Assembly (NCBI RefSeq): GCF_016907455.1
Contig: NZ_JAFBCB010000001.1
Location: 1,054,001-1,118,000, forward strand
From: Brachybacterium muris
GTDB lineage: Bacteria > Actinomycetota > Actinomycetes > Actinomycetales > Dermabacteraceae
DNA: 64,000 bases
Direction: 5' to 3'
This document shows, one piece after another, positions 1-64,000 of this stretch. How positions within the stretch are numbered: the stretch's first letter is position 1; every line of letters begins with the position of its first letter. The notes below the pieces were generated by a model, which was given only the letters and a program-made list of their open reading frames with translations, was not told where the DNA came from and ran no database searches. The position numbers were made by a program, and so were the translations under genes.

Positions 1-116
1 CCCAGGGAGCGCACGATCTGCTCCTGGTGGCGGATGGCGGCGCCGATCCCGGACTGCCCGGCGATCCGGGACAGCCCGCGCGGCATCAGCACCCGAAGGG
101 GACGTCTGGTCGTCAT
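1..116 (-). CDS. glycosyltransferase, N-terminal fragment (runs off left edge)
   Basis: Only the first 38-39 codons are inside the window. The ATG is at 116 on minus and the peptide begins MTTRRPLRVLMPRG, followed by GIGAAIRHQEQIVRSL. A short basic start, a beta-strand ending in a hydrophobic run, then a G-I-G-x-A-I-x-H-Q helix is how many GT4-type glycosyltransferases start. It begins 7 bp after the stop of the TVP38-like gene, so it is the third gene of the same minus-strand operon, whose first gene is also a glycosyltransferase. The family call rests on the N-terminus and context only. Confidence 0.5.
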   Translation of the reverse strand, partial: MTTRRPLRVLMPRGLSRIAGQSGIGAAIRHQEQIVRSL

Positions 117-123
117 CGCCCGG

Positions 124-825
124 TCACCAGGGGAGGAACTTCAGCAGCACGGCGCTGACCCCCAGCCCGTAGGTGATCAGGGCCCAGGGCTTGCAGGTGA
201 GGATGATCAGCACGTAGGTGCGCCACGTCATGCGGGTGGTGCCGGCCAGGTAGCACAACAGGTCGTCCGGAGCCACGGGCAGGGCGATCGCAGTGGCGAA
301 CAGCCGCGTGAAGTGCGGGCTGCGGGTCCATCCCAGGGCCTTCTCCACGGCCTTGGCGGAGAACATCCGCTCGATCAGGTCCAAGCCCAGGTGGCGGGCG
401 ATAGTGAAGTTCAGCAGGGACCCGGCGCACACCGCGAGGTAGTTGTACACGGTGCCCTCGACGGGGCCGAACAGGACCGGACCGGCCACCACCAGCAGCC
501 CGCCCGGGACCACCGGGAAGATCACCGAGGCCATCGAGACCACCAGGAACGCCACCGGACCCCAGGCGCCCAGGCCGTCGATGAAGCCCTGCAGGTTCTC
601 CAGGGAGCGCAGCACGCCGGCCTGCCAGCCCCACCTCACCAGGCCGATGCTCACGGCCAGGCCCAGCAGGGGGGAGAGGCGGGCCGCGATGCGCAGGGGG
701 TCGCGACGGCGCTCCGGGCGGGCCGTCGCGTCGACGGCAGGGGCGGGGGCAGGGGAGAGCGTGGCGCGGTCCTTGCGGATCACGGGGCACGGTGGCTGCT
801 TCACGACGATGTCGGCGGTGCTCAC
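124..825 (-). CDS. TVP38/TMEM64 (DedA-like) membrane protein
   Basis: A 233-residue integral membrane protein. After a roughly 45-residue hydrophilic, Pro/Ala-rich cytoplasmic tail there are about five hydrophobic segments. They include the family's re-entrant-loop region with Pro and Gly (FPVVPGGLLVVAGPVLFG) and the later LPVAPDDLLCYLAGTTRM stretch, typical of the TVP38/TMEM64/SNARE-associated family. Related DedA-type proteins are implicated in lipid flipping and envelope homeostasis; the substrate here is unknown. The GTG start overlaps the stop of the upstream glycosyltransferase by 4 bp (GTGA), so translation is coupled. Sitting between two glycosyltransferases suggests a role in glycolipid or cell-wall polymer assembly, which is inference. 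Confidence 0.85.
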   Translation of the reverse strand: MSTADIVVKQPPCPVIRKDRATLSPAPAPAVDATARPERRRDPLRIAARLSPLLGLAVSIGLVRWGWQAGVLRSLENLQGFIDGLGAWGPVAFLVVSMASVIFPVVPGGLLVVAGPVLFGPVEGTVYNYLAVCAGSLLNFTIARHLGLDLIERMFSAKAVEKALGWTRSPHFTRLFATAIALPVAPDDLLCYLAGTTRMTWRTYVLIILTCKPWALITYGLGVSAVLLKFLPW

Positions 826-2069
826 GCCGGCACGACCTGGCGCGAGAGGATCCGGGGGGTGCGACGGGTGCGGGTCTGCCGGTACACCTCGAGCACGGCC
901 TGGCCGAACTCGCGGGCGCCGCAGGTGTCACGAGCGTGCTCCACCGCCGCGCCCGACATGGCCTCGCGGGAGATGTCGTCGTCCAGGAGCTGGTCCAGGC
1001 GCAGGCGGAACTCCTCGGTGCCCTCGACCTGCCAACCGGTCACCCCATCGATCACCACGGGGGCGAGCGAGGGGTCGCGGCGGCACAGCAGCGGCAGCCC
1101 GCAGGCCAGCGCCTCGATGAAGGTCAGGCCCTGGGTCTCGCTGAGGGAGGCGCTGACGAACACGTCGCCGATCCGGTACCAGCGCTGCACCTCCTGGGGA
1201 TCGACCACGCCGGTGAACCGCACCCGCTCGGCGATGCCCAGCTCCACGGCCCTGTGCACCAGCTCCTCGCGGTAGGGGCCGTCGCCCACCAGCACCAGCA
1301 CCACGTCCTCACGGCCGGCGGCCGCGAGGTTCTCCAGGACCTCGTCGAGGTTCTTCTCCTTGGCCAGGCGGCACACGGAGATCAGCACCCGCTGATCGGG
1401 GCGCACCCCGATCGAGGCGCGCAGGGCGGCGGCATCGGCCCGCTCCTCGGCAGTGGTGGCCGGGCGGAAGCGCTGCAGGTCCAGGCCCGTGGGGACCACG
1501 TGGATGGGGCGGCGCACCTTGTAGGAGCGCAGCAGCCTGGAGACCTTCTCGGTGGGGACGATCACCGCATCGGTGCCCTCCAGCAGGCGGCGGGAGAAGG
1601 TGGCGACCACCTTGCGGCCCACGGTGCGGCTGGGGGAGTAGTAGTGGGTGTAGTCCTCGTAGATGGTGTGATAAGTGTGCACCAGGGAAACCCCGAGGGT
1701 GCGGGCGATGCGGCGGGCCCACACATGGGTGGAGAACTCGCACTGGGAGTGGACCACGTCGGGCTGCCACTGCAGGATCTCGGCCAGCACGTGCTTGTTC
1801 GCGGGCATGCCGATCCGGGCGTGGTCGTACACCAGCTGCGCCGAGAGCGAACCGATGTGGTACACGCCGTCCTCGCTCCAGGTGCGCATGCCGCCGGAGA
1901 GGGTGAGCACGCGGACCTCGCAGCCCAGGGCCTCCAGTTCGCGCCGCAGGGTGCTCACGGACGCCACCACGCCGTTGACCACGGGCTCCCACCAGTCGGT
2001 GGTCAGCAGCACGCGCAGGGGTCGCTCGGGACGGGGGACGTTCCGCTCCAGAGGGCGGGGCCTCAACAT
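822..2069 (-). CDS. GT4-family glycosyltransferase (glycolipid type)
   Basis: A GT-B fold glycosyltransferase of about 415 residues. The N-terminal acceptor domain starts PLRVLLTTDWWEPVVNGVV, resembling 1,2-diacylglycerol 3-glucosyltransferases and MgtA/PimB-like enzymes. The C-terminal donor domain has GDGPYREEL, then SLSETQGLTFIEALACGLPL, which contains the E-x7-E nucleotide-sugar motif of family 4. The longest frame starts at 2189, but the alignable protein begins near 2069 and a palindrome (2131-2148) overlaps an upstream start at 2132, so I place the start at 2069 (MLRPRPLE); no strong Shine-Dalgarno decides it. First gene of the operon with the TVP38 protein and a second glycosyltransferase. 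Probably makes a membrane glycolipid or lipoglycan precursor; the sugar cannot be read from sequence. Confidence 0.85.
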   Translation of the reverse strand: MLRPRPLERNVPRPERPLRVLLTTDWWEPVVNGVVASVSTLRRELEALGCEVRVLTLSGGMRTWSEDGVYHIGSLSAQLVYDHARIGMPANKHVLAEILQWQPDVVHSQCEFSTHVWARRIARTLGVSLVHTYHTIYEDYTHYYSPSRTVGRKVVATFSRRLLEGTDAVIVPTEKVSRLLRSYKVRRPIHVVPTGLDLQRFRPATTAEERADAAALRASIGVRPDQRVLISVCRLAKEKNLDEVLENLAAAGREDVVLVLVGDGPYREELVHRAVELGIAERVRFTGVVDPQEVQRWYRIGDVFVSASLSETQGLTFIEALACGLPLLCRRDPSLAPVVIDGVTGWQVEGTEEFRLRLDQLLDDDISREAMSGAAVEHARDTCGAREFGQAVLEVYRQTRTRRTPRILSRQVVPA

Positions 2070-2130
2070 GTTCACAGCTCGAGCATCCCAGCCGCCGGTG
2101 CCCGGCGCGTCAGACGGAAGGACGGACTCC

Positions 2131-2148
2131 ATCAGACCTCGGTCTGAT
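2131..2148. promoter_or_regulatory. 18-bp palindrome, candidate operator
   Basis: ATCAGACC-TC-GGTCTGAT: two 8-bp perfect arms around a 2-bp centre, 62 bp upstream of the preferred start of the glycosyltransferase operon. Symmetry and size suit a TetR- or GntR-type dimer site. No regulator gene is adjacent, so the binding protein is unknown. Confidence 0.4.
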
Positions 2149-2268
2149 ACGGGTCCCGACCTTCTACGACCTGCTCTCCATGCCTTCATGTCACCGAGAC
2201 TACGGTCCCGGGCACGGAGGCACGACGGGGCACGCCCGCCGTGTCATGGAGAGTTACCCCCTTGTACG

Positions 2269-2751
2269 TCAGTCGGATACCTGGTAGGTGGCTGTGAGGG
2301 AGGCGGAGCCCAGCTGCTGGGTGAAGATCGCGAAGCGGGTGCCCACGTGCGGATCCGCCGGGTCTGCCTCCAACGACTCCACCGGCAGCGCGTGCACGGT
2401 GAACACGTAGCGGTGGGCGGGACCGGCCGGCGGGTTCGGGCCGTCGTAGCCCTGGCGACCGAAGTCGTTGGTGGCCTGCTTGAGGGAATCGTCCTCGCGG
2501 GCCACCCCGGCGGGCAGGGAGGTGGTGGTGGCCGGCAGGTCCCAGGCCACCCAGTGCCAGAAGCCCGAGCCGGTGGGGGCATCGGGGTCGTAGCAGGTCA
2601 CGGCGAAGCTGCGGGTGCCCTCGGGGGCACCGGACCAGGAGAGGTCCGGGGAGACGGAGGAGCCGTCCTGCTCCGGTGCGAGGTGCTTCCCGGAGACGAC
2701 GGAGCCGTCGGGGAGTGCGGACGAGGTCAGGGTGAAGGTGTTCTCGCTCAT
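2269..2751 (-). CDS. YbhB/YbcL-type PEBP (Raf kinase inhibitor-like) protein
   Basis: A 160-residue phosphatidylethanolamine-binding-protein family member. Key features are the SPDLSWSGAPEGTRSFAV strand, the CYDPDAPTGSGFWHWV stretch matching the PEBP D-P-D-x-P and H-W signature, then YDGPNPPAGPAHRYVFTVHAL (G-P-P-x-G-x-x-H-R-Y) lining the ligand pocket. No signal peptide, so cytosolic. Bacterial members bind small anions or phospholipid head groups, but their physiological role is poorly known. The start at 2751 (MSENTF) is fixed by a TACCCT -10 box ending 7 nt upstream; the 44-residue upstream extension of the frame is rejected. Divergent from the ATP-grasp gene at 2828. Confidence 0.9.
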   Translation of the reverse strand: MSENTFTLTSSALPDGSVVSGKHLAPEQDGSSVSPDLSWSGAPEGTRSFAVTCYDPDAPTGSGFWHWVAWDLPATTTSLPAGVAREDDSLKQATNDFGRQGYDGPNPPAGPAHRYVFTVHALPVESLEADPADPHVGTRFAIFTQQLGSASLTATYQVSD

Positions 2752-2758
2752 GATCCCC

Positions 2759-2820
2759 AGGGTAGGCAGGTGCCCCGGACGTGTCGAGGCAGGGGAGGTG
2801 AGGGCCTGCCTCGATACACT
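2759..2820. promoter_or_regulatory. divergent promoter pair for two leaderless genes
   Basis: On minus, TACCCT (2759-2764) lies 7 nt before the ATG at 2751. On plus, TACACT (2815-2820) lies 7 nt before the ATG at 2828. With a normal -10 to start-site distance both mRNAs begin at or within a base or two of the start codon. No clear TTGACA-like -35 is visible for either. Confidence 0.55.
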
Positions 2821-2827
2821 GACGCGC

Positions 2828-4102
2828 ATGTCTGCCCAGAACTCCGTCCCCGCGTTCGTCCCCGTCGTGGTGGGCGGGGACATCGGTGCCTACTCCCTGG
2901 CCCGCGCCTTCCACGAGGCCTACGGCATCCGCTCCGTGGTGATCTCCCGCCTCGAGGGCTGGCACATCTCCCGGTCCGCACTGATCGAGAACGTGCGCTG
3001 CACGGACCCGTTCGATCCTGCCCAGCTCGCCCCCGTGCTGCAGTCCGTCGCTGCCGCCCGCCCCGGCGTGCGCCTGATGCTGCTGGGATCGGCCGACGCC
3101 ACCGTGAAGGCGATCATCCGGGTGCGCGACGAGATGGACGTGCTGGATGAGCGCTGGGTGGTGCCCTACGTGGACCTGGCCACCTTCCGTGCCGCCACCG
3201 AGAAGCAGAACTTCACCGAGCTGTGCGAGCGCCTGGGCGTGGACCATCCCCGCACCCGCATCGTGGACCTTTCCGCCGAGGTGAGCGACGACCTCGACGT
3301 TCCGTTCGCGTACCCGGTGATCGCCAAGCCCGCCGAGGTCTCCGAGTGGAAGAAGGCTCAGTTCCCCGGCAAGCAGAAGGTGCACACCGTGGGCAGCCGC
3401 GAGGAGCTGCTGGCGCTGCTGCGCACCATCCGGGAGGCCGGTTACCGCGAGAGCATCATCGTCCAGGACCGCATCCCCGGCGACGACCAGAACATGCGGA
3501 TCCTGACCTGCTACTGCGATGCCGCCTCACGCGTGCGTTTCGCCTCCTGGGGCCGCACCCTGCTGGAGGAGCACACCCCCGGTGCGATCGGGAACCCTGC
3601 AGCGATCATCACCGGGGTGAACGAGGAGATGGTGGCCCAGGCCCAGAAGCTCTGCAAGGAACTGGGCTGGGTGGGCTACGCCAACTTCGACCTCAAGTAC
3701 GACCCCCGCGACGGTCGCACCAAGTTCTTCGAGCTGAACCCGCGCCTGGGCCGCTCCAATTACTACGTCACCGCCGGCGGCCACAACCCGGTGCGCTGGT
3801 ACGTGGACGAGCACCTCGGTGGGGGACTGCCCGCGGTACCGGCCGGCGAGGCACCCGAGATCGTCCAGCACCAGGAGGAGACCCTCTACACGGTGGTGCC
3901 GGTGGCCCTGGTCAAGAAGTACACCACCCTGCCGGAGGCGAATGAGCAGCTGCGCCGGGTGCTGAAGTCCGGCCGGGTGCGCAACCCGCTGTTCTACCGC
4001 GGGGTGGAGAAGGACCCCAAGCGCCTGGGCTACTCCGTGGCCGCGATGGTGAACTACGTGCGCAAGTTCCGCCGGCACTACCACCCCGAGGCCCAGGCGT
4101 GA
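2828..4102 (+). CDS. ATP-grasp D-aspartate ligase-like protein (copy 1)
   Basis: A 424-residue ATP-grasp ligase. The start (FVPVVVGGDIGAYSLARAF, then HEAYG) resembles the D-aspartate ligase Aslfm of Enterococcus faecium as I recall it. So do VQDRIPGDDQNMRILTCY and GYANFDLKYDPRDG, which carry ATP/Mg-binding residues, and FFELNPRLGRSNYYVT. Aslfm activates the beta-carboxylate of D-Asp and joins it to the side chain of residue 3 of the peptidoglycan stem. In A4gamma walls the acceptor would be meso-DAP. The gene is leaderless (TACACT 7 nt upstream) and overlaps the racemase gene by 4 bp. A paralogue lies at 4909-6195. The ligase family call is firm; which D-amino acid is added by which copy is inference. 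Confidence 0.85.
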   Translation: MSAQNSVPAFVPVVVGGDIGAYSLARAFHEAYGIRSVVISRLEGWHISRSALIENVRCTDPFDPAQLAPVLQSVAAARPGVRLMLLGSADATVKAIIRVRDEMDVLDERWVVPYVDLATFRAATEKQNFTELCERLGVDHPRTRIVDLSAEVSDDLDVPFAYPVIAKPAEVSEWKKAQFPGKQKVHTVGSREELLALLRTIREAGYRESIIVQDRIPGDDQNMRILTCYCDAASRVRFASWGRTLLEEHTPGAIGNPAAIITGVNEEMVAQAQKLCKELGWVGYANFDLKYDPRDGRTKFFELNPRLGRSNYYVTAGGHNPVRWYVDEHLGGGLPAVPAGEAPEIVQHQEETLYTVVPVALVKKYTTLPEANEQLRRVLKSGRVRNPLFYRGVEKDPKRLGYSVAAMVNYVRKFRRHYHPEAQA

Positions 4103-4869
4103 CGCGGCCCGACGCCACGGGCGGGCAGCTGGACCCCGCCAGCTGGACGTCGCCCGTGGTGGGCGTGCTGGGCGGGCTGGGGCCCGCCGCGACCGCCGTG
4201 TTCCTGGACCTCCTGGTGCGGGCCACCGACGCCGGCACCGACCAGGAGCACCTGGACCTGCTGGTGTCCCAGCACTCCAGCACCCCCGACCGCACTGCCC
4301 GGATCCTGGATCCCACCGCCGCCGACCCCGGCCCGGTGATCGCCCGGGACGCCGTGATGCTGGAGCGCGCCGGTGCCCGATTGCTGGTTCTTCCGTGCAA
4401 CACCGCCCACCACTTCGTCCAGGGTGTGCGCGAGGCCACCACCATCGACTTCGTGAGCATCGTGGAGGCGACCGCCGAGGTCGCTGCGCGCCGGGTCGCA
4501 GGCAGCGGCCGGCCGGTCGCGGTGTTCGCCACCGAGGGCAACATCCGTGCCGAGGTGTACCAGCACGCCCTCGCCGAGCACGGGGCGGAGGCCCTGGTGC
4601 CCGACCGAGGCCTCCAGGACCAGATCAACACGCTGATCTACGAGCAGGTCAAGGCCAACCGGCCGGTGGACCGCGACCTCTTCGAACGCTGCATCCGCGC
4701 CGCCGGGGAGGCAGGGGCCGGCACCGTGGTGCTGGGCTGCACCGAGCTGTCGGTGATCTACGACCAGCACGGCTTCCGTGGCGACGACCGCCTGGTGGAC
4801 TCCCTCAGCGTCCTGGCCGAGCAGACCGTGCTGGCAGCCGGGAAGGGCCTCGCGCCCGCCTTCCGCTGA
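4099..4869 (+). CDS. aspartate/glutamate racemase family protein
   Basis: A 256-residue cofactor-independent Asp/Glu/hydantoin racemase. Both catalytic cysteines are present: Cys100 in LVLPCNTAHHF and Cys214 in VVLGCTELSVI. The N-terminal GVLGGLGPAATAVFLDLL strand-loop-helix is the usual start. It would interconvert L- and D-Asp (or Glu) in the cytosol. The GTG start overlaps the stop of the D-Asp-ligase-like gene by 4 bp (GTGA), so the supplier of a D-amino acid is translated together with an enzyme that would use it. The second ligase-like gene converges on it with a 39-bp gap. PCNTAH and GCTEL resemble aspartate racemases more than MurI, but substrate should be tested. Confidence 0.88.
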   Translation: MTRPDATGGQLDPASWTSPVVGVLGGLGPAATAVFLDLLVRATDAGTDQEHLDLLVSQHSSTPDRTARILDPTAADPGPVIARDAVMLERAGARLLVLPCNTAHHFVQGVREATTIDFVSIVEATAEVAARRVAGSGRPVAVFATEGNIRAEVYQHALAEHGAEALVPDRGLQDQINTLIYEQVKANRPVDRDLFERCIRAAGEAGAGTVVLGCTELSVIYDQHGFRGDDRLVDSLSVLAEQTVLAAGKGLAPAFR

Positions 4870-4908
4870 GCGGAGGACGGGGGCGCGGAGGACGCGTATC
4901 GGCAGGAC

Positions 4909-6195
4909 TCAGAACCCGGTGGCCGAGGGCTTCGGGTAGTGCTTGCGGAACTTCCGCACGTGGTTCAGGCGCACCGCCTGGGCATAGCCCCTCATCCACA
5001 GGCCCTCGGCAGGGTAGTCCCAGGGGTTCACGGTGCGACGGCGCGCCACCTCGCGCAGCTGTGCGCGCTGGGCCGGGTCCAGCACGTAGCGGCGCAGGAG
5101 CCAGGTGGGAACGATCGAGTAGAGGATCGAGGGCAGGCCCACCACCGGCGTCGGGGTGCGGCCGTGGATCGCGTCCTCCACCATGAAGCGGGCCACGTTG
5201 GCCCCGGCCCCGGTGACGTAGTAGTTGTTCCGGCCGATCCGCGGGTTGATCTCCAGGAAGCGCTGCGAGCGGTCCCTCGGGTCCTCCTTGATGTCCACGT
5301 TGGCGAAGCCCACATAGCCGGTGGCATCCAGCAGGATGCGGGCCTGCTCGAGCTGCTCGGGGAAGTCCTTCGTGATCATCGCAGCGGGACGCCCCAGGGC
5401 CTCGGGGGTGTGCTCCTCCAGCAGCACGGTGGCACTGGCCAGCAGGGACACGGTGCCGCGGGCGTCCCGGTACGCGGTGATCGACCGCATGGCGGTGTCG
5501 TCACCCGGGATCAGCTCCTGCAGCACGAAGCGGTCGCGGAACCCTGACGTGTGCAGCCGGTCCAGCAGGTCCTTCAGCTCGGTGCGGTCCTGGAGGAAGT
5601 ACACCTTCTTCTTGCCGGGCATGCGGATCTGGGCATGCGGGCCGCCGACGGCGGGCTTGGCCACCACCGGGAAGTCGAAGGGGAGCTCGCCCACGGTGGG
5701 CAGCTGCCCGGCGCGGAAGTCCACCACCACCGTCTCGGGGATCGAGATCCGGTGCTGCTGGCACAGTTCGGCGAAGCTCGCCTTGTCCGCCAGGAGGTTC
5801 ACCGTGGGCAGGTCCGGCACCCGGATCAGGTAGTGCTCACCGAGCACCTCGGCATGGCGGGCGATGAACTCCACGTGGGCGTCGTTGTTGCACAGCAGCA
5901 GGGCGGGCCTGCCGGCGGGCCGGGCACCGGCGATCTCCAGCAGCGCCGCCAGTCGTCCCTCGTCGCCACCGGCCGAGGGCTCGTGGACGGTGCAGGTGAT
6001 CGAGCGGTGCATGGGGGCCGGGGCATTGGCCGCCACCACGGTCGAGACCACCCCGTACTCCTCGTGGAACGCCCGGGTGAGGGCATAGATGCCCAGCCCG
6101 GAGCCGATCATGACGACATCGAAACCGGGGTCGGGGGTGTGCCCGGCAGAGGGACCGGTGCGACGGGGACGAGGCATGCGGAGGGGACGGACCAT
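4909..6195 (-). CDS. ATP-grasp D-aspartate/D-glutamate ligase-like protein (copy 2)
   Basis: A 428-residue paralogue of the gene at 2828. After a basic roughly 20-residue N-terminus it has DVVMIGSGLGIYALTRAF then HEEYG. Further on are VLQELIPGDDTAMRSITAY, GYVGFANVDIKEDPRD and FLEINPRIGRNNYYVTGAG, matching the order and spacing of copy 1. It should catalyse the same chemistry, an ATP-dependent amide bond through an acyl phosphate. An AAGGAG Shine-Dalgarno lies 6 nt before the ATG. It is transcribed towards the racemase, so all three are neighbours but not one operon. A two-residue bridge would need two specificities, which would explain two diverged ligases. Confidence 0.85.
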   Translation of the reverse strand: MVRPLRMPRPRRTGPSAGHTPDPGFDVVMIGSGLGIYALTRAFHEEYGVVSTVVAANAPAPMHRSITCTVHEPSAGGDEGRLAALLEIAGARPAGRPALLLCNNDAHVEFIARHAEVLGEHYLIRVPDLPTVNLLADKASFAELCQQHRISIPETVVVDFRAGQLPTVGELPFDFPVVAKPAVGGPHAQIRMPGKKKVYFLQDRTELKDLLDRLHTSGFRDRFVLQELIPGDDTAMRSITAYRDARGTVSLLASATVLLEEHTPEALGRPAAMITKDFPEQLEQARILLDATGYVGFANVDIKEDPRDRSQRFLEINPRIGRNNYYVTGAGANVARFMVEDAIHGRTPTPVVGLPSILYSIVPTWLLRRYVLDPAQRAQLREVARRRTVNPWDYPAEGLWMRGYAQAVRLNHVRKFRKHYPKPSATGF

Positions 6196-6309
6196 GGAGA
6201 TCTCCTTGGCGCGCCCGGGAGCGCGCTCGTGACGAGGGGGCGACCGGGGCCGCCGTGACGGACAGGCGGGCTCCGGCCGCTGTTCAGCGTAGCGAAGCGG
6301 TGGGCGTGA

Positions 6310-8043
6310 TCAGAGCCGGACACGCAGCCATGCGGCGGCGTCGGCGGGCAGCCGACCGTCCTGCACGGCGGACGAGGCCAGGAGCACCGGGGCAGGGCGG
6401 TCCCCACCTGCCGGGCCGGGAAGCGTGGACAGCTGAACGGGCTGCGCGGTGGTGTTGACCACCACGATCACCTCGCCGTGCTGCACCGCCAGCACGCCCT
6501 CGGGGACTCCGTCGACGAAGGTCACCTCGTCACCCGGGCGGTGGGCTCCCAGGCGCAGCTCACGGCGCAGGCGCAGCGCCTCGCGGTACAGCTCCAGGGT
6601 GGAACCGGCCACGCCTCGCTGACGGTCCGCGGCGAGCTCGCCGAACACTACCGGCTGCGGCAGCCAGCTGTTCCCGGTGGGGGAGAAGCCGTACGCGGGG
6701 GCATCGCCTTCCCAGGGGATCGGCACCCGGCACCCGTCGCGCCCCGGGACGCCGGCGCGCTTGTGGGCCGGGTCCTCGCGCAGCTCGTCGGGGATATCGG
6801 CCACCTCCGGCAGCCCCAGCTCCTCGCCCTGGTACAGGTAGGCCGAGCCCGGCAGGGCCAGCATGAGGAGGGTCGCTGCACGGGCGCGGGCCAGGCCCAG
6901 CTCGGCATCGGGGTGCTCATCGCGCGAGAGGCCCTCGCCGAAGCGGTGCTCCGGGCCGAAGCCGTAGCGGGTGGCGTGGCGGATCACATCATGGTTGGAC
7001 AGCACCCAGGTGGTGGGGGCGCCCACCTCATCGGCCAGACGCAGGGGCTCCGCGATCGCGTGGCGGAACGCGTCCACGTCCCAGCGGGACTGCAGGTAGC
7101 CGAAGTTGAACACCTGGTGCATCTCGTCGGGACGCACGTACTTGGGCATCGAGGGCTCGGGGATCCAGGCCTCGCCCACCATCATCCGGTCCCCGGGGTA
7201 CTCGTCCAGGATCGCGCGCCACTCGCGGTAGATGGCGTGCACACCGTCGTTGTCGAAGTAGACGGGCACCTCGCCCTGGGGGACCACCGCCATGCCCTCG
7301 GAGTCCACCGGCGAGTCGGGCAGACCCTCGGGCTTGACCATGCCGTGGGCGACGTCCACGCGGAAGCCGTCGGCCCCGCGGTCCAGCCAGAACCGCAGCA
7401 CGCCGGCGAACAGCTCATGCACGGCAGGGTTCTCCCAGTTGAAGTCCGGCTGGGTGGTGTCGAACAGGTGCAGGTACCACTGTCCCGGGGTGCCGTCGGC
7501 CTCGGTGACGCGGGTCCAGGCATCGCCGTGGAAGATCGACTGCCAGTTGTTCGGGGGCAGCTCCCCGTCCTGCCCGCGGCCCTCGCGGAACATGTACATG
7601 TCCCGCTCAGGTGAGCCGGGGGCCGCCTCCAGTGCCTTCTGGAACAGGACGTGCTCGCTGGAGGAGTGGTTGGGGACGATGTCCACGATCACCTTCAGGC
7701 CCAGCTCATGGGCGCGGGCGATGAGCGCGTCGGCGTCGGCGAGGGTGCCGAAGCGGGGGTCCACGTCCTCGTAGTCGGCCACGTCGTAGCCGCCGTCGTT
7801 CTGCGGGGAGGTGTAGAAGGGGGACAGCCAGATCGCGTCGGCCCCCAGCTCGGCGATGTGCTCCAGGCGGGCGGTGATGCCGGGCAGGTCGCCCATGCCG
7901 TCGCCGTCGCTGTCGGCGAAGGAGCGGGGGTAGACCTGGTACACGACGGCGTCGCGCCACCACTGCTGGTGGGCGGCGTCCTGCGAGGGCGCGTCGGTCG
8001 TGGTCGAGTTCTGGGCGGTGCTGCTCAGGGCGGTGATGTTCAT
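6310..8043 (-). CDS. GH13 alpha-glucosidase
   Basis: A 577-residue cytosolic glycoside hydrolase of family 13 (oligo-1,6-/alpha-glucosidase type). The (beta/alpha)8 barrel begins WWRDAVVYQVYPRSFADSDG with the calcium-site-like DGDGMGDL loop. The nucleophile is Asp230 (GFRVDVAHG), the acid/base Glu291 (MVGEAW), and the transition-state stabiliser Asp352 (LSNHD). The last 80 residues form the C-terminal beta-domain. Length is normal for the family. A Shine-Dalgarno AGGAGG lies 5 nt before the ATG. Last gene of the mal operon; it would release glucose from imported malto-oligosaccharides. Fine specificity (maltose or isomaltose) cannot be settled here. Confidence 0.92.
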   Translation of the reverse strand: MNITALSSTAQNSTTTDAPSQDAAHQQWWRDAVVYQVYPRSFADSDGDGMGDLPGITARLEHIAELGADAIWLSPFYTSPQNDGGYDVADYEDVDPRFGTLADADALIARAHELGLKVIVDIVPNHSSSEHVLFQKALEAAPGSPERDMYMFREGRGQDGELPPNNWQSIFHGDAWTRVTEADGTPGQWYLHLFDTTQPDFNWENPAVHELFAGVLRFWLDRGADGFRVDVAHGMVKPEGLPDSPVDSEGMAVVPQGEVPVYFDNDGVHAIYREWRAILDEYPGDRMMVGEAWIPEPSMPKYVRPDEMHQVFNFGYLQSRWDVDAFRHAIAEPLRLADEVGAPTTWVLSNHDVIRHATRYGFGPEHRFGEGLSRDEHPDAELGLARARAATLLMLALPGSAYLYQGEELGLPEVADIPDELREDPAHKRAGVPGRDGCRVPIPWEGDAPAYGFSPTGNSWLPQPVVFGELAADRQRGVAGSTLELYREALRLRRELRLGAHRPGDEVTFVDGVPEGVLAVQHGEVIVVVNTTAQPVQLSTLPGPAGGDRPAPVLLASSAVQDGRLPADAAAWLRVRL

Positions 8044-8091
8044 GGGGTCCTCCTGCGCGGGGCTCGGGGTGGGGAGTGTTGTCGGGGGGTG

Positions 8092-10095
8092 TCAGCTGCG
8101 GGGCAGCAGGGTGAGGGTGGCGCCGGGGCCGTCGGCGGCCAGCGTGATCGCAGGCCCGGTCCCCGGGCCGGGTCTCGCGGTGGTGGCTGCGGCACGGGCG
8201 GGGCCGACGGCGGCCAGCGGTGCGGGCTCGCCCACCGGTGGCAGGGACGCCACGTCGAGCTCGACGGGGTCGTGCGCGGCACGGGCCAGGTGCACCAGCA
8301 CATCGCCATCGGGGTGCGTGCGGCTGAACACGAGGGCATCGGTCCCCATGTGCAGCCACTGCATGCCGCCGCGGCGCAGGGCCGCGTGGGTGCGGCGCAG
8401 GCCCAGCACTTCCCGCAGCACCGGCAGCACGGCCGCATCGATCTCCTGCTCGATCGCGGTGGTGGCCTCGAGGTCCTCGCCGCGATCCAGTCTCCCGATG
8501 GCCTCCCACGGCATGGGGGTGCGGGAGTGCTCCCCGGTCCGGCCCTGCAGCCCCAGCTCGTCACCGGCGAACACGGTGGGCACGCCCGGCAGGGAGGCCA
8601 GGGCCGCCAGCGCCACCAGGTGCGCCTCGCGGCTGCCCACCACGGTGCGGGTGCGGGGGGTGTCGTGGCTGGAGAGCTGGTTCTGGGAATGCAGCCGGGA
8701 GGGCCAGGGCAGGTGTGCGTTGTAGTCGCGCAGGGAGCGGGCCGCGGCGTGGCCGGGGATCCGGGGCGTGGTCATCGGCAGGCCCAGCCAGTTCAGCTCG
8801 GAGCCGGCCGGGGACAGCCACGCCCACAGGGGCCGGGTGAAGCCGGTGTAGTTCATGGTGCCGTGCCAGCCGTCGCCGGCCAGGTCACCGGAGGCGTCGT
8901 GCCCGTGCTCGGCCAGCAGCCAGGTGTCGATCCCGGTGCTGCCTCCCACCTCGCGCATGGTGGCGCGGATGGTGCGGGCCACCTCGTGGGTGAGGTCCTC
9001 GGCGCCGTTGCGACCGGTCATGTTGGCCACGTCGATGCGCCAGCCGTCCGCGAGGAACGGGGCGGCCAGGTAACGGCCGACGATGCTGCCGGGGCCCTCC
9101 AGCAGCCGCTTCCGCAGGTCGGGGGAGGAGTGCTCGAGGGAGGGCAGGGACGGCACCCCGATCCAGCAGCGGTACCGGTGGGGGTGCTCGGTGAAGGAGT
9201 AGAAGCCGGCCTCGACGCTGGTGGGATCGGCCTGCGCGGTGCAGAACCACTCGTGACCCGCGCCGGTGTGATTGGTGGTCAGGTCCAGCATCAACCGCAT
9301 ACCGCGCTCGTGCAGGGCCTCGGACAGGCGCACCAGGGCCTCGTCCCCGCCCAGCAGCGGGTCCACCCGGTCGAAGGTGCTCGCGTCGTAGCGGTGCGCG
9401 GATCCGGCGGGGAACACGGGGGTCAGGTACAGCACGTCGGCCCCGAGGGAGGCGATGTGGTCCAGGTGCTCGACCACCCCGTCCAGGTCCCCGCCGTACA
9501 GCTGCTCGCCGTTGACGAAGCCGTCCACCGACGGCGTCTCCTCCCAGACCATCGGCCGCGCCCATGAGGGGAGACCGATAGGGGCGTAGCGGCCCTGGTC
9601 GTCCACCGGCGCCTCGGAGGAGCGCGCGAAGCGGTCGGGGAACACCTGGTACACGATCGCGTCATCCACCCAGTCGGGGGCCGGCTCGTGGGTCACCAGG
9701 CGGAAATCGGTCGCGTCTCCCACGTCCCAGGGGACGATCCCGGCGGCGGTGAGCCAGGCGTAGCCGGGGACGTCATGCTCGCCCGAGCCTGCCGCATCCT
9801 CCCCGATCAGGCAGAAGCGGTACGGCTGGACGGGGTTGGCGACCTGGACGGAGGTGGTCCACCAGGTGCCGCCGGGCAGCTCGGGGCCGGGCTCCAGGGT
9901 GGCGGTGGAGATCTCCCCGTCCACCAGGGTGCGCAGGGCCACGGTCCGCAGGGGCCAGGTGCGCGGCACCCACACCCGCAGCTCCACCGTGTCACCCAGT
10001 GACCGGGGCGGGTGCGGGACGAACAGGGGGCCTGAGTCGTGCTGCGGCTGCTGGTGCAGGGGCACGCCCGTGGGGTCGGCGGCAGTGGAGCTCAT
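8092..10095 (-). CDS. GH13 maltodextrin-active amylase (neopullulanase/maltogenic type)
   Basis: A 667-residue family 13 hydrolase with an N-terminal beta-sandwich (about residues 25-135, starch-binding-like, in the position of CBM34 domains). The barrel follows from DDAIVYQVFPDRFARS. Catalytic residues are Asp355 (DGWRIDVANM), Glu396 (LLAEHGH) and the Asp of QLSSHDTPR. The GGDLDGVVEHLDHI segment is typical of neopullulanase/cyclomaltodextrinase enzymes. No signal peptide, so it acts on imported maltodextrin and complements the alpha-glucosidase 48 bp downstream. An AAGGA ribosome site precedes the ATG. The hairpin at 10120-10158 separates it from the permease genes. Confidence 0.9.
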   Translation of the reverse strand: MSSTAADPTGVPLHQQPQHDSGPLFVPHPPRSLGDTVELRVWVPRTWPLRTVALRTLVDGEISTATLEPGPELPGGTWWTTSVQVANPVQPYRFCLIGEDAAGSGEHDVPGYAWLTAAGIVPWDVGDATDFRLVTHEPAPDWVDDAIVYQVFPDRFARSSEAPVDDQGRYAPIGLPSWARPMVWEETPSVDGFVNGEQLYGGDLDGVVEHLDHIASLGADVLYLTPVFPAGSAHRYDASTFDRVDPLLGGDEALVRLSEALHERGMRLMLDLTTNHTGAGHEWFCTAQADPTSVEAGFYSFTEHPHRYRCWIGVPSLPSLEHSSPDLRKRLLEGPGSIVGRYLAAPFLADGWRIDVANMTGRNGAEDLTHEVARTIRATMREVGGSTGIDTWLLAEHGHDASGDLAGDGWHGTMNYTGFTRPLWAWLSPAGSELNWLGLPMTTPRIPGHAAARSLRDYNAHLPWPSRLHSQNQLSSHDTPRTRTVVGSREAHLVALAALASLPGVPTVFAGDELGLQGRTGEHSRTPMPWEAIGRLDRGEDLEATTAIEQEIDAAVLPVLREVLGLRRTHAALRRGGMQWLHMGTDALVFSRTHPDGDVLVHLARAAHDPVELDVASLPPVGEPAPLAAVGPARAAATTARPGPGTGPAITLAADGPGATLTLLPRS

Positions 10096-10119
10096 GGGGT
10101 CCTTCGTAGGGGAAAAGCA

Positions 10120-10158
10120 GCGACCGGCGGGTCGAGAGGATCTCGGCCCACCGGTCGC
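10120..10158. terminator. intra-operon hairpin, permease/amylase junction
   Basis: GCGACCGG pairs with CCGGTCGC, and inside it GGGTCGAGA pairs with TCTCGGCCC with one wobble, around a GGA loop. There is no U-tract. Lying between the malG-like stop and the GH13 start, it could be a partial terminator or an mRNA end stabiliser. Confidence 0.5.
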
Positions 10159-10198
10159 GGCGATGCGGTCGGTCAGCAGGTGCTGGTCGGTGACTCGA

Positions 10199-11116
10199 TC
10201 AGCCCTTGACGGCGCCGGCGGTGGAGCCGCCCACGATGTAGCGCTGCAGGAACTGGTACAGGATGATCACCGGCACCATGATCATCACGGAGCCGGCCGC
10301 GAACACGCCCAGGTTGTTGGAGCGGTTCTCGGACAGCAGGCCGTACAGGCCCACCGCGAGGGTCTTGTTCTCGTCACTGGTCAGGAAGATCGAGCCCAGC
10401 AGGAACTCCGAGAGCACGCCCACCAGGGACAGCAGCAGGGTGGTGGCCAGGATCGGCACCAGCGCCGGCAGCAGGATCCTGGTGAACACCTGCCAGTGGT
10501 TGGCGCCGTCGATGATCGCGGCCTCGTCCAGCTCCTTCGGCACGGTGTCGAAGAAGCCCTTGATCAGCCACACCTGGCCCAGCGAGCCGCCCAGCAGGAT
10601 GATCAGGTAGCCGGGCACGGAGTCCAGGCCCAGCACCGGGATCACCTTGCCGAGGTCCGAGATCATCGTGTAGATCGCGATCATGGCCAGGATCGAGGGG
10701 AACATCATCACCAGCAGCAGCGACAGCAGGCCGAGGCGACGCCCGGCGAAGCGGAAGCGGCTGAAGGCGTAGGCGGCCATCACCGAGAGGAACACCTGCA
10801 CGAACGCCACGGTGAAGCACACGATGATGGTGTTGAGGTACCAGCGCAGGAACGGCCCGCGCTCGCCGGTCAGCAGCGAGGTGTAGTGCCGCAGGCTGAA
10901 CTCGGTGGGGATCAGGCTGGTGGCCGCCACCGTACCGGTGGGGTTCAGCGAGGCCGAGATGACGAACAGGATGGGGAACACCGCGAAGATCACCGCGAGG
11001 ATGCCGACGATGTGACGCCAGCCGATCTCCGCGAACCAGCGGCCGAAGCTCATCCTGTGCTTGGGGGCCTGAGGAGCAGGAGTGCTCGACGTGGTCGAGG
11101 CAGCGGGTGCAGACAT
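10199..11116 (-). CDS. maltodextrin ABC transporter permease, MalG type
   Basis: A 305-residue inner-membrane permease with about six transmembrane segments. The ABC-permease EAA loop is LDEAAIIDGANHWQVFTRIL and contacts the ATPase. The C-terminus GGSTAGAVKG is the MalG-type ending that reaches towards the binding site. The longest frame starts at 11152, but GAGGAG lies 9 nt before the ATG at 11116 (MSAPAAST), and the longer starts overlap that site or the upstream gene. Only 13 bp separate it from the malF-like gene. No ATPase gene is in the cluster, so a shared MsiK-type ATPase elsewhere is expected. Confidence 0.92.
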   Translation of the reverse strand: MSAPAASTTSSTPAPQAPKHRMSFGRWFAEIGWRHIVGILAVIFAVFPILFVISASLNPTGTVAATSLIPTEFSLRHYTSLLTGERGPFLRWYLNTIIVCFTVAFVQVFLSVMAAYAFSRFRFAGRRLGLLSLLLVMMFPSILAMIAIYTMISDLGKVIPVLGLDSVPGYLIILLGGSLGQVWLIKGFFDTVPKELDEAAIIDGANHWQVFTRILLPALVPILATTLLLSLVGVLSEFLLGSIFLTSDENKTLAVGLYGLLSENRSNNLGVFAAGSVMIMVPVIILYQFLQRYIVGGSTAGAVKG

Positions 11117-11129
11117 GGGGGCCATCTCC

Positions 11130-12713
11130 TCAGTTGACGTCTTCGAGAGCACGGGTGAAGCGGAACTGCACGGCCGCCAGGATGCCCGTCAGGACGAACA
11201 GCATCACGGACACGGCGGAGGCGAAGCCGAAGTCGGCTCCCGAGCCGCCGAAGGCGATGCGGTAGATCATCGAGATCAGGATGTCCGTGGAGCCGCGGGT
11301 GAACTCGCCCGGCTGGAAGGGACCGCCCTCGGTGAGCAGCTCGATCGCGTTGAAGTTGTTGAAGTTGAACGCGAAGGAGGCGACCAGCAGCGGGGCCACC
11401 GCCACCAGCAGCAGCGGCATCACCACCTTGACGGTGGCCTGGAAGCGGCTGGCACCGTCGATCTTGGCGGCCTCCAGCACGTCCCCGGGGATCGACTGCA
11501 GAGCACCGGTGGAGATGATGAACATGTAGGGGAAGCCCATCCACAGGTTCGTCAGCAGCACCGCCACCTTGGCCAGAGTGGGATCGCCGAACCAGTTGAG
11601 GTCGAGGTTCAGCATCTCGTTGATCAGGCCGAAGTCGCGGTTGTAGAAGTTCGACCACACCAGCAGGGCGATGAAGCCCGGCACGGCGTACGGCATCAGC
11701 AGGATCGAGCGGTACAGCCGGCGGCCCTTGAGCCGCTCGTCGTTGAGGATCAGTGCCAGGGCGAAGCCCAGGATGAAGGTGGACAGCACCGAACCGGCGG
11801 CGAACACCAGGGTCCAGGTGAAGGCACCCAGGAACTGCGAGGCGATGTTCGAGTCGGTGAACAGGCGCTCGTAGTTCTTCGTCCCCACGTTCTGAAGCCA
11901 GGACTGGGAGAGCCTCTGCCCTTCCTCGTTCACGAAGTACTCGGTGTCATCGATCTTCTGGACCGAGTACTCGGTGCCGGAAGCGGTGTCGACGATGACG
12001 TCGCGCTCCTCGTCGTACTGCAGCACCGTGGTGCCCACAAAGGCCTGGTTCACGCTCAGGGGACGGATCGCGGAGGTGTCGTCCACCGGCACCGCGAGCT
12101 GCTGCAGCTCGTTGTACACGGCGTTGACCTCGCGCATGTCCAGCACCTCGCCCTGCGGCACCTCGGTGACGCGGCCGTCGGCCACGGTGACGTCGGAGGC
12201 GTCGACCTGCTCCAGCGGCTGCTCCGCGCTGCCGCGGAACACGTCACCGGTCTCGGGGTCCAGCAGCCACAGCTCGAAGGGCCCCTCGGTGGGGGATCCC
12301 ATCGTCGCGACCGTCATGTTGTAGCGCGGGGCGTCGGCCGTCTGCTGCACGGAGTTGGAGACGATCGAGTTGATCGCCTGCTCCTTGGTGCCGCGGGTGC
12401 CGTCGCCGAAGTTGGTGAAGGAGTACCCCACCGTGAGGATGATCGGGGTGATCAGGAAGACCACCAGGAAGAACGTGCCGGGGAAGATGTACTTGCCGGG
12501 GATGAACCGCTTGGTGGAGTACAGCACGAAGATCGCGATCGCAGAGCCGATCAGGATGATCAGCCACATCCACAGCTGCTGTGCGATCAGGAGCGGAGCG
12601 AAGAAGACGACGAGGGCCAGGACCACGCCGAGGAAGAGGACGCGGCCCAGGACGGAGGTGATCGTGGTGGTCCCGCGCGTCTGCGCAGCAGCGGGGGACG
12701 AGGTGGAGGTCAT
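11130..12713 (-). CDS. maltodextrin ABC transporter permease, MalF type
   Basis: A 527-residue permease. It opens with three hydrophobic segments, then carries a large extracytoplasmic insert of nearly 200 residues rich in acidic and polar residues. This matches the position of the P2 loop that in E. coli MalF caps the binding protein. The C-terminal half has the permease core with the EAA motif LEAAKIDGASRFQATVKVVM. It ends TRALEDVN. It pairs with the MalG-like protein downstream and the lipoprotein upstream. A 17-bp perfect hairpin precedes it, so its mRNA level may be lower than that of the binding protein. Confidence 0.92.
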   Translation of the reverse strand: MTSTSSPAAAQTRGTTTITSVLGRVLFLGVVLALVVFFAPLLIAQQLWMWLIILIGSAIAIFVLYSTKRFIPGKYIFPGTFFLVVFLITPIILTVGYSFTNFGDGTRGTKEQAINSIVSNSVQQTADAPRYNMTVATMGSPTEGPFELWLLDPETGDVFRGSAEQPLEQVDASDVTVADGRVTEVPQGEVLDMREVNAVYNELQQLAVPVDDTSAIRPLSVNQAFVGTTVLQYDEERDVIVDTASGTEYSVQKIDDTEYFVNEEGQRLSQSWLQNVGTKNYERLFTDSNIASQFLGAFTWTLVFAAGSVLSTFILGFALALILNDERLKGRRLYRSILLMPYAVPGFIALLVWSNFYNRDFGLINEMLNLDLNWFGDPTLAKVAVLLTNLWMGFPYMFIISTGALQSIPGDVLEAAKIDGASRFQATVKVVMPLLLVAVAPLLVASFAFNFNNFNAIELLTEGGPFQPGEFTRGSTDILISMIYRIAFGGSGADFGFASAVSVMLFVLTGILAAVQFRFTRALEDVN

Positions 12714-12749
12714 GGCGACGATGCCTTTCGGAAACCCTTAGGAGGAAGG

Positions 12750-12788
12750 CGACGGGGGCGCGGCGGCTGGGCCGCCGCGCCCCCGTCG
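12750..12788. terminator. 17-bp perfect hairpin between binding-protein and permease genes
   Basis: The 17-nt arms at 12750-12766 and 12772-12788 are exact complements around a 5-nt loop (CTGGG on plus); the stem is almost all G-C. There is no U-tract. It stands 6 bp after the stop of the SBP gene. In maltose operons such a structure usually protects the upstream binding-protein mRNA and reduces read-through to the permeases. Confidence 0.7.
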
Positions 12789-12794
12789 AGGGGA

Positions 12795-14093
12795 TCAGCC
12801 GATCTGCCTGGCGATCTCCTCACCGGCGGCCTGCATGGTGGAGGCCGGGTCGGCACCACCGACGATGTTGGCCTGGGCCTGGCCCAGCGGGCCCCAGATG
12901 GCGGCCATCTGCGGGATCGACGGCATGGGCTCGGCCAGCTCGGCGAACTCGGCGATCTTCACCATGTCGGGGAACTCGCCGGAGAGCTTCTCCTGCAGCT
13001 CCAGGTTGACCGGGGGCAGGTTGTTGGACTGGAACATCTGCTCGGCGATCTCCGCGTTGGAGGCGACCTCACCGACGAAGGTCTGCGCGAAGCCGGTGTT
13101 CTGACCGTTGGATGCCACGTAGAAGGCGTTCACACCGGCGAAGGGCTTGGCGGGCTCCATGCCCTCGAAGCCCGGCACCGCACTCATGGTGAAGTCGATG
13201 CCGGCGGTGTTGATGTCGCCGAGCGCCCACGGGCCGGAGATCAGGTAGGCCGCCTTGCCGTCGGTGAACAGGGAGATGGCGTTGTCACCGGTGATGGAGG
13301 TGCGCAGCACGCCGTCGGCGCCCAGGGCGCCGATCTTCTCGCCGGCCGCGATGGAGCCCTCCTTGCCCACTCCCAGATCCGTCGGGTCCTGGTTGCCCTC
13401 GGCGTCGGTGCCGAACAGGTAGCCGCCGCCGGAGGTGTACAGGGGCTGCATGTGGTAGGCATCGCCCTGTTCGCCCACGGGCAGGGACAGCACGACCTCG
13501 GCGCCACCGGCCTTGGCCGCCTCCACCAGCTCCTCGATGGAGCCGGGCTCCGGCACATCGGTGAGCGCGTTGTTCGCGTAGAGGACCAGGGTCTCCACGG
13601 CGTAGGGGACGCCGTAGGTCTGGCCGTCGTAGGTCACGGCCTGAAGGCCGATCGGGGCCAGCTTGTCGGCGGCGTCACCGGGCAGCTGCACCGGGGAGAT
13701 GGCGCCGTTCTGCACCAGGTTGCCGATCCAGTCGTGCGCACCAAGCACGATGTCCGGGCCGTTGCCGGCCTGGTTGGCGGTGACGTAGTTGGTCTGGAGG
13801 TCGTTGGCGACGGTCTGCACCTCGACGGTGATGCCCTGGGCATCGGCCCAGGTCTTGGCGGGCTCCTGCAGGGACTTGGCCTTGAGCTCGTCGGCCCAGA
13901 TCACCAGGTCGGCGTTGCCGCGGGCCGGGACGCCCTCGGCGGTCTCGCCGCCGCCGTCCGACGCGCCGCCGGCATCCGACGCACCGCCCCCGGTGCCGCC
14001 GTCGGTGTCGGAGTCGCCACCGCAGGCGGCGAGCAGGGTCACGGATGCGGCGACGCCGCTGAGGGCCAGGAAGTTCTTACGACGGATCTGCAC
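12795..14093 (-). CDS. maltodextrin-binding lipoprotein (ABC transporter SBP)
   Basis: A 432-residue solute-binding protein. The N-terminus MQIRRKNFLALSGV continues to LLAAC, a lipobox with lipidated Cys24, followed by a Gly/Ser/Asp-rich linker to about residue 55. The mature part begins ADLVIWADELKAKSLQEPAK and shows the MalE/cluster 1 pattern, with GPDIVLGAHDWIGNLVQNG and AAYLISGPWALGDINTAGID. It would be tethered to the outer face of the membrane and present malto-oligosaccharides to the MalFG-like permease. First gene of the operon, divergent from the LacI-type regulator, with a promoter and operator between them. Confidence 0.93.
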   Translation of the reverse strand: MQIRRKNFLALSGVAASVTLLAACGGDSDTDGGTGGGASDAGGASDGGGETAEGVPARGNADLVIWADELKAKSLQEPAKTWADAQGITVEVQTVANDLQTNYVTANQAGNGPDIVLGAHDWIGNLVQNGAISPVQLPGDAADKLAPIGLQAVTYDGQTYGVPYAVETLVLYANNALTDVPEPGSIEELVEAAKAGGAEVVLSLPVGEQGDAYHMQPLYTSGGGYLFGTDAEGNQDPTDLGVGKEGSIAAGEKIGALGADGVLRTSITGDNAISLFTDGKAAYLISGPWALGDINTAGIDFTMSAVPGFEGMEPAKPFAGVNAFYVASNGQNTGFAQTFVGEVASNAEIAEQMFQSNNLPPVNLELQEKLSGEFPDMVKIAEFAELAEPMPSIPQMAAIWGPLGQAQANIVGGADPASTMQAAGEEIARQIG

Positions 14094-14171
14094 GTCTTCT
14101 CCTTTGAATCGTGGTCGGATGTCGACCGTTCAGGCGCTGACCGGTTGCTATGGGCTGACCTGTTGATACTG

Positions 14172-14201
14172 ACTGTAGAACGAACCTGCCCGTCCGTGCA
14201 A
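14172..14201 (-). promoter_or_regulatory. candidate promoter of the mal operon
   Basis: On minus, TTGCAC (14201-14196) is separated by 18 bp from TACAGT (14177-14172). The predicted start site leaves a 5' leader of roughly 70 nt before the ATG at 14093. The -35 lies next to the operator-like repeats, so a bound repressor would block polymerase. Confidence 0.5.
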
Positions 14202-14221
14202 GAATACGCAAGAACTTGCAG
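14197..14221. promoter_or_regulatory. MalR-like operator repeats
   Basis: The stretch holds TGCAAG (14197), then GCAAG-AA-CTTGC (14208-14219), a 5-bp-arm palindrome, and CTTGCAG (14215-14221). A CTTGCAG repeat is, as I recall, the motif reported for the Streptomyces MalR/malE operator. It overlaps the -35 region of the mal promoter and is 50 bp from the LacI-type gene, so control of both is plausible. Confidence 0.5.
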
Positions 14222-14271
14222 ATCTCGATTCGGACACAGGCGCAGCAGCCTGCTGACCTGGGAGGATGAGT

Positions 14272-15288
14272 GTGAAGGCGCGACTCATCGACATCGCCCG
14301 CACCGCCGGGGTGAGCGAGGCCACTGTGTCCCGCGTGCTCAACGGCCGTGCAGGAGTCAACGAATCCACACGTAGCACGGTGCTCGAGGCCGCCCGACAG
14401 CTCGGGCGGGACGTCGGTCCCGATGTGACGCAATCGGGCACCCTGGTAGGCGTACTGGTCCCCGATCTGGAGAACCAGGTGTTCGCCGCCTGGGTGGAGC
14501 GCATCGAGGCCGAGCTGTTCCAGCGCGGCGCCTCCGCCCTGGTGGCCCTTCGCGCCCGCACCGTGGAGCGCGAGCGCGAAGCGTTCCAGCGCTTCCTGCA
14601 CGCCGGTGTGACAGGCGTGATCGTGGTCTCCGGCTTCCACGCCCAGGAGTCCGGCCCGGTGGACCAGTACCGCGAGATCACCGCGAGCGGGACACCGCTG
14701 GTGCTGATCAACGGGGTCCGCGACGACGTGGACGCCTCCTTCCTCACCTCCGACGACGAGCATGCGACGCGGGCGGTCCTCACCCACCTGCACGACCTGG
14801 GACACGAGAAGGTGGGCCTGGCGGTCGGGGACGAGCACACCTGGCCAGTGCGAGAGAAGCTGCGGGTGTTCGAGGAGGCCGCCGTGGAGCACACCGGTCA
14901 CGAGCACCCCGTGGCCTTCACCGACTTCTCCTATGCCGGCGGCTACGAGGCCAGCCGCGACCTGGTGGCCCGCGGGGCCACCGCGATCGTGTGCGGGTCC
15001 GACGTGATGGCGGCCGGCGCACTCGAGGGGGTGCGCTCCCTCGGGCTCTCGGTTCCCGGTGATGTGTCCGTGGTGGGCTATGACGACGTGTTCTGGGCCT
15101 CGCTGACGAACCCGCCGCTGACCACCGTGCGCCAGGCCGTCCCGCAGATGGCCCGCGCCGCCGTGAGCGCCGCACTCTCCGGAGGGGAGCAGTCCCGCCG
15201 TCCCGCCCGCACCGAGGTGGTGGTGCGGCCGCAGCTGGTGGTGCGCGGGTCCACCGCGGCCGCGCCTGCCGCTAGCATGAAACGGTGA
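14272..15288 (+). CDS. LacI-family regulator (MalR-like)
   Basis: A 338-residue repressor. The N-terminal helix-turn-helix is RLIDIARTAGVSEATVSRVL, then the hinge helix VLEAARQLG. The periplasmic-binding-like effector domain runs from GTLVGVLVPDLENQVF to the end, with IVCGSDVMAAGALEGVRSLG and VPGDVSVVGYDDVFWA as family marks. Starts at 14266 (ATG) and 14272 (GTG) are both open; GGGAGG abuts the ATG but is 6 nt from the GTG, so I prefer 14272. Divergent from the maltodextrin operon and likely its local repressor, released by a malto-oligosaccharide; the effector is inferred. The last 4 bp overlap trpS. Confidence 0.9.
   Translation: MKARLIDIARTAGVSEATVSRVLNGRAGVNESTRSTVLEAARQLGRDVGPDVTQSGTLVGVLVPDLENQVFAAWVERIEAELFQRGASALVALRARTVEREREAFQRFLHAGVTGVIVVSGFHAQESGPVDQYREITASGTPLVLINGVRDDVDASFLTSDDEHATRAVLTHLHDLGHEKVGLAVGDEHTWPVREKLRVFEEAAVEHTGHEHPVAFTDFSYAGGYEASRDLVARGATAIVCGSDVMAAGALEGVRSLGLSVPGDVSVVGYDDVFWASLTNPPLTTVRQAVPQMARAAVSAALSGGEQSRRPARTEVVVRPQLVVRGSTAAAPAASMKR
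15273..15278 (+). promoter_or_regulatory. -10 box of trpS inside the lacI-type gene
   Basis: TAGCAT ends 6 nt before the GTG start of trpS, so trpS probably has its own leaderless transcript starting within the last codons of the regulator gene, in addition to read-through. Confidence 0.5.
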
Positions 15289-16361
15289 CCGAGCCCAACA
15301 TCTCCCGCAGCAGCTACGACACCGCCTACGCCCGCAGCCAGGCCCTCCAGCAGAAGATCGCCACCGATCCCTCGGGTCTGCGCATGCTCACCGGTGACCG
15401 TCCCACCGGTGCCCTGCACATCGGGCACTACTTCGGATCGCTGCGCAACCGCGTGCGCCTGCAGGACGCCGGTGTGGAGACCTGGGTGCTGGTGGCGGAC
15501 TACCAGGTGATCACCGACCGCGACGTGATCGGTGACATCCGCGGCAGCGCCCAGGAGCTGCTGACCGACTACCTCGCCGTGGGCATCGACCCGGCACGGG
15601 CCACGATCTTCACGCACTCCGCGGTGCCGGCCCTGAACCAGCTGCTGCTGCCGTTCCTCTCGCTGGTCACCCAGCCCGAGCTGGAGCGCAACCCCACAGT
15701 GAAGGCAGAGCTGCAGGCCGCCGGGAAGTCTGCCATGGGCGGGCTGCTGCTCACCTACCCGGTGCACCAGGCGGCCGACATCCTGTTCTGCCACGGCAAC
15801 GTGGTGCCGGTGGGCAAGGACCAGCTGCCCCACATCGAGCAGACCCGCGTGATCGCCCGCCGCTTCAACGAGCGCTACGCCGCTGGCGAGACCGTGTTCC
15901 GCGAGCCCGATGCGCTGCTGTCCGAGGCACCCACCATCCTGGGCCTGGACGGCGGCGCGAAGATGAGCAAGTCGCTGGGCAACACCGTGATGTTGCGGAT
16001 GACCGCCGAGGAGACCGCCAAGCGGATCAAGAAGGCCAAGACCGACTCGGATCGCCAGATCACCTTCGACCCGGAGGCGCGGCCCGAGGTGGCGAACCTG
16101 CTCACCATCGCCGCCCTGAGCTCCGGTCGCAGCCCGCAGGAGATCGCCGAGGAGATCGGCGACAAGGGTGCCGGCACCCTCAAGGTGATGACCGCGGAGG
16201 CACTGAACGAGCACCTGGCCCCGATCCGCGAGCGTCGCGCCGAGCTGGAGAAGGACCCGGCCCAGCTGTTCGCGATCCTGCGCGAGGGCAATGAGCGGGC
16301 CAATGACGTCGCGAACCAGACCCTGGCCAAGGTGCGCGAGGTCATGGGGATGGTCTACTGA
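15285..16361 (+). CDS. trpS: tryptophan--tRNA ligase
   Basis: A 358-residue class I aminoacyl-tRNA synthetase charging tRNA-Trp. The HIGH signature is GALHIGHYFGSLRN and the KMSKS loop is GGAKMSKSLGNTV. The C-terminal helical anticodon-binding region follows (APIRERRAELEKDP). The 35-residue N-terminal extension before the Rossmann fold is slightly long but common in actinobacteria. The GTG start overlaps the regulator stop by 4 bp (GTGA) and is also preceded by a TAGCAT box 6 nt away. Convergent with the DUF5129-like gene remnant. Confidence 0.96.
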   Translation: MTEPNISRSSYDTAYARSQALQQKIATDPSGLRMLTGDRPTGALHIGHYFGSLRNRVRLQDAGVETWVLVADYQVITDRDVIGDIRGSAQELLTDYLAVGIDPARATIFTHSAVPALNQLLLPFLSLVTQPELERNPTVKAELQAAGKSAMGGLLLTYPVHQAADILFCHGNVVPVGKDQLPHIEQTRVIARRFNERYAAGETVFREPDALLSEAPTILGLDGGAKMSKSLGNTVMLRMTAEETAKRIKKAKTDSDRQITFDPEARPEVANLLTIAALSSGRSPQEIAEEIGDKGAGTLKVMTAEALNEHLAPIRERRAELEKDPAQLFAILREGNERANDVANQTLAKVREVMGMVY

Positions 16362-16375
16362 CCGGTCAAGGTCTG

Positions 16376-16398
16376 GGGCCCGCCATCTGCGTGGGCCC
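16376..16398. terminator. candidate bidirectional terminator
   Basis: GGGCCC repeats at 16376-16381 and 16393-16398 pair around an 11-nt loop between the convergent trpS and DUF5129-like 3' ends. A short stem without U-tract, so a weak call. Confidence 0.35.
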
Positions 16399-16407
16399 GG
16401 CCTGGTG

Positions 16408-17033
16408 TCAGAACCGGCTCGAGCTGCCTGCTCCGGAGAAGCTCGCGGAGCTGTAGCCGGAAGTGCTGCCGCCGCTGCTGGACGGATTGCGGTGGGACTC
16501 CAGCTCCCCGGGAGCCTCGCTCTGCCAGGTGTTCAGCCACAGCACCGGGCTGATGTGCCAGAACACGTCACCGCCAGGGGCACCGGCGGAGCCGTACGCA
16601 CCGTCGGCGACCAGTCGCTGGTGGCGGCGCGCCCGCAGCGTCCGGTCGTACTCCTCCTCATCCTCGACGTACACGCTCGTATCGCGCAGCAGCTCCGCCT
16701 CGCCCTCGCTCTCCGCCATGCGGGAGATGCCCAGTTCACGCACCGCCATCGCGCGTTCGGAGAGCTCGGCGGTCAGTGAGTCCAGCCCCTCCAGGGCGGT
16801 ATCCGGGGTGATCTCGTCCTGCTCGAGCTGCCGCGTGAGGCGGTTCATCTTCGCCTCAGTGCGGTCGCACTGCTCACGCAGGGCGTCCACGGCCTCCTGC
16901 TCCTCGGGTGATCGCTCGGAGGGATCGCTCTCGCTGCGCATCAGGGCACCCTCCACGGCCTCCAGCGAGTCGCGCAGGGGTGCCTGCTCCCGCTCCCAGG
17001 CGCTGCGCCAGTCGCCGATCCGGTGCAGCAGGT
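16408..17033 (-). pseudogene. DUF5129-like membrane protein, 3' part (split by IS copy 1)
   Basis: This is the downstream part of the gene whose 5' part is at 20659-21634. Joining the parts with one copy of the 6-bp duplication gives 1596 bp, 532 codons with stop, in one frame. This part encodes LLHRIGDWRSAWEREQAPL, then an acidic, heptad-like helical region (EEQEAVDALREQCDRTEAKM). It ends in a Gly/Ser-rich tail (GGSTSGYSSASFSGAGSSS) like those seen after TPM-domain membrane proteins. An internal ATG at 16956 could allow a 182-residue fragment, but no ribosome site supports it. Confidence 0.8.
17028..17033. repeat. target-site duplication, left (IS copy 1)
   Basis: GCAGGT here is repeated at 20659-20664, right after the end of the tandem partial copy. 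It defines the outer borders of the whole 3.6-kb insertion. Confidence 0.85.
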
Positions 17034-17147
17034 TGAATATTCGCCTCGCTGGGGTCCGCTGATCGAGGGTTCGGGTGCCACGTCGCTGCCGTAGCGGTGG
17101 CGTCGTTCGGGACCACCAGTGGTGTCGTTGGGGCCGCTCTGTCTACG

Positions 17148-17186
17148 CTCCTTCCGCCGTGTGTATAGGGCACGCGGCGGAAGGAG
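17148..17186 (+). promoter_or_regulatory. hairpin covering the istA ribosome-binding site
   Basis: CTCCTTCCGCCG (17148-17159) is the exact complement of CGGCGGAAGGAG (17175-17186), leaving a 15-nt loop. The right arm holds the AAGGAG Shine-Dalgarno, 9 nt before the istA ATG. A TATAGG -10-like box lies in the loop (17164-17169). The same structure is in the other two full copies. Confidence 0.75.
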
Positions 17187-17195
17187 CAATCTGGA

Positions 17196-18758
17196 ATGGT
17201 ACGGAAGATCAGGGCGAAGCTGGTGCTCCAGCTGCGCGCAGAAGGTCTGTCGGGGCGAGCGATTTCGTCCTCGCAGGGCATGTCCCGCAAGTCCGTGAGG
17301 GCGGTGTTCGAGGCCGCTGACGCTGCAGGGATCGGGTGGGGCGATATCGCGGACGTCGCCGATGAGCAGGTGTATGCCCGGTTGTTCCCGGGCCGGGGCG
17401 AGCACGAGAGCGTGTTCGCACAGCCGGACTGGGAACAGGTCCATCGAGAGATGGCCAGGGTCGGCGTGACGCTGAAGCTGTTGCACGGCGAGTACTTCGA
17501 CGCGACCACGGCGGCTGGGGATCCGGCGATGGGGTATGACCGGTTTTGCCGCACCTACCAGCACCACGTCATGGTCACCGGTGCCGCTTCGAGAGTCGGT
17601 CACAAGGCCGGCCAGAGCGTGGAGGTCGACTGGTCCGGCCCCACGATGGAGCTGGCCGATCCGGTCACCGGCGAGGTCTCGAAGGTGTTCTTGTTCGTTG
17701 CCTGCCTGCCTTTTTCTCGTTACGCGTTCTGCTTCCCGGCGCTGGATATGCGCCAGGAGTCCTGGCTGCGAGCGCACGTAGCGATGTTCGAGGCGCTGGG
17801 CGGGACGGTCCCGAGGATCGTTCCGGACAACCTCAAGACCGGTGTGGTGAAGCACCCCCGCGAGGGCGAGATCGTCCTGAACGATGCGTATCGCGAGATG
17901 GCAGCGCATTACTCGGCGGCGGTGCTCCCGGGGAGGGTGCGGAAACCGAAAGACAAGGCGAGCGTGGAGAACACCGTCGCGCACGTCGCGACCTGGGTCA
18001 TCGCCGGGCTGCGGGATCAGCGATTCACGTCCCTGCCCGAACTTGCAGCCGCCATCGGGCAGCGGATGGAGGCCTATAACGCGGAGCCGTTCCAGAAGCG
18101 GCCCGGATCCCGCGCCAGCGTGTTCGACGCGGAGGAGCGGCCGCTGCTGACGCCGCTGCCGGCGGTGCCCTACGAGATCTCGACATGGCACTACGGACGA
18201 CGAGTGGGCAGGAACGGGCACGTCACGTTCGCGCGGAACTTCTACTCCGCGCCGTTCGCGCACATCGGCGCGAAGGTCGATCTGCGCATCACGGCCCGGA
18301 CGCTGGAGATCTATCAGGGCAGCCAGCGACTGACCAGTCACCTGCTGCTCCCGGAGACCGCGAGCAATGAGTACCGCACCAACGACGCGGACCTACCTGC
18401 GGGCGAGCGTTTCCAGGCCTGGGACGCGCAGAGGGTGCGGGCGTGGGCAGATCGGGTCGGGCCGGCCACGGTGATCGTGATCCAGCGGATCTTCGAGTCC
18501 GTGCCGATCGTGGAACAGGGCCTGGATCCCGCGTTGGCGGTGCTACGGCTCTCTCGCCGCTTCTCCGTAGATCGGGTCGAGGCGGCCTGCGCACTCGCGC
18601 TGACGGGACGGGTCCGTTCACCGCGCTATGCGCATCTGCACCCGATCTTGGCCACCGGGCAGGACAAGGTCGCCGCCCTGCGTCCACCCCGCGAGGAACC
18701 CGCGGAAGACGGCGGATACGTCCGTGGCGCCGACTACTACGCCGGAGGTGTCCGGTGA
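17196..18758 (+). CDS. istA: IS21-family transposase IstA (copy 1)
   Basis: A 520-residue DDE transposase. An N-terminal helix-turn-helix (LSGRAISSSQGMSRKSVRAV) should bind the element ends. The RNase H-like core has Asp145 (VEVDWSG), Asp211 (IVPDNLKTGV) and Glu258 (KASVENTV), the expected catalytic triad. A beta-barrel-like C-terminal domain follows. Length matches the family. The stop overlaps the istB start (GTGA). Its Shine-Dalgarno is inside a 12-bp stem, so translation is probably kept low. Confidence 0.96.
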   Translation: MVRKIRAKLVLQLRAEGLSGRAISSSQGMSRKSVRAVFEAADAAGIGWGDIADVADEQVYARLFPGRGEHESVFAQPDWEQVHREMARVGVTLKLLHGEYFDATTAAGDPAMGYDRFCRTYQHHVMVTGAASRVGHKAGQSVEVDWSGPTMELADPVTGEVSKVFLFVACLPFSRYAFCFPALDMRQESWLRAHVAMFEALGGTVPRIVPDNLKTGVVKHPREGEIVLNDAYREMAAHYSAAVLPGRVRKPKDKASVENTVAHVATWVIAGLRDQRFTSLPELAAAIGQRMEAYNAEPFQKRPGSRASVFDAEERPLLTPLPAVPYEISTWHYGRRVGRNGHVTFARNFYSAPFAHIGAKVDLRITARTLEIYQGSQRLTSHLLLPETASNEYRTNDADLPAGERFQAWDAQRVRAWADRVGPATVIVIQRIFESVPIVEQGLDPALAVLRLSRRFSVDRVEAACALALTGRVRSPRYAHLHPILATGQDKVAALRPPREEPAEDGGYVRGADYYAGGVR

Positions 18759-19501
18759 GCGTGATCGATAACGACACGAAGCGGAAGCTGCGCGAGATGG
18801 GCGCGACCGCGCTGCTGGACGCGATCGATGCCCAGGATGAGGCTCACGTGCTGGGGATGTCGTTCCAGGAACGGCTCCAGCTGATCGTGGACGAGGCGCA
18901 TTCCATCTTCAATCATGGAAAGGTCGAGGGTCTGATCCGCCGGGCGGGGCTGCGTTATCCCGGAGCGGACCTGCGGCGGCTGGATCTGGTCGAGGAACGG
19001 GGACTGAACCGGAACGTGATCGCGCAACTGGCAACCTGCTCCTTCATCCAGCGGCAACAGAACGTGGTCTTCCAGGGCTTCACCGGCTCAGGGAAGTCCT
19101 ACCTCGGCTGCGCGCTGGCGAAGCAGGCCTGCCAGCACCGGCTCCGAGCCCACTACATCCGAATGCCCGACCTCGAAGAGGCCTGGGCCCTGGCAAAGGA
19201 CAAGCCGCAGGGCCAGACGAAGTTCCTGCGGAAGTACTCCACGTTCTCGCTGCTGGTGATCGACGAGTGGCTGCTGGACCATCCTGACGAGGGAATGCGT
19301 TCGATGCTGCTGGAACTGCTCGAGCGCCGCTATGACACCGGCTCGACCGTGTTCTGCACCCAGTACCCGAAGAAGGACTGGCACGCCCGGCTCGGTGGAG
19401 CAGTCCACGCCGATGCGATCATGGACCGCATCGTGCACAACACAATCTGGATCGACACCGGCGACAGGAACATGCGAGAACACACCGCACTGCCCCAGTG
19501 A
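18755..19501 (+). CDS. istB: IS21-family helper ATPase IstB (copy 1)
   Basis: A 248-residue AAA+ ATPase that assists IstA in target capture and strand transfer. Walker A is GFTGSGKS (residues 108-115), Walker B LLVIDEWLLD, and the late NTIWIDTGDRNMRE segment is typical of IstB. The start is GTG, coupled to istA through a 4-bp overlap. The frame is open far upstream only because it runs antiparallel-free through istA; residues before GTG are not family-like. Confidence 0.95.
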   Translation: MSVIDNDTKRKLREMGATALLDAIDAQDEAHVLGMSFQERLQLIVDEAHSIFNHGKVEGLIRRAGLRYPGADLRRLDLVEERGLNRNVIAQLATCSFIQRQQNVVFQGFTGSGKSYLGCALAKQACQHRLRAHYIRMPDLEEAWALAKDKPQGQTKFLRKYSTFSLLVIDEWLLDHPDEGMRSMLLELLERRYDTGSTVFCTQYPKKDWHARLGGAVHADAIMDRIVHNTIWIDTGDRNMREHTALPQ

Positions 19502-19614
19502 CCCGATGCCGGCGGGAGCCAGTGGTCCCCACCGCGGCGGCTACTGGCCCCCGTCGGCACGATCGGCGGTCCCCAAGAGCAAGATTCGGTGGCTCCCACG
19601 ACTACGAATACTCA

Positions 19615-19802
19615 ATCGGGTCGAGGCGGCCTGCGCACTCGCGCTGACGGGACGGGTCCGTTCACCGCGCTATGCGCATCTGCACCCGATCTTGGCCACC
19701 GGGCAGGACAAGGTCGCCGCCCTGCGTCCACCCCGCGAGGAACCCGCGGAAGACGGCGGATACGTCCGTGGCGCCGACTACTACGCCGGAGGTGTCCGGT
19801 GA
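19615..19802 (+). pseudogene. istA 3' fragment in the partial tandem copy
   Basis: Encodes only the last 60 or so residues of IstA, from RVEAACALALTGRVRSPRY to the normal end YYAGGVR. It lacks the helix-turn-helix and the whole DDE core, so it cannot be a transposase. Confidence 0.9.
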
Positions 19803-20545
19803 GCGTGATCGATAACGACACGAAGCGGAAGCTGCGCGAGATGGGCGCGACCGCGCTGCTGGACGCGATCGATGCCCAGGATGAGGCTCACGTGCTGGGG
19901 ATGTCGTTCCAGGAACGGCTCCAGCTGATCGTGGACGAGGCGCATTCCATCTTCAATCATGGAAAGGTCGAGGGTCTGATCCGCCGGGCGGGGCTGCGTT
20001 ATCCCGGAGCGGACCTGCGGCGGCTGGATCTGGTCGAGGAACGGGGACTGAACCGGAACGTGATCGCGCAACTGGCAACCTGCTCCTTCATCCAGCGGCA
20101 ACAGAACGTGGTCTTCCAGGGCTTCACCGGCTCAGGGAAGTCCTACCTCGGCTGCGCGCTGGCGAAGCAGGCCTGCCAGCACCGGCTCCGAGCCCACTAC
20201 ATCCGAATGCCCGACCTCGAAGAGGCCTGGGCCCTGGCAAAGGACAAGCCGCAGGGCCAGACGAAGTTCCTGCGGAAGTACTCCACGTTCTCGCTGCTGG
20301 TGATCGACGAGTGGCTGCTGGACCATCCTGACGAGGGAATGCGTTCGATGCTGCTGGAACTGCTCGAGCGCCGCTATGACACCGGCTCGACCGTGTTCTG
20401 CACCCAGTACCCGAAGAAGGACTGGCACGCCCGGCTCGGTGGAGCAGTCCACGCCGATGCGATCATGGACCGCATCGTGCACAACACAATCTGGATCGAC
20501 ACCGGCGACAGGAACATGCGAGAACACACCGCACTGCCCCAGTGA
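19799..20545 (+). CDS. istB: IstB, extra copy in the partial tandem element
   Basis: Same 248-residue ATPase as at 18755, with Walker A GFTGSGKS and Walker B intact. The istA coupling partner upstream is only a fragment, so expression would rely on read-through from the full copy. It may raise IstB relative to IstA at this locus. Confidence 0.9.
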   Translation: MSVIDNDTKRKLREMGATALLDAIDAQDEAHVLGMSFQERLQLIVDEAHSIFNHGKVEGLIRRAGLRYPGADLRRLDLVEERGLNRNVIAQLATCSFIQRQQNVVFQGFTGSGKSYLGCALAKQACQHRLRAHYIRMPDLEEAWALAKDKPQGQTKFLRKYSTFSLLVIDEWLLDHPDEGMRSMLLELLERRYDTGSTVFCTQYPKKDWHARLGGAVHADAIMDRIVHNTIWIDTGDRNMREHTALPQ

Positions 20546-20658
20546 CCCGATGCCGGCGGGAGCCAGTGGTCCCCACCGCGGCGGCTACTGGCCCCCGTCG
20601 GCACGATCGGCGGTCCCCAAGAGCAAGATTCGGTGGCTCCCACGACTACGAATACTCA

Positions 20659-21634
20659 GCAGGTCGTTGGCGGCGATGATGTCGTCGTCGATCGCATCGA
20701 GCCGCTCCACCTGGCGGGAGAAGTCCTTCGAGGCGCGCCGCTGGGGCCCGCGCAGGCCCCAGATCCACGGCAGGGGTGCGGGGATCTGCTGGTCGATCTG
20801 CTCGGCCTTCTCGATCCCTGTGAGGTAGCGCTGGTGCCGCTCCAGCACCGCCTCGGCGTAGGGGGAGTGGGCAGGAAGGGTGCGGGCAGCGGCTTCGGTC
20901 TGGGCGCGCTCGGCACGTACCCGGTCCCAGCCCGGTTGCGCGCTCGCCACCCGCGCCCGCGCATTGCGTCGCCCCACGATGATCCCGAGCACGGTCGCCC
21001 CAACCGCACCCAGCGCCGCCAGGGCACCACCGGCGGCCGCGGTGGTCTGCCACCACGGCTGGTTCAGCAGCTCGGCGTACTCCTCGGCGCCGGCCACCAG
21101 GGTGCCTTCCCAGTCTCCGTCGCGGGCCAGGTCGCGCATCTCGTCCTGCACGTTCTCGAAGCCGCCCGCGGATAGCTTCACGTCCTCACCGCCGTAGGTG
21201 CCCAGGATCCGGTTGGCAGGATCCAGAGCGATGATTACGCGGCCGTCGGCCCACTTGTCGCCGTCCATCCACTCGGGACGCTCCTGCTTGGCGTGAGCCA
21301 GCACGGCGTCGTTCAGCGCCGTGTCGCGCGAGGCGGGGATGTCCAGCACGGTGACGTCGATGACGAGCACGGCAAGGTCCACCTCGCGGCGGAAGTCCAC
21401 CGCGGCCAGGCGCTCGGCCAGGGCCTCGTCGTCCACGGCGTCGGACCGGTCGTCGATCGTGACTTCGGCCGGCGGTACCGCCGCGGCCGGGGACGCGGTG
21501 AGCACCGCGAGGGCCGCGCAGCCGGTCACCGTCAGCAGTGCAGCGATCAGCAGCAGGGCGATCAGCGGCGCGGGGGAGCGATGGAGCCGGGACTCGACGG
21601 TGGCGCGGTCGTTCACGGTGCACAGGTAGGGCAT
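20659..21634 (-). pseudogene. DUF5129-like membrane protein, 5' part (split by IS copy 1)
   Basis: Start and main domain of the interrupted 531-residue protein. It begins MPYLCTVNDRATVESRLHRS, then a hydrophobic segment (LIALLLIAALLTVTGCAALA). An extracytoplasmic TPM-like domain follows (EVTIDDRSDAVDDEALAERL, VDLAVLVIDVTVLDIPASRD, WADGRVIIALDPANRILGTY). A second membrane segment (AALGAVGATVLGIIVG) and a cytoplasmic helical region come next. It breaks at IAANDLL, where the IS begins. The start at 21634 has a TACGCT box 6 nt upstream, so it was leaderless. Naming the domain DUF5129 is from memory; function is unknown. Confidence 0.8.
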
Positions 21635-21640
21635 GGATCC

Positions 21641-21646
21641 AGCGTA
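21641..21646 (-). promoter_or_regulatory. -10 box of the DUF5129-like gene
   Basis: TACGCT on minus, ending 6 nt before the ATG at 21634, implying a leaderless transcript. Confidence 0.5.
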
Positions 21647-21774
21647 GGGATCCCGGCGGGCCTGCGCCTCCGACGTGAGTCGCAACCCGCCGGTCCGTTC
21701 GCACCCGCACTGTGCTCTTCGGGCGCCCTCGACGCCAGATCCGGGAGTCGTCCAGGAACAGAGAAAGGGCCCGT

Positions 21775-21780
21775 TATGAT
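21775..21780 (+). promoter_or_regulatory. -10 box of cysK
   Basis: TATGAT, the best -10 match in this intergenic region. The 5' leader would be about 50 nt. It contains GGGCCC-CTGCAC-GGGCCC, a short hairpin, then GAGGAGG before the ATG. No -35 consensus is clear. Confidence 0.45.
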
Positions 21781-21839
21781 CGAGCGAAGCCCAGCTTTGA
21801 ATCCGGGCCCCTGCACGGGCCCTACGAGGAGGAAACACC

Positions 21840-22769
21840 ATGACCATCTACGAGAACGTCTCCGAGCTCGTCGGCCGCACCCCGCTGGTCAAGCTCAACC
21901 GCCTGGGGGACGAGGTCAAGGCCACCGTGGTGGCCAAGCTCGAGTTCTACAACCCCGCCAACTCCGTCAAGGACCGCATCGGCGTGGCCATGATCGACGC
22001 CGCCGAGGCCTCCGGTGAGCTGAAGCCCGGCGGCACCATCGTGGAGGCCACCAGCGGCAACACCGGCATCGCCCTGGCCATGATCGGCAGCTCCCGCGGC
22101 TACAAGGTCATCCTCACCATGCCCGAGTCCATGTCCAAGGAGCGGCGGGCCCTGCTGCGCGCCTTCGGTGCCGAGCTGGTGCTCACCGAGGCCCCCAAGG
22201 GCATGAAGGGCGCCGTGGAGAAGGCCCAGGAGATCGCCGCGGAGACCGGCGCCGTGCAGGTCAAGCAGTTCGACAACCCCGCCAATGCCGAGATCCACCG
22301 CCGCACCACCGCCGAGGAGATCTGGGCCGACACCGACGGCCAGGTCGACGCGGTCGTGGCCGGAATCGGCACCGGCGGCACCATCACCGGTGTGGGCCAG
22401 GTGCTCAAGGAGCGCAAGCCCGGGGTGAAGATGTTCGCCGTGGAGCCCGAGGAGTCCGCGATCCTCAACGGCGGCCAGCCCGGCCCCCACAAGATCCAGG
22501 GCATCGGTGCGAACTTCGTGCCCACCGTGCTGGACACCGAGGTCTATGACGAGGTCCTGGACATCGACGCCGAGACCTCGATGAACCGCGCCCGCGAGGT
22601 GGCCCGCAGCGAGGGCCTGCTGGTGGGCATCTCCTCCGGTGCCGCCATCGAGGCCGCCGCCCGCATCGGCGCCCGCGAGGACTTCGCCGGCAAGCTGATC
22701 GTGGTCGTCGTGCCCTCCTTCGGTGAGCGCTACCTCACCACCCCGCTCTACGCCGAGTACATGGACTGA
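21840..22769 (+). CDS. cysK: cysteine synthase (O-acetylserine sulfhydrylase)
   Basis: A 309-residue PLP enzyme converting O-acetylserine and sulfide to cysteine. The PLP lysine is in [12 protein letters not shown], the substrate loop is [13 protein letters not shown], the phosphate-binding loop is [16 protein letters not shown], and [12 protein letters not shown] near the end holds the serine contacting the pyridine nitrogen. Length is normal. A strong Shine-Dalgarno AGGAGG sits 7 nt before the ATG. cysE starts soon after, giving the usual cysK-cysE pair. Confidence 0.97.
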
Positions 22770-22864
22770 TCGCTCGATGCGAACCGATCGATCGACGACG
22801 CTCGTCGATGCGGTGATGGGGGCCGTCGCGACCGTCCGGGAGGACGTCGCGGCGGCCCGCCGCC

Positions 22865-23377
22865 GTGACCCCCGCCGCCACCGACGACCTCGCGCTGCTG
22901 CTCACCTCCCCGGGCCTGCACGCGATCTGGACCCACCGGGCCGCCAACGCCCTGTGGAAGCGTGGCGCGAAGCTCCCGGCCCTGGTGATCGCCCAGGGCG
23001 CCCGCTCGGTGACCGGGGTGGAGATTCACCCCGGGGCCACCATCGGCCGCCGCTTCTTCATCGACCACGGCATGGGCGTGGTGATCGGGGAGACCGCCGA
23101 AGTGGGCGACGACGTGATGGTCTACCACGGGGTCACTCTCGGTGGCCGCTCCATGGAGCGCACCAAGCGCCACCCCACCATCGAGGACGGCGTCAGCATC
23201 GGCGCAGGGGCCCGTGTGATCGGCCCGGTCACCATCGGCTCCCAGGCTCAGGTGGGTGCCAACGCCGTGGTGGTCAAGGACGTGCCCGCCCGCGCCACCG
23301 CCATCGGGGTGCCCGCGCAGGTACGCACCGGCGCCGCCCACCCCGCCGAGCAGATGGATCCGGCGATCTGGATCTGA
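22865..23377 (+). CDS. cysE: serine O-acetyltransferase (N-terminus apparently frameshifted)
   Basis: A 170-residue left-handed beta-helix acyltransferase making O-acetylserine from serine and acetyl-CoA for cysK. Hexapeptide repeats run from [18 protein letters not shown] through [19 protein letters not shown] to [21 protein letters not shown]; the [13 protein letters not shown] block is the CysE hallmark. The GTG at 22865 has no ribosome site. The usual CysE N-terminus ([13 protein letters not shown]) is present just upstream in another frame, from an ATG at 22777, and joins if one C is removed from the C5 run near 22870. So this may be a sequencing error, a real frameshift, or a shortened protein. 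Confidence 0.85.
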
Positions 23378-23393
23378 GAGCCGGTCCCGGGGC

Positions 23394-24182
23394 CTAGAAC
23401 GGGTCCAGGAACGAGGAGCGGCCCACGCCGTTGGCGGCGCGCTCCCACTCGGGCAGAACGTCGTGGGCATCGGCCGCAATCACGTGGTCGAAGGCGGCGC
23501 GCACCGCGGGCTCCTGCGGGGGGTCGATGTCGATCAGCACGGTGGTGGCGCCGTGGGTCTTCGCCAGTGGCGCCAGGTGGGCGGCGGGGAACACCACACC
23601 GCTGGTGCCCACGGCCACGAACAGGTCTGCCCGCTGCGCGAGCCGCATCCCCATCTTCAGGGCCTGCTCCGGCAGCATCTCGTCGAACAGCACCACGTCG
23701 GGCCGGGTGGGGCTGCCGCAGGTGGGGCACAGCTCCGGCACCCCGTGATCGGTGGCGCGGGAGCCCTCGCCGGGGGTGACGGGCATGCGCCAACGGCACT
23801 CCGTGCCCAGGCACACCGCGGTCAGGGCGCTGCCGTGCAGCTCGGCCACCACCTCGCTGCCGGCGGCCTGGTGCAGGCTGTCGATGTTCTGGGTGATCAC
23901 CGGGGCGCCCATGCGGGCGATCGCCCGGTGCCCCGGGGTGGGGCCGTGGCCCACGGCGATCTTCGCCATCTTCCCCCACACCCGCCACAGGTCCGGCAGG
24001 GAGCCGGGCAGGCGCTCGGCGTGCATCGCCACCTCGATGTCGGGCTCCAGTGCCCACAGCCCCTGGGGGCCGCGGAACGTTCCCATCCCCGTTCGGGCGC
24101 TGAGGCCCGAACCGGTGAGGAACACGATCTCGCGGTGCGCCGGCCCGGGACGGAACACTCCTCGCCGGCCGCGCGTGGTCAC
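23394..24182 (-). CDS. sirtuin-type NAD-dependent protein deacylase
   Basis: A 262-residue SIR2-family protein. The NAD site is IVFLTGSGLSARTGMGTFRG, where the family's GAGIS is GSGLS. The catalytic region has VITQNIDSLHQAAG and ELHGS with the general-base His. The zinc site is two Cys pairs (CLGTEC and CPTCG). RPDVVLFDEMLPE and VGTSGVVFPAA complete the fold. It would remove acyl groups from lysines using NAD. GTG starts at 24185 and 24182 are both possible; the latter gives a 4-bp GTGA overlap with the aldo-keto reductase gene. Confidence 0.9.
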   Translation of the reverse strand: MTTRGRRGVFRPGPAHREIVFLTGSGLSARTGMGTFRGPQGLWALEPDIEVAMHAERLPGSLPDLWRVWGKMAKIAVGHGPTPGHRAIARMGAPVITQNIDSLHQAAGSEVVAELHGSALTAVCLGTECRWRMPVTPGEGSRATDHGVPELCPTCGSPTRPDVVLFDEMLPEQALKMGMRLAQRADLFVAVGTSGVVFPAAHLAPLAKTHGATTVLIDIDPPQEPAVRAAFDHVIAADAHDVLPEWERAANGVGRSSFLDPF

Positions 24183-25018
24183 CACTCCTCGTGCTCGCGC
24201 GAGTCCCAGGCCTTCTGCTCGCCCAGGTCCAGGGAGGCCAGCAGGGCGCGGTCCTCGTCGTCCAATGCCACCCGGTCCAGGGTCGCATTCGTGATCTGAC
24301 GCTGCGGATCGGACGACTTCGGGATCACCACGATGTCCTGGTCGATCGCCCAGCGCAGCGCTACCTGGGCCGTGGTGGCATCGTGCTTCTCGGCCACCTT
24401 CTGCAGCGCGAACTGCGCGGACAGCCCTTCACGGCCTCCGAGCGGGCCCCAGGCCTCAGTGACGATGCCGTGCTCCCGGTGGAAGGCAACCGCCTCGTGG
24501 CGCTGCAGGGCGGGGGAGAGCTGGATCTGGTTCACCTCGGGCCACACGCCGGTGGCATCGACCAGTTCCTGGATCTGCTCGGGCCGGAAGTTGGACACGC
24601 CGATGTGCGCGGTGAGCCCTTCCTCCTTCAGCTCCACCAGGGTGCGCCAGGTGTCCACCGCGAGCCCGCGGGAGGGGTTCGGCCAGTGGATCAGGGTGAG
24701 GAACACGGAGCCTGCACCCAGGCGGCGCAGGGACTCGGTGAGCCCGCTGCGGGCCTGCTCGCGGCCCTGGTCGCCACCGGCGATCTTGGTGGTCACCAGC
24801 GCCTTCGAAGCATCGATGCCGCTGGCGCGGATGCCCTCGCCCACGGCCGCCTCGTTGCCGTACTGGGCGGCGGTGTCCAGCAGGCGGTAGCCGCTGCGCA
24901 GGGCCGCTGCGATTGACTCCACGGCCGCAGTGCCCTTCAAGGAACTGGTGCCGAAGCCGATCAGCGGGATGGGGGTGCCGTCGGCCAGGGTGGTGGTGGG
25001 GATGGACAGATCGGTCAC
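24179..25018 (-). CDS. aldo/keto reductase
   Basis: A 279-residue NADPH-dependent TIM-barrel reductase close to 2,5-diketo-gluconate-reductase-like actinobacterial enzymes. The catalytic tetrad is visible: Asp48 and Tyr53 (LLDTAAQYGNE), Lys78 (VTTKIAGG) and His111 (LIHWPNP). The cofactor loop IVVIPKSSDPQRQ is near the C-terminus. GGAGG precedes the GTG start. Its stop overlaps the start of the sirtuin gene. The physiological carbonyl substrate is unknown. Confidence 0.92.
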   Translation of the reverse strand: MTDLSIPTTTLADGTPIPLIGFGTSSLKGTAAVESIAAALRSGYRLLDTAAQYGNEAAVGEGIRASGIDASKALVTTKIAGGDQGREQARSGLTESLRRLGAGSVFLTLIHWPNPSRGLAVDTWRTLVELKEEGLTAHIGVSNFRPEQIQELVDATGVWPEVNQIQLSPALQRHEAVAFHREHGIVTEAWGPLGGREGLSAQFALQKVAEKHDATTAQVALRWAIDQDIVVIPKSSDPQRQITNATLDRVALDDEDRALLASLDLGEQKAWDSREHEEW

Positions 25019-25104
25019 GGGAGCCTCCAGGTCTCGACGTCGGATGGATCCAGCGTAGTCACTTCCGCCCGGGACCGGAGGCGGGCCTTCGCATGCATGC
25101 CTGT

Positions 25105-25110
25105 TAGCGT
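25105..25110 (+). promoter_or_regulatory. -10 box of arcA
   Basis: TAGCGT, 38 nt before the preferred ATG at 25149, giving a leader of about 32 nt that includes the strong Shine-Dalgarno. It is also 5 nt before an in-frame GTG at 25116, so a leaderless alternative start cannot be excluded. Confidence 0.45.
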
Positions 25111-25148
25111 GCGGCGTGGTAGATCACGCAGTGCGGCGAGGAGGATCC

Positions 25149-26471
25149 ATGGCGGGCACGAGCACCGGGACCGGAACCGGGACCAGCGACGAGACCACAG
25201 CACAGGGGGCCCCGGCACAGGGGGCCACAGCACAGGGACCACAGGCCTTCGAGGGCCGCGGGGTGCCCGATGAGATCTCCCCGCTGCGCCGGGTGATCGT
25301 GCACCGGCCCGGCCCCGAGATGCAGCGCCTGACTCCCGACACCCGGGAGCGGTTCCTGTTCGACGAGGTGCTGTGGCTGGACCGGGCCCGCGCTCAGCAC
25401 GACGAGTTCACCGCCCTGCTGCGCCGCGAGGGTGCCGAGGTGCTCGAGCTGACCGAGCTGCTGCAGGACGTGCTGGACGAGCCGCAGGCGCGTGCGGAGC
25501 TGCTGGCCGGGGCACTCGACCCGGGGGTGCTCGGTGCGATCGCCGCGCAGGACCTGGGCGAGGCCCTCGCCGATCTGCCCTCCGCGCAGCTGGTCACCGT
25601 GCTGATCGCCGGGATCACCGTGGGGGAGCTGCGGGAGCTCGGCGTCCAGCCCCGCTCCATCGTGCTGCAGCCCCTGGGCGAGGACGATCTGGTGCTGGAC
25701 CCGCTGCCCAACCACCTGTTCACCCGCGATCCCTCCGCCTGGGTGGGGGATCTGGTGTCCGTGAGCCCCATGCACCACACCGCGCGGCGCCGCGAGAGCC
25801 TGCACCTGGAGACCGTGTACCGCCGCCACCGGCTGTTCACCGGGGCCGACGGGCCCCGCGCGGTGTTCGCCCCGGAGGCCGGGAGGCTGGGCCGCGGCAC
25901 CGTGGAGGGCGGGGACGTGATGATGCTGTCGCCCGGCACCGTGGCGATCGGCCTGTCCGAACGCACCACCGCGGTGGGGGTCGAGCACCTGGCCGCAGGG
26001 CTGCTGGATGCCGGGGCGGTGGACCGGGTGATCGCCGTGGCCCTGCCGCAGCGTCGCTCCATGATGCACCTGGACACCGTGACCACCGTGGTGGACGAGG
26101 AGTCGATGGTGCGGTACGGGCCGCTGGGTCAGGTGGAGACCTACGTGATCGAGAAGACCGGCGACCGGCTGGTTTCCCGCGCCCATGCGGCCGATCAGAT
26201 GGACCAGGTGCTGGCCCGCGGCCTGGGCGTCCCGGCGCTGCGGGTGATCACCCCGCAGCTGGACCCCTACACCGCCGCGCGCGAGCAGTGGGACGACTCC
26301 TGCAACGTGCTGGCCCTGGCGCCCGGCAAGGTGGTGGCCTACGAGCGGGCCGCCGCCACCAACGACCACCTGCGCTCCCTCGGCATCGAGGTGCTGGAGA
26401 TCGCCGGTGACGAACTGGGGCGCGGGCGCGGCGGGCCGCGCTGCATGACCTGCCCGGTGCTGCGCGGCTGA
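25149..26471 (+). CDS. arcA: arginine deiminase
   Basis: A 440-residue deiminase converting arginine to citrulline and ammonia. The catalytic set is visible: [24 protein letters not shown] with the acidic residues, [13 protein letters not shown] with the His, and nucleophile Cys432 in GGPRCMTCP. An N-terminal low-complexity stretch with repeated AQG units ([13 protein letters not shown]) is unusual and precedes the conserved [24 protein letters not shown] lies close before the ATG at 25149, which decides the start. No ornithine transcarbamoylase or carbamate kinase gene is adjacent, so it is not in a classical arc operon here. Confidence 0.95.
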
Positions 26472-26523
26472 GGTCAGGCCCCGGCCGCGGCCGGCGAGGA
26501 GCGCGACTCAGCGGCGGAACGGG

Positions 26524-27111
26524 TCAGCGGCGGTAGGAGTGGGAGTGGCCGGGCGGTGGGGGATCGGCGGAGGTCTGCACGACCTGCATCGGATCAGGCA
26601 GCGGCTCACTCAGCGACCGCTCCATCAACAGCTGCTGACCGCCGAACTCCTCGAGCCCCTTGCGCACGCTGAAGCCCAGCTTGCGCAGCAGCGTCACCGA
26701 GCGCTTGTTCCGCGTCTGGGTCACCGCGATCACCCGGTCGTCCTCCAGCTCGTCCTGCGCCCAGCGCAGCAGCGCCAGGCAGGACTCCGCCGCGTAGCCC
26801 TGGCCCGTGTGCTCGGGCAGCAGCGCATAGGAGAGCTCTAGCTCCCCGCGGTCGTACTGCAGGGAGATCGAGCCGATCATCTCGTCGTCCTCGACGGAGG
26901 CCAGCGTCCAGCGGCCCCAGGTCAGCCCCAGCGGCGACAGCTCCAACGCCTGCCGGGAGGCGTAGTCCACCGCACCGCCCAGGTACTCCCGGGTCACGGG
27001 GTCGGTGAGCAGGCGGATCATCGCCTGCCTGTCCGCATCGAGGGGTTCGCGGATCATGACCCGCTCACTGCGGATCCTGATCGGCCACTCGTTGGTGCCT
27101 TCCCGTGTCAC
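26524..27111 (-). CDS. GNAT acetyltransferase (RimJ/RimL-like)
   Basis: A 195-residue N-acetyltransferase. It begins IRIRSERVMIREPLDADRQ, the strand-helix start of RimJ-type GNATs. It continues to SYALLPEHTGQGYAAESCLA, the acetyl-CoA loop Q/R-x-x-G-x-G/A (HTGQGYA), then TQTRNKRSVTLLRKLGF, the N-x-x-S helix. The C-terminal 20 residues are Pro/His-rich. The GTG start at 27111 is supported by TACGGT 6 nt upstream. Acceptor unknown: a protein N-terminus, tRNA-linked or small-molecule amine are all possible. Confidence 0.85.
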   Translation of the reverse strand: MTREGTNEWPIRIRSERVMIREPLDADRQAMIRLLTDPVTREYLGGAVDYASRQALELSPLGLTWGRWTLASVEDDEMIGSISLQYDRGELELSYALLPEHTGQGYAAESCLALLRWAQDELEDDRVIAVTQTRNKRSVTLLRKLGFSVRKGLEEFGGQQLLMERSLSEPLPDPMQVVQTSADPPPPGHSHSYRR

Positions 27112-27117
27112 CCCTCC

Positions 27118-27123
27118 ACCGTA
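27118..27123 (-). promoter_or_regulatory. -10 box of the GNAT gene
   Basis: TACGGT on minus, 6 nt before GTG 27111; leaderless transcript predicted and start choice supported. Confidence 0.5.
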
Positions 27124-27153
27124 CAAGCCGTACAGGTGTCTGCGAGTGTCATC

Positions 27154-27190
27154 GGACCCGATGGTCGGGTCCGTCCTCGGGCGGTACAGT
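27154..27190 (+). promoter_or_regulatory. gcvT promoter with overlapping palindrome
   Basis: GGACCCGA-TGG-TCGGGTCC (27154-27172) is a perfect 8-bp inverted repeat. A TACAGT -10-like box follows at 27185-27190, placing the -35 region inside the palindrome. This geometry suits an operator. The leader to the gcvT ATG would be about 60 nt; I see no glycine-riboswitch core in it. Confidence 0.4.
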
Positions 27191-27259
27191 GAGGCCTGCG
27201 ACACGTCGAGGTGTCAGGGGACCGGCGGCCCGAACCGCCTGCGAGCACGAAGGAGAACG

Positions 27260-28390
27260 ATGGTCGAGCAGGCCCTGCGGAGCACCGCCCTGGAAGCGAT
27301 CCACGAGGAGCTCGGAGCCACCTTCACCGACTTCGCCGGATGGCGGATGCCCGTGCGCTACGGCTCCGACCTGGCGGAGCATGCCGCGGTGCGGGAGAGC
27401 GCCGGGCTGTTCGACCTCAGCCATATGGGCGAGATCCGGGTCGAGGGGCCCGAGGCACCCCAGGCCCTGGACCACGCGTTCGCCGGGAAGATCTCCACCG
27501 TCTCCGTGGGCCGGGCCAAGTACACCCTGCTGCTCACCGAGGACGGCGGGGTCATCGACGACGTGATCGTGTACCGCCGCGCCGAGGACCGCTACCTGGT
27601 GGTCGCCAACGCCTCCAACGCCGAGGTCGACCTCGCCGCGCTCACCGAACGCTGCGCAGGCTTCGACACGAAGGTCATCGACGCCTCTGCCGAGACCGCG
27701 CTGATCGCCGTGCAGGGCCCCGCCAGCGCCGACATCCTCACCCGCGCCCTCACCGGTGAGGGGGACACCACAGGCATCACGGCGGAGGACATCGAGGCGC
27801 TGGGCTACTACCGCTTCCTGGAGGGCACCTACCGCGGCGAGGAGCTGCTGGTGGCCCGCACCGGCTACACCGGGGAGGACGGCTTCGAGCTGTACGTGCG
27901 CGCCGACCTCGCCCCCGCCCTGTGGGAGCACCTGACCGCCGTGGGCGGCGAGGCGCTCACCCCCTGCGGGCTGGCCTGCCGCGACACCCTGCGCCTGGAG
28001 GCCGGGATGCCGCTGTACGGCAACGAGCTGGGCACCGACAAGCACCCCGCCCAGACGGGCCTGGGCAAGGTGGTGGCACTGAAGTCCAAGGGCGACTTCG
28101 TGGGCCGCGCAGCCGTCGAATCGGCCGACACCACCGACCTGCCGGTTCTGGTGGGCCTGGCCGCCGAGGGTCGCCGCGCCGCCCGCGCCGGCGCCGCCGT
28201 GCGCACCGTCGACGGCACCGAGGTGGGCACCATCTCCTCCGGGGCCCTCTCACCCACCCTGGGCCACCCCATCGCCATGGCCTTCGTGCGCCCGGACCTC
28301 ACCGAGGCCGGCACCGAGCTGGTGGTGGACGTGCGCGGCAAGGACCTGCCCGTGCGCGTGGTGGACCTGCCCTTCTACTCCCGCTCCTGA
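27260..28390 (+). CDS. gcvT: aminomethyltransferase (glycine cleavage T protein)
   Basis: A 376-residue tetrahydrofolate-dependent T protein that takes the aminomethyl group from lipoyl-H protein, releasing ammonia and 5,10-methylene-THF. It starts LRSTALEAIHEELGATFTDF and continues AGWRMPVRYGSDLAEHAAVR with SAGLFDLSHMGEIRVEGP. It contains LLLTEDGGVIDDVIVYR, LVARTGYTGEDGFELYV and CRDTLRLEAGMPLYGNEL, all diagnostic. Shine-Dalgarno AAGGAG 4 nt before the ATG. First gene of gcvT-gcvH-gcvP. Confidence 0.97.
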   Translation: MVEQALRSTALEAIHEELGATFTDFAGWRMPVRYGSDLAEHAAVRESAGLFDLSHMGEIRVEGPEAPQALDHAFAGKISTVSVGRAKYTLLLTEDGGVIDDVIVYRRAEDRYLVVANASNAEVDLAALTERCAGFDTKVIDASAETALIAVQGPASADILTRALTGEGDTTGITAEDIEALGYYRFLEGTYRGEELLVARTGYTGEDGFELYVRADLAPALWEHLTAVGGEALTPCGLACRDTLRLEAGMPLYGNELGTDKHPAQTGLGKVVALKSKGDFVGRAAVESADTTDLPVLVGLAAEGRRAARAGAAVRTVDGTEVGTISSGALSPTLGHPIAMAFVRPDLTEAGTELVVDVRGKDLPVRVVDLPFYSRS

Positions 28391-28438
28391 CATCTCTCAC
28401 GATCAGATCCTGAAAACCCCTTGGGAAGGAACACCGCC

Positions 28439-28810
28439 ATGTCCGATGACCTCCGTTACAGCAAGGACCACGAATGGGTGCGCGTCCAGGAGGACGGCCT
28501 GGCCGTCGTCGGCGTCACCGACTTCGCCGCCGGCCAGCTCGGCGACGTGGTCTACGTGGACCTGCCTGCCGCCGACGACGAGGTCAGCGCCGGCACCGTC
28601 ATGGGCGAGATCGAGTCCACCAAGTCCGTCTCGGACCTGTACTCCCCGCTGGACGGCACCGTCACCGAGGTCAACCAGGAGGTCGTGGACTCCCCGGAGC
28701 TGGTGAACTCCTCGCCCTTCGAGGACGGATGGCTGATCAAGGTGCGCTTCGACGCCCTGCCCGAGGACCTCATGGACGCCGAGGAGTACGCCCAGGCCAC
28801 CCAGGGCTGA
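28439..28810 (+). CDS. gcvH: glycine cleavage system H protein
   Basis: A 123-residue lipoyl-carrier protein. The lipoylated lysine is in [34 protein letters not shown] and [11 protein letters not shown] are the flanking conserved strands. It shuttles the aminomethyl group between P, T and L proteins. GGAAGGA lies upstream of the ATG. It is 48 bp after gcvT and 73 bp before gcvP. Confidence 0.97.
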
Positions 28811-28815
28811 CCTGG

Positions 28816-28834
28816 CCGGTCACCACCTGACCGG
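28816..28834 (+). other. small hairpin between gcvH and gcvP
   Basis: CCGGTCA-CCACC-TGACCGG, a 7-bp perfect stem 5 bp after the gcvH stop with no U-tract. Possibly an mRNA stabiliser that keeps H protein above P protein. Confidence 0.4.
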
Positions 28835-28883
28835 TACCGCCCATCCGCTCATCGCCCGTCCGACCTGCAGGGGTACTCGCTCC

Positions 28884-31800
28884 ATGACCGATCCGTCCGT
28901 GCTCGCCCACGACTCCTTCGTCCGCCGCCACGTCGGCACCGATCCCGACGCCCAGCGCCACATGCTCGACGTCCTTGGCTTCGACTCCCTCGACGAGCTG
29001 CTGACCCGGGCCGTGCCCGGCACCATCCTGCTCGAGGCCGAGGACCGCGGCGTGGTGCCGCCCGGCATCGATGAGGCGGCCGCCGTGGAGGAGCTGCGGG
29101 CCCTGGCCCGGCGCAACACCGTGCGCCGCTCCCTGATCGGCCTGGGGTACTACGGCACCCACACCCCCGCGGTGATCCAGCGCAACGTCCTGGAGAACCC
29201 GGCCTGGTACACCGCCTACACCCCGTACCAGCCGGAGATCTCGCAGGGCCGCCTGGAGGCGCTGCTCACCTTCCAGACCATGATCTGCGACCTCACCGGG
29301 ATGGACGTCTCCAACGCCTCCACCCTGGACGAGTCCACCTCTGCCGCCGAGGCGCTGATGCTGGCGCGCCGCAACTCGCGCCGCAAGGGCCCGGTGTTCC
29401 TGGTGGATGCCGATGCCCTGCCCACCACCAAGGCCGTCCTCGCCGGGCGTGCCACGGGCCTGGGCATCGAGCTGCGCGAGGTCGACTTCGCCCACCAGGG
29501 CCTGGCCGGCCTCGAGGACGCCGACTACTTCGGGGCGCTGGTGCAGTACCCGGGTGCCTCAGGGCGCGTGTGGGACCCCAGTGGGGTGATCACCCAGGTC
29601 AAGGAGACCGGCGCCACCGCCATCGTCGCAGCGGACCTGCTGGCCCTGACCCAGCTGCGCTCCCCGGGCGAGATGGGGGCCGACGTCACCGTGGGCACCT
29701 CCCAGCGCTTCGGCATCCCGCTGGGCTTCGGAGGCCCCCACGCCGGCTTCGTGGCCGTGCGCAAGGGCCTGGAGCGGCAGCTGCCGGGCCGCCTGGTGGG
29801 TGTCTCCCAGGACGCCGACGGCAACCCTGCCTATCGGCTCTCCCTGCAGACCCGCGAGCAGCACATCCGCCGTGAGAAGGCCACCAGTGCCATCACCACC
29901 GCCCAGGTGCTGCTGGCGGTGATGGCCGCCATGTACGCCGTGTACCACGGCCCCGAGGGCCTTTCCCGGATCGGTCGCCAGGTCGCCGAGCGCACCGCCG
30001 AGCTGGCCTCCCAGCTGCGCGCCAGCGGCTACGAGCTGGTGCACGACTCGTTCTTCGACACCGTCCAGGTGCGCGCCACCGGTCGAGCCCGCGACATCGT
30101 CGCCGATTTCGCCCGCGCCGGGTTCCTGGTGCGCGAGCTCGATGCGGACCGCCTGCAGCTGAGCCTGGACGAGACCGTCACCGAGCAGGACCTGCATGCC
30201 ATCGTCGCGGCCTTCGGCCCGCAGGCCGTCGAGCCGCTTGAGGGCGTCGAGGGCGCGGACGACACCGATGGGGACGACTCCGACGGGAACGACTCCGACG
30301 GCAGCGGCTCCGCAACGCAGGTGGACGTGGAGGGCGCGTGGGGGGAGCTGGTGCGCACCAGCCCCTTCCTGCAGCACCCGGTGTTCAGCTCCTTCCCCTC
30401 CGAGACCGCGATGATGCGCTACCTGCGCCGCCTCGCCGACCGTGACTTCGCCCTGGACCGCGGCATGATCCCCCTGGGCTCGTGCACCATGAAGCTCAAC
30501 GCCGCCACCGAGATGGCCGGCATCACCTGGCAGGAGTTCAACGCCATCCACCCCTTCGCACCCCGCGAGGACGTGGAGGGCTACCTGGACCTGATCGAGC
30601 AGCTGGAGAGCTGGCTGATCGACCTGACCGGCTACGACACCGTGTCCCTGCAGCCCAACGCCGGCTCCCAGGGCGAGTTCGCCGGGCTCCAGGCGATCCG
30701 CGCCTACCACGCCTCCCGCGGTGACTCTGAGCGCGATGTGTGCCTGGTGCCCAGTTCCGCCCACGGCACCAACGCCGCCTCCGCCGTCAACGCCGGCCTG
30801 CGCGTGGTGGTGGTCGCCTCGGACTCCCGCGGCAACATCGACCTGGACGACCTGAAGCAGAAGATCAAGGACCACGGCGAGCAGCTCGCGGCCCTGATGA
30901 TCACCTACCCCTCCACCCACGGCGTGTACGAGGAGGAGGTGCGCACCGTGTGCCAGCTGGTGCACGAGGCCGGCGGCCAGGTGTACGTGGACGGTGCGAA
31001 CCTCAACGCCCTGCTGGAGGTCGCCAAGCCCGGTGAGTTCGGGGGCGACGTGTCCCACCTGAACCTGCACAAGACCTTCTGCATCCCCCACGGCGGCGGC
31101 GGTCCCGGTGTGGGCCCGGTGGCGGCGAAGGCGCACCTGGCACCGTTCCTACCCGGCCACCCGGCCATGCAGAAGGCCGAGCACCCGCTGGTGGGCGACG
31201 GCGCCGAGGGTCGGGAGAGCGAGGTCGTCCACGGCGGCCCGCCCGTCTCCCAGGCGCCCTACGGCTCCCCGTCGATCCTGCCGATCTCCTGGACCTACAT
31301 CCGCCTGATGGGGCCGGAGGGCCTGCGCCACGCCACCGCCTCGGCGGTGCTGGCCGCCAACTACGTGGCAGAGCGCCTGCGGGAGGCGTACGACATCCTC
31401 TACACCGGTGACAACGGCCTGGTGGCGCACGAGTGCATCGTGGACCTGCGCCCCTTCACCGCCCGCACCGGGATCACGGTGGACGATGTGGCCAAGCGCC
31501 TGATTGACTACGGCTTCCACGCGCCCACCATGAGCTTCCCGGTGGCCGGCACCCTGATGGTGGAGCCCACCGAGTCCGAGGACCTCGGCGAGATCGACCG
31601 CTTCGTGGACGCCATGCTGATGATCGCCAAGGAGGCGGACGCGGTCGCGGCAGGGGAGTGGCCGGCCGACGACAACCCGCTGGTCAACGCCCCCCACACG
31701 GCGGACTGCATCGCCGTGGGCGACTGGAGCCACCCGTACTCGCGGGAGGTCGCGGTGTACCCGGGGATCTGGAACGGCGGGGACGACTCCTCCGTGCACT

Positions 31801-31901
31801 CCAGCGCCCGGATGCGGATCCAGTCCAAGTACTGGCCGCCGGTGCGTCGCATCGACCAGGCCTACGGCGACCGCCACCTGGTCCCCACCTGGCCCGTGTG
31901 A
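28884..31901 (+). CDS. gcvP: glycine dehydrogenase (aminomethyl-transferring), P protein
   Basis: A 1005-residue homodimeric-type P protein with fused alpha- and beta-like halves. The first half starts [20 protein letters not shown] and has [20 protein letters not shown]. The second half holds the PLP lysine in [20 protein letters not shown] and ends [14 protein letters not shown]. It decarboxylates glycine and loads the aminomethyl group on GcvH. Between the halves, near residues 458-476, is an Asp/Gly/Ser-rich insert ([17 protein letters not shown]) encoded by imperfect DNA repeats, unusual for this enzyme. The ribosome site is weak. Confidence 0.97.
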
Positions 31902-31922
31902 ACGGGTCTTTGTGAACGGGCA

Positions 31923-31951
31923 TGACGCCCCGGCTTCGCGCCGGGGCGTCA
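31923..31951 (+). terminator. terminator-like hairpin after gcvP
   Basis: TGACGCCCCGGC and GCCGGGGCGTCA form a 12-bp perfect stem with a TTCGC loop, 21 bp after the gcvP stop. No U-tract follows. Confidence 0.7.
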
Positions 31952-31958
31952 CGCCGTC

Positions 31959-31964
31959 TAGCCT
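31959..31964 (+). promoter_or_regulatory. -10 box of the MetE-like gene
   Basis: TAGCCT ends 6 nt before the ATG at 31971; leaderless transcript predicted, starting right after the gcv terminator. Confidence 0.55.
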
Positions 31965-31970
31965 GCGGCT

Positions 31971-33182
31971 ATGACACAGATCCTCACCACCCACGCCGGT
32001 TCCCTGCCCCGCAGCCCCGAACTGATCGAAGCCAATGCCGCCCGCCCCGTGGGGGAGGACGGCCTCACCCCCGAACCCACCGACGAGTTCCGCCGGGTGC
32101 TGCGTCAGGCCGTGGCCGACGTGGTCGCCAAGCAGAAGCAGATCGGCATCTCCATCCCCAACGACGGCGAGTACGGGCACCTGATGGGCTCCGCGGTGAA
32201 CTACGGCTCCTGGTGGTCCTACATCTTCGATCGCGTCAGCGGCCTGGAGCTCACCGGTGCCGACATCTTCTCCACCGAGCCCGTGCGCTCCGAGCCCGGC
32301 AACGTGCGCCTGACCACCTTCCCGGACCGCCGCGACTGGACCATCTTCGCCGAGGCCTACCAGGACCCCACCTCGGGGATCACCGTGGGATCCCAGCCGA
32401 ACTTCCCCGCCGCCACCGGCGCCATCGCCTACTCCGAGACCGGCCGGCAGCTCGTGCAGCAGGACATCACCAACTTCCGCTCCGCCCTGGATGCCAGCGG
32501 CTACGACTCCGGATTCCTCGCGGCCCTCTCGCCCGGCTCCGGCAGCCGCATCGTCGATGACCACTACGGTGACGAGGACTCCTTCCTCGACGCCTGGGTC
32601 GAGGTGATGCGCCCCGAGTACGAGGCGATCGCCGCCGCAGGCCTCACCGTGCAGATCGACGACCCCTCCATCGCGGAGAACTGGGACCAGGTCAACCCCG
32701 AGCCCTCTGTGGAGGACTACGTGGCCTTCACCCGCAAGCGGGTGGACGCCGTGAACCGGGCCCTGGTCAACGTGCCCACCGAGCAGACCAGGTTCCACCT
32801 GTGCTGGGGCTCCTGGCACGGCCCCCACACCACCGACATCGAGTTCCGCCACATCGCCGGCCTGCTGCTGGAGATCGACGCCAAGTTCTACAGCTTCGAG
32901 GCCGCCAACGTGCGCCACGAGCACGAGTGGACGGTGTGGGAGAACACGGAGCTGCCCGAGGGCAAGGTCATCGTCCCGGGCATCGTCTCCCACGCCACCA
33001 ACGTGGTGGAGCACCCGGAGCTGGTGGCCCAGCGCATCGAGCGCTTCGCCCGCCTGGTGGGCCCCGAGCGTGTGATCGCCTCCACCGACTGCGGACTGGG
33101 CGGGCGCATCCACCCGCAGATCGCATGGGCGAAGCTCGAGTCCCTGGTGGCCGGCGCGGAGATCGCCTCCGGCCGCCTGTGA
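31971..33182 (+). CDS. cobalamin-independent methionine synthase-like protein (MetE C-terminal domain)
   Basis: A 403-residue single-domain member of the MetE/UROD-fold family, about half the length of full MetE and lacking its N-terminal domain. Zinc-ligand motifs are present: RFHLCWGSWHGPH (His and Cys), FYSFEAANVRHEHEW (Glu) and IASTDCGLGGR (Cys). The start ILTTHAGSLPRSPELIEANA is the standard beginning of these short proteins. It may move a methyl group to a thiol such as homocysteine from a donor other than polyglutamylated methyl-THF; the substrate is uncertain. Neighbouring gcv genes supply one-carbon units, but it has its own leaderless promoter. Confidence 0.88.
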   Translation: MTQILTTHAGSLPRSPELIEANAARPVGEDGLTPEPTDEFRRVLRQAVADVVAKQKQIGISIPNDGEYGHLMGSAVNYGSWWSYIFDRVSGLELTGADIFSTEPVRSEPGNVRLTTFPDRRDWTIFAEAYQDPTSGITVGSQPNFPAATGAIAYSETGRQLVQQDITNFRSALDASGYDSGFLAALSPGSGSRIVDDHYGDEDSFLDAWVEVMRPEYEAIAAAGLTVQIDDPSIAENWDQVNPEPSVEDYVAFTRKRVDAVNRALVNVPTEQTRFHLCWGSWHGPHTTDIEFRHIAGLLLEIDAKFYSFEAANVRHEHEWTVWENTELPEGKVIVPGIVSHATNVVEHPELVAQRIERFARLVGPERVIASTDCGLGGRIHPQIAWAKLESLVAGAEIASGRL

Positions 33183-33207
33183 GACCCTCCGCGCGCTGAT
33201 GCGGACC

Positions 33208-33246
33208 GACGACGCCGAGGTGGCGAGTGTTCACCTCGGCGTCGTC
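33208..33246. terminator. 15-bp perfect hairpin terminator
   Basis: GACGACGCCGAGGTG (33208-33222) pairs exactly with CACCTCGGCGTCGTC (33232-33246) around a 9-nt loop. It begins 25 bp after the MetE-like stop and ends 46 bp before the mannosyltransferase ATG. No U-tract. Confidence 0.7.
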
Positions 33247-33292
33247 CACGTGTCACGGCGAGGTGGTGGACGTGCCGCCCGCGAGGAGGAAG

Positions 33293-34447
33293 ATGGCAGG
33301 CGTGAGGATCCTCGTGGTTGCCGAATCGTTCCTTCCACACATGAACGGGGTCACCAACTCGGTGCTCCGGATCGTGGACCACTACACCGCCAGCGGTGAT
33401 GACGTCGCGATCATCGCCCCGCAATGGCCCCGAGCCGACACCTCCCTGCGCACCGCCTGCGGTCGCCGGGTGAAGGTGCGGCGCATCCCCTCGGTGCCGC
33501 TGGCTGGCTACCCGGACGTGCGCATCGCCACCACCAGCGCCGCTGCGCTGCGTCGCCGCATCACCGACTTCGAGCCGGACGTGATCCATCTGGCCTCACC
33601 GACGGTGCTCGGGGGACGCGCCGTGGTGGCCGCTCAGAAGCTCGGCGTGCCCACCGTCGCCGTCTACCAGACCGACATCCCCGGGTACACCGCCCGCTAC
33701 GGGATGCCGTTCCTGGAGAGCGCCAGCTGGCAGCTGCTGCGGGACGTGCACAACCGTGCCTCCCTCACCCTCGCCCCCTCCACCGCCACCCGCGACCAGC
33801 TGGTGGCCCACGGCGTGGAGCGGGTGCACCTGTGGCGCCGCGGCGTGGACACCTCCCTGTTCTCCCCGTCCCTGCGCAGCGAGCGCCTGCGCGCCAAGCT
33901 CGCAGGGCCAGGGGAGCGGATCGTGCTGTACGTGGGCAGGCTCGCCCCGGAGAAGCAGGTGGAGGACCTCAAGGTCATCCACGACATGCCCGGGGTGCGC
34001 CTGGTGATCGTGGGGGAGGGGCCCGAGAGGGACGCCCTGCGCCGCCACATGCCCCGCGCCCGCTTCACCGGGTTCCGCTCCGGCACGGACCTGGCCACCC
34101 ACCTCGCCAGTGCCGACCTGTTCATCCACCCCGGTGAGCTGGAGACCTTCGGGCAGACCATCCAGGAGGCCATGGCCTCCGGGCTGCCCGTGATCGCCCC
34201 GCGCAGCGGCGGGCCGGTGGACCTGGTGACCCCCAGCCGCACCGGCTGGCTGTACACCCCGGGCATGCTGGACGAACTGCGCGAGGCCGCCACGGACCTG
34301 CTGTTCGACGACGCCAAGCGTGCCGCCTTCGGGGAGGCCGCCCAGGACTCGGTGCGCAAGCGCACCTGGCCGGTGCTCTCCGAGCAGCTGCGCGGCTACT
34401 ACCAGCAGGCGATCACCGCGAACATCGGGGTCGGCGCCAGCCACTGA
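33293..34447 (+). CDS. mgtA: GT4 alpha-mannosyltransferase (MgtA/PimB-like)
   Basis: A 384-residue GT-B glycosyltransferase. The start VRILVVAESFLPHMNGVTNS matches actinobacterial GDP-mannose-dependent mannosyltransferases (MgtA, PimB). The donor domain has LYVGRLAPEKQVEDL, IVGEGPERDAL and HPGELETFGQTIQEAMASGL, with the E-x7-E motif. It would add mannose to a glucuronosyl- or phosphatidylinositol-type lipid anchor at the inner face of the membrane. GAGGAGGA before the ATG at 33293 sets the start; the 22 upstream residues of the open frame are not conserved. Exact acceptor not decidable. Confidence 0.85.
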   Translation: MAGVRILVVAESFLPHMNGVTNSVLRIVDHYTASGDDVAIIAPQWPRADTSLRTACGRRVKVRRIPSVPLAGYPDVRIATTSAAALRRRITDFEPDVIHLASPTVLGGRAVVAAQKLGVPTVAVYQTDIPGYTARYGMPFLESASWQLLRDVHNRASLTLAPSTATRDQLVAHGVERVHLWRRGVDTSLFSPSLRSERLRAKLAGPGERIVLYVGRLAPEKQVEDLKVIHDMPGVRLVIVGEGPERDALRRHMPRARFTGFRSGTDLATHLASADLFIHPGELETFGQTIQEAMASGLPVIAPRSGGPVDLVTPSRTGWLYTPGMLDELREAATDLLFDDAKRAAFGEAAQDSVRKRTWPVLSEQLRGYYQQAITANIGVGASH

Positions 34448-34488
34448 GATTGCCGCCAGCAGGTGAGACCCCGGGTAGGGGAGCGCGG

Positions 34489-35229
34489 TCAGTCGGTGAG
34501 CACCTGCTGAGCGAACGCCTCCAGCAGGGCCGTGCCCGCCGCGACGACCTGCGGGACGCCGGCGAACTCGGCGGCCATCGCCTCCGGCTCGGCACCGGCC
34601 CGGGTGAGATCCGAGGTGCGCGCCCAGGTGCCCACCACCTGTGCGGTGACCTCGGGATGGAACTGCACCGCCCACAGCGAGGTTCCGGTGCGGAAGGCGG
34701 CGATCCCGCCGTCCTCGTCCTTCGCCAGCAGCGTCGAGTGCGGGGGGAGACCGGTCACGGTGTCCTGGTTCCAGCTCAGCACCGCCGGCCCCGAGCCGCC
34801 GTCACCATCGAGGGCCCCTGAGTCGATCGCCCCCAGGACAGGATCCTCCCGGCCGTCGTCGGTGAGGGCGATCGAGGTGAGTCCCACCAGGGGCTGCTCG
34901 CGCCGACCGATGCGCCCCTCCAGAGCGATCGCGGCGAGCTGAGCACCCAGGCAGATGCCCAGGGTGGGCAGGTGGCGATCCACGGCCAGTGCCAGCAGGC
35001 GCCTGGTCTGCGGCAGCCAGGCATACTCGGCGTCGTCCCGGGCCCCCATCGCCCCGCCCAGCACCACCAGCCCCTCGAAGGTGCCCAGGTCCGCAGGGAG
35101 CTGATCGCCGCGGTAGGGGCGGTTCAGATGCATGGTGAGTCCCGCGCGGGAGAGCACATCGGCCAGCAGGCCCGGCGGGCAGTCGGCCTCGTTCTCGATC
35201 ACCAGGACATCGGAGGGATGAGCGTCCAT
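34489..35229 (-). CDS. class I glutamine amidotransferase-like protein
   Basis: A 246-residue stand-alone GATase fold. The oxyanion strand is LVVLGGAMGARDDAEYAWLP, the nucleophile is the Cys in TLGICLGAQLAAIALEG, and the His-Glu dyad is in AVQFHPEVTAQVV. It resembles GMP-synthase-like amidotransferases of unknown partner. It faces away from another class I GATase-fold gene, with a 159-bp shared control region. No synthase subunit is adjacent, so it may act as a gamma-glutamyl hydrolase rather than an ammonia donor. Confidence 0.88.
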   Translation of the reverse strand: MDAHPSDVLVIENEADCPPGLLADVLSRAGLTMHLNRPYRGDQLPADLGTFEGLVVLGGAMGARDDAEYAWLPQTRRLLALAVDRHLPTLGICLGAQLAAIALEGRIGRREQPLVGLTSIALTDDGREDPVLGAIDSGALDGDGGSGPAVLSWNQDTVTGLPPHSTLLAKDEDGGIAAFRTGTSLWAVQFHPEVTAQVVGTWARTSDLTRAGAEPEAMAAEFAGVPQVVAAGTALLEAFAQQVLTD

Positions 35230-35388
35230 GGGCCTTTCCTACCAGAGCCCCAGCCGGGCCGTGTCACATTCGGCCACACTCCTTCGCCCCGGGGCGTGCC
35301 CGGTGATGGACTGCGGGAGTCGCGATCGGCGACCACCACGCAGGGCCACCTCATAAGGCCACCACAGTTCTCCCGGGAAGGACCACTC

Positions 35389-36180
35389 ATGGCGCAGCGC
35401 ACCACCACCCGTCGCCCGCTCATCGGCGTGACCGCGGGGACCCGGCCCATGATGTCCGGCGCCTGGGCGGGCCATGACGCCGTGGTGATCACCGAGCACT
35501 ACGTGCGCGCCATCCGCGCCGCCGGGGCCCGCGCCGTGGTGATCGCCCCGCAGGACGAGTGGACCGACGAGGAAGTGGCCGAGCTCGACGCCATCGTGCT
35601 CAGCGGCGGCACCGATCTGGACCCGGCCCTGCTGGGCGAGACGCCCCTGCCCACCGACATGGAGGCGCAGCCCGAGCGGGACGCCTTCGAGACCGCCCTG
35701 TACCGCACGGCGAGGCGCACCGGCGTGCCTGTTCTGGGCATCTGCCGTGGCCTGCAGATCGCGGTGGTCGCCGAGGGCGGTTCCCTCCACCGCCACCTGC
35801 CGCACGATCTCCCGCAGCACCCGACCACGGGGGAGCGGCCCACCGCTGTCACTGCCCGGATCGGTGCCGACAGCGATCTGGCCCTGGCCCTCGGCAGCAG
35901 CTCCGAGGTCACTGCCTACCACCATCAGGGTGCCCGGGAGGTGCGTGGGGGCCTGCGGGTGGTGGCCCGTCATGACAGTGGACTGCCGCTGGCGGTGGAG
36001 GCCGACGGCGGCTCCCCGGTGATCGCCGTGCAGTGGCACCCCGAACTGGACGCCTCCCAGGCCCCGGTGTTCGACGCGCTGGTCGCGGCGACACGACAGC
36101 GCAGGGCCGAGCCTCAGGAGGCGACGGCCACGGCGCATCGCCCCGTGGTCCCCGCCACCGGGAGCGCTGGTCTACGATAG
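35389..36180 (+). CDS. gamma-glutamyl-gamma-aminobutyrate hydrolase family protein (PuuD-like)
   Basis: A 263-residue class I GATase-fold hydrolase. The start RPLIGVTAGTRPMMSGAWAG, the AIVLSGGTDLDPALLGETP loop with Asp-rich surroundings, the nucleophile Cys in VLGICRGLQIAVVAEGGSLH and the His-Glu pair in IAVQWHPELDASQ are PuuD signatures. Members cleave gamma-glutamyl amides, for example in polyamine breakdown. GGGAAGGA precedes the ATG at 35389, chosen over the open frame that begins inside the divergent gene. No other puu genes are close. Confidence 0.9.
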   Translation: MAQRTTTRRPLIGVTAGTRPMMSGAWAGHDAVVITEHYVRAIRAAGARAVVIAPQDEWTDEEVAELDAIVLSGGTDLDPALLGETPLPTDMEAQPERDAFETALYRTARRTGVPVLGICRGLQIAVVAEGGSLHRHLPHDLPQHPTTGERPTAVTARIGADSDLALALGSSSEVTAYHHQGAREVRGGLRVVARHDSGLPLAVEADGGSPVIAVQWHPELDASQAPVFDALVAATRQRRAEPQEATATAHRPVVPATGSAGLR

Positions 36181-36215
36181 GTGCGGATCCATCGGCCAGG
36201 ACCATCGGAGGAAGC

Positions 36216-36449
36216 ATGAGCACGGAGCACACCACGCGGGGCGTCCAGGGGAGCCACGCAGCGAACACCACCTCGCAGGGGAACAACCTCGTCCTCAGCG
36301 TCGCACTGTTCGTGCTCCTGTTCGGCCTGTTCGTGGCCGGGCTCTACGTGATGAGCCTGTTCACCCTGTGGACCTTCGTGATCGGCACCATGATGTGCAT
36401 CGTCGCGCTGTACCTGACCTTCGACCTGGTGCCCCGCTTCCTCACCTGA
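36216..36449 (+). CDS. small two-TM membrane protein, unknown function
   Basis: A 77-residue protein with a polar N-terminus of about 22 residues, then two hydrophobic helices (LVLSVALFVLLFGLFVAGLY and FVIGTMMCIVALYLTFDLV) and a short tail. The first helix is Leu/Phe/Val-rich. GAGGAAGC lies before the ATG and a TACGAT -10-like box is at 36173, overlapping the end of the upstream gene. Family not recognised beyond a small actinobacterial membrane protein. A strong terminator follows. Confidence 0.7.
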   Translation: MSTEHTTRGVQGSHAANTTSQGNNLVLSVALFVLLFGLFVAGLYVMSLFTLWTFVIGTMMCIVALYLTFDLVPRFLT

Positions 36450-36505
36450 GTCCGCCGTCGGCCCCGTCCGGGCCCTGACGCCGTCGACGAGGGCGCACAG
36501 ACACG

Positions 36506-36559
36506 ACAAGGACGTTTCCGTTCCACCAGAGATCGATCCTGGTGCGGAAACGTCCTTGT
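36506..36559. terminator. bidirectional terminator between convergent genes
   Basis: ACAAGGACGTTTCCG pairs exactly with CGGAAACGTCCTTGT (15 bp), with an inner CACCAG/CTGGTG stem. It serves the small membrane gene on plus and deoD on minus. Its A-T content is higher than elsewhere; short U-poor flanks. Confidence 0.8.
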
Positions 36560-36602
36560 GCTGTACGGGGTCGTGCCGGGTCGCAGACCAGCCGGTGACG
36601 GG

Positions 36603-37325
36603 TCAGCCGCGGTCGCGGTCCAAGCGCACCACCGACTCCAGTGCCACCACCACCATGTCCTCGAAGGACTCCTGGCGCTCCATGGCGCTGGTCTCCTCAC
36701 CGGTGAGCAGGTGATCCGAGACGGTGCACAGCGCGAGCGCCCGGCGCGAGAACTGCGCGGCCAGGGTGTACAGCGCCGCCGCCTCCATCTCCACGCCCAG
36801 CACGCCGTAGTCGGCCAGGGTGGAGGTGACCTCGGGGTCGGGGTTGTAGAACTGGTCGGCCGAGTACAGGCCACCCGCGATCACCGGGAGCAGGCGCTCC
36901 TCGGCCACCTCCGCTGCCAGGCGCAGCAGGTCGAAATCCGCCGCCGGGGCGTAGTTGACGTGACGGAACCGCGGCACGTTCATCGCGGAGTCGGTGGAGG
37001 CTGCCACACCGAGCACCACGTCGCGCACCTTCACCTTGTCCGAGAGGCCGCCGCAGCTGCCCACCCGGATGATGGCCTCGACGTCGTACTCGGTGAACAG
37101 CTCGTGGGCGTAGATCGCGATCGAGGGCTGGCCCATCCCGGAGCCCTGGGCGGAGACCCGCACGCCCTGGTACGTGCCGGTGTAACCCAGCATCCCGCGC
37201 ACGTCGTTGTACTGGACCGGGTCCTCCAGGAACGTCTCGGCGATCCAGCGGGCCCGGTACGGGTCGCCCGGCATCAGGACATAGGGGGCGATCTGGTCAG
37301 GGGTTGCACCGATGTGTGTCGACAT
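36603..37325 (-). CDS. deoD: purine-nucleoside phosphorylase, DeoD type
   Basis: A 240-residue hexameric-type PNP that phosphorolyses purine (deoxy)nucleosides for salvage. It starts HIGATPDQIAPYVLMPGDPY, with the phosphate-binding GDP loop. IRVGSCGGLSDKVKVRDVVL carries the phosphate-site Arg and Ser. VLGVEMEAAALYTLAAQF binds ribose, and TVSDHLLTGEETSAMER holds the catalytic Asp. Length equals the E. coli enzyme. A TAGGCT -10 box 6 nt upstream implies a leaderless transcript. Confidence 0.96.
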   Translation of the reverse strand: MSTHIGATPDQIAPYVLMPGDPYRARWIAETFLEDPVQYNDVRGMLGYTGTYQGVRVSAQGSGMGQPSIAIYAHELFTEYDVEAIIRVGSCGGLSDKVKVRDVVLGVAASTDSAMNVPRFRHVNYAPAADFDLLRLAAEVAEERLLPVIAGGLYSADQFYNPDPEVTSTLADYGVLGVEMEAAALYTLAAQFSRRALALCTVSDHLLTGEETSAMERQESFEDMVVVALESVVRLDRDRG

Positions 37326-37331
37326 GACGCC

Positions 37332-37337
37332 AGCCTA
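37332..37337 (-). promoter_or_regulatory. -10 box of deoD
   Basis: TAGGCT on minus, ending 6 nt before the ATG at 37325. Confidence 0.5.
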
Positions 37338-37429
37338 CGGGGGGATCAGCCCGCCCCGGGTGTGCGCCGCACCGCAGGTGGCCCATCCCGCTTGCCCCGC
37401 GGGCCGGAGGTGGTCGAGGATGGTCGGTC

Positions 37430-38716
37430 GTGAACGTTCCCACGCCGCCGCCCGGCGACACCCGGTCATCGATCCCCACGGACGCCCGCCGCGCACGGTG
37501 GGCGGTGTCGATGATCTTCTTCCTCAACGGGCTCAGCTTCTGCGCGATCCTTCCGCGCTACCCGGAACTGGTGGAGTCCATCGGCCTGAGCAACACCGCC
37601 TTCGGGCTCGCCGTGGGACTGGGGCCGGTGGGTGGCCTGCTGGCCGGCCTGGGGGCCGCCGGGCTGATGTCCCGCTGGGGCACCGCGAGGGTGGCGGTCA
37701 CCGCGCAGATCGCCGCCACCACCTCCCACCTGCTGGTGTACGTCTCGGGCTCCTGGTTGTGGCTGGCAGGCTCCCTGCTGCTGGCCGCCGCCTGCGATGC
37801 CATCACCGACATCGCGATGAACGGCCACGGCATGCGCGTGGAGCGCCGCTACCGCCGCTCGATCATGAACAGCTACCACGGGTACTGGTCGCTCGGCGCG
37901 GTGACCGGCGGTGTGCTCGGCGCCGCCGGCGCGCAGGTGGGGCTGCCGCTGTGGATCCAGGGCGTGGCCGGTCTGGTGCTCTTCGGCGCCGCTGCCATGG
38001 TGGCGGGCCGCTTCATGCTTCCCGGCCCGGACTCCACCGAGCGAACCCCGGTGGCCGGCCCCTCACCCGCCTCTGCGGCCGATGTCCCGGCCGATGCCGC
38101 CCCCGAGGGGAGCTCCGGGATCCGCATCGCCGGCATGAGCCTCAGGGCGCTCGGCCTGATCGCAGCGCTCGGCATGGTGCTGGTGTTCGCCGGGTCCTCG
38201 GAGGACGCCGGCAACACCTGGGGTGCCCTGTTCATGAACTCGACCTTCGAGGTCACCCCCTTCGTGGCTGGCCTCGCCTTCGTGGCCCTGCAGGGCGCGC
38301 AGACCATCGGCCGCTTCACCGGTGACGCCGTGGTGGACCGCCTGGGTGACCGGCTCACCGCGCGCATCGGTGCGCTGATCGCAGCGGTCGGCATGAGCTT
38401 CGCGATGCTGGTGCCCACCCCGGTGACCGCACTGATCGGCTTCGCGGCCGTGGGCTGGGGCATCGCCACCCTGTTCCCGGCGGCATTCCGCGCAGCCGAC
38501 GACATGCCCGGTGTGCCCCAGGGGGTGGGTATCACCGTGGTGGGATGGCTGGCCCGCGTGGGCTTCTTCGTCACCCCGCCGCTGATCGGCGCCCTGGCCG
38601 ATGCCTTCACCCTGCGCTACGCCCTGTGGATGGTGCCGCTCTACGCCGTGGGCATCCTGGTTTTCTCCGGGGTCCTGTCCGGTCGGGACGACACCTCGGC
38701 GGACCAGGACCGCTGA
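37430..38716 (+). CDS. MFS transporter
   Basis: A 428-residue permease with about twelve transmembrane segments in two halves. The central cytoplasmic loop, near residues 195-230, is Pro/Ala/Ser-rich (AGPSPASAADVPADAAPEG). The first half shows GLAVGLGPVGGLLAGLGAAG and the loop between helices 2 and 3 (SRWGTARVAV). It resembles the YbjJ/fucose-permease-like group of MFS proteins that lack a known substrate. GTG start; no ribosome site is obvious. Divergent from deoD, so nucleoside transport is possible but unproven. Confidence 0.85.
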   Translation: MNVPTPPPGDTRSSIPTDARRARWAVSMIFFLNGLSFCAILPRYPELVESIGLSNTAFGLAVGLGPVGGLLAGLGAAGLMSRWGTARVAVTAQIAATTSHLLVYVSGSWLWLAGSLLLAAACDAITDIAMNGHGMRVERRYRRSIMNSYHGYWSLGAVTGGVLGAAGAQVGLPLWIQGVAGLVLFGAAAMVAGRFMLPGPDSTERTPVAGPSPASAADVPADAAPEGSSGIRIAGMSLRALGLIAALGMVLVFAGSSEDAGNTWGALFMNSTFEVTPFVAGLAFVALQGAQTIGRFTGDAVVDRLGDRLTARIGALIAAVGMSFAMLVPTPVTALIGFAAVGWGIATLFPAAFRAADDMPGVPQGVGITVVGWLARVGFFVTPPLIGALADAFTLRYALWMVPLYAVGILVFSGVLSGRDDTSADQDR

Positions 38717-38735
38717 ACCCCGAAGTGGCCGACGC

Positions 38736-39371
38736 TCAGAACCGGTCCGGGTCCCCCGCGCCCACCCGCGCCACCTCGACCTCACCGGCGGAGAGGTTCA
38801 CCACCGTGGTGGGTTCGATGCCCACCTCACCGGAGTCGATGATCGCGTCGAGCTGATCGCCCAGCAGGTCCTGGACCACCCAGCCCTCCGAGGGCGGGTC
38901 CTCCTGACCCGGCAGAAGGAGGGTGGAGGAGACGATCGGCTCCCCGAGAGCCTCCAGCAGGGCGTGGGTGACCCTGTGATCGGGGATCCGCACGCCCACG
39001 GTGTGCTTCTTGGGGTGGGCCATCCGGCGCGGCACCTCCTTGGTGGCCGGCAGGATGAAGGTGTAGGGCCCGGGGGTGGAGTTCTTGACCAGCCGGAACG
39101 TGGGGTTCGAGACGATCACGAACTGGCTGAGCTGCGCGAAGTCCGCGCAGACCAGGGTGAAGTGGTGGTCCTTGCCGACCTGGCGGATGCGGCGGATCCG
39201 CTCCAGTGGCTCCCGGGCGTCCAGGGTGCAGCCCAGGGCGTAGCAGGAGTCGGTGGGGTAGGCGATCAGGCCGCCCTCCTGGAGCACGTGCACGGCCTGG
39301 TCGATCAACCGGGGCTGAGGATCCACCGGGTGGATGTCGAGGTATCGAGCGGATTGCGAGGATCTGGCCAT
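38736..39371 (-). CDS. L-threonylcarbamoyladenylate synthase family protein (Sua5/YciO/YrdC)
   Basis: A 211-residue YrdC-domain protein. It begins YLDIHPVDPQPRLIDQAVHV, has the IAYPTDSCYALGC nucleotide-binding loop and the RIRQVGKDHHFTLVCADFAQ segment, and ends near the AIIDSGEVGIEPTTVVNLSA strand. YrdC proteins make threonylcarbamoyl-AMP for tRNA t6A, but the YPTDSCYALGC loop and the short C-terminus fit the YciO subgroup, whose role is less certain. Start at 39371 with TAGCAT 5 nt upstream. Confidence 0.88.
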   Translation of the reverse strand: MARSSQSARYLDIHPVDPQPRLIDQAVHVLQEGGLIAYPTDSCYALGCTLDAREPLERIRRIRQVGKDHHFTLVCADFAQLSQFVIVSNPTFRLVKNSTPGPYTFILPATKEVPRRMAHPKKHTVGVRIPDHRVTHALLEALGEPIVSSTLLLPGQEDPPSEGWVVQDLLGDQLDAIIDSGEVGIEPTTVVNLSAGEVEVARVGAGDPDRF

Positions 39372-39376
39372 GCTCG

Positions 39377-39382
39377 ATGCTA
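39377..39382 (-). promoter_or_regulatory. -10 box of the Sua5/YciO gene
   Basis: TAGCAT on minus, 5 nt before the ATG at 39371. Confidence 0.45.
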
Positions 39383-39464
39383 CGTCGGCGCAGGCCCGGC
39401 GGCCATGACCGGTCGGTCGTCGGCGTTCGTGGCGTGGGCGGACCCGAACCGTTCGCACGCAGGG

Positions 39465-39827
39465 TCAGGCGACGACCACGAACTCCCGGCCGATCCACTT
39501 GGTGCGGCGCATCCGCACCACCGCGCTGATCGGCAGCGGGCCGTTGATGTGCGGGTACCCGCGGCCACCGCGGTCATCGGCCTCGATGTCCACGGCGGTG
39601 CCGATCGCCTCCACCCGTGCGGCATCGATCTCCAGGATCACCAGGTCCCCCGGCCGGTCGGGGTAGACGCGCTTGGCGACCATGGAGACCTGTTCGGGGA
39701 AGCAGGCATGGATGAAGCCGACCTCGTCGAGGGTGCGGCCGCGCGTGGAGCGCGTGTACCAGCCCTCCCTCACCGCCGCATCCCAGGCGGACAGCTCGGT
39801 GATGTGCCAGATCAGGGGCGCGGGCAT
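39465..39827 (-). CDS. DUF952 family protein
   Basis: A 120-residue cytosolic protein. IWHITELSAWDAAVREGWYT, GFIHACFPEQVSMVAKRVYP and DLVILEIDAARVEAIGTAVD, then GYPHINGPLPISAVV form the DUF952 pattern of conserved His and Pro-His-x-x-G-x-L. It has been compared to ADP-ribosyltransferase-like or glutathione-S-transferase-adjacent folds, but no activity is established. Start at 39827 is set by TACACT 7 nt upstream. Divergent from the acetyltransferase gene with only 24 bp between start codons. Confidence 0.88.
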   Translation of the reverse strand: MPAPLIWHITELSAWDAAVREGWYTRSTRGRTLDEVGFIHACFPEQVSMVAKRVYPDRPGDLVILEIDAARVEAIGTAVDIEADDRGGRGYPHINGPLPISAVVRMRRTKWIGREFVVVA

Positions 39828-39834
39828 GGAGGGC

Positions 39835-39844
39835 AGTGTAGCGT
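39835..39844. promoter_or_regulatory. overlapping divergent -10 boxes
   Basis: TACACT on minus (39840-39835) and TAGCGT on plus (39839-39844) share two base pairs. Each is 7 nt from its own ATG (39827 and 39852). Polymerase cannot occupy both at once, and each -35 must lie within the other gene. Confidence 0.6.
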
Positions 39845-39851
39845 GATCGGC

Positions 39852-40238
39852 ATGGAGCACAGCAGTGGTGGACCGTCCGCGGAAGGCCAGGGTGTGCGCC
39901 TGGTCCATGAGGCGGACAGGGACCGGTACGAAGCAGTGGACGGCACCGAGGTGGTCGCCGTCCTCTACTACGCGGACGAGCCGCCCACAGGGGCCGAGGG
40001 CGGAGCGACGGTGCGGGACCTGCGATCCACGATCGTCGCCCCCGAGCGCAACGGCGAGGGCCTGGGATCGCTCCTGGTGCGCCACGTGCTCGACGAGGCT
40101 CGTGCGCAGGGACTGAAGGTGCGTCCCACTTGCTGGTTCGTCGACGGCTGGATCGGTCGCCACCCGGAGTACGCCGACCTGCTCGCATCATCGACGGAGC
40201 AGGGCAGCGCCGAGGGCCACGGGGGTGATGGGCGATGA
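39852..40238 (+). CDS. small GNAT-type N-acetyltransferase (YjdJ-like)
   Basis: A 128-residue minimal acetyltransferase. GVRLVHEADRDRYEAVDGTE and EVVAVLYYADEPPTGAEGG form the first strands, then RDLRSTIVAPERNGEGLGSL, with the acetyl-CoA loop G-x-G-x-G-S, and VRPTCWFVDGWIGRHPEYAD at the end. This is the COG2388 type (GCN5-related, single domain) found across actinobacteria, target unknown. First gene of a four-gene run joined by ATGA overlaps. TAGCGT 7 nt upstream fixes the start and implies a leaderless mRNA. Confidence 0.87.
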   Translation: MEHSSGGPSAEGQGVRLVHEADRDRYEAVDGTEVVAVLYYADEPPTGAEGGATVRDLRSTIVAPERNGEGLGSLLVRHVLDEARAQGLKVRPTCWFVDGWIGRHPEYADLLASSTEQGSAEGHGGDGR

Positions 40239-40735
40239 CCTACCGGATCCTCACCGTGTGCACCGGCAACATCTGCCGTTCCCCCATGGCCGAGTACGCC
40301 CTGCGCGAGGCCCTGGAGCAGGCCGGACTGGACGACCGGGTCGAGGTCGCCTCCGTCGGCACCACCGGCTGGGAGGTGGGCAACCCCATCGACCGCCGTG
40401 CCACAGCCCTGCTGGAGGACCACGGCATCGACACCGCCTCCCACCGGGCACGGGAGATGACCCCGCAGCTGCTGGCCGACGCCGACCTGATCATCACCCT
40501 GGACCACGACCACGTCGAGCCCGTGCGCCGTGCCGGTGACGACATCGCCGCCAAGCAGCGCATGATGCGCGAGTTCGACCCGCAGGTGGGGGAGGACACC
40601 GGGATCCGCGACCCCTGGTACGGGGACGAGGAGGACTTCGAGATCGCCTGGCAGCAGATCACCGCCGCCACCGACGGCATCATCGCCCACGTGCGCGGCG
40701 AGCTCGAGCAGCGCGAGCAGGGACAGCCCCGATGA
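40235..40735 (+). CDS. low-molecular-weight protein-tyrosine phosphatase
   Basis: A 166-residue phosphatase. The P-loop is VCTGNICRSPMAEYALREAL, with nucleophile Cys9 and Arg15, and the general acid Asp is in IRDPWYGDEEDFE. The WEVGNPIDRRATALLEDHGI segment is the usual substrate loop. It would remove phosphate from tyrosine on cytosolic proteins. In actinobacteria such enzymes can act in exopolysaccharide control or signalling; no tyrosine kinase is near. ATGA overlaps both neighbours. Confidence 0.95.
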   Translation: MTYRILTVCTGNICRSPMAEYALREALEQAGLDDRVEVASVGTTGWEVGNPIDRRATALLEDHGIDTASHRAREMTPQLLADADLIITLDHDHVEPVRRAGDDIAAKQRMMREFDPQVGEDTGIRDPWYGDEEDFEIAWQQITAATDGIIAHVRGELEQREQGQPR

Positions 40736-42213
40736 CGCAGGCCCCCGTGACGCCGCATGGAGCCGGGACACCGCGTGGAGCCCTCGAGACCGCTGCCGCC
40801 CTGCGCGATGGCGAGCTCGATCCGACCACGCTCGCCGAGCAGACCCTTGAGGCCGCCCGCACCACGGGTGCGCAGGTGGGGGCGTTCAGCCACGTGCTGG
40901 AGGAGCTCAGCCTCGCCCAGGCCGCCTCGGCTGCGAGGTCCCTGGACGCGGCGCGGCGCACCGGCACCCTGGACCGCCTCGCCACCGCCTTCCCGCTGCT
41001 GGGAGTGCCGCTGCCCATCAAGGACCTCACCCAGGTGGCCGGGCAGCCCTTCGGGGCCGGGTCCGTGCTCCTGCAGGGCAACATCGCCGAGGTCACCGAC
41101 GGGGTGGCCCAGTCGCTGCTGGATGCCGGGACCGTCACCATCGGCAAGACCACCGTCCCCGAGTTCGGCTTCCCCTGCTACACCGAGCCCGCCATCGGTG
41201 CCCCCGCCCGCACCCCCTGGGATCTGCGCCGCACCGCCGGCGGATCCAGCGGGGGAGCGGCCGCTGCCGTCGCCTCCGGGGTGGTCCCGATCGCCCATGG
41301 CACCGATGGGGGCGGCTCCGTGCGGATCCCCGCAGCATGCTGCGGGATCGTCGGTATCAAGCCCTCCCGCGGCGTGGTCTCGCCCGGCCCGTACGGCACC
41401 GACGGGATGGGACTGGTGACCGACGGGATCCTTGCCCGATCCGTGCGCGATGCCGCGGTCGGCCTCGACCTGATCGCCCGCGAGCATCCCGGGGACTTCA
41501 TGCCCCGTCCCGGCAGTGCAGGGAAAGGCGGCTACCTCGCCGCCTGCGACCAGGCCCCTGGCCCGTTGCGGATCGGCGTGCTCACCGAACCGCTGGCCGC
41601 CCACACCGAGGTGCATCCCGCAGCCCTGCGGGCAGTGGACCGCGCCGTGGAGCTGCTGCGCGCCATGGGGCACGAGGCGACACCCGTGCCTGCGCCCTTC
41701 ACCCCGGAGCAGTGGCGCACCTTCATGCCCCTGTGGACCGTGGGCGCCGCGGCGATGGACCTGCCGGCCGAGGCCGAGGGCCGGCTGATGGAGCTCACCC
41801 GCTGGCTGCGCGAGCAGGGGCGTCGATACGACGGCGTGGACCTGGCCCGCGCCGTCTCCGGCGTGCAGGCCATCGCCCGGCGCACCGGCGAGGCCTTCGC
41901 CGAGCTCGACGTGGTGCTGACCCCCGCGCTCGCCGCCCCGCCTGCCTTCCCCGCCGACATCCAACAGTCCGACGGCGCAGACGACTTCGACGCCCAGTGC
42001 GCATTCACCCCGTGGACCAGCACCTGGAACATGACAGGTCGCGCCGCGATCAGCGTGCCGCTGCACCGCGAGCAGATAGACGGGGTGGAGCTCCCCTTCG
42101 GGGTGCAGCTCGGCGCCACCCGCGCCGGGGACGACGCCCTGCTGCTGGCGCTGGCCGCGCAGCTGGAACAGGCCGACCCGTGGCCGCTGGTGCGCACCCC
42201 ACGACCGTCATGA
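40732..42213 (+). CDS. amidase (amidase-signature family)
   Basis: A 493-residue amidase. The Ser-cisSer-Lys triad is visible: Lys in PLPIKDLTQVAGQP, and the Ser pair in RRTAGGSSGGAAAAVASG plus the nucleophile region GTDGGGSVRIPAACCGIVGI. It hydrolyses carboxamides; whether it is a GatA-like, aryl-amide or nitrile-pathway enzyme cannot be told, and no gatB/gatC is adjacent. Length is typical for catabolic amidases. Coupled to the phosphatase and S4 genes by 4-bp overlaps. Confidence 0.92.
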   Translation: MTQAPVTPHGAGTPRGALETAAALRDGELDPTTLAEQTLEAARTTGAQVGAFSHVLEELSLAQAASAARSLDAARRTGTLDRLATAFPLLGVPLPIKDLTQVAGQPFGAGSVLLQGNIAEVTDGVAQSLLDAGTVTIGKTTVPEFGFPCYTEPAIGAPARTPWDLRRTAGGSSGGAAAAVASGVVPIAHGTDGGGSVRIPAACCGIVGIKPSRGVVSPGPYGTDGMGLVTDGILARSVRDAAVGLDLIAREHPGDFMPRPGSAGKGGYLAACDQAPGPLRIGVLTEPLAAHTEVHPAALRAVDRAVELLRAMGHEATPVPAPFTPEQWRTFMPLWTVGAAAMDLPAEAEGRLMELTRWLREQGRRYDGVDLARAVSGVQAIARRTGEAFAELDVVLTPALAAPPAFPADIQQSDGADDFDAQCAFTPWTSTWNMTGRAAISVPLHREQIDGVELPFGVQLGATRAGDDALLLALAAQLEQADPWPLVRTPRPS

Positions 42214-42647
42214 GCCCGCACGGCCAGGCCGGATCACAGCAGGGCGCATCGACACCGGGCAGATCCGGTGCATCCGACGGACCGACCACGGTGCGCCTGG
42301 ACGTGTGGCTGTGGAGCGCGAGACTGTTCCCCACCCGGGCCGCCGCCACCGCCGCCTGCCGAGGCGGCCACGTGCGCCGCAACGGTGACCCCGTCAAGGC
42401 CGCGCAGAAGGTCACGGTGGGGGACGAGCTGCGAGTGCGCTCACCGGGCCGGGAGAAGATCGTGGTCATCACCCGTATCCTCACCAAGCGCGTGGGCGCC
42501 CCGATCGCGCGTGAGGCATATGAGGACCACAGCCCCGAGCCTGCACCGCAGCTGCTCGCCGCGCCGCCGCGCCGTGACCGCGGTACGGGGCGGCCCACCA
42601 AGCGCGAGCGCCGCCAGTACGAGAGACTGCGCGGCCGGGAGACCTGA
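42210..42647 (+). CDS. S4-domain RNA-binding protein (Hsp15-like)
   Basis: A 145-residue protein. A disordered Gly/Ser/Gln-rich N-terminus of about 25 residues leads into the S4 domain VRLDVWLWSARLFPTRAAAT then CRGGHVRRNGDPVKAAQKVT. The tail is Arg/Lys-rich (KRERRQYERLRGRE). E. coli Hsp15 binds stalled 50S subunits carrying nascent tRNA; the same role in ribosome rescue is likely. Last gene of the four-gene coupled operon, ATGA overlap with the amidase. Confidence 0.88.
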   Translation: MSPHGQAGSQQGASTPGRSGASDGPTTVRLDVWLWSARLFPTRAAATAACRGGHVRRNGDPVKAAQKVTVGDELRVRSPGREKIVVITRILTKRVGAPIAREAYEDHSPEPAPQLLAAPPRRDRGTGRPTKRERRQYERLRGRET

Positions 42648-42712
42648 GTCCCCGACCGCGCAGTGCCTGTGCGGAATCGTTGCGGCGCGCCCGGAGGCTG
42701 CTCCGCTCGATG

Positions 42713-44089
42713 TCAGTAGTTGGTCGCTGCCAGCAGTGACTCTCGGTTGGAGCGCAGCTTGGCGAGGAGAGTGGCCTCGAGCTGGACCACCTTCGGGTTG
42801 CCGCCGTCGGCCAGCAGGCGCTGACGCATCGAGGCGAGATCCGCGCTCTCCCGGATGAACTTCTTCATCAGCGGCTTGGCGCCCATCTGCGCAGCCCAGT
42901 TCTTGCCCTCGCGGCGTCCCCTCCAGGTGCCCAGCATGTCCACCTCCTCGTGGGTGAGCCAGCCCTGGTTGGCGTAGTCGCCCAGCCTCACCCGGGTCAG
43001 GCGTGCTTCGTCCCAGATCAGCACCACGATGAATATCAGCCACAGCAGCGAGATGAACGCCTTCGCGGCGTACATCGTGATCGTGATGCCCCAGCCGCCA
43101 CCCATGCTGGCGGCCAGGTTCCACGCGGCATGCAGGAACATGCCGGGCCAGGTGGCCACCAGGAACGACAGCAGCCCGAGAGTGGTTCCCCACTTGCGCA
43201 CCACGTAGCCCATGATCACGCCGGTGAGGCTGGTGTAGATGGCATGGCCGAAGATGTTCAGCACACCGCGCATCACGAACAGGATGACCACGCCGAAGGC
43301 GCCGGCACCCTCGAGGATGCGGGTGTAGTAGATGATGTTCTCGGTGAAGGCGAAGCCGCCGCCGATGAGGGCCCCATAGATCATGCCGTCCAGCGGCCCG
43401 TTGAAGTAGCGGCGGGCCAGCAGCACCAGGCCCAGGCCCTTGGTGGTCTCCTCCACCAGCGGGGCGCTGATCACGGGCGTGGCCCAGGCGTAGAGCGCCT
43501 CACCACCGAAGGCGTAGAAGATCTCCCCGTTGATCGAGTTGAGGATGAAGCTGAGGCCTGCAGCGATGGCGGCACCCCAGAAAATGGCGATGATCAGCAG
43601 CGGAATGGGCTGTGGGTCCCACCTGTCCGCCAGCAGGATGATCAGGAAGATGACCAGCAGCGAGACACCTGCGAGGAACGCGGTGGCGGGCCACCAGATC
43701 GGGCTGGAGCTCGAGTTCATCACGAAGCTGAGGAAGAACAGGCCCAGCACGATGATCGTCGCCATGCCCAAGGTGATCAGCGCCAACCAGGAAGCGATGG
43801 AGACGACCGGCACCTCCTTGGCGTGCTGGGCCACCTCCTGGACGCGCCGGGTCTGCGTGGCCCAGGCCGACTGCGGCTGCGCCTGGTCGGGTCGCTGGAT
43901 CTGTGCGGGGGCGTAGCGCGCGGCGGTAAGCCCGGAGGCGGGTCGCACCGAGGTGTCGTACGCCTTGGGGTTGCCGTAGTCGCGGTACTGTGGCTGGGAC
44001 GGGGAGCCTGCGGCGGAGGAGGGCGCGCCGGGGCGCGGTCGCCCGTTGGGCATGAACTGGCCCTGGGAAGGGGAGGGCGGCTGGGACAT
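42713..44089 (-). CDS. PrsW-family intramembrane protease
   Basis: A 458-residue membrane protein. The first 100 residues are a Pro/Gln/Ser-rich cytoplasmic region. Then come about eight transmembrane helices with the PrsW motifs: PLVEETTKGLG (EE pair), GFAFTENIIYY (Glu) and FGHAIYTSLTG (His), thought to bind the metal. The last 100 residues are a soluble cytoplasmic tail (LTHEEVDMLGTWRGRREG). B. subtilis PrsW cleaves an anti-sigma factor; here no sigma/anti-sigma pair is adjacent. A TAGCAT box at 44137-44132 (minus) could be its -10. Confidence 0.88.
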   Translation of the reverse strand: MSQPPSPSQGQFMPNGRPRPGAPSSAAGSPSQPQYRDYGNPKAYDTSVRPASGLTAARYAPAQIQRPDQAQPQSAWATQTRRVQEVAQHAKEVPVVSIASWLALITLGMATIIVLGLFFLSFVMNSSSSPIWWPATAFLAGVSLLVIFLIILLADRWDPQPIPLLIIAIFWGAAIAAGLSFILNSINGEIFYAFGGEALYAWATPVISAPLVEETTKGLGLVLLARRYFNGPLDGMIYGALIGGGFAFTENIIYYTRILEGAGAFGVVILFVMRGVLNIFGHAIYTSLTGVIMGYVVRKWGTTLGLLSFLVATWPGMFLHAAWNLAASMGGGWGITITMYAAKAFISLLWLIFIVVLIWDEARLTRVRLGDYANQGWLTHEEVDMLGTWRGRREGKNWAAQMGAKPLMKKFIRESADLASMRQRLLADGGNPKVVQLEATLLAKLRSNRESLLAATNY

Positions 44090-44268
44090 GGGTGCCTCGG
44101 TTCTCAGCTGAAAGACGGTGAATCGCCTGTGATGCTACAGGGGCGTGACCGTCACCACTGGGCGGGGCAGACTGCTGTGGAAGAGCTGTTGGTGAAGAGC
44201 TGCTGTGGACGAGAGGGATGCTGGGGTCGAGATCCCGGAATGTGACACAGCCGCGGCCGATCCCCAGG

Positions 44269-44289
44269 GTTGAGCGGAATAGGCTCAAC
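44269..44289. promoter_or_regulatory. HAIR-like operator (HspR) upstream of clpB
   Basis: GTTGAGC-GGAATAG-GCTCAAC is a perfect 7-7-7 inverted repeat. HspR boxes (HAIR) have consensus CTTGAGT-N7-ACTCAAG; the TTGAG-N9-CTCAA core and spacing are the same here. It lies 70 bp before the clpB start, as in other actinobacteria where HspR represses clpB. Confidence 0.8.
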
Positions 44290-44359
44290 TTCGGTGTCGT
44301 TGGGATGAGGGACGACAGATCAAGGACCGACCACCGACGACCACCCCGGAAGGAGCACC

Positions 44360-47020
<2,661 letters not shown>

Positions 47021-47031
47021 TACCCGGACGT

Positions 47032-47071
47032 GATCGGGCCGGCCGGCGCTATAGGCCGGCTGGTACCGATC
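47032..47071. terminator. terminator-like hairpin after clpB
   Basis: GATCGG-GCCGGCC pairs with GGCCGGC and CCGATC around GGCGCTATA, with 5 unpaired bases on one side. It touches the stop codon of the convergent WXG-like gene remnant, so it may serve both. Confidence 0.6.
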
Positions 47072-47539
47072 AGGCCGGCTGGTCCCAGGGCAACGGCAGG
47101 TACCGGTACCGCAGGTCCAGGAAGCGCTGGGCCGAGGTGGCCTCGTCGAACGCCGTGACGTGGGAGTCGATCGTCCCCGCCGCGCTGCGCAGCGATTCGC
47201 TGACGGCCGGTGGGGCGATCTGCTCCAGTGCATCCGCACCGGTCTCCAGGGTGCTGGAGGCGAAGCCGGCGAGGGGGCGGATCGGTGAGGCCGAGACCAG
47301 GTCGAACTGCGCCTCCGCGTGACGGAGCAGCCCCATCTCCGTCTCCCGCGCCGCACCCTTCAGATCGCCGTTGAGCAGGGCCTCACCCACCGCGCCGGTG
47401 GTGTGCATGGTGTTGGCGATCTGAGCATCAGCAGCACCGAGGATCTGGCCGGGCACGGAGTCCTCCCCGAACGCCATGCCCGAGGCCGCATGCATCGTCC
47501 TGAACGGAGCCAGCGCCCCGGTGTACGCGCCGTACCCGG
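47070..47539 (-). pseudogene. WXG100-like protein gene, 3' part (split by IS copy 2)
   Basis: Continuation of the gene starting at 50810. Removing the IS and one CCCGG copy joins GMAGAG to YGAYTGALAPFRTMHAAS in frame, giving 1155 bp (384 residues). This part is Ala-rich and helical (SAQFDL-type amphipathic stretches, GDLKGAARETEMGLLRHAEA) and ends LRYRYLPLPWDQPA. No signal peptide or catalytic motif is seen. An ATG at 47495 could start a 141-residue fragment, but nothing supports its translation. Confidence 0.75.
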
Positions 47540-47701
47540 TGAATATTCGCCTCGCTGGGGTCCGCTGATCGAGGGTTCGGGTGCCACGTCGCTGCCGTAG
47601 CGGTGGCGTCGTTCGGGACCACCAGTGGTGTCGTTGGGGCCGCTCTGTCTACGCTCCTTCCGCCGTGTGTATAGGGCACGCGGCGGAAGGAGCAATCTGG
47701 A

Positions 47702-49264
47702 ATGGTACGGAAGATCAGGGCGAAGCTGGTGCTCCAGCTGCGCGCAGAAGGTCTGTCGGGGCGAGCGATTTCGTCCTCGCAGGGCATGTCCCGCAAGTCC
47801 GTGAGGGCGGTGTTCGAGGCCGCTGACGCTGCAGGGATCGGGTGGGGCGATATCGCGGACGTCGCCGATGAGCAGGTGTATGCCCGGTTGTTCCCGGGCC
47901 GGGGCGAGCACGAGAGCGTGTTCGCACAGCCGGACTGGGAACAGGTCCATCGAGAGATGGCCAGGGTCGGCGTGACGCTGAAGCTGTTGCACGGCGAGTA
48001 CTTCGACGCGACCACGGCGGCTGGGGATCCGGCGATGGGGTATGACCGGTTTTGCCGCACCTACCAGCACCACGTCATGGTCACCGGTGCCGCTTCGAGA
48101 GTCGGTCACAAGGCCGGCCAGAGCGTGGAGGTCGACTGGTCCGGCCCCACGATGGAGCTGGCCGATCCGGTCACCGGCGAGGTCTCGAAGGTGTTCTTGT
48201 TCGTTGCCTGCCTGCCTTTTTCTCGTTACGCGTTCTGCTTCCCGGCGCTGGATATGCGCCAGGAGTCCTGGCTGCGAGCGCACGTAGCGATGTTCGAGGC
48301 GCTGGGCGGGACGGTCCCGAGGATCGTTCCGGACAACCTCAAGACCGGTGTGGTGAAGCACCCCCGCGAGGGCGAGATCGTCCTGAACGATGCGTATCGC
48401 GAGATGGCAGCGCATTACTCGGCGGCGGTGCTCCCGGGGAGGGTGCGGAAACCGAAAGACAAGGCGAGCGTGGAGAACACCGTCGCGCACGTCGCGACCT
48501 GGGTCATCGCCGGGCTGCGGGATCAGCGATTCACGTCCCTGCCCGAACTTGCAGCCGCCATCGGGCAGCGGATGGAGGCCTATAACGCGGAGCCGTTCCA
48601 GAAGCGGCCCGGATCCCGCGCCAGCGTGTTCGACGCGGAGGAGCGGCCGCTGCTGACGCCGCTGCCGGCGGTGCCCTACGAGATCTCGACATGGCACTAC
48701 GGACGACGAGTGGGCAGGAACGGGCACGTCACGTTCGCGCGGAACTTCTACTCCGCGCCGTTCGCGCACATCGGCGCGAAGGTCGATCTGCGCATCACGG
48801 CCCGGACGCTGGAGATCTATCAGGGCAGCCAGCGACTGACCAGTCACCTGCTGCTCCCGGAGACCGCGAGCAATGAGTACCGCACCAACGACGCGGACCT
48901 ACCTGCGGGCGAGCGTTTCCAGGCCTGGGACGCGCAGAGGGTGCGGGCGTGGGCAGATCGGGTCGGGCCGGCCACGGTGATCGTGATCCAGCGGATCTTC
49001 GAGTCCGTGCCGATCGTGGAACAGGGCCTGGATCCCGCGTTGGCGGTGCTACGGCTCTCTCGCCGCTTCTCCGTAGATCGGGTCGAGGCGGCCTGCGCAC
49101 TCGCGCTGACGGGACGGGTCCGTTCACCGCGCTATGCGCATCTGCACCCGATCTTGGCCACCGGGCAGGACAAGGTCGCCGCCCTGCGTCCACCCCGCGA
49201 GGAACCCGCGGAAGACGGCGGATACGTCCGTGGCGCCGACTACTACGCCGGAGGTGTCCGGTGA
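47702..49264 (+). CDS. istA: IS21-family transposase IstA (copy 2)
   Basis: 520 residues, same protein as copy 1, with DDE residues Asp145, Asp211 and Glu258 intact. The ribosome-site-masking hairpin is present at 47654-47692. Presumably functional. Confidence 0.96.
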   Translation: MVRKIRAKLVLQLRAEGLSGRAISSSQGMSRKSVRAVFEAADAAGIGWGDIADVADEQVYARLFPGRGEHESVFAQPDWEQVHREMARVGVTLKLLHGEYFDATTAAGDPAMGYDRFCRTYQHHVMVTGAASRVGHKAGQSVEVDWSGPTMELADPVTGEVSKVFLFVACLPFSRYAFCFPALDMRQESWLRAHVAMFEALGGTVPRIVPDNLKTGVVKHPREGEIVLNDAYREMAAHYSAAVLPGRVRKPKDKASVENTVAHVATWVIAGLRDQRFTSLPELAAAIGQRMEAYNAEPFQKRPGSRASVFDAEERPLLTPLPAVPYEISTWHYGRRVGRNGHVTFARNFYSAPFAHIGAKVDLRITARTLEIYQGSQRLTSHLLLPETASNEYRTNDADLPAGERFQAWDAQRVRAWADRVGPATVIVIQRIFESVPIVEQGLDPALAVLRLSRRFSVDRVEAACALALTGRVRSPRYAHLHPILATGQDKVAALRPPREEPAEDGGYVRGADYYAGGVR

Positions 49265-50007
49265 GCGTGATCGATAACGACACGAAGCGGAAGCTGCGCG
49301 AGATGGGCGCGACCGCGCTGCTGGACGCGATCGATGCCCAGGATGAGGCTCACGTGCTGGGGATGTCGTTCCAGGAACGGCTCCAGCTGATCGTGGACGA
49401 GGCGCATTCCATCTTCAATCATGGAAAGGTCGAGGGTCTGATCCGCCGGGCGGGGCTGCGTTATCCCGGAGCGGACCTGCGGCGGCTGGATCTGGTCGAG
49501 GAACGGGGACTGAACCGGAACGTGATCGCGCAACTGGCAACCTGCTCCTTCATCCAGCGGCAACAGAACGTGGTCTTCCAGGGCTTCACCGGCTCAGGGA
49601 AGTCCTACCTCGGCTGCGCGCTGGCGAAGCAGGCCTGCCAGCACCGGCTCCGAGCCCACTACATCCGAATGCCCGACCTCGAAGAGGCCTGGGCCCTGGC
49701 AAAGGACAAGCCGCAGGGCCAGACGAAGTTCCTGCGGAAGTACTCCACGTTCTCGCTGCTGGTGATCGACGAGTGGCTGCTGGACCATCCTGACGAGGGA
49801 ATGCGTTCGATGCTGCTGGAACTGCTCGAGCGCCGCTATGACACCGGCTCGACCGTGTTCTGCACCCAGTACCCGAAGAAGGACTGGCACGCCCGGCTCG
49901 GTGGAGCAGTCCACGCCGATGCGATCATGGACCGCATCGTGCACAACACAATCTGGATCGACACCGGCGACAGGAACATGCGAGAACACACCGCACTGCC
50001 CCAGTGA
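49261..50007 (+). CDS. istB: IS21-family helper ATPase IstB (copy 2)
   Basis: 248 residues, same as copy 1, with Walker A GFTGSGKS and the GTGA coupling to istA preserved. Confidence 0.95.
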   Translation: MSVIDNDTKRKLREMGATALLDAIDAQDEAHVLGMSFQERLQLIVDEAHSIFNHGKVEGLIRRAGLRYPGADLRRLDLVEERGLNRNVIAQLATCSFIQRQQNVVFQGFTGSGKSYLGCALAKQACQHRLRAHYIRMPDLEEAWALAKDKPQGQTKFLRKYSTFSLLVIDEWLLDHPDEGMRSMLLELLERRYDTGSTVFCTQYPKKDWHARLGGAVHADAIMDRIVHNTIWIDTGDRNMREHTALPQ

Positions 50008-50120
50008 CCCGATGCCGGCGGGAGCCAGTGGTCCCCACCGCGGCGGCTACTGGCCCCCGTCGGCACGATCGGCGGTCCCCAAGAGCAAGATTCGGTGGCT
50101 CCCACGACTACGAATACTCA

Positions 50121-50810
50121 CCCGGCACCGGCCATTCCTCGTTCGACACCGTCGATGCCGCGGCCGATCACCTCATGGACGCCCATCAGCATCTGCGCCT
50201 GCTTGAGCCCCGGGACTTGCCGGGCGCCGGCGGTGCGCACCGCTTCACCGTCCGCCGTGATGGTGATGTCCGGTGCGGTGCTCCCGGTGGGCTGCAGCAC
50301 CGGTGGCATCGGTGGCGGGGAGCTGGGGGAGCCGATCGGTCGGTGCATACCCGGATCCCACCAGGGGGAGCCGAACTCCCATTCCTTCGTCTTCTCCCGT
50401 AGCCGATCGAACAGCCCGATCGGATCAGGATGGATCATCGGCCCGAAGGGATTGCTCACCGCGGGACCGAACAACGGCCCAGGGGAGAGTGGAGCCCCCG
50501 GGCGCGGCACCGGGCCGGGTCCACCGGCCGACCTCGTGCCGCCGTCCGGGGCGCTGGCCTCCTCCTGCTCCTCGGCCTCGGCGCGGACCTGTTCCAGGTA
50601 CCGGCCCAGCAGCCTGCCCGCCTCGTAGCCCGCGGTCAGCAGTGAGGCGAGGTCGGCTTGGAAGCGCTGGGCGTCCGGCCCGAACCAGGGCAGTGTCGGT
50701 CCCGCCGCGGCGAGATCGTCGAGCAGAGTGGTGAAGGCGGCGGTGTGCCCGGTGGCCAGATCCGCCCATCCCTCCATGTCATCGGTGGTGCATCCCCAGA
50801 ATGTGTTCAT
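50121..50810 (-). pseudogene. WXG100-like protein gene, 5' part (split by IS copy 2)
   Basis: The first 230 residues of an interrupted 384-residue protein. It begins MNTFWGCTTDDMEGWADLAT, a helix, then GPTLPWFGPDAQRFQADLAS, the W-x-G turn and second helix of WXG100/ESX-type proteins, up to about residue 90. A long Pro/Gly/Ser-rich linker follows. Such proteins are usually exported by type VII secretion, with a C-terminal effector or scaffold; none can be named here. The ATG at 50810 has TAGGTT 6 nt upstream. No esx or ecc gene is in the window. Confidence 0.78.
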
Positions 50811-50816
50811 GCCGTG

Positions 50817-50822
50817 AACCTA
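50817..50822 (-). promoter_or_regulatory. -10 box of the WXG100-like gene
   Basis: TAGGTT on minus, ending 6 nt before the ATG at 50810; leaderless transcript predicted. It directly follows the leuS terminator stem. Confidence 0.5.
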
Positions 50823-50830
50823 GGACGCAG

Positions 50831-50865
50831 CACAGCCCCGACACCGTGATGGGGCCGGGGCTGTG
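50831..50865 (-). terminator. leuS terminator
   Basis: CACAGCCCCG and CGGGGCTGTG form a 10-bp perfect stem around 15 nt, about 60 bp after the leuS stop. No U-tract. It separates leuS from the WXG-like gene transcribed in the same direction. Confidence 0.65.
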
Positions 50866-50924
50866 GACAACGGGGGGTTGGGGAGGAACTTCGGCGGAGG
50901 GTCTGCTCGACCACCGCCGGGGCC

Positions 50925-53894
50925 TCACACCACGATGTTGACCACCTTCGGTGCGCGCACGATCACCTTGCGCACCGTCTGCCCGTCGATCAGCTGCTGC
51001 ACGCGCGGCTCGGCCATCACCAGGGCCTCCAGGTCCGCCTCGGAGATCTCCGGGTCCACCTCCACCTTGTGGCGCACCTTGCCCTTGATCTGGACCACGC
51101 AGGTGACGGCGTCCGCCTTCACCAGCTGCGGATCGGCCACCGGGTAGGACTCCCGGGCCAGGGACTGCTCGTGCCCCAGCCTCGACCACAGCTCCTCGGC
51201 GATGTGCGGCGCGAAGGGCGCCACCATCAGCACCAGCGGCTCCAGGGCCTCACGGGGCGAGGACCCGGTGCCGGCCAAGGCCTTGGTCAGGTGGTTCACC
51301 AGTTCGATCAGCTTGGAGATGGCGGTGTTGAACTGCATCTCGGCCATGTCGCGGGTGACCCCGTCGATGGTGCGGTGCACAGCCTGCTTGGTGGGCAGCG
51401 GCGCCTCGTCCTCGGAGACCAGCAGCGCGCCGGTCTCCTCGTCGACCACCAGTCGCCACAGGCGCTGCAGGAACCGCTGGGATCCCACCACCGCGCGGGT
51501 CTCCCAGGGGCGCGACAGGTCCAGCGGACCCATCGACATCTCGTACACACGCAGGGTGTCCGCCCCGTACTCGGCATACATGTCGTCCGGGGCCACCGAG
51601 TTCTTCAGCGACTTGCCCATCTTCCCGTACTCCTGGGTGACGGGCTCACCGTGGTAGGTGAAGGTGCCGTCGGCCTCCGCCACGACCTCCTCCGCCGGGA
51701 CGTACACGCCGCGCGCGTCCGTGTAGGCGTAGGCCTGGATGTATCCCTGGTTGAACAGGCGGTGGAACGGCTCCTGGCTGGAGACGTCGCCGCGGTCGAA
51801 CAGCACCTTGTGCCAGAACCGGGCGTACAGCAGGTGCAGCACTGCGTGCTCCACACCGCCCACGTACAGGTCCACGCCGCCCACGCCGCCCGGAGTGCGC
51901 GGGCCCAGCCAGTACTGCTCGTTGACCGGGTCCACCAGCTGCTCGGTGTCGGTGGGATCGATGTAGCGCAGCTCGTACCAGCTGGAGCCGGCCCAGTTGG
52001 GCATGGTGTTGGTCTCGCGGCGGTAGCGGCGCGGCCCCTCACCCAGGTCCAGCTCCACCTCCACCCAGTCCTCGGCCCGCGACAGCGGGGTCTGCGGCTC
52101 GGTGTCGGCATCGAGGGGATCGAAGGTGCGCGGGGAGAAGTCGGTGACCTCCGGCAGCTCGATCGGCAGCATCTGCGTGGGCAGGGCGATCGGCACCTCC
52201 GGCTGTTCCACGTCGTACACGATCGGGAACGGCTCGCCCCAGTAGCGCTGACGGGAGAACAGCCAGTCCCGCAGCCGGTACGTGGTGCGGGCGGTGCCGA
52301 AGCCCTTCTCGGTCACGTACTCGGTGGCGCGGGTCTTCGCCTCGTCCTTGTCCATGCCGTTGAGGTCCAGCTCGGCGTTGGCGGAGTTGATCTTCACCCC
52401 GTCGCCGGTCCAGGCGCCGCCGGGGAAGTCCTCGGGCGGCTGCACGGTGCGGATCACGGGCAGCTCGTAGGCGGTGGCGAAGTCGAAGTCGCGCTCGTCC
52501 TCCGCGGGGACCGCCATGATCGCGCCGGTGCCGTAACCCATCAGCACGTAGTCGGCGGTGAACACCGGCAGCTCCCGGCCGTCCATCGGGTTGATCGCGG
52601 TCAGGCCGGTGAACACACCGGTCTTGGCGCGGTCCTCCCCGGTGCGCTCCTCCTCACCGGTGGCAGCGGCCCGCGCCTGGTAGGCGGCGACCGCTTCGCG
52701 CGGCGAGGCGGCACCGTCGGTCCAGCTGGCCGGCACGTCCGACGGCCAGTCGGCGGGCAGGGCGTCCACGTCCGCCAGCAGCGGGTGCTCCGGGGAGAGC
52801 ACGCAGAAGGTGGCGCCGAACAGGGTGTCGGCGCGAGTGGTGAACACCTCGAAGGTGGGGGAGGCGCCTTCGACCGGATCGGGGGTGCCGTTCGGATCGG
52901 GGGTGCCGGCCAGCCCCTGCACGGGGAAGGCGATCTGCGCGCCGTGGCTGCGGCCGATCCAGTTGCGCTGCATGGAGCGCACCGACTCCGGCCAGTCCAT
53001 CCGGTCCAGGTCGTCGATCAGACGGTCCGCGTAGGCGGTGATGCGCATGTTCCACTGGCGCAGGCGGCGCTTGAACACCGGGAAGTTGCCGCGCTCCGAG
53101 CGGCCCTCGGCGGTGACCTCCTCGTTGGCCAGCACGGTGCCCAGTCCCGGGCACCAGTTCACCGAGGTGTCGGAGACATAGGCCAGGCGGAACGCGCCCA
53201 CCAGCTCCTCCAGCTCCGCGTCGTCGGCTGCGCGCACCTCGTCCGCGGAGCGCCCGGCCCAACCCGCAGGCAGCTCGATGTTCAGCCGATCGGCCAGCGC
53301 GATCGGGTCGATGGCGCCGGAGTGCAGGCCATCCCGCAGCTCGGAGACAGGGCGAGCACGGCCCACGATCCCGTCGGCGTTCTCGGCGTCCGGGTCGTAC
53401 CAGGAGTCGAAGATCCGCAGGAAGATCCACTGCGTCCACTTCATGAACTCCGGGTCCGTGGTGGCGAAGGAGCGGCGCGGGTCATGGGACAGGCCCAGGC
53501 GGTGCAGCTGCCGGCCCATGGTCGCCACGTTCTCCTCGGTGGTGATCCGGGGGTGCGTGCCGGTGGCGATGGCGTACTGCTCCGCGGGCAGGCCGAAGGC
53601 GTCGTACCCCATCGTGTACAGCACGTTCCTGCCCAGCATGCGGTGGTGGCGGGCCACCACGTCGGTGGCGATGTACCCCAGGGGGTGCCCCACGTGCAGT
53701 CCCTTGCCCGAGGGGTAGGGGAACATGTCCATGATGAAGGTCTTCTCCGGCAGATCCGCCGGCGGGGTGCCGTCCGAGAGCGGGCCGGTGGGGTTCACGG
53801 CGGCGAAGGTGCCCTCCGCGTCCCAGCGCTGCTGCCAGTGCTGCTCGATGCTGTCCGCCATGGCGGCGGTGTAGCGGTGCGGTGCCTCGGTCAT
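50925..53894 (-). CDS. leuS: leucine--tRNA ligase
   Basis: A 989-residue class I synthetase charging tRNA-Leu. The HIGH motif is [17 protein letters not shown], the CP1 editing domain lies in the middle ([17 protein letters not shown] and the [15 protein letters not shown] region with the conserved editing Asp), and KMSKS is present as [12 protein letters not shown], a form common in actinobacteria. It ends with an anticodon-binding and C-terminal domain ([11 protein letters not shown]). The start at 53894 (MTEAPHRY) follows GAAGGACG; the longer frame passes through the leader and terminator and is rejected. A leader-peptide attenuator lies upstream. Confidence 0.97.
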
Positions 53895-53953
53895 GGTGAT
53901 GCGTCCGTCCTTCAGCAAGTGGTCGACTCCTCCACCGGGATGCTCCCGGCATG

Positions 53954-54020
53954 AAAAAACCCCCGCACAGGCGAGGGGAGCCGCGTCGATGCCCGGGGAC
54001 CGGGCTCTGCTCGACGCGGC
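53954..54020 (-). promoter_or_regulatory. leuS transcription attenuator (terminator and competing hairpins)
   Basis: Reading minus, GCCGCGTCGA and TCGACGCGGC (54020-54011 and 53989-53980) form a 10-bp stem with an inner GCCCGG/CCGGGC stem. The terminator CCCTCGC-CTGT-GCGGGGG is followed by six U. An antiterminator pairs CGAG-CA-GAGCC (54013-54003) with GGCTC-CC-CTCG (53982-53972). It uses bases of both the first stem and the terminator's 5' arm, so it excludes them. Confidence 0.8.
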
Positions 54021-54046
54021 TACGGAAGGAGCAGCCGGATGTCCAT
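54020..54046 (-). CDS. leuS leader peptide MDIRLLLP
   Basis: Nine codons on minus: ATG GAC ATC CGG CTG CTC CTT CCG, then TAG. Three consecutive Leu codons, one of them CTT, which is rare in such GC-rich genes. A TACACT -10 box ends 6 nt before the ATG, so the leader peptide is the very 5' end of the leuS mRNA and is translated without a Shine-Dalgarno. The first attenuator stem starts at the stop codon. A ribosome stalled at the Leu codons for lack of charged tRNA-Leu would cover that stem's 5' arm and favour the antiterminator; a ribosome that finishes would let the terminator form. Confidence 0.75.
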
Positions 54047-54052
54047 GCGCCC

Positions 54053-54058
54053 AGTGTA
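54053..54058 (-). promoter_or_regulatory. -10 box of the leuS leader transcript
   Basis: TACACT on minus, 6 nt before the leader-peptide ATG at 54046. Confidence 0.55.
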
Positions 54059-54145
54059 CGCGCGGATGCGGGCGGGCCGCCGACCGGCCCGCCCGCGGGC
54101 ACTCAGCCGATCGCGTTGGCGCTGGAGCCGGCAGCGGGCGCGGGT

Positions 54146-55072
54146 TCACGCGCCCAGCACACCTGCCAAGACCAGCAGCACCACCACGGTGCCGATCGTG
54201 GTCACCAGCACCGTGTCACGCGCCAGGTTCTCGGAGGCCTCGTAGCGGGCGGCGGCCACGTACACGTTCTGCGCGGTGGGCAGTGCGGCCATCACCACCA
54301 CCGCGTACAGATCCTGCCCCCGCAGGCCCAGCGCGGCGCCGATCCCCAGGGCGATCAGCGGCATCACCACGAGCTTGGTCGCCGAGGACACCGCGATCAG
54401 GCCCCGGTAGCCGTCGTCCCGGGCGAAGGGCCGAGAGCCGTACAGCGACAGCCCGTAGGCCAGCAGCATCGCCGGGATCGCCATGTCGGCCAGGGAGCGC
54501 ACCGGCTCGAGCATCACCTCGGGGATCCGCACCCCAGCCGCCGACAGCACCAGACCCACCGCCGAGGCGATGATCGTGGGGTTGGCCAGGATGCTGCGGG
54601 CCACGCCCGCCGGGCCGGGACTGCGCTCCTGCGTCAGCGCGTGCAGCACGAACAGGTACAGCGGGGTGTACACCGCCTGCTGGAACAGGATCACCGGGAT
54701 CGCATGGGAGATGTCCCCCAGCACGTAGGCGGCGATGGGGAACCCCATGTTCGCGCCGTTGACCACGGAGCCGCTGATCGCCGCGACCACCAGGTCCACG
54801 CCGCGGCGTGATGTCGCCACCCGCAGCACCCCCAGCAGCAGCCCACCAGTGAGCAGGCCGGCGAGCGCGGCCACCAGCATCGGGGTGGACAGCACCTCGC
54901 CCGGTTCGGACTGCAGCAGCCCCACCAGGACCAGGGCCGGTGAGGCGAGGAAGAACGTGGTGCGGTTCAGCACATAGCGGGCATGAGGGCCCAGCACTCC
55001 GGTGCGGGCGGTGAGCCAGCCCACCCCGATCAGGGCCCAGACGATGAAGAAGCCGCTGAGGACCCCGGACAT
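54146..55072 (-). CDS. AEC-family transporter (auxin efflux carrier-like)
   Basis: A 308-residue membrane protein with about ten transmembrane segments in two five-helix halves. [20 protein letters not shown] at the start and the N-terminal [19 protein letters not shown] match the AEC/BASS-like carriers. [20 protein letters not shown] and [20 protein letters not shown] are the unwound crossing helices. Bacterial members export or import malate, amino acids or other small carboxylates; the substrate is not predictable. Its stop is about 90 bp before the leuS leader promoter. Confidence 0.9.
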
Positions 55073-55113
55073 CGTTCAGTCGCCCTGGGGGAGATAGCCC
55101 ACAGTGGTGGGGG

Positions 55114-55521
55114 TCAGCGGCTGGAGACCTGGCCCGGCATGCCGGGCACAGCCTCAGCGGGATCGTTGCCGATCTGCACGACGCGGTTCTCGCCGTCCAC
55201 GTGCACCACGGTGGGTTCGTGACGGCGGGCGTCGGCATCCTCGAACAGCCCGTAGGCCATGATGATCACCAGGTCCCCGGGCTGGACCAGATGAGCGGCC
55301 GCGCCGTTGATGCTGATCTTCCCGGAGCCGCGCTCGCCGGTGATGGCGTAGGTCTCTAGACGGGAGCCGTTGGTCACGTCCACGATGGAGACCTGCTCGT
55401 TCTCCAGGATGCCCGCGGCCTCCAGCAGATCGGCGTCGATGGTCACCGACCCCACGTAATGGAGGTCGGCCTGGGTCACCGTGGCCCGGTGGATCTTCGA
55501 AGTCATCAGTGTTCGCAGCAT
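55114..55521 (-). CDS. panD: aspartate 1-decarboxylase
   Basis: A 135-residue pyruvoyl enzyme making beta-alanine for pantothenate and CoA. The start is [20 protein letters not shown], with catalytic Lys9 and the self-cleavage site Gly24-Ser25 (HYVGSVTID); the new Ser25 becomes the pyruvoyl group. [19 protein letters not shown] and [20 protein letters not shown] are conserved. The numbering matches the E. coli protein, which fixes the start at 55521. No panB or panC is adjacent. Its stop is about 40 bp before the AEC gene start. Confidence 0.96.
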
Positions 55522-55578
55522 CGCCCCCAGTCTCGCATGCGCGATGATGGGTACCGCCCCACCGTCAGGAGAATCACG

Positions 55579-57174
55579 ATGCCCAAGGCACGCCGCCGAT
55601 CGGCCCACCGTTCCCAGCGCTTCGAGGAGATGGCCCTTCCCGAGGAGGTGCTCGGCGTCCTCGCCCAGCAGGGACTGGACCGCTCATTCGAGATCCAGGA
55701 GGCGATCCTGCCTGACGCCCTGGCCGGCCGCGACGTGCTGGCCCGGGCCGAGACCGGCTCCGGCAAGACCCTCGCCTTCACCTTGGCGATGACCTCCCGC
55801 TTCCGCGGCCGCAAGGTCCACCGCCGTCGCCCCCTGGGCGTGGTGCTGGTTCCCACCCGCGAGCTGGCCGTGCAGGTGGTCGACACCATCCACCCCTTCG
55901 CCCGTTCCCTGGGCATCCGGGCCCAGCTGGTCGCCGGCGGCATGAACATCGAGAAGCAGGCCGATGCCGTGGCCCGCGGGGTGGAGATCATCGTGGCCAC
56001 CCCCGGCCGCCTGATCGACCTGGCCGAGCGCGGCGCGCTGATGCTGGACCGGGTGGAGACCACCGTGATCGACGAGGCCGACCACATGGCCGACCTCGGC
56101 TTCCTGCCGCAGGTGCGCGACATCCTCGCCGCCGTCCCCATGGGCACCCAGAAGATGCTGTTCTCGGCCACCCTGGACGGGCAGGTCGAGGAGATCGTGG
56201 ACGCGTTCCTGGTGGACCCGGTCACCCACGAGACCGTGCCTGTGGCCGCTGCGGTGACCACCATGCGCCACCACGTGCTGGCCATCGAGCCCTCCGCCAA
56301 GCGCGAGGTCACCGCCCGCCTCGCAGCCCGGCGCGGACGCACGCTGCTGTTCACCCGCACCCAGCTCGGCGCCGAGCGCGTGGCACAGGAACTGGTGGAG
56401 GTGGGCGTGGCCGCCGCCGCCCTGCACGGCAGCAAGCAGCAGGGCCTGCGCACCAACGTGCTGGCCGGTTTCCGCCAGGGTGGGTTCCCCGTGCTCGTGG
56501 CCACCGACGTGGCCGCCCGCGGGCTCCACATCGACGACGTCACCATGGTGGTGCACGTGGACCCGGCCGACGACGTCAAGGAGTACGTGCACCGCTCGGG
56601 CCGTACCGCACGCGCCGGCGCCGAGGGCACCGTGGTGACCCTCGCCCTGCCGCACCAGGTCAAGAAGACCCGCTCCGTGGTCGAGGGAGCCCGGGTGGAG
56701 CCGGGCTGGGACGAGGTGGCCGACGGCGAGGCCGAGGTGCTCGGCGCCCTCGGGGGCCGTCGCCCCGCGGGAGAGCCCGTGGACGATCCCGCGATGACGA
56801 AGTACAAGGGCGCGCCGCGCAAGCTGGATCTCAGCCGCGGGGGTAAGCGCCCCGGGGCCGACGCCCAGCGGGCCGAGGAGCGCCGCGCCAATGAGGAGCG
56901 TCGTGCCTCCTGGGAGGACGACGAGGAGTTCGTCGGTCGTGCAGGGGCCGGCGCACGCGGGCGGGGCGCTCGTGGAGCGTCCCGCAGCGCCACCGGCGCA
57001 CAGTCCGCCCGCGGCGCCGGCAAGCGCGGCGCCGGCGGCAGGAGTGCTGCCGGCGGTCGCGGCCAGGAGAACCCGGGCGGTCGCCGTGGAGCCGCCGGAC
57101 GTGGAGGTGCTTCCGGACGTGGCGGTGCCGCTGGTCGTGGCGGTGCCCGCGGCGGCCGGAGGGGCTCGCGATGA
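55579..57174 (+). CDS. DEAD-box ATP-dependent RNA helicase
   Basis: A 531-residue helicase. Q motif near FEIQEAILP, motif [11 protein letters not shown], motif II as VIDEADHM, motif III FSATL, and motif VI as [15 protein letters not shown], all in order. From about residue 415 the tail is disordered: an Arg/Glu stretch ([20 protein letters not shown]), then RGG/RG repeats ([16 protein letters not shown]) that bind RNA. It resembles actinobacterial RhlE-type cold or ribosome-assembly helicases. GGAG sits 7-8 nt before the ATG. Overlaps sdaA by 4 bp. Confidence 0.94.
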
Positions 57175-58565
57175 GCATCAGCCTGTTCGACCTGTTCAAG
57201 ATCGGCATCGGCCCCTCCAGCTCCCACACCGTGGGGCCGATGCGGGCCGCAGCCGTGTTCGCCCGCCAGGTGCTGGAGGACCCGCTGATCGCGCCGCGCC
57301 TGGCGGATGTGGCAGTGCACCTGTACGGCTCGCTCGCCGCCACCGGACACGGCCACGGGACCCTGGACGCGGTGGTGATGGGCCTGGAGGGAGCCGACCC
57401 GGAGACCGTCGACCCTGTGGCCGGTCGTGAGCGCGTGGCCACGATCGAGCGCGAGGGCGGGCTGCTGCTGGACGGCCGCATCCCCGTCACGCTGCGGCCC
57501 AGCAGCATCGTGCTGCACCCCCTCACCTTCCTGCCCCAGCACTCCAACGGCATGACCTTCATCGCGCTGGATGCCGAGGGCGAGGAACTGCTGCGCCGCC
57601 CCATGTTCTCGGTGGGCGGCGGCTTCGTGGTGGACGAGGCCGACATGGACCAGCCCATGTCCGAGGTGGCCTCCGAGGAGCAGGGCAGCGCGATCTTCAC
57701 CACCGGCGACGAGCTGCTGCGGGTGTGCGAGGAGCGCGGCATCTCGATCTCCGAGGCGATGCTGTTGCGGGAGCGGCAGTGGCGCAGCGACGAGGAGATC
57801 CGTGCCGGGGCCCTGGCCATCTGGCGCACCATGAGCGACTGCATCGAGCAGGGGGTGCGCACCCACGGCACCCTCCCCGGTGGCCTGGAGGTGAAGCGCC
57901 GTGCGGCCTCCTGGTACGAGTCCCTCAGCGCGGAGGACCCGGTCAAGCTGCCGATGAACGCCTTCGAGTGGGTGTCCCTGGCGGCGTTGGCCGTCAATGA
58001 GGAGAACGCCGCCGGTGGCCGCGTGGTCACCGCCCCCACCAATGGGGCCGCCGGCATCATCCCGGCGGTGATGCACTTCGCGACCACCTACATCCAGGGT
58101 GTGGACCCCGACGAGATCGCGGTGCGGTTCCTGCTCACGGCCGGCGCCATCGGCTCCCTCTACAAGGAGCACGCCTCGATCTCCGGCGCCGAGGTGGGCT
58201 GCCAGGGCGAGGTGGGCTCGGCCTGCTCGATGGCGGCTGCCGCTCTGTGCGAGGCGATGGGCGGCAAGCCTGCCCAGGTGGAGAACGCCGCCGAGATCGC
58301 GATGGAGCACAACCTGGGACTGACCTGCGACCCCGTGGGCGGCCTGGTGCAGGTCCCGTGCATCGAGCGCAACGCCATGGCCGCCGTCAAGGCCATCACT
58401 GCTGCCCGCTTCGCGCTGCGTGGCACCGGGGAGCACTTCGTGTCCCTGGACACCGTGATCGAGACGATGCGGCAGACGGGCAAGGACATGAACGAGCGGT
58501 ACAAGGAGACCGCCATGGGCGGTCTCGCGGTCACCGCGGTGCCGGTGAGCCGTCCGGACTGCTGA
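57171..58565 (+). CDS. sdaA: L-serine ammonia-lyase (iron-sulfur type)
   Basis: A 464-residue single-chain serine dehydratase giving pyruvate and ammonia. The beta domain starts [20 protein letters not shown], and the alpha domain carries the cluster-binding cysteines in [35 protein letters not shown] (Cys-x10-12-Cys). The 4Fe-4S cluster is catalytic and oxygen-sensitive. ATGA overlap with the helicase gene couples translation. With gcvTHP elsewhere in the window it connects serine, glycine and one-carbon pools. Confidence 0.96.
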
Positions 58566-59679
58566 GGTCCGGGTCGCCTGGTGCGGGGCCGCTGACGAGC
58601 ACCACCTCGCGCGGCACCGCCGCCGCACCCAGCCGGTCGCGCACCAGCGCCCTCAGCTCCTCGACACCGGGGGTCCCCGAGTCGTCGACGGTGTCAGCAA
58701 CGGTGACCTCCGCGACGGTGCGGGTGCCGTAGCGCTGATCGTCCACCAGGCGCAGGCGCACTCCCGCGACCCCGGGGTGGCCGGCGAGCAGGCGAGCGAC
58801 CGCCTTCGGGTGATGGAGCATCCCTCCGGAGGAGACGGCCCCGTCGGCCCGCCCCGTGACCACGACACGGCCCCGGGCATCGACGCTCCCGCGATCGGTG
58901 ACCAGCTCACGGCCCCCGGTGAACGGGCTGCGCACGTGCAGCAGGCCGTGCTGCTCCCGGATCCGCACGCCCCGAAGGGGCCTTCCGTCCACGGTCAGGG
59001 AGCCGGTCTCGGTGGTGCCGTAGACGTCGTGCACCCGGGCACGGAAATGCCGGGCCAGATCCGCCCGCAGGTCCGGCGCGAGCACATCGGAGCCGGATAC
59101 CACGCGCGCGATGCGCAGGGGCCTGCCCTCGCAGCGGGCCTGGTCGGCAGTCAGCACATCGGCCAGGTGCACCGGTACCCCGGTGAGGATCCGGGGTGCG
59201 GTGTCGCGCAGCAGCCGCACCCTGGCCGCGGGACGCAGGTGGGTGAGGTCCACCAGCGGGGCCCCGAGCGCCAATGCCCCCAGGGCGACCAGCAGGCCGT
59301 GTCCGTGGACCCCCGGGGCGGCACTGGCGATCCGCACCCCCGGTCGCAGCCCGATGCGTCGCGCCAGGTCCAGCAGGGTGCGCAGCTGCGCGGGGGTGAG
59401 CGGTCCACGATGCTGCAGGTGCGGGTCACCCGTGCTGCCGCTGGAGCGCAGGTCGAGCGCACCATCGGAGGCCAGGGCCGTGGCGAGCACCTGCCGCAGC
59501 GGGGCATCGGCCGGGAGGTCCGTGAGACGTGGGGCACGATCACCGCGGCCGCGCAGGAGCGTGGCGATGTCCTGCAGCTCCCTGGCCGTCAGCTCGCCGT
59601 GAGCATCGGTGAGCACCACCCGGCGGGGCCGCAGGCCCGCTCGCAGCCTCAGGGCGCTGCCGGCCTGGATGAGCCTCAT
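58531..59679 (-). CDS. AMP-binding (ANL-superfamily) protein
   Basis: A 382-residue short acyl-CoA-synthetase-like protein. The ATP loop is [21 protein letters not shown]5 is [17 protein letters not shown], and the hinge region is [15 protein letters not shown]. The usual C-terminal lysine motif is not obvious, and the N-terminal subdomain is short, so it is smaller than standard acyl-CoA ligases (about 500-550 residues). It may be a specialised acyl-AMP ligase or inactive. It overlaps the 3' end of the SDR gene by 4 bp (ATGA) and the 3' end of sdaA by 35 bp (convergent). Confidence 0.82.
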
Positions 59680-59885
59680 GCACGGCCCCGTCCTGCGGGC
59701 CGGGCAGGCCGGTCCCGCCGCAGCAGGCGCGCTGCCACGTCCCCGCCCACGCCGGCGAGCCGGGCGGCCGTGGTCGGGGCGGCCTGCGAGAGGACGGCAC
59801 CCGCTCTCACCCAGGGCGGTGAGACCAGCGTGCGGCGGGAGTTGAGACCGCGCAGCACCATGGCGGCACCCTGATCGGGGGTCAT
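59676..59885 (-). pseudogene. SDR-family dehydrogenase gene, 3' part (split by IS copy 3)
   Basis: C-terminal end of the SDR whose 5' part is at 62467. Joining through GTCAT gives GAMTPDQGAAMVLRGL, the normal SDR C-terminal helix (T-P-x-Q-x-A-x-x-V). The rest is a basic tail ([17 protein letters not shown]) that overlaps the next gene by 4 bp. Total rebuilt length is 267 residues (804 bp). Confidence 0.82.
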
Positions 59886-60047
59886 TGAATATTCGCCTCG
59901 CTGGGGTCCGCTGATCGAGGGTTCGGGTGCCACGTCGCTGCCGTAGCGGTGGCGTCGTTCGGGACCACCAGTGGTGTCGTTGGGGCCGCTCTGTCTACGC
60001 TCCTTCCGCCGTGTGTATAGGGCACGCGGCGGAAGGAGCAATCTGGA

Positions 60048-61610
60048 ATGGTACGGAAGATCAGGGCGAAGCTGGTGCTCCAGCTGCGCGCAGAAGGTCT
60101 GTCGGGGCGAGCGATTTCGTCCTCGCAGGGCATGTCCCGCAAGTCCGTGAGGGCGGTGTTCGAGGCCGCTGACGCTGCAGGGATCGGGTGGGGCGATATC
60201 GCGGACGTCGCCGATGAGCAGGTGTATGCCCGGTTGTTCCCGGGCCGGGGCGAGCACGAGAGCGTGTTCGCACAGCCGGACTGGGAACAGGTCCATCGAG
60301 AGATGGCCAGGGTCGGCGTGACGCTGAAGCTGTTGCACGGCGAGTACTTCGACGCGACCACGGCGGCTGGGGATCCGGCGATGGGGTATGACCGGTTTTG
60401 CCGCACCTACCAGCACCACGTCATGGTCACCGGTGCCGCTTCGAGAGTCGGTCACAAGGCCGGCCAGAGCGTGGAGGTCGACTGGTCCGGCCCCACGATG
60501 GAGCTGGCCGATCCGGTCACCGGCGAGGTCTCGAAGGTGTTCTTGTTCGTTGCCTGCCTGCCTTTTTCTCGTTACGCGTTCTGCTTCCCGGCGCTGGATA
60601 TGCGCCAGGAGTCCTGGCTGCGAGCGCACGTAGCGATGTTCGAGGCGCTGGGCGGGACGGTCCCGAGGATCGTTCCGGACAACCTCAAGACCGGTGTGGT
60701 GAAGCACCCCCGCGAGGGCGAGATCGTCCTGAACGATGCGTATCGCGAGATGGCAGCGCATTACTCGGCGGCGGTGCTCCCGGGGAGGGTGCGGAAACCG
60801 AAAGACAAGGCGAGCGTGGAGAACACCGTCGCGCACGTCGCGACCTGGGTCATCGCCGGGCTGCGGGATCAGCGATTCACGTCCCTGCCCGAACTTGCAG
60901 CCGCCATCGGGCAGCGGATGGAGGCCTATAACGCGGAGCCGTTCCAGAAGCGGCCCGGATCCCGCGCCAGCGTGTTCGACGCGGAGGAGCGGCCGCTGCT
61001 GACGCCGCTGCCGGCGGTGCCCTACGAGATCTCGACATGGCACTACGGACGACGAGTGGGCAGGAACGGGCACGTCACGTTCGCGCGGAACTTCTACTCC
61101 GCGCCGTTCGCGCACATCGGCGCGAAGGTCGATCTGCGCATCACGGCCCGGACGCTGGAGATCTATCAGGGCAGCCAGCGACTGACCAGTCACCTGCTGC
61201 TCCCGGAGACCGCGAGCAATGAGTACCGCACCAACGACGCGGACCTACCTGCGGGCGAGCGTTTCCAGGCCTGGGACGCGCAGAGGGTGCGGGCGTGGGC
61301 AGATCGGGTCGGGCCGGCCACGGTGATCGTGATCCAGCGGATCTTCGAGTCCGTGCCGATCGTGGAACAGGGCCTGGATCCCGCGTTGGCGGTGCTACGG
61401 CTCTCTCGCCGCTTCTCCGTAGATCGGGTCGAGGCGGCCTGCGCACTCGCGCTGACGGGACGGGTCCGTTCACCGCGCTATGCGCATCTGCACCCGATCT
61501 TGGCCACCGGGCAGGACAAGGTCGCCGCCCTGCGTCCACCCCGCGAGGAACCCGCGGAAGACGGCGGATACGTCCGTGGCGCCGACTACTACGCCGGAGG
61601 TGTCCGGTGA
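60048..61610 (+). CDS. istA: IS21-family transposase IstA (copy 3)
   Basis: 520 residues, same protein as the other copies; DDE triad and upstream hairpin (60000-60038) intact. Confidence 0.96.
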   Translation: MVRKIRAKLVLQLRAEGLSGRAISSSQGMSRKSVRAVFEAADAAGIGWGDIADVADEQVYARLFPGRGEHESVFAQPDWEQVHREMARVGVTLKLLHGEYFDATTAAGDPAMGYDRFCRTYQHHVMVTGAASRVGHKAGQSVEVDWSGPTMELADPVTGEVSKVFLFVACLPFSRYAFCFPALDMRQESWLRAHVAMFEALGGTVPRIVPDNLKTGVVKHPREGEIVLNDAYREMAAHYSAAVLPGRVRKPKDKASVENTVAHVATWVIAGLRDQRFTSLPELAAAIGQRMEAYNAEPFQKRPGSRASVFDAEERPLLTPLPAVPYEISTWHYGRRVGRNGHVTFARNFYSAPFAHIGAKVDLRITARTLEIYQGSQRLTSHLLLPETASNEYRTNDADLPAGERFQAWDAQRVRAWADRVGPATVIVIQRIFESVPIVEQGLDPALAVLRLSRRFSVDRVEAACALALTGRVRSPRYAHLHPILATGQDKVAALRPPREEPAEDGGYVRGADYYAGGVR

Positions 61611-62353
61611 GCGTGATCGATAACGACACGAAGCGGAAGCTGCGCGAGATGGGCGCGACCGCGCTGCTGGACGCGATCGATGCCCAGGATGAGGCTCACG
61701 TGCTGGGGATGTCGTTCCAGGAACGGCTCCAGCTGATCGTGGACGAGGCGCATTCCATCTTCAATCATGGAAAGGTCGAGGGTCTGATCCGCCGGGCGGG
61801 GCTGCGTTATCCCGGAGCGGACCTGCGGCGGCTGGATCTGGTCGAGGAACGGGGACTGAACCGGAACGTGATCGCGCAACTGGCAACCTGCTCCTTCATC
61901 CAGCGGCAACAGAACGTGGTCTTCCAGGGCTTCACCGGCTCAGGGAAGTCCTACCTCGGCTGCGCGCTGGCGAAGCAGGCCTGCCAGCACCGGCTCCGAG
62001 CCCACTACATCCGAATGCCCGACCTCGAAGAGGCCTGGGCCCTGGCAAAGGACAAGCCGCAGGGCCAGACGAAGTTCCTGCGGAAGTACTCCACGTTCTC
62101 GCTGCTGGTGATCGACGAGTGGCTGCTGGACCATCCTGACGAGGGAATGCGTTCGATGCTGCTGGAACTGCTCGAGCGCCGCTATGACACCGGCTCGACC
62201 GTGTTCTGCACCCAGTACCCGAAGAAGGACTGGCACGCCCGGCTCGGTGGAGCAGTCCACGCCGATGCGATCATGGACCGCATCGTGCACAACACAATCT
62301 GGATCGACACCGGCGACAGGAACATGCGAGAACACACCGCACTGCCCCAGTGA
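61607..62353 (+). CDS. istB: IS21-family helper ATPase IstB (copy 3)
   Basis: 248 residues, same as the other copies; GTGA overlap with istA and Walker motifs intact. Confidence 0.95.
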   Translation: MSVIDNDTKRKLREMGATALLDAIDAQDEAHVLGMSFQERLQLIVDEAHSIFNHGKVEGLIRRAGLRYPGADLRRLDLVEERGLNRNVIAQLATCSFIQRQQNVVFQGFTGSGKSYLGCALAKQACQHRLRAHYIRMPDLEEAWALAKDKPQGQTKFLRKYSTFSLLVIDEWLLDHPDEGMRSMLLELLERRYDTGSTVFCTQYPKKDWHARLGGAVHADAIMDRIVHNTIWIDTGDRNMREHTALPQ

Positions 62354-62466
62354 CCCGATGCCGGCGGGAGCCAGTGGTCCCCACCGCGGCGGCTACTGGC
62401 CCCCGTCGGCACGATCGGCGGTCCCCAAGAGCAAGATTCGGTGGCTCCCACGACTACGAATACTCA

Positions 62467-63065
62467 GTCATCGCACCGCGCGGCGAGGCCCCGTAGGTGG
62501 GAGCCGCCATCGCGGTGGCCACCAGCGGCATCTCCACGATGCTCATCCCGACGCCCCGGGCAGCGGCCTCCGGGCGCAGCGCGCGCAACCAGGTGTCCAG
62601 TCCGCTCTTGGTGGCGGCGTAGGCCGCCCACCCGGGGGTGGGGATGCGCGTGGCGGCACTGGTGACGGCGACGACGCGACCGCTGCCGCGCGCGCACATC
62701 GGCTCCAGCAACCCCAGGATCAGGGTGGCCGGTCCCAGCATGTTGGTGCCGGCCAGGCGCACCAGGTCGTGGGGTCGCCCGAAGCTCGCCGCCAGGCGGC
62801 GGCGGATCGAATGGCCGGCCAGCACCACCACCGCATCGGGCACGCCCTCGGCGAGGACCTGCCGCACCAGGTCCGTCACGGCCTCCTGATCACGCATGTC
62901 GCAGGGATGCACGCTCGCGGTCCCGCCCGCTGCGTGTACCTGGCCTGCGAGCTGCTCGAGCCGGTCGTGGTCCCGGGCGGTGAGCACCAGGTGCTCACCG
63001 CGGGAGGCGAGGCGCAGGGCAAGGGCGGCACCGATACCGCCGGTCGCACCGGTCAGGACGATCAT
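62467..63065 (-). pseudogene. SDR-family dehydrogenase gene, 5' part (split by IS copy 3)
   Basis: The first 199 residues hold the whole Rossmann core: MIVLTGATGGIGAALALRLA (T-G-x3-G-x-G cofactor loop), the VVVLAGHSI strand (N-A-G equivalent), catalytic Ser in VAVTSAATRIPTPGW and the Y-x-x-x-K pair in AAYAATKSGLDTWL. With only the C-terminal helix and tail removed, residual function is possible but the protein would end in IS sequence (TEYS). It starts 34 bp after the OYE-like gene stop. Confidence 0.85.
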
Positions 63066-63099
63066 GACCCCAGCCCACCACAGGTGGCGGGCCGGTCCC

Positions 63100-64000
63100 T
63101 CACCAGGAACCGCGACGGTACGGGCCGGGGTACAGGCTGGCGTCGTGCACCCCCAGCTCGTGGGCGGCGCGCTGCGGCCACGACGGCTCGCGCAGGGCTG
63201 CGCGTCCCACCGCCACGTGGTCCGCGTCGCCGCGGGCCAGGATCTCCTGGGCATGCACGGGCTCGGTGATCAGGCCCACGGCCGCCACCGGGATCCCGGT
63301 GGCCTCCCGGATCGAGCGGGCGAAGCCCACCTGGTACTCCGGCTTCACCGCGATATCGGCGATCACCGCCCCGCCGGTGGAGACGTGCAGGGCATCCACC
63401 CCGATGCGGGAGAGTGTGCACGCCAGCTCGATCGAGTGCCGGGTGTGCCAGCCGCCGTCGATCCAGTCGGTGGCGCTGATCCGCACGATCAGAGGCTTGT
63501 GCGCGGGCCACGCGTCCCGGACGGCCCGTGCGATCTCCAGGGCCAGGCGGCTGCGGCCCGTGTCGTTGCCGCCGTACTCGTCGGTGCGGGTGTTGACCAG
63601 CGGGGAGAGGAAGGAGTGGACCAGGTAGCCGTGGGCGAAGTGCAGCTCGATGGCATCGAAGCCGGCCTGCTCGGCGCGGTGCGCGGCAGCCACGAAATCG
63701 TCGATCACCCGGGTGATGGCGGCGGTGTCCAGGGCATCGGGGGTCTCCAGGCCGGGGAAGGGCTCGTCGGTGGGGCCCTCGGGGATCCACCCTCCGGCGA
63801 GTTCGGGGACTGTGCCGTGGCGGCCGGCGTACTTCGGCAGCATCGGCCAGGTGGATGCCTTGCGGCCGGCGTGGGCCAGCTGCACGGCCACCTTGGCGCC
63901 CTGGGCCTGGCAGAAGGAGACGATGCGGGACCAGGCCTGCGTCTGCTCGTCGTTCCACAGGCCGGTGTCCTGCGCGGAGATGCGGCCGGTGGGGCTGACG
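63100..64000 (-). CDS. NADH:flavin oxidoreductase (Old Yellow Enzyme, YqjM-like), 5' end outside window
   Basis: About 300 residues of the C-terminal part of a FMN-dependent ene-reductase. VAVQLAHAGRKASTWPM carries the beta-strand and flavin contacts. FDAIELHFAHGYLVHSFLSP contains the H-x-A-H variant (YqjM has HGAH-type), RTDEYGG is the substrate Tyr/loop region, and IPVAAVGLITEPVHAQEILA then ADHVAVGRAALREPSWP forms the phosphate site. It ends LYPGPYRRGSW. The upstream codons (VSPTGRISAQDTGLWNDEQ) continue to the window edge in frame. First visible gene of the OYE-SDR-AMP-binding operon; a role in reducing an enone intermediate is plausible. Confidence 0.9.
   Translation of the reverse strand, partial: VSPTGRISAQDTGLWNDEQTQAWSRIVSFCQAQGAKVAVQLAHAGRKASTWPMLPKYAGRHGTVPELAGGWIPEGPTDEPFPGLETPDALDTAAITRVIDDFVAAAHRAEQAGFDAIELHFAHGYLVHSFLSPLVNTRTDEYGGNDTGRSRLALEIARAVRDAWPAHKPLIVRISATDWIDGGWHTRHSIELACTLSRIGVDALHVSTGGAVIADIAVKPEYQVGFARSIREATGIPVAAVGLITEPVHAQEILARGDADHVAVGRAALREPSWPQRAAHELGVHDASLYPGPYRRGSW

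Follow-up and report, generated by a model that had tools for sequence, protein, structure and literature searches.

A probable leucine leader-peptide attenuator before leuS in Brachybacterium muris, counterpart of the Streptomyces leuL2-leuS leader

Classical attenuators before leuS were predicted in Streptomyces avermitilis and Streptomyces coelicolor in 2005: each candidate has a leader reading frame with leucine codons, a hairpin and a terminator, followed by leuS, and the authors name one leuS-leader hairpin an antiterminator (PMC1262725). A 2021 transcriptome with mapped starts describes LeuL2 of Streptomyces lividans TK24 (MRAVRLLLSEPR, 12 aa), a leucine-rich peptide reported to have a leaderless transcript; a hairpin with a U stretch lies between it and leuS, and its stop codon is inside the 5′ arm of the hairpin (PMC8079986). 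The same source gives Streptomyces IlvL as MRTRILVLGKRVG, a leader peptide with Ile, Val and Leu codons that precedes ilvB. In Corynebacterium glutamicum, the branched-chain leader of ilvBNC lies on a leaderless mRNA, its antiterminator ends where the terminator begins and shares three boundary bases with it, and there is a third hairpin (PMC11857589). The LEU element before leuA also combines a Leu-rich leader with a GC-rich hairpin; it has a proposed pseudoknot with the leuA Shine-Dalgarno sequence and no terminator (PMC1262725).

The window analysed here, a 64,000-nucleotide stretch of the Brachybacterium muris genome (contig NZ_JAFBCB010000001.1), carries a leader of this kind. We consider it quite likely that this leader regulates leuS by ribosome-mediated transcription attenuation, with charged tRNA-Leu as the signal, and that it is the counterpart of Streptomyces leuL2-leuS. 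Its features, in window coordinates, are these:

54053..54058, minus strand: -10-like hexamer TACACT (TAnnnT), 6 nt before the leader start codon
54020..54046, minus strand: leader peptide MDIRLLLP, probably leaderless (sequence reading and relatives)
54026..54034, minus strand: regulatory leucine codons CTG CTC CTT, three consecutive, kept in 34 of 34 same-genus relatives read
54011..54021, minus strand: 5′ arm of hairpin 1, AGCCGCGTCGA (fold and covariation)
53991..54005, minus strand: inner 6-bp helix GCCCGG/CCGGGC, inside the loop of hairpin 1 (fold)
53979..53989, minus strand: 3′ arm of hairpin 1, TCGACGCGGCT (fold and covariation)
53960..53977, minus strand: intrinsic terminator stem-loop CCCTCGC-CTGT-GCGGGGG, 7-bp stem (fold, terminator scan and covariation)
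53954..53959, minus strand: terminator U-tract TTTTTT (sequence and terminator scan)
50925..53894, minus strand: leuS, leucyl-tRNA synthetase, 989 aa (TIGR00396 leuS_bact, E 2.7e-259)

The leader codons are ATG GAC ATC CGG CTG CTC CTT CCG TAG (54046-54020, minus strand), from the ATG at 54046-54044 to the TAG at 54022-54020. Hairpin 1 as a whole spans 54021-53979, and one unpaired C separates it from the terminator. The leuS ATG stands at 53894 with an AAGGA stretch just ahead of it. A sequence-only reading had proposed a leucine leader-peptide attenuator for leuS made up of TACACT, a 6-nt spacer, ATG, MDIRLLLP with CTG CTC CTT, a stop codon, stems and a six-U terminator; every one of these elements is present, and the proposal as a whole is borne out by anatomy, conservation and covariation. 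The two-part stem that it gave to hairpin 1 also stands, with a changed length: the outer part has 11 bp, not 10, in addition to the inner 6 bp. The folding energy of the 94-nt leader is -46.1 kcal/mol (z -2.73), a value as good in 3 of 200 shuffles, and the region contains one terminator-like site, against 0.0 +/- 0.2 in shuffles.

Judging from the sequence around it, the leader mRNA very probably starts at the leader ATG. The TAnnnT hexamer and its 6-nt distance to a purine start codon agree with the leaderless-promoter rule in print, in which the -10 spacer is 4-9 nt with a mean of 6.3 (PMC8079986). The pattern TACACT-N6-ATG occurs five times in the genome, always on the contig minus strand, and the reversed control pattern occurs nowhere. 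Since a two-hexamer scan of the leader region returned no promoter, and no -35 box was found there, the promoter is called from the -10-like box.

The leader is a Brachybacterium example of the already published leuL2-leuS switch: a leucine-codon reading frame lies immediately upstream of leuS, the leader is homologous to the Streptomyces one, and a hairpin is followed by a U-tract terminator. The likeness to S. lividans TK24 extends to the leaderless start, which in the window is a predicted 5′ end. The window peptide has 8 aa, not 12, and its stop codon lies at the base of hairpin 1. The idea that a leaderless peptide attenuator for leuS would be unusual does not survive the comparison, as both halves of the arrangement are published for Streptomyces (PMC1262725, PMC8079986). 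Unlike the ilvBNC hairpins of C. glutamicum, the two window hairpins have no paired base in common. A leuA leader like that of the LEU element is present elsewhere in this genome; the window leader is of another kind, lying before leuS and ending in a terminator. As in trp-type attenuators, a leader reading frame with regulatory codons precedes an intrinsic terminator; no conserved antiterminator sharing paired bases with the terminator was found among the relatives compared.

We searched 58 genomes including the window's own, 35 from the same genus and 22 from other families, and read 34 of the 35 same-genus relatives (G001, with leuS at a contig end, was left out). Three consecutive leucine codons stand at the same place in a short ATG or GTG reading frame in the window and in all 34, as does hairpin 1, GCCGC...GCGGC, after the leader frame. 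TAnnnT, 6 nt and RTG occur in the window and in 33/34, the other (L018) having TAGGAT with 7 nt. A terminator hairpin with a T-rich tail follows in 33 of the 34 relatives; it is missing in L010, where the U-tract is absent, and the tract is interrupted in L016 and L021. The leader is not a chance arrangement, because relatives have kept it; loss of its codons or stems there would have spoken against the sequence-only reading. Peptide length varies, with MDIRLLLP in the window and L007 and 21 aa in many relatives where TAG reads CAG, and the sequence and length of the hairpin 1 loop differ widely. From the other families we read the 14 genomes of 22 with a high-scoring LeuS match, the other eight having a second LeuS type, and by a first, crude rule five of the 14 had the leader.

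Both hairpins covary. In an alignment of 39 sequences (L048 excluded), 95.9% of 699 cells in hairpin 1 and the terminator are paired, and two-sided changes affect 7 pairs (3.9 in shuffles) and 23 cells (6.0 in shuffles). Pair types in this alignment number 13, which is not above the shuffled level (151 of 500 reach it). Across genera, 49 distinct sequences, aligned by fitting to a covariance model and so leaning towards the structure, have 91.5% of 858 cells paired, with two-sided changes in 11 pairs (8.1 in shuffles) and 114 cells (39.4 in shuffles); none of 500 shuffles came as high.

The covariance model (R1) was built from 39 sequences, none of them encoding MRAVRLLLSEPR. With strict filters, at which weak matches are lost, it found the leader in 57 of the 149 genomes searched in the order (E 0.1) and in 103 of the 296 searched in the class (E 0.01). 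From the 63 matches listed in the order search we read 50, and LeuS adjoins the match in 48 of them; two more were read, both leuA leaders, and 11 weak ones (E 0.006-0.09) were left out. In the class search LeuS adjoins all of the best 25 matches new to the set, and seven more were read, five of ilvB type and two before leuS. The two of the 50 without LeuS were rejected as leuS leaders, L120 because by eye its match lies inside another coding sequence and L124 because its match precedes a leuA-like frame. Five of the 25 class leaders upstream of leuS encode exactly the LeuL2 peptide of S. lividans (best E 1.3e-11 per genome). The leuS attenuator known from Streptomyces thus extends through much of the class.

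The five ilvB-type leaders are second matches in five genomes. By eye, their peptide reads MRTRILVLG(K/Q)RV(G/D), identical in four to the published IlvL (PMC8079986), and an ilvB-like protein was read downstream in four of the five, another frame having been picked in the fifth. They resemble the leuS leaders in that the hairpin is followed directly by a CCCCTCG...TTTTTT terminator. The window's own genome has seven model matches: the leuS leader, a leuA leader (weak, E 0.026) and five with E 1.3-2.6. Three further weak matches are leuA leaders. Among the best 80 of 125 named loci the model matches 22, made up of all 20 Brachybacterium records, one Actinomycetales MAG and one Dermabacter MAG; in the other 58, mostly Actinomycetaceae together with Dermabacter hominis, Helcobacillus and two Dermabacteraceae, no leader was found at E 0.01.

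The elements suggest how the switch might work. Transcription would begin with the A of the leader ATG or a base beside it, and the ribosome would load without a Shine-Dalgarno sequence. When Leu-tRNA is ample, MDIRLLLP would be completed; the ribosome at the stop codon would cover the 5′ arm of hairpin 1 and then leave, after which the terminator would fold and transcription would stop before leuS. When Leu-tRNA is scarce, a ribosome waiting on CTG CTC CTT would have its front edge at about the base of hairpin 1, the hairpin would form, and polymerase would read through into leuS. Because hairpin 1 and the terminator share no paired bases, we propose a steric block, in which the waiting ribosome, drawn in by hairpin 1, would sit up against the terminator's 5′ side and prevent it from folding. 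Of all these steps, we are least sure of how hairpin 1 leads to read-through. We infer the transcription start, the leucine response and the direction of the switch as well, the sign of regulation being assumed from what a synthetase gene needs.

The position of the ribosome was modelled on 92 distinct sequences. The leader finder missed L148 and returned 98 sequences, of which 36 are from Brachybacterium and the rest were picked by the model or by the leader filter, so the counts are not independent and describe the leaders found rather than all leuS genes. Excluded were L010, for which the rule gave no terminator, then L019, L083 and L113, which the helix rule called wrongly (gaps of 1, 0 and 0 by eye), and two duplicates, leaving 92. 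In the first masking series, the rule placed no terminator in three of 40 sequences and a wrong one in L021, L041 and L048. The ribosome was taken to cover 11 nt beyond the first A-site base, and pairs were forbidden up to that point. When the A site holds the first leucine codon, so that the first 24 or 27 nt are masked, hairpin 1 forms at P > 0.5 in 91 of the 92. With the ribosome on the last leucine codon, which covers the base of the stem, the median of its mean pairing is 0.32. With the ribosome on the stop codon, hairpin 1 forms in 0/88 (four could not be placed), as follows from the masking of the 5′ arm itself. The stop-codon step is less clean in 19/92, because there the stop codon falls in the loop, at 37 nt from the start of the hairpin, and a ribosome that finishes the peptide is already beyond the 5′ arm. 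On this geometry, hairpin 1 would report a ribosome waiting early on the leucine codons.

Two distances are nearly fixed. From the last leucine codon to hairpin 1 there are 5 nt in 87/92. The gap between hairpin 1 and the terminator is 0-3 nt in 95 of 97, and the remaining two were mis-called. The finder behind the second figure anchored hairpin 1 on GCC, ACC or CCG at nt 25-34 and allowed gaps of -3 to +4 nt. Plain minimum-free-energy folds with no preset range gave 0-2 nt in all 78 sequences scored of 96 (36 of 39 and 42 of 57 distinct sequences; 18 lacked an exterior stem with a T-rich tail), and hairpin 1 starts at nt 26-30 in all 78. The loop of hairpin 1, meanwhile, ranges from 6 to 108 nt.

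These figures would be explained by an attenuator of two hairpins and no overlapping antiterminator, in which the stalled ribosome is brought to the polymerase across a loop of any length and blocks the terminator. Its front edge, the foot of hairpin 1 and the terminator's 5′ side would lie within a few nucleotides of one another only while it waits on the leucine codons. We put this forward tentatively, as a possibility. A partial precedent is the pyrBI attenuator of E. coli, which has no antiterminator and in which the terminator is kept open by a ribosome close behind polymerase; in pyrBI no hairpin is known to draw that ribosome in, as hairpin 1 would here. If true, this arrangement may be shared by the leuS and ilvB leaders of Actinomycetota as a whole. 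Some 90 comparable leaders are now available for working out the switching.

A simpler account, and one that we hold a little more doubtful, has hairpin 1 acting with no ribosome at its base: abutting the terminator, it would collide with the RNA exit channel of polymerase and hinder the terminator. The short gap between the hairpins, in the finder's calls and in the plain folds alike, speaks for this, as does the dependence of hairpin 1's freedom on ribosome position. It accounts for the gap; against it, the fixed 5-nt distance enters only as the need to leave hairpin 1 uncovered, and an untranslated leader would be predicted to read through.

The classical three-part attenuator, with an antiterminator that pairs part of hairpin 1 with the terminator 5′ arm upon stalling, seems unlikely to us. 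The sequence-only reading had drawn such a pairing, CGAG-CA-GAGCC with GGCTC-CC-CTCG, which can indeed be formed in the window; in that form it is not conserved. Of 343 cells, 72.9% are paired, more than in versions slid along the alignment (38-47%) and no better than in shuffles; there is one two-sided change, and each of 500 shuffles scores at least as high for covariation. Of the nine pairs, two form in only 5/39 and 4/38 sequences. A weaker version may exist in most relatives, since the remaining seven are made from bases in hairpin 1, the conserved loop GCC and the terminator arm that are conserved anyway. The antiterminator of Corynebacterium ilvBNC, sharing its three boundary bases with the terminator, offers a published parallel (PMC11857589). 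Some sequences also behave as the classical scheme would have it: covering 31-40 nt takes the terminator below P 0.5 in L013, L014, L016, L019 and L037, and partly in L008 and L030. In most, the terminator survives masking, with P < 0.5 in 4/92 with no ribosome, 0/92 with the ribosome on the first leucine codon, 3/92 on the last and 5/88 on the stop codon. Loops of 6 nt leave scant space for a third partner.

A switch driven thermodynamically by ribosome masking was not found in the modelled folds. Before the terminator 3′ arm is made, the terminator 5′ arm is unpaired at a median of 0.925 with the ribosome just before hairpin 1, against 0.645 with the 5′ arm of hairpin 1 covered; stalling frees it by a margin above 0.3 in 41/92, and the reverse holds in 0/92. 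Because the terminator is predicted to fold in all states and its arm is freer when the ribosome is stalled, a textbook base-pairing switch is not supported by the modelling as a general feature, and a minority of relatives could have one. Base pairing alone would give no switch, or one of the wrong sign. The comparison thus argues against an overlapping antiterminator as the general rule here and, in the ribosome brought up by hairpin 1, gives a testable alternative. Another pairing, of leader CGGCT with AGCCG in the 5′ arm of hairpin 1, was rejected: it pairs in 87.7% of 195 cells with no two-sided change. By eye, the 3′ arm of hairpin 1 can also pair with the terminator loop (CGCGGC with GCC-U-GCG), a pairing absent in L012 and L033.

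Taken at face value, the freer terminator arm in stalled leaders would suit a switch of the opposite sign, in which hairpin 1 shields that arm from mispairing and a stalled ribosome raises termination. We find this improbable: leuS would be off when Leu-tRNA is scarce, contrary to the logic of known synthetase attenuators. A T-box or other described RNA family, common as T-boxes are for synthetase genes in Firmicutes (PMC1262725), can be set aside with near certainty, as an Rfam 15 search of 53800-54200 up to E 5 gave no T-box, and its six matches all fall below their gathering scores.

The steric arrangement that we prefer concerns the leader, and the leader appears before two very different enzymes. 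LeuS of the window is closest, among named records, to that of B. epidermidis (97% identity over the first 145 residues tested). LeuS was found at 73 of 75 loci, and these split cleanly into two groups: 49 loci have a LeuS nearer the window's (56-100% identity over the matched stretch) and 24 one nearer that of locus L083 (62-100%), with cross identities of 31-52%. The part of the L083 LeuS tested matches whole bacterial LeuRS chains in a single alignment; for the window LeuS against the top 15 LeuRS chains, the best stretch begins at residue 237 or 238. Since both lineages are preceded by the same leader, it may be a control cassette, inherited or moved apart from the history of LeuS itself.

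Two strongly divergent LeuS lineages are preceded by the same predicted Leu-codon attenuator leader. The 73 loci compared split 24 versus 49, with identity between the two lineages of only 31-52%. The smaller lineage comprises the loci L083, L113 and L126 and 21 more, while the other 49 are of the L006 type, the lineage to which the LeuS of the window belongs. One relative (L010) retains the leader and hairpin 1, and a long GC hairpin without a U-tract takes the position of the terminator.

The Streptomyces-type leaders of ilvB (L151-L155) have the same hairpin-then-terminator layout as the leuS leader, and the terminator arm TCCCCTCG is common to both. Because layout and arm are shared, the ilvB and leuS leaders may have a common origin. 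A further leader, MHGTLLLLRRAEA, sits before leuA in the B. muris genome itself (L161):

contig 1:1781017-1781117, minus strand, leuA leader

TACGGT lies 6 nt upstream of this leader, and a GC-rich hairpin also precedes leuA; no U-tract terminator was seen at this locus.

Three features of the window lie near leuS or its leader:

54068-54096, inverted repeat rich in G and C on the minus strand, GCGGGCGGGCC/GGCCCGCCCGC
54146-55072, gene upstream of the leader, weak match to the auxin efflux carrier family, below the family cut-off
47702-50007, a pair of neighbouring reading frames on the plus strand, resembling, by eye, an IS21-type transposase and helper ATPase

The inverted repeat, which has no U-tract, falls between the upstream gene and the leuS leader and is possibly the terminator of that gene. 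The IS21-like pair of frames is close to the end of leuS.
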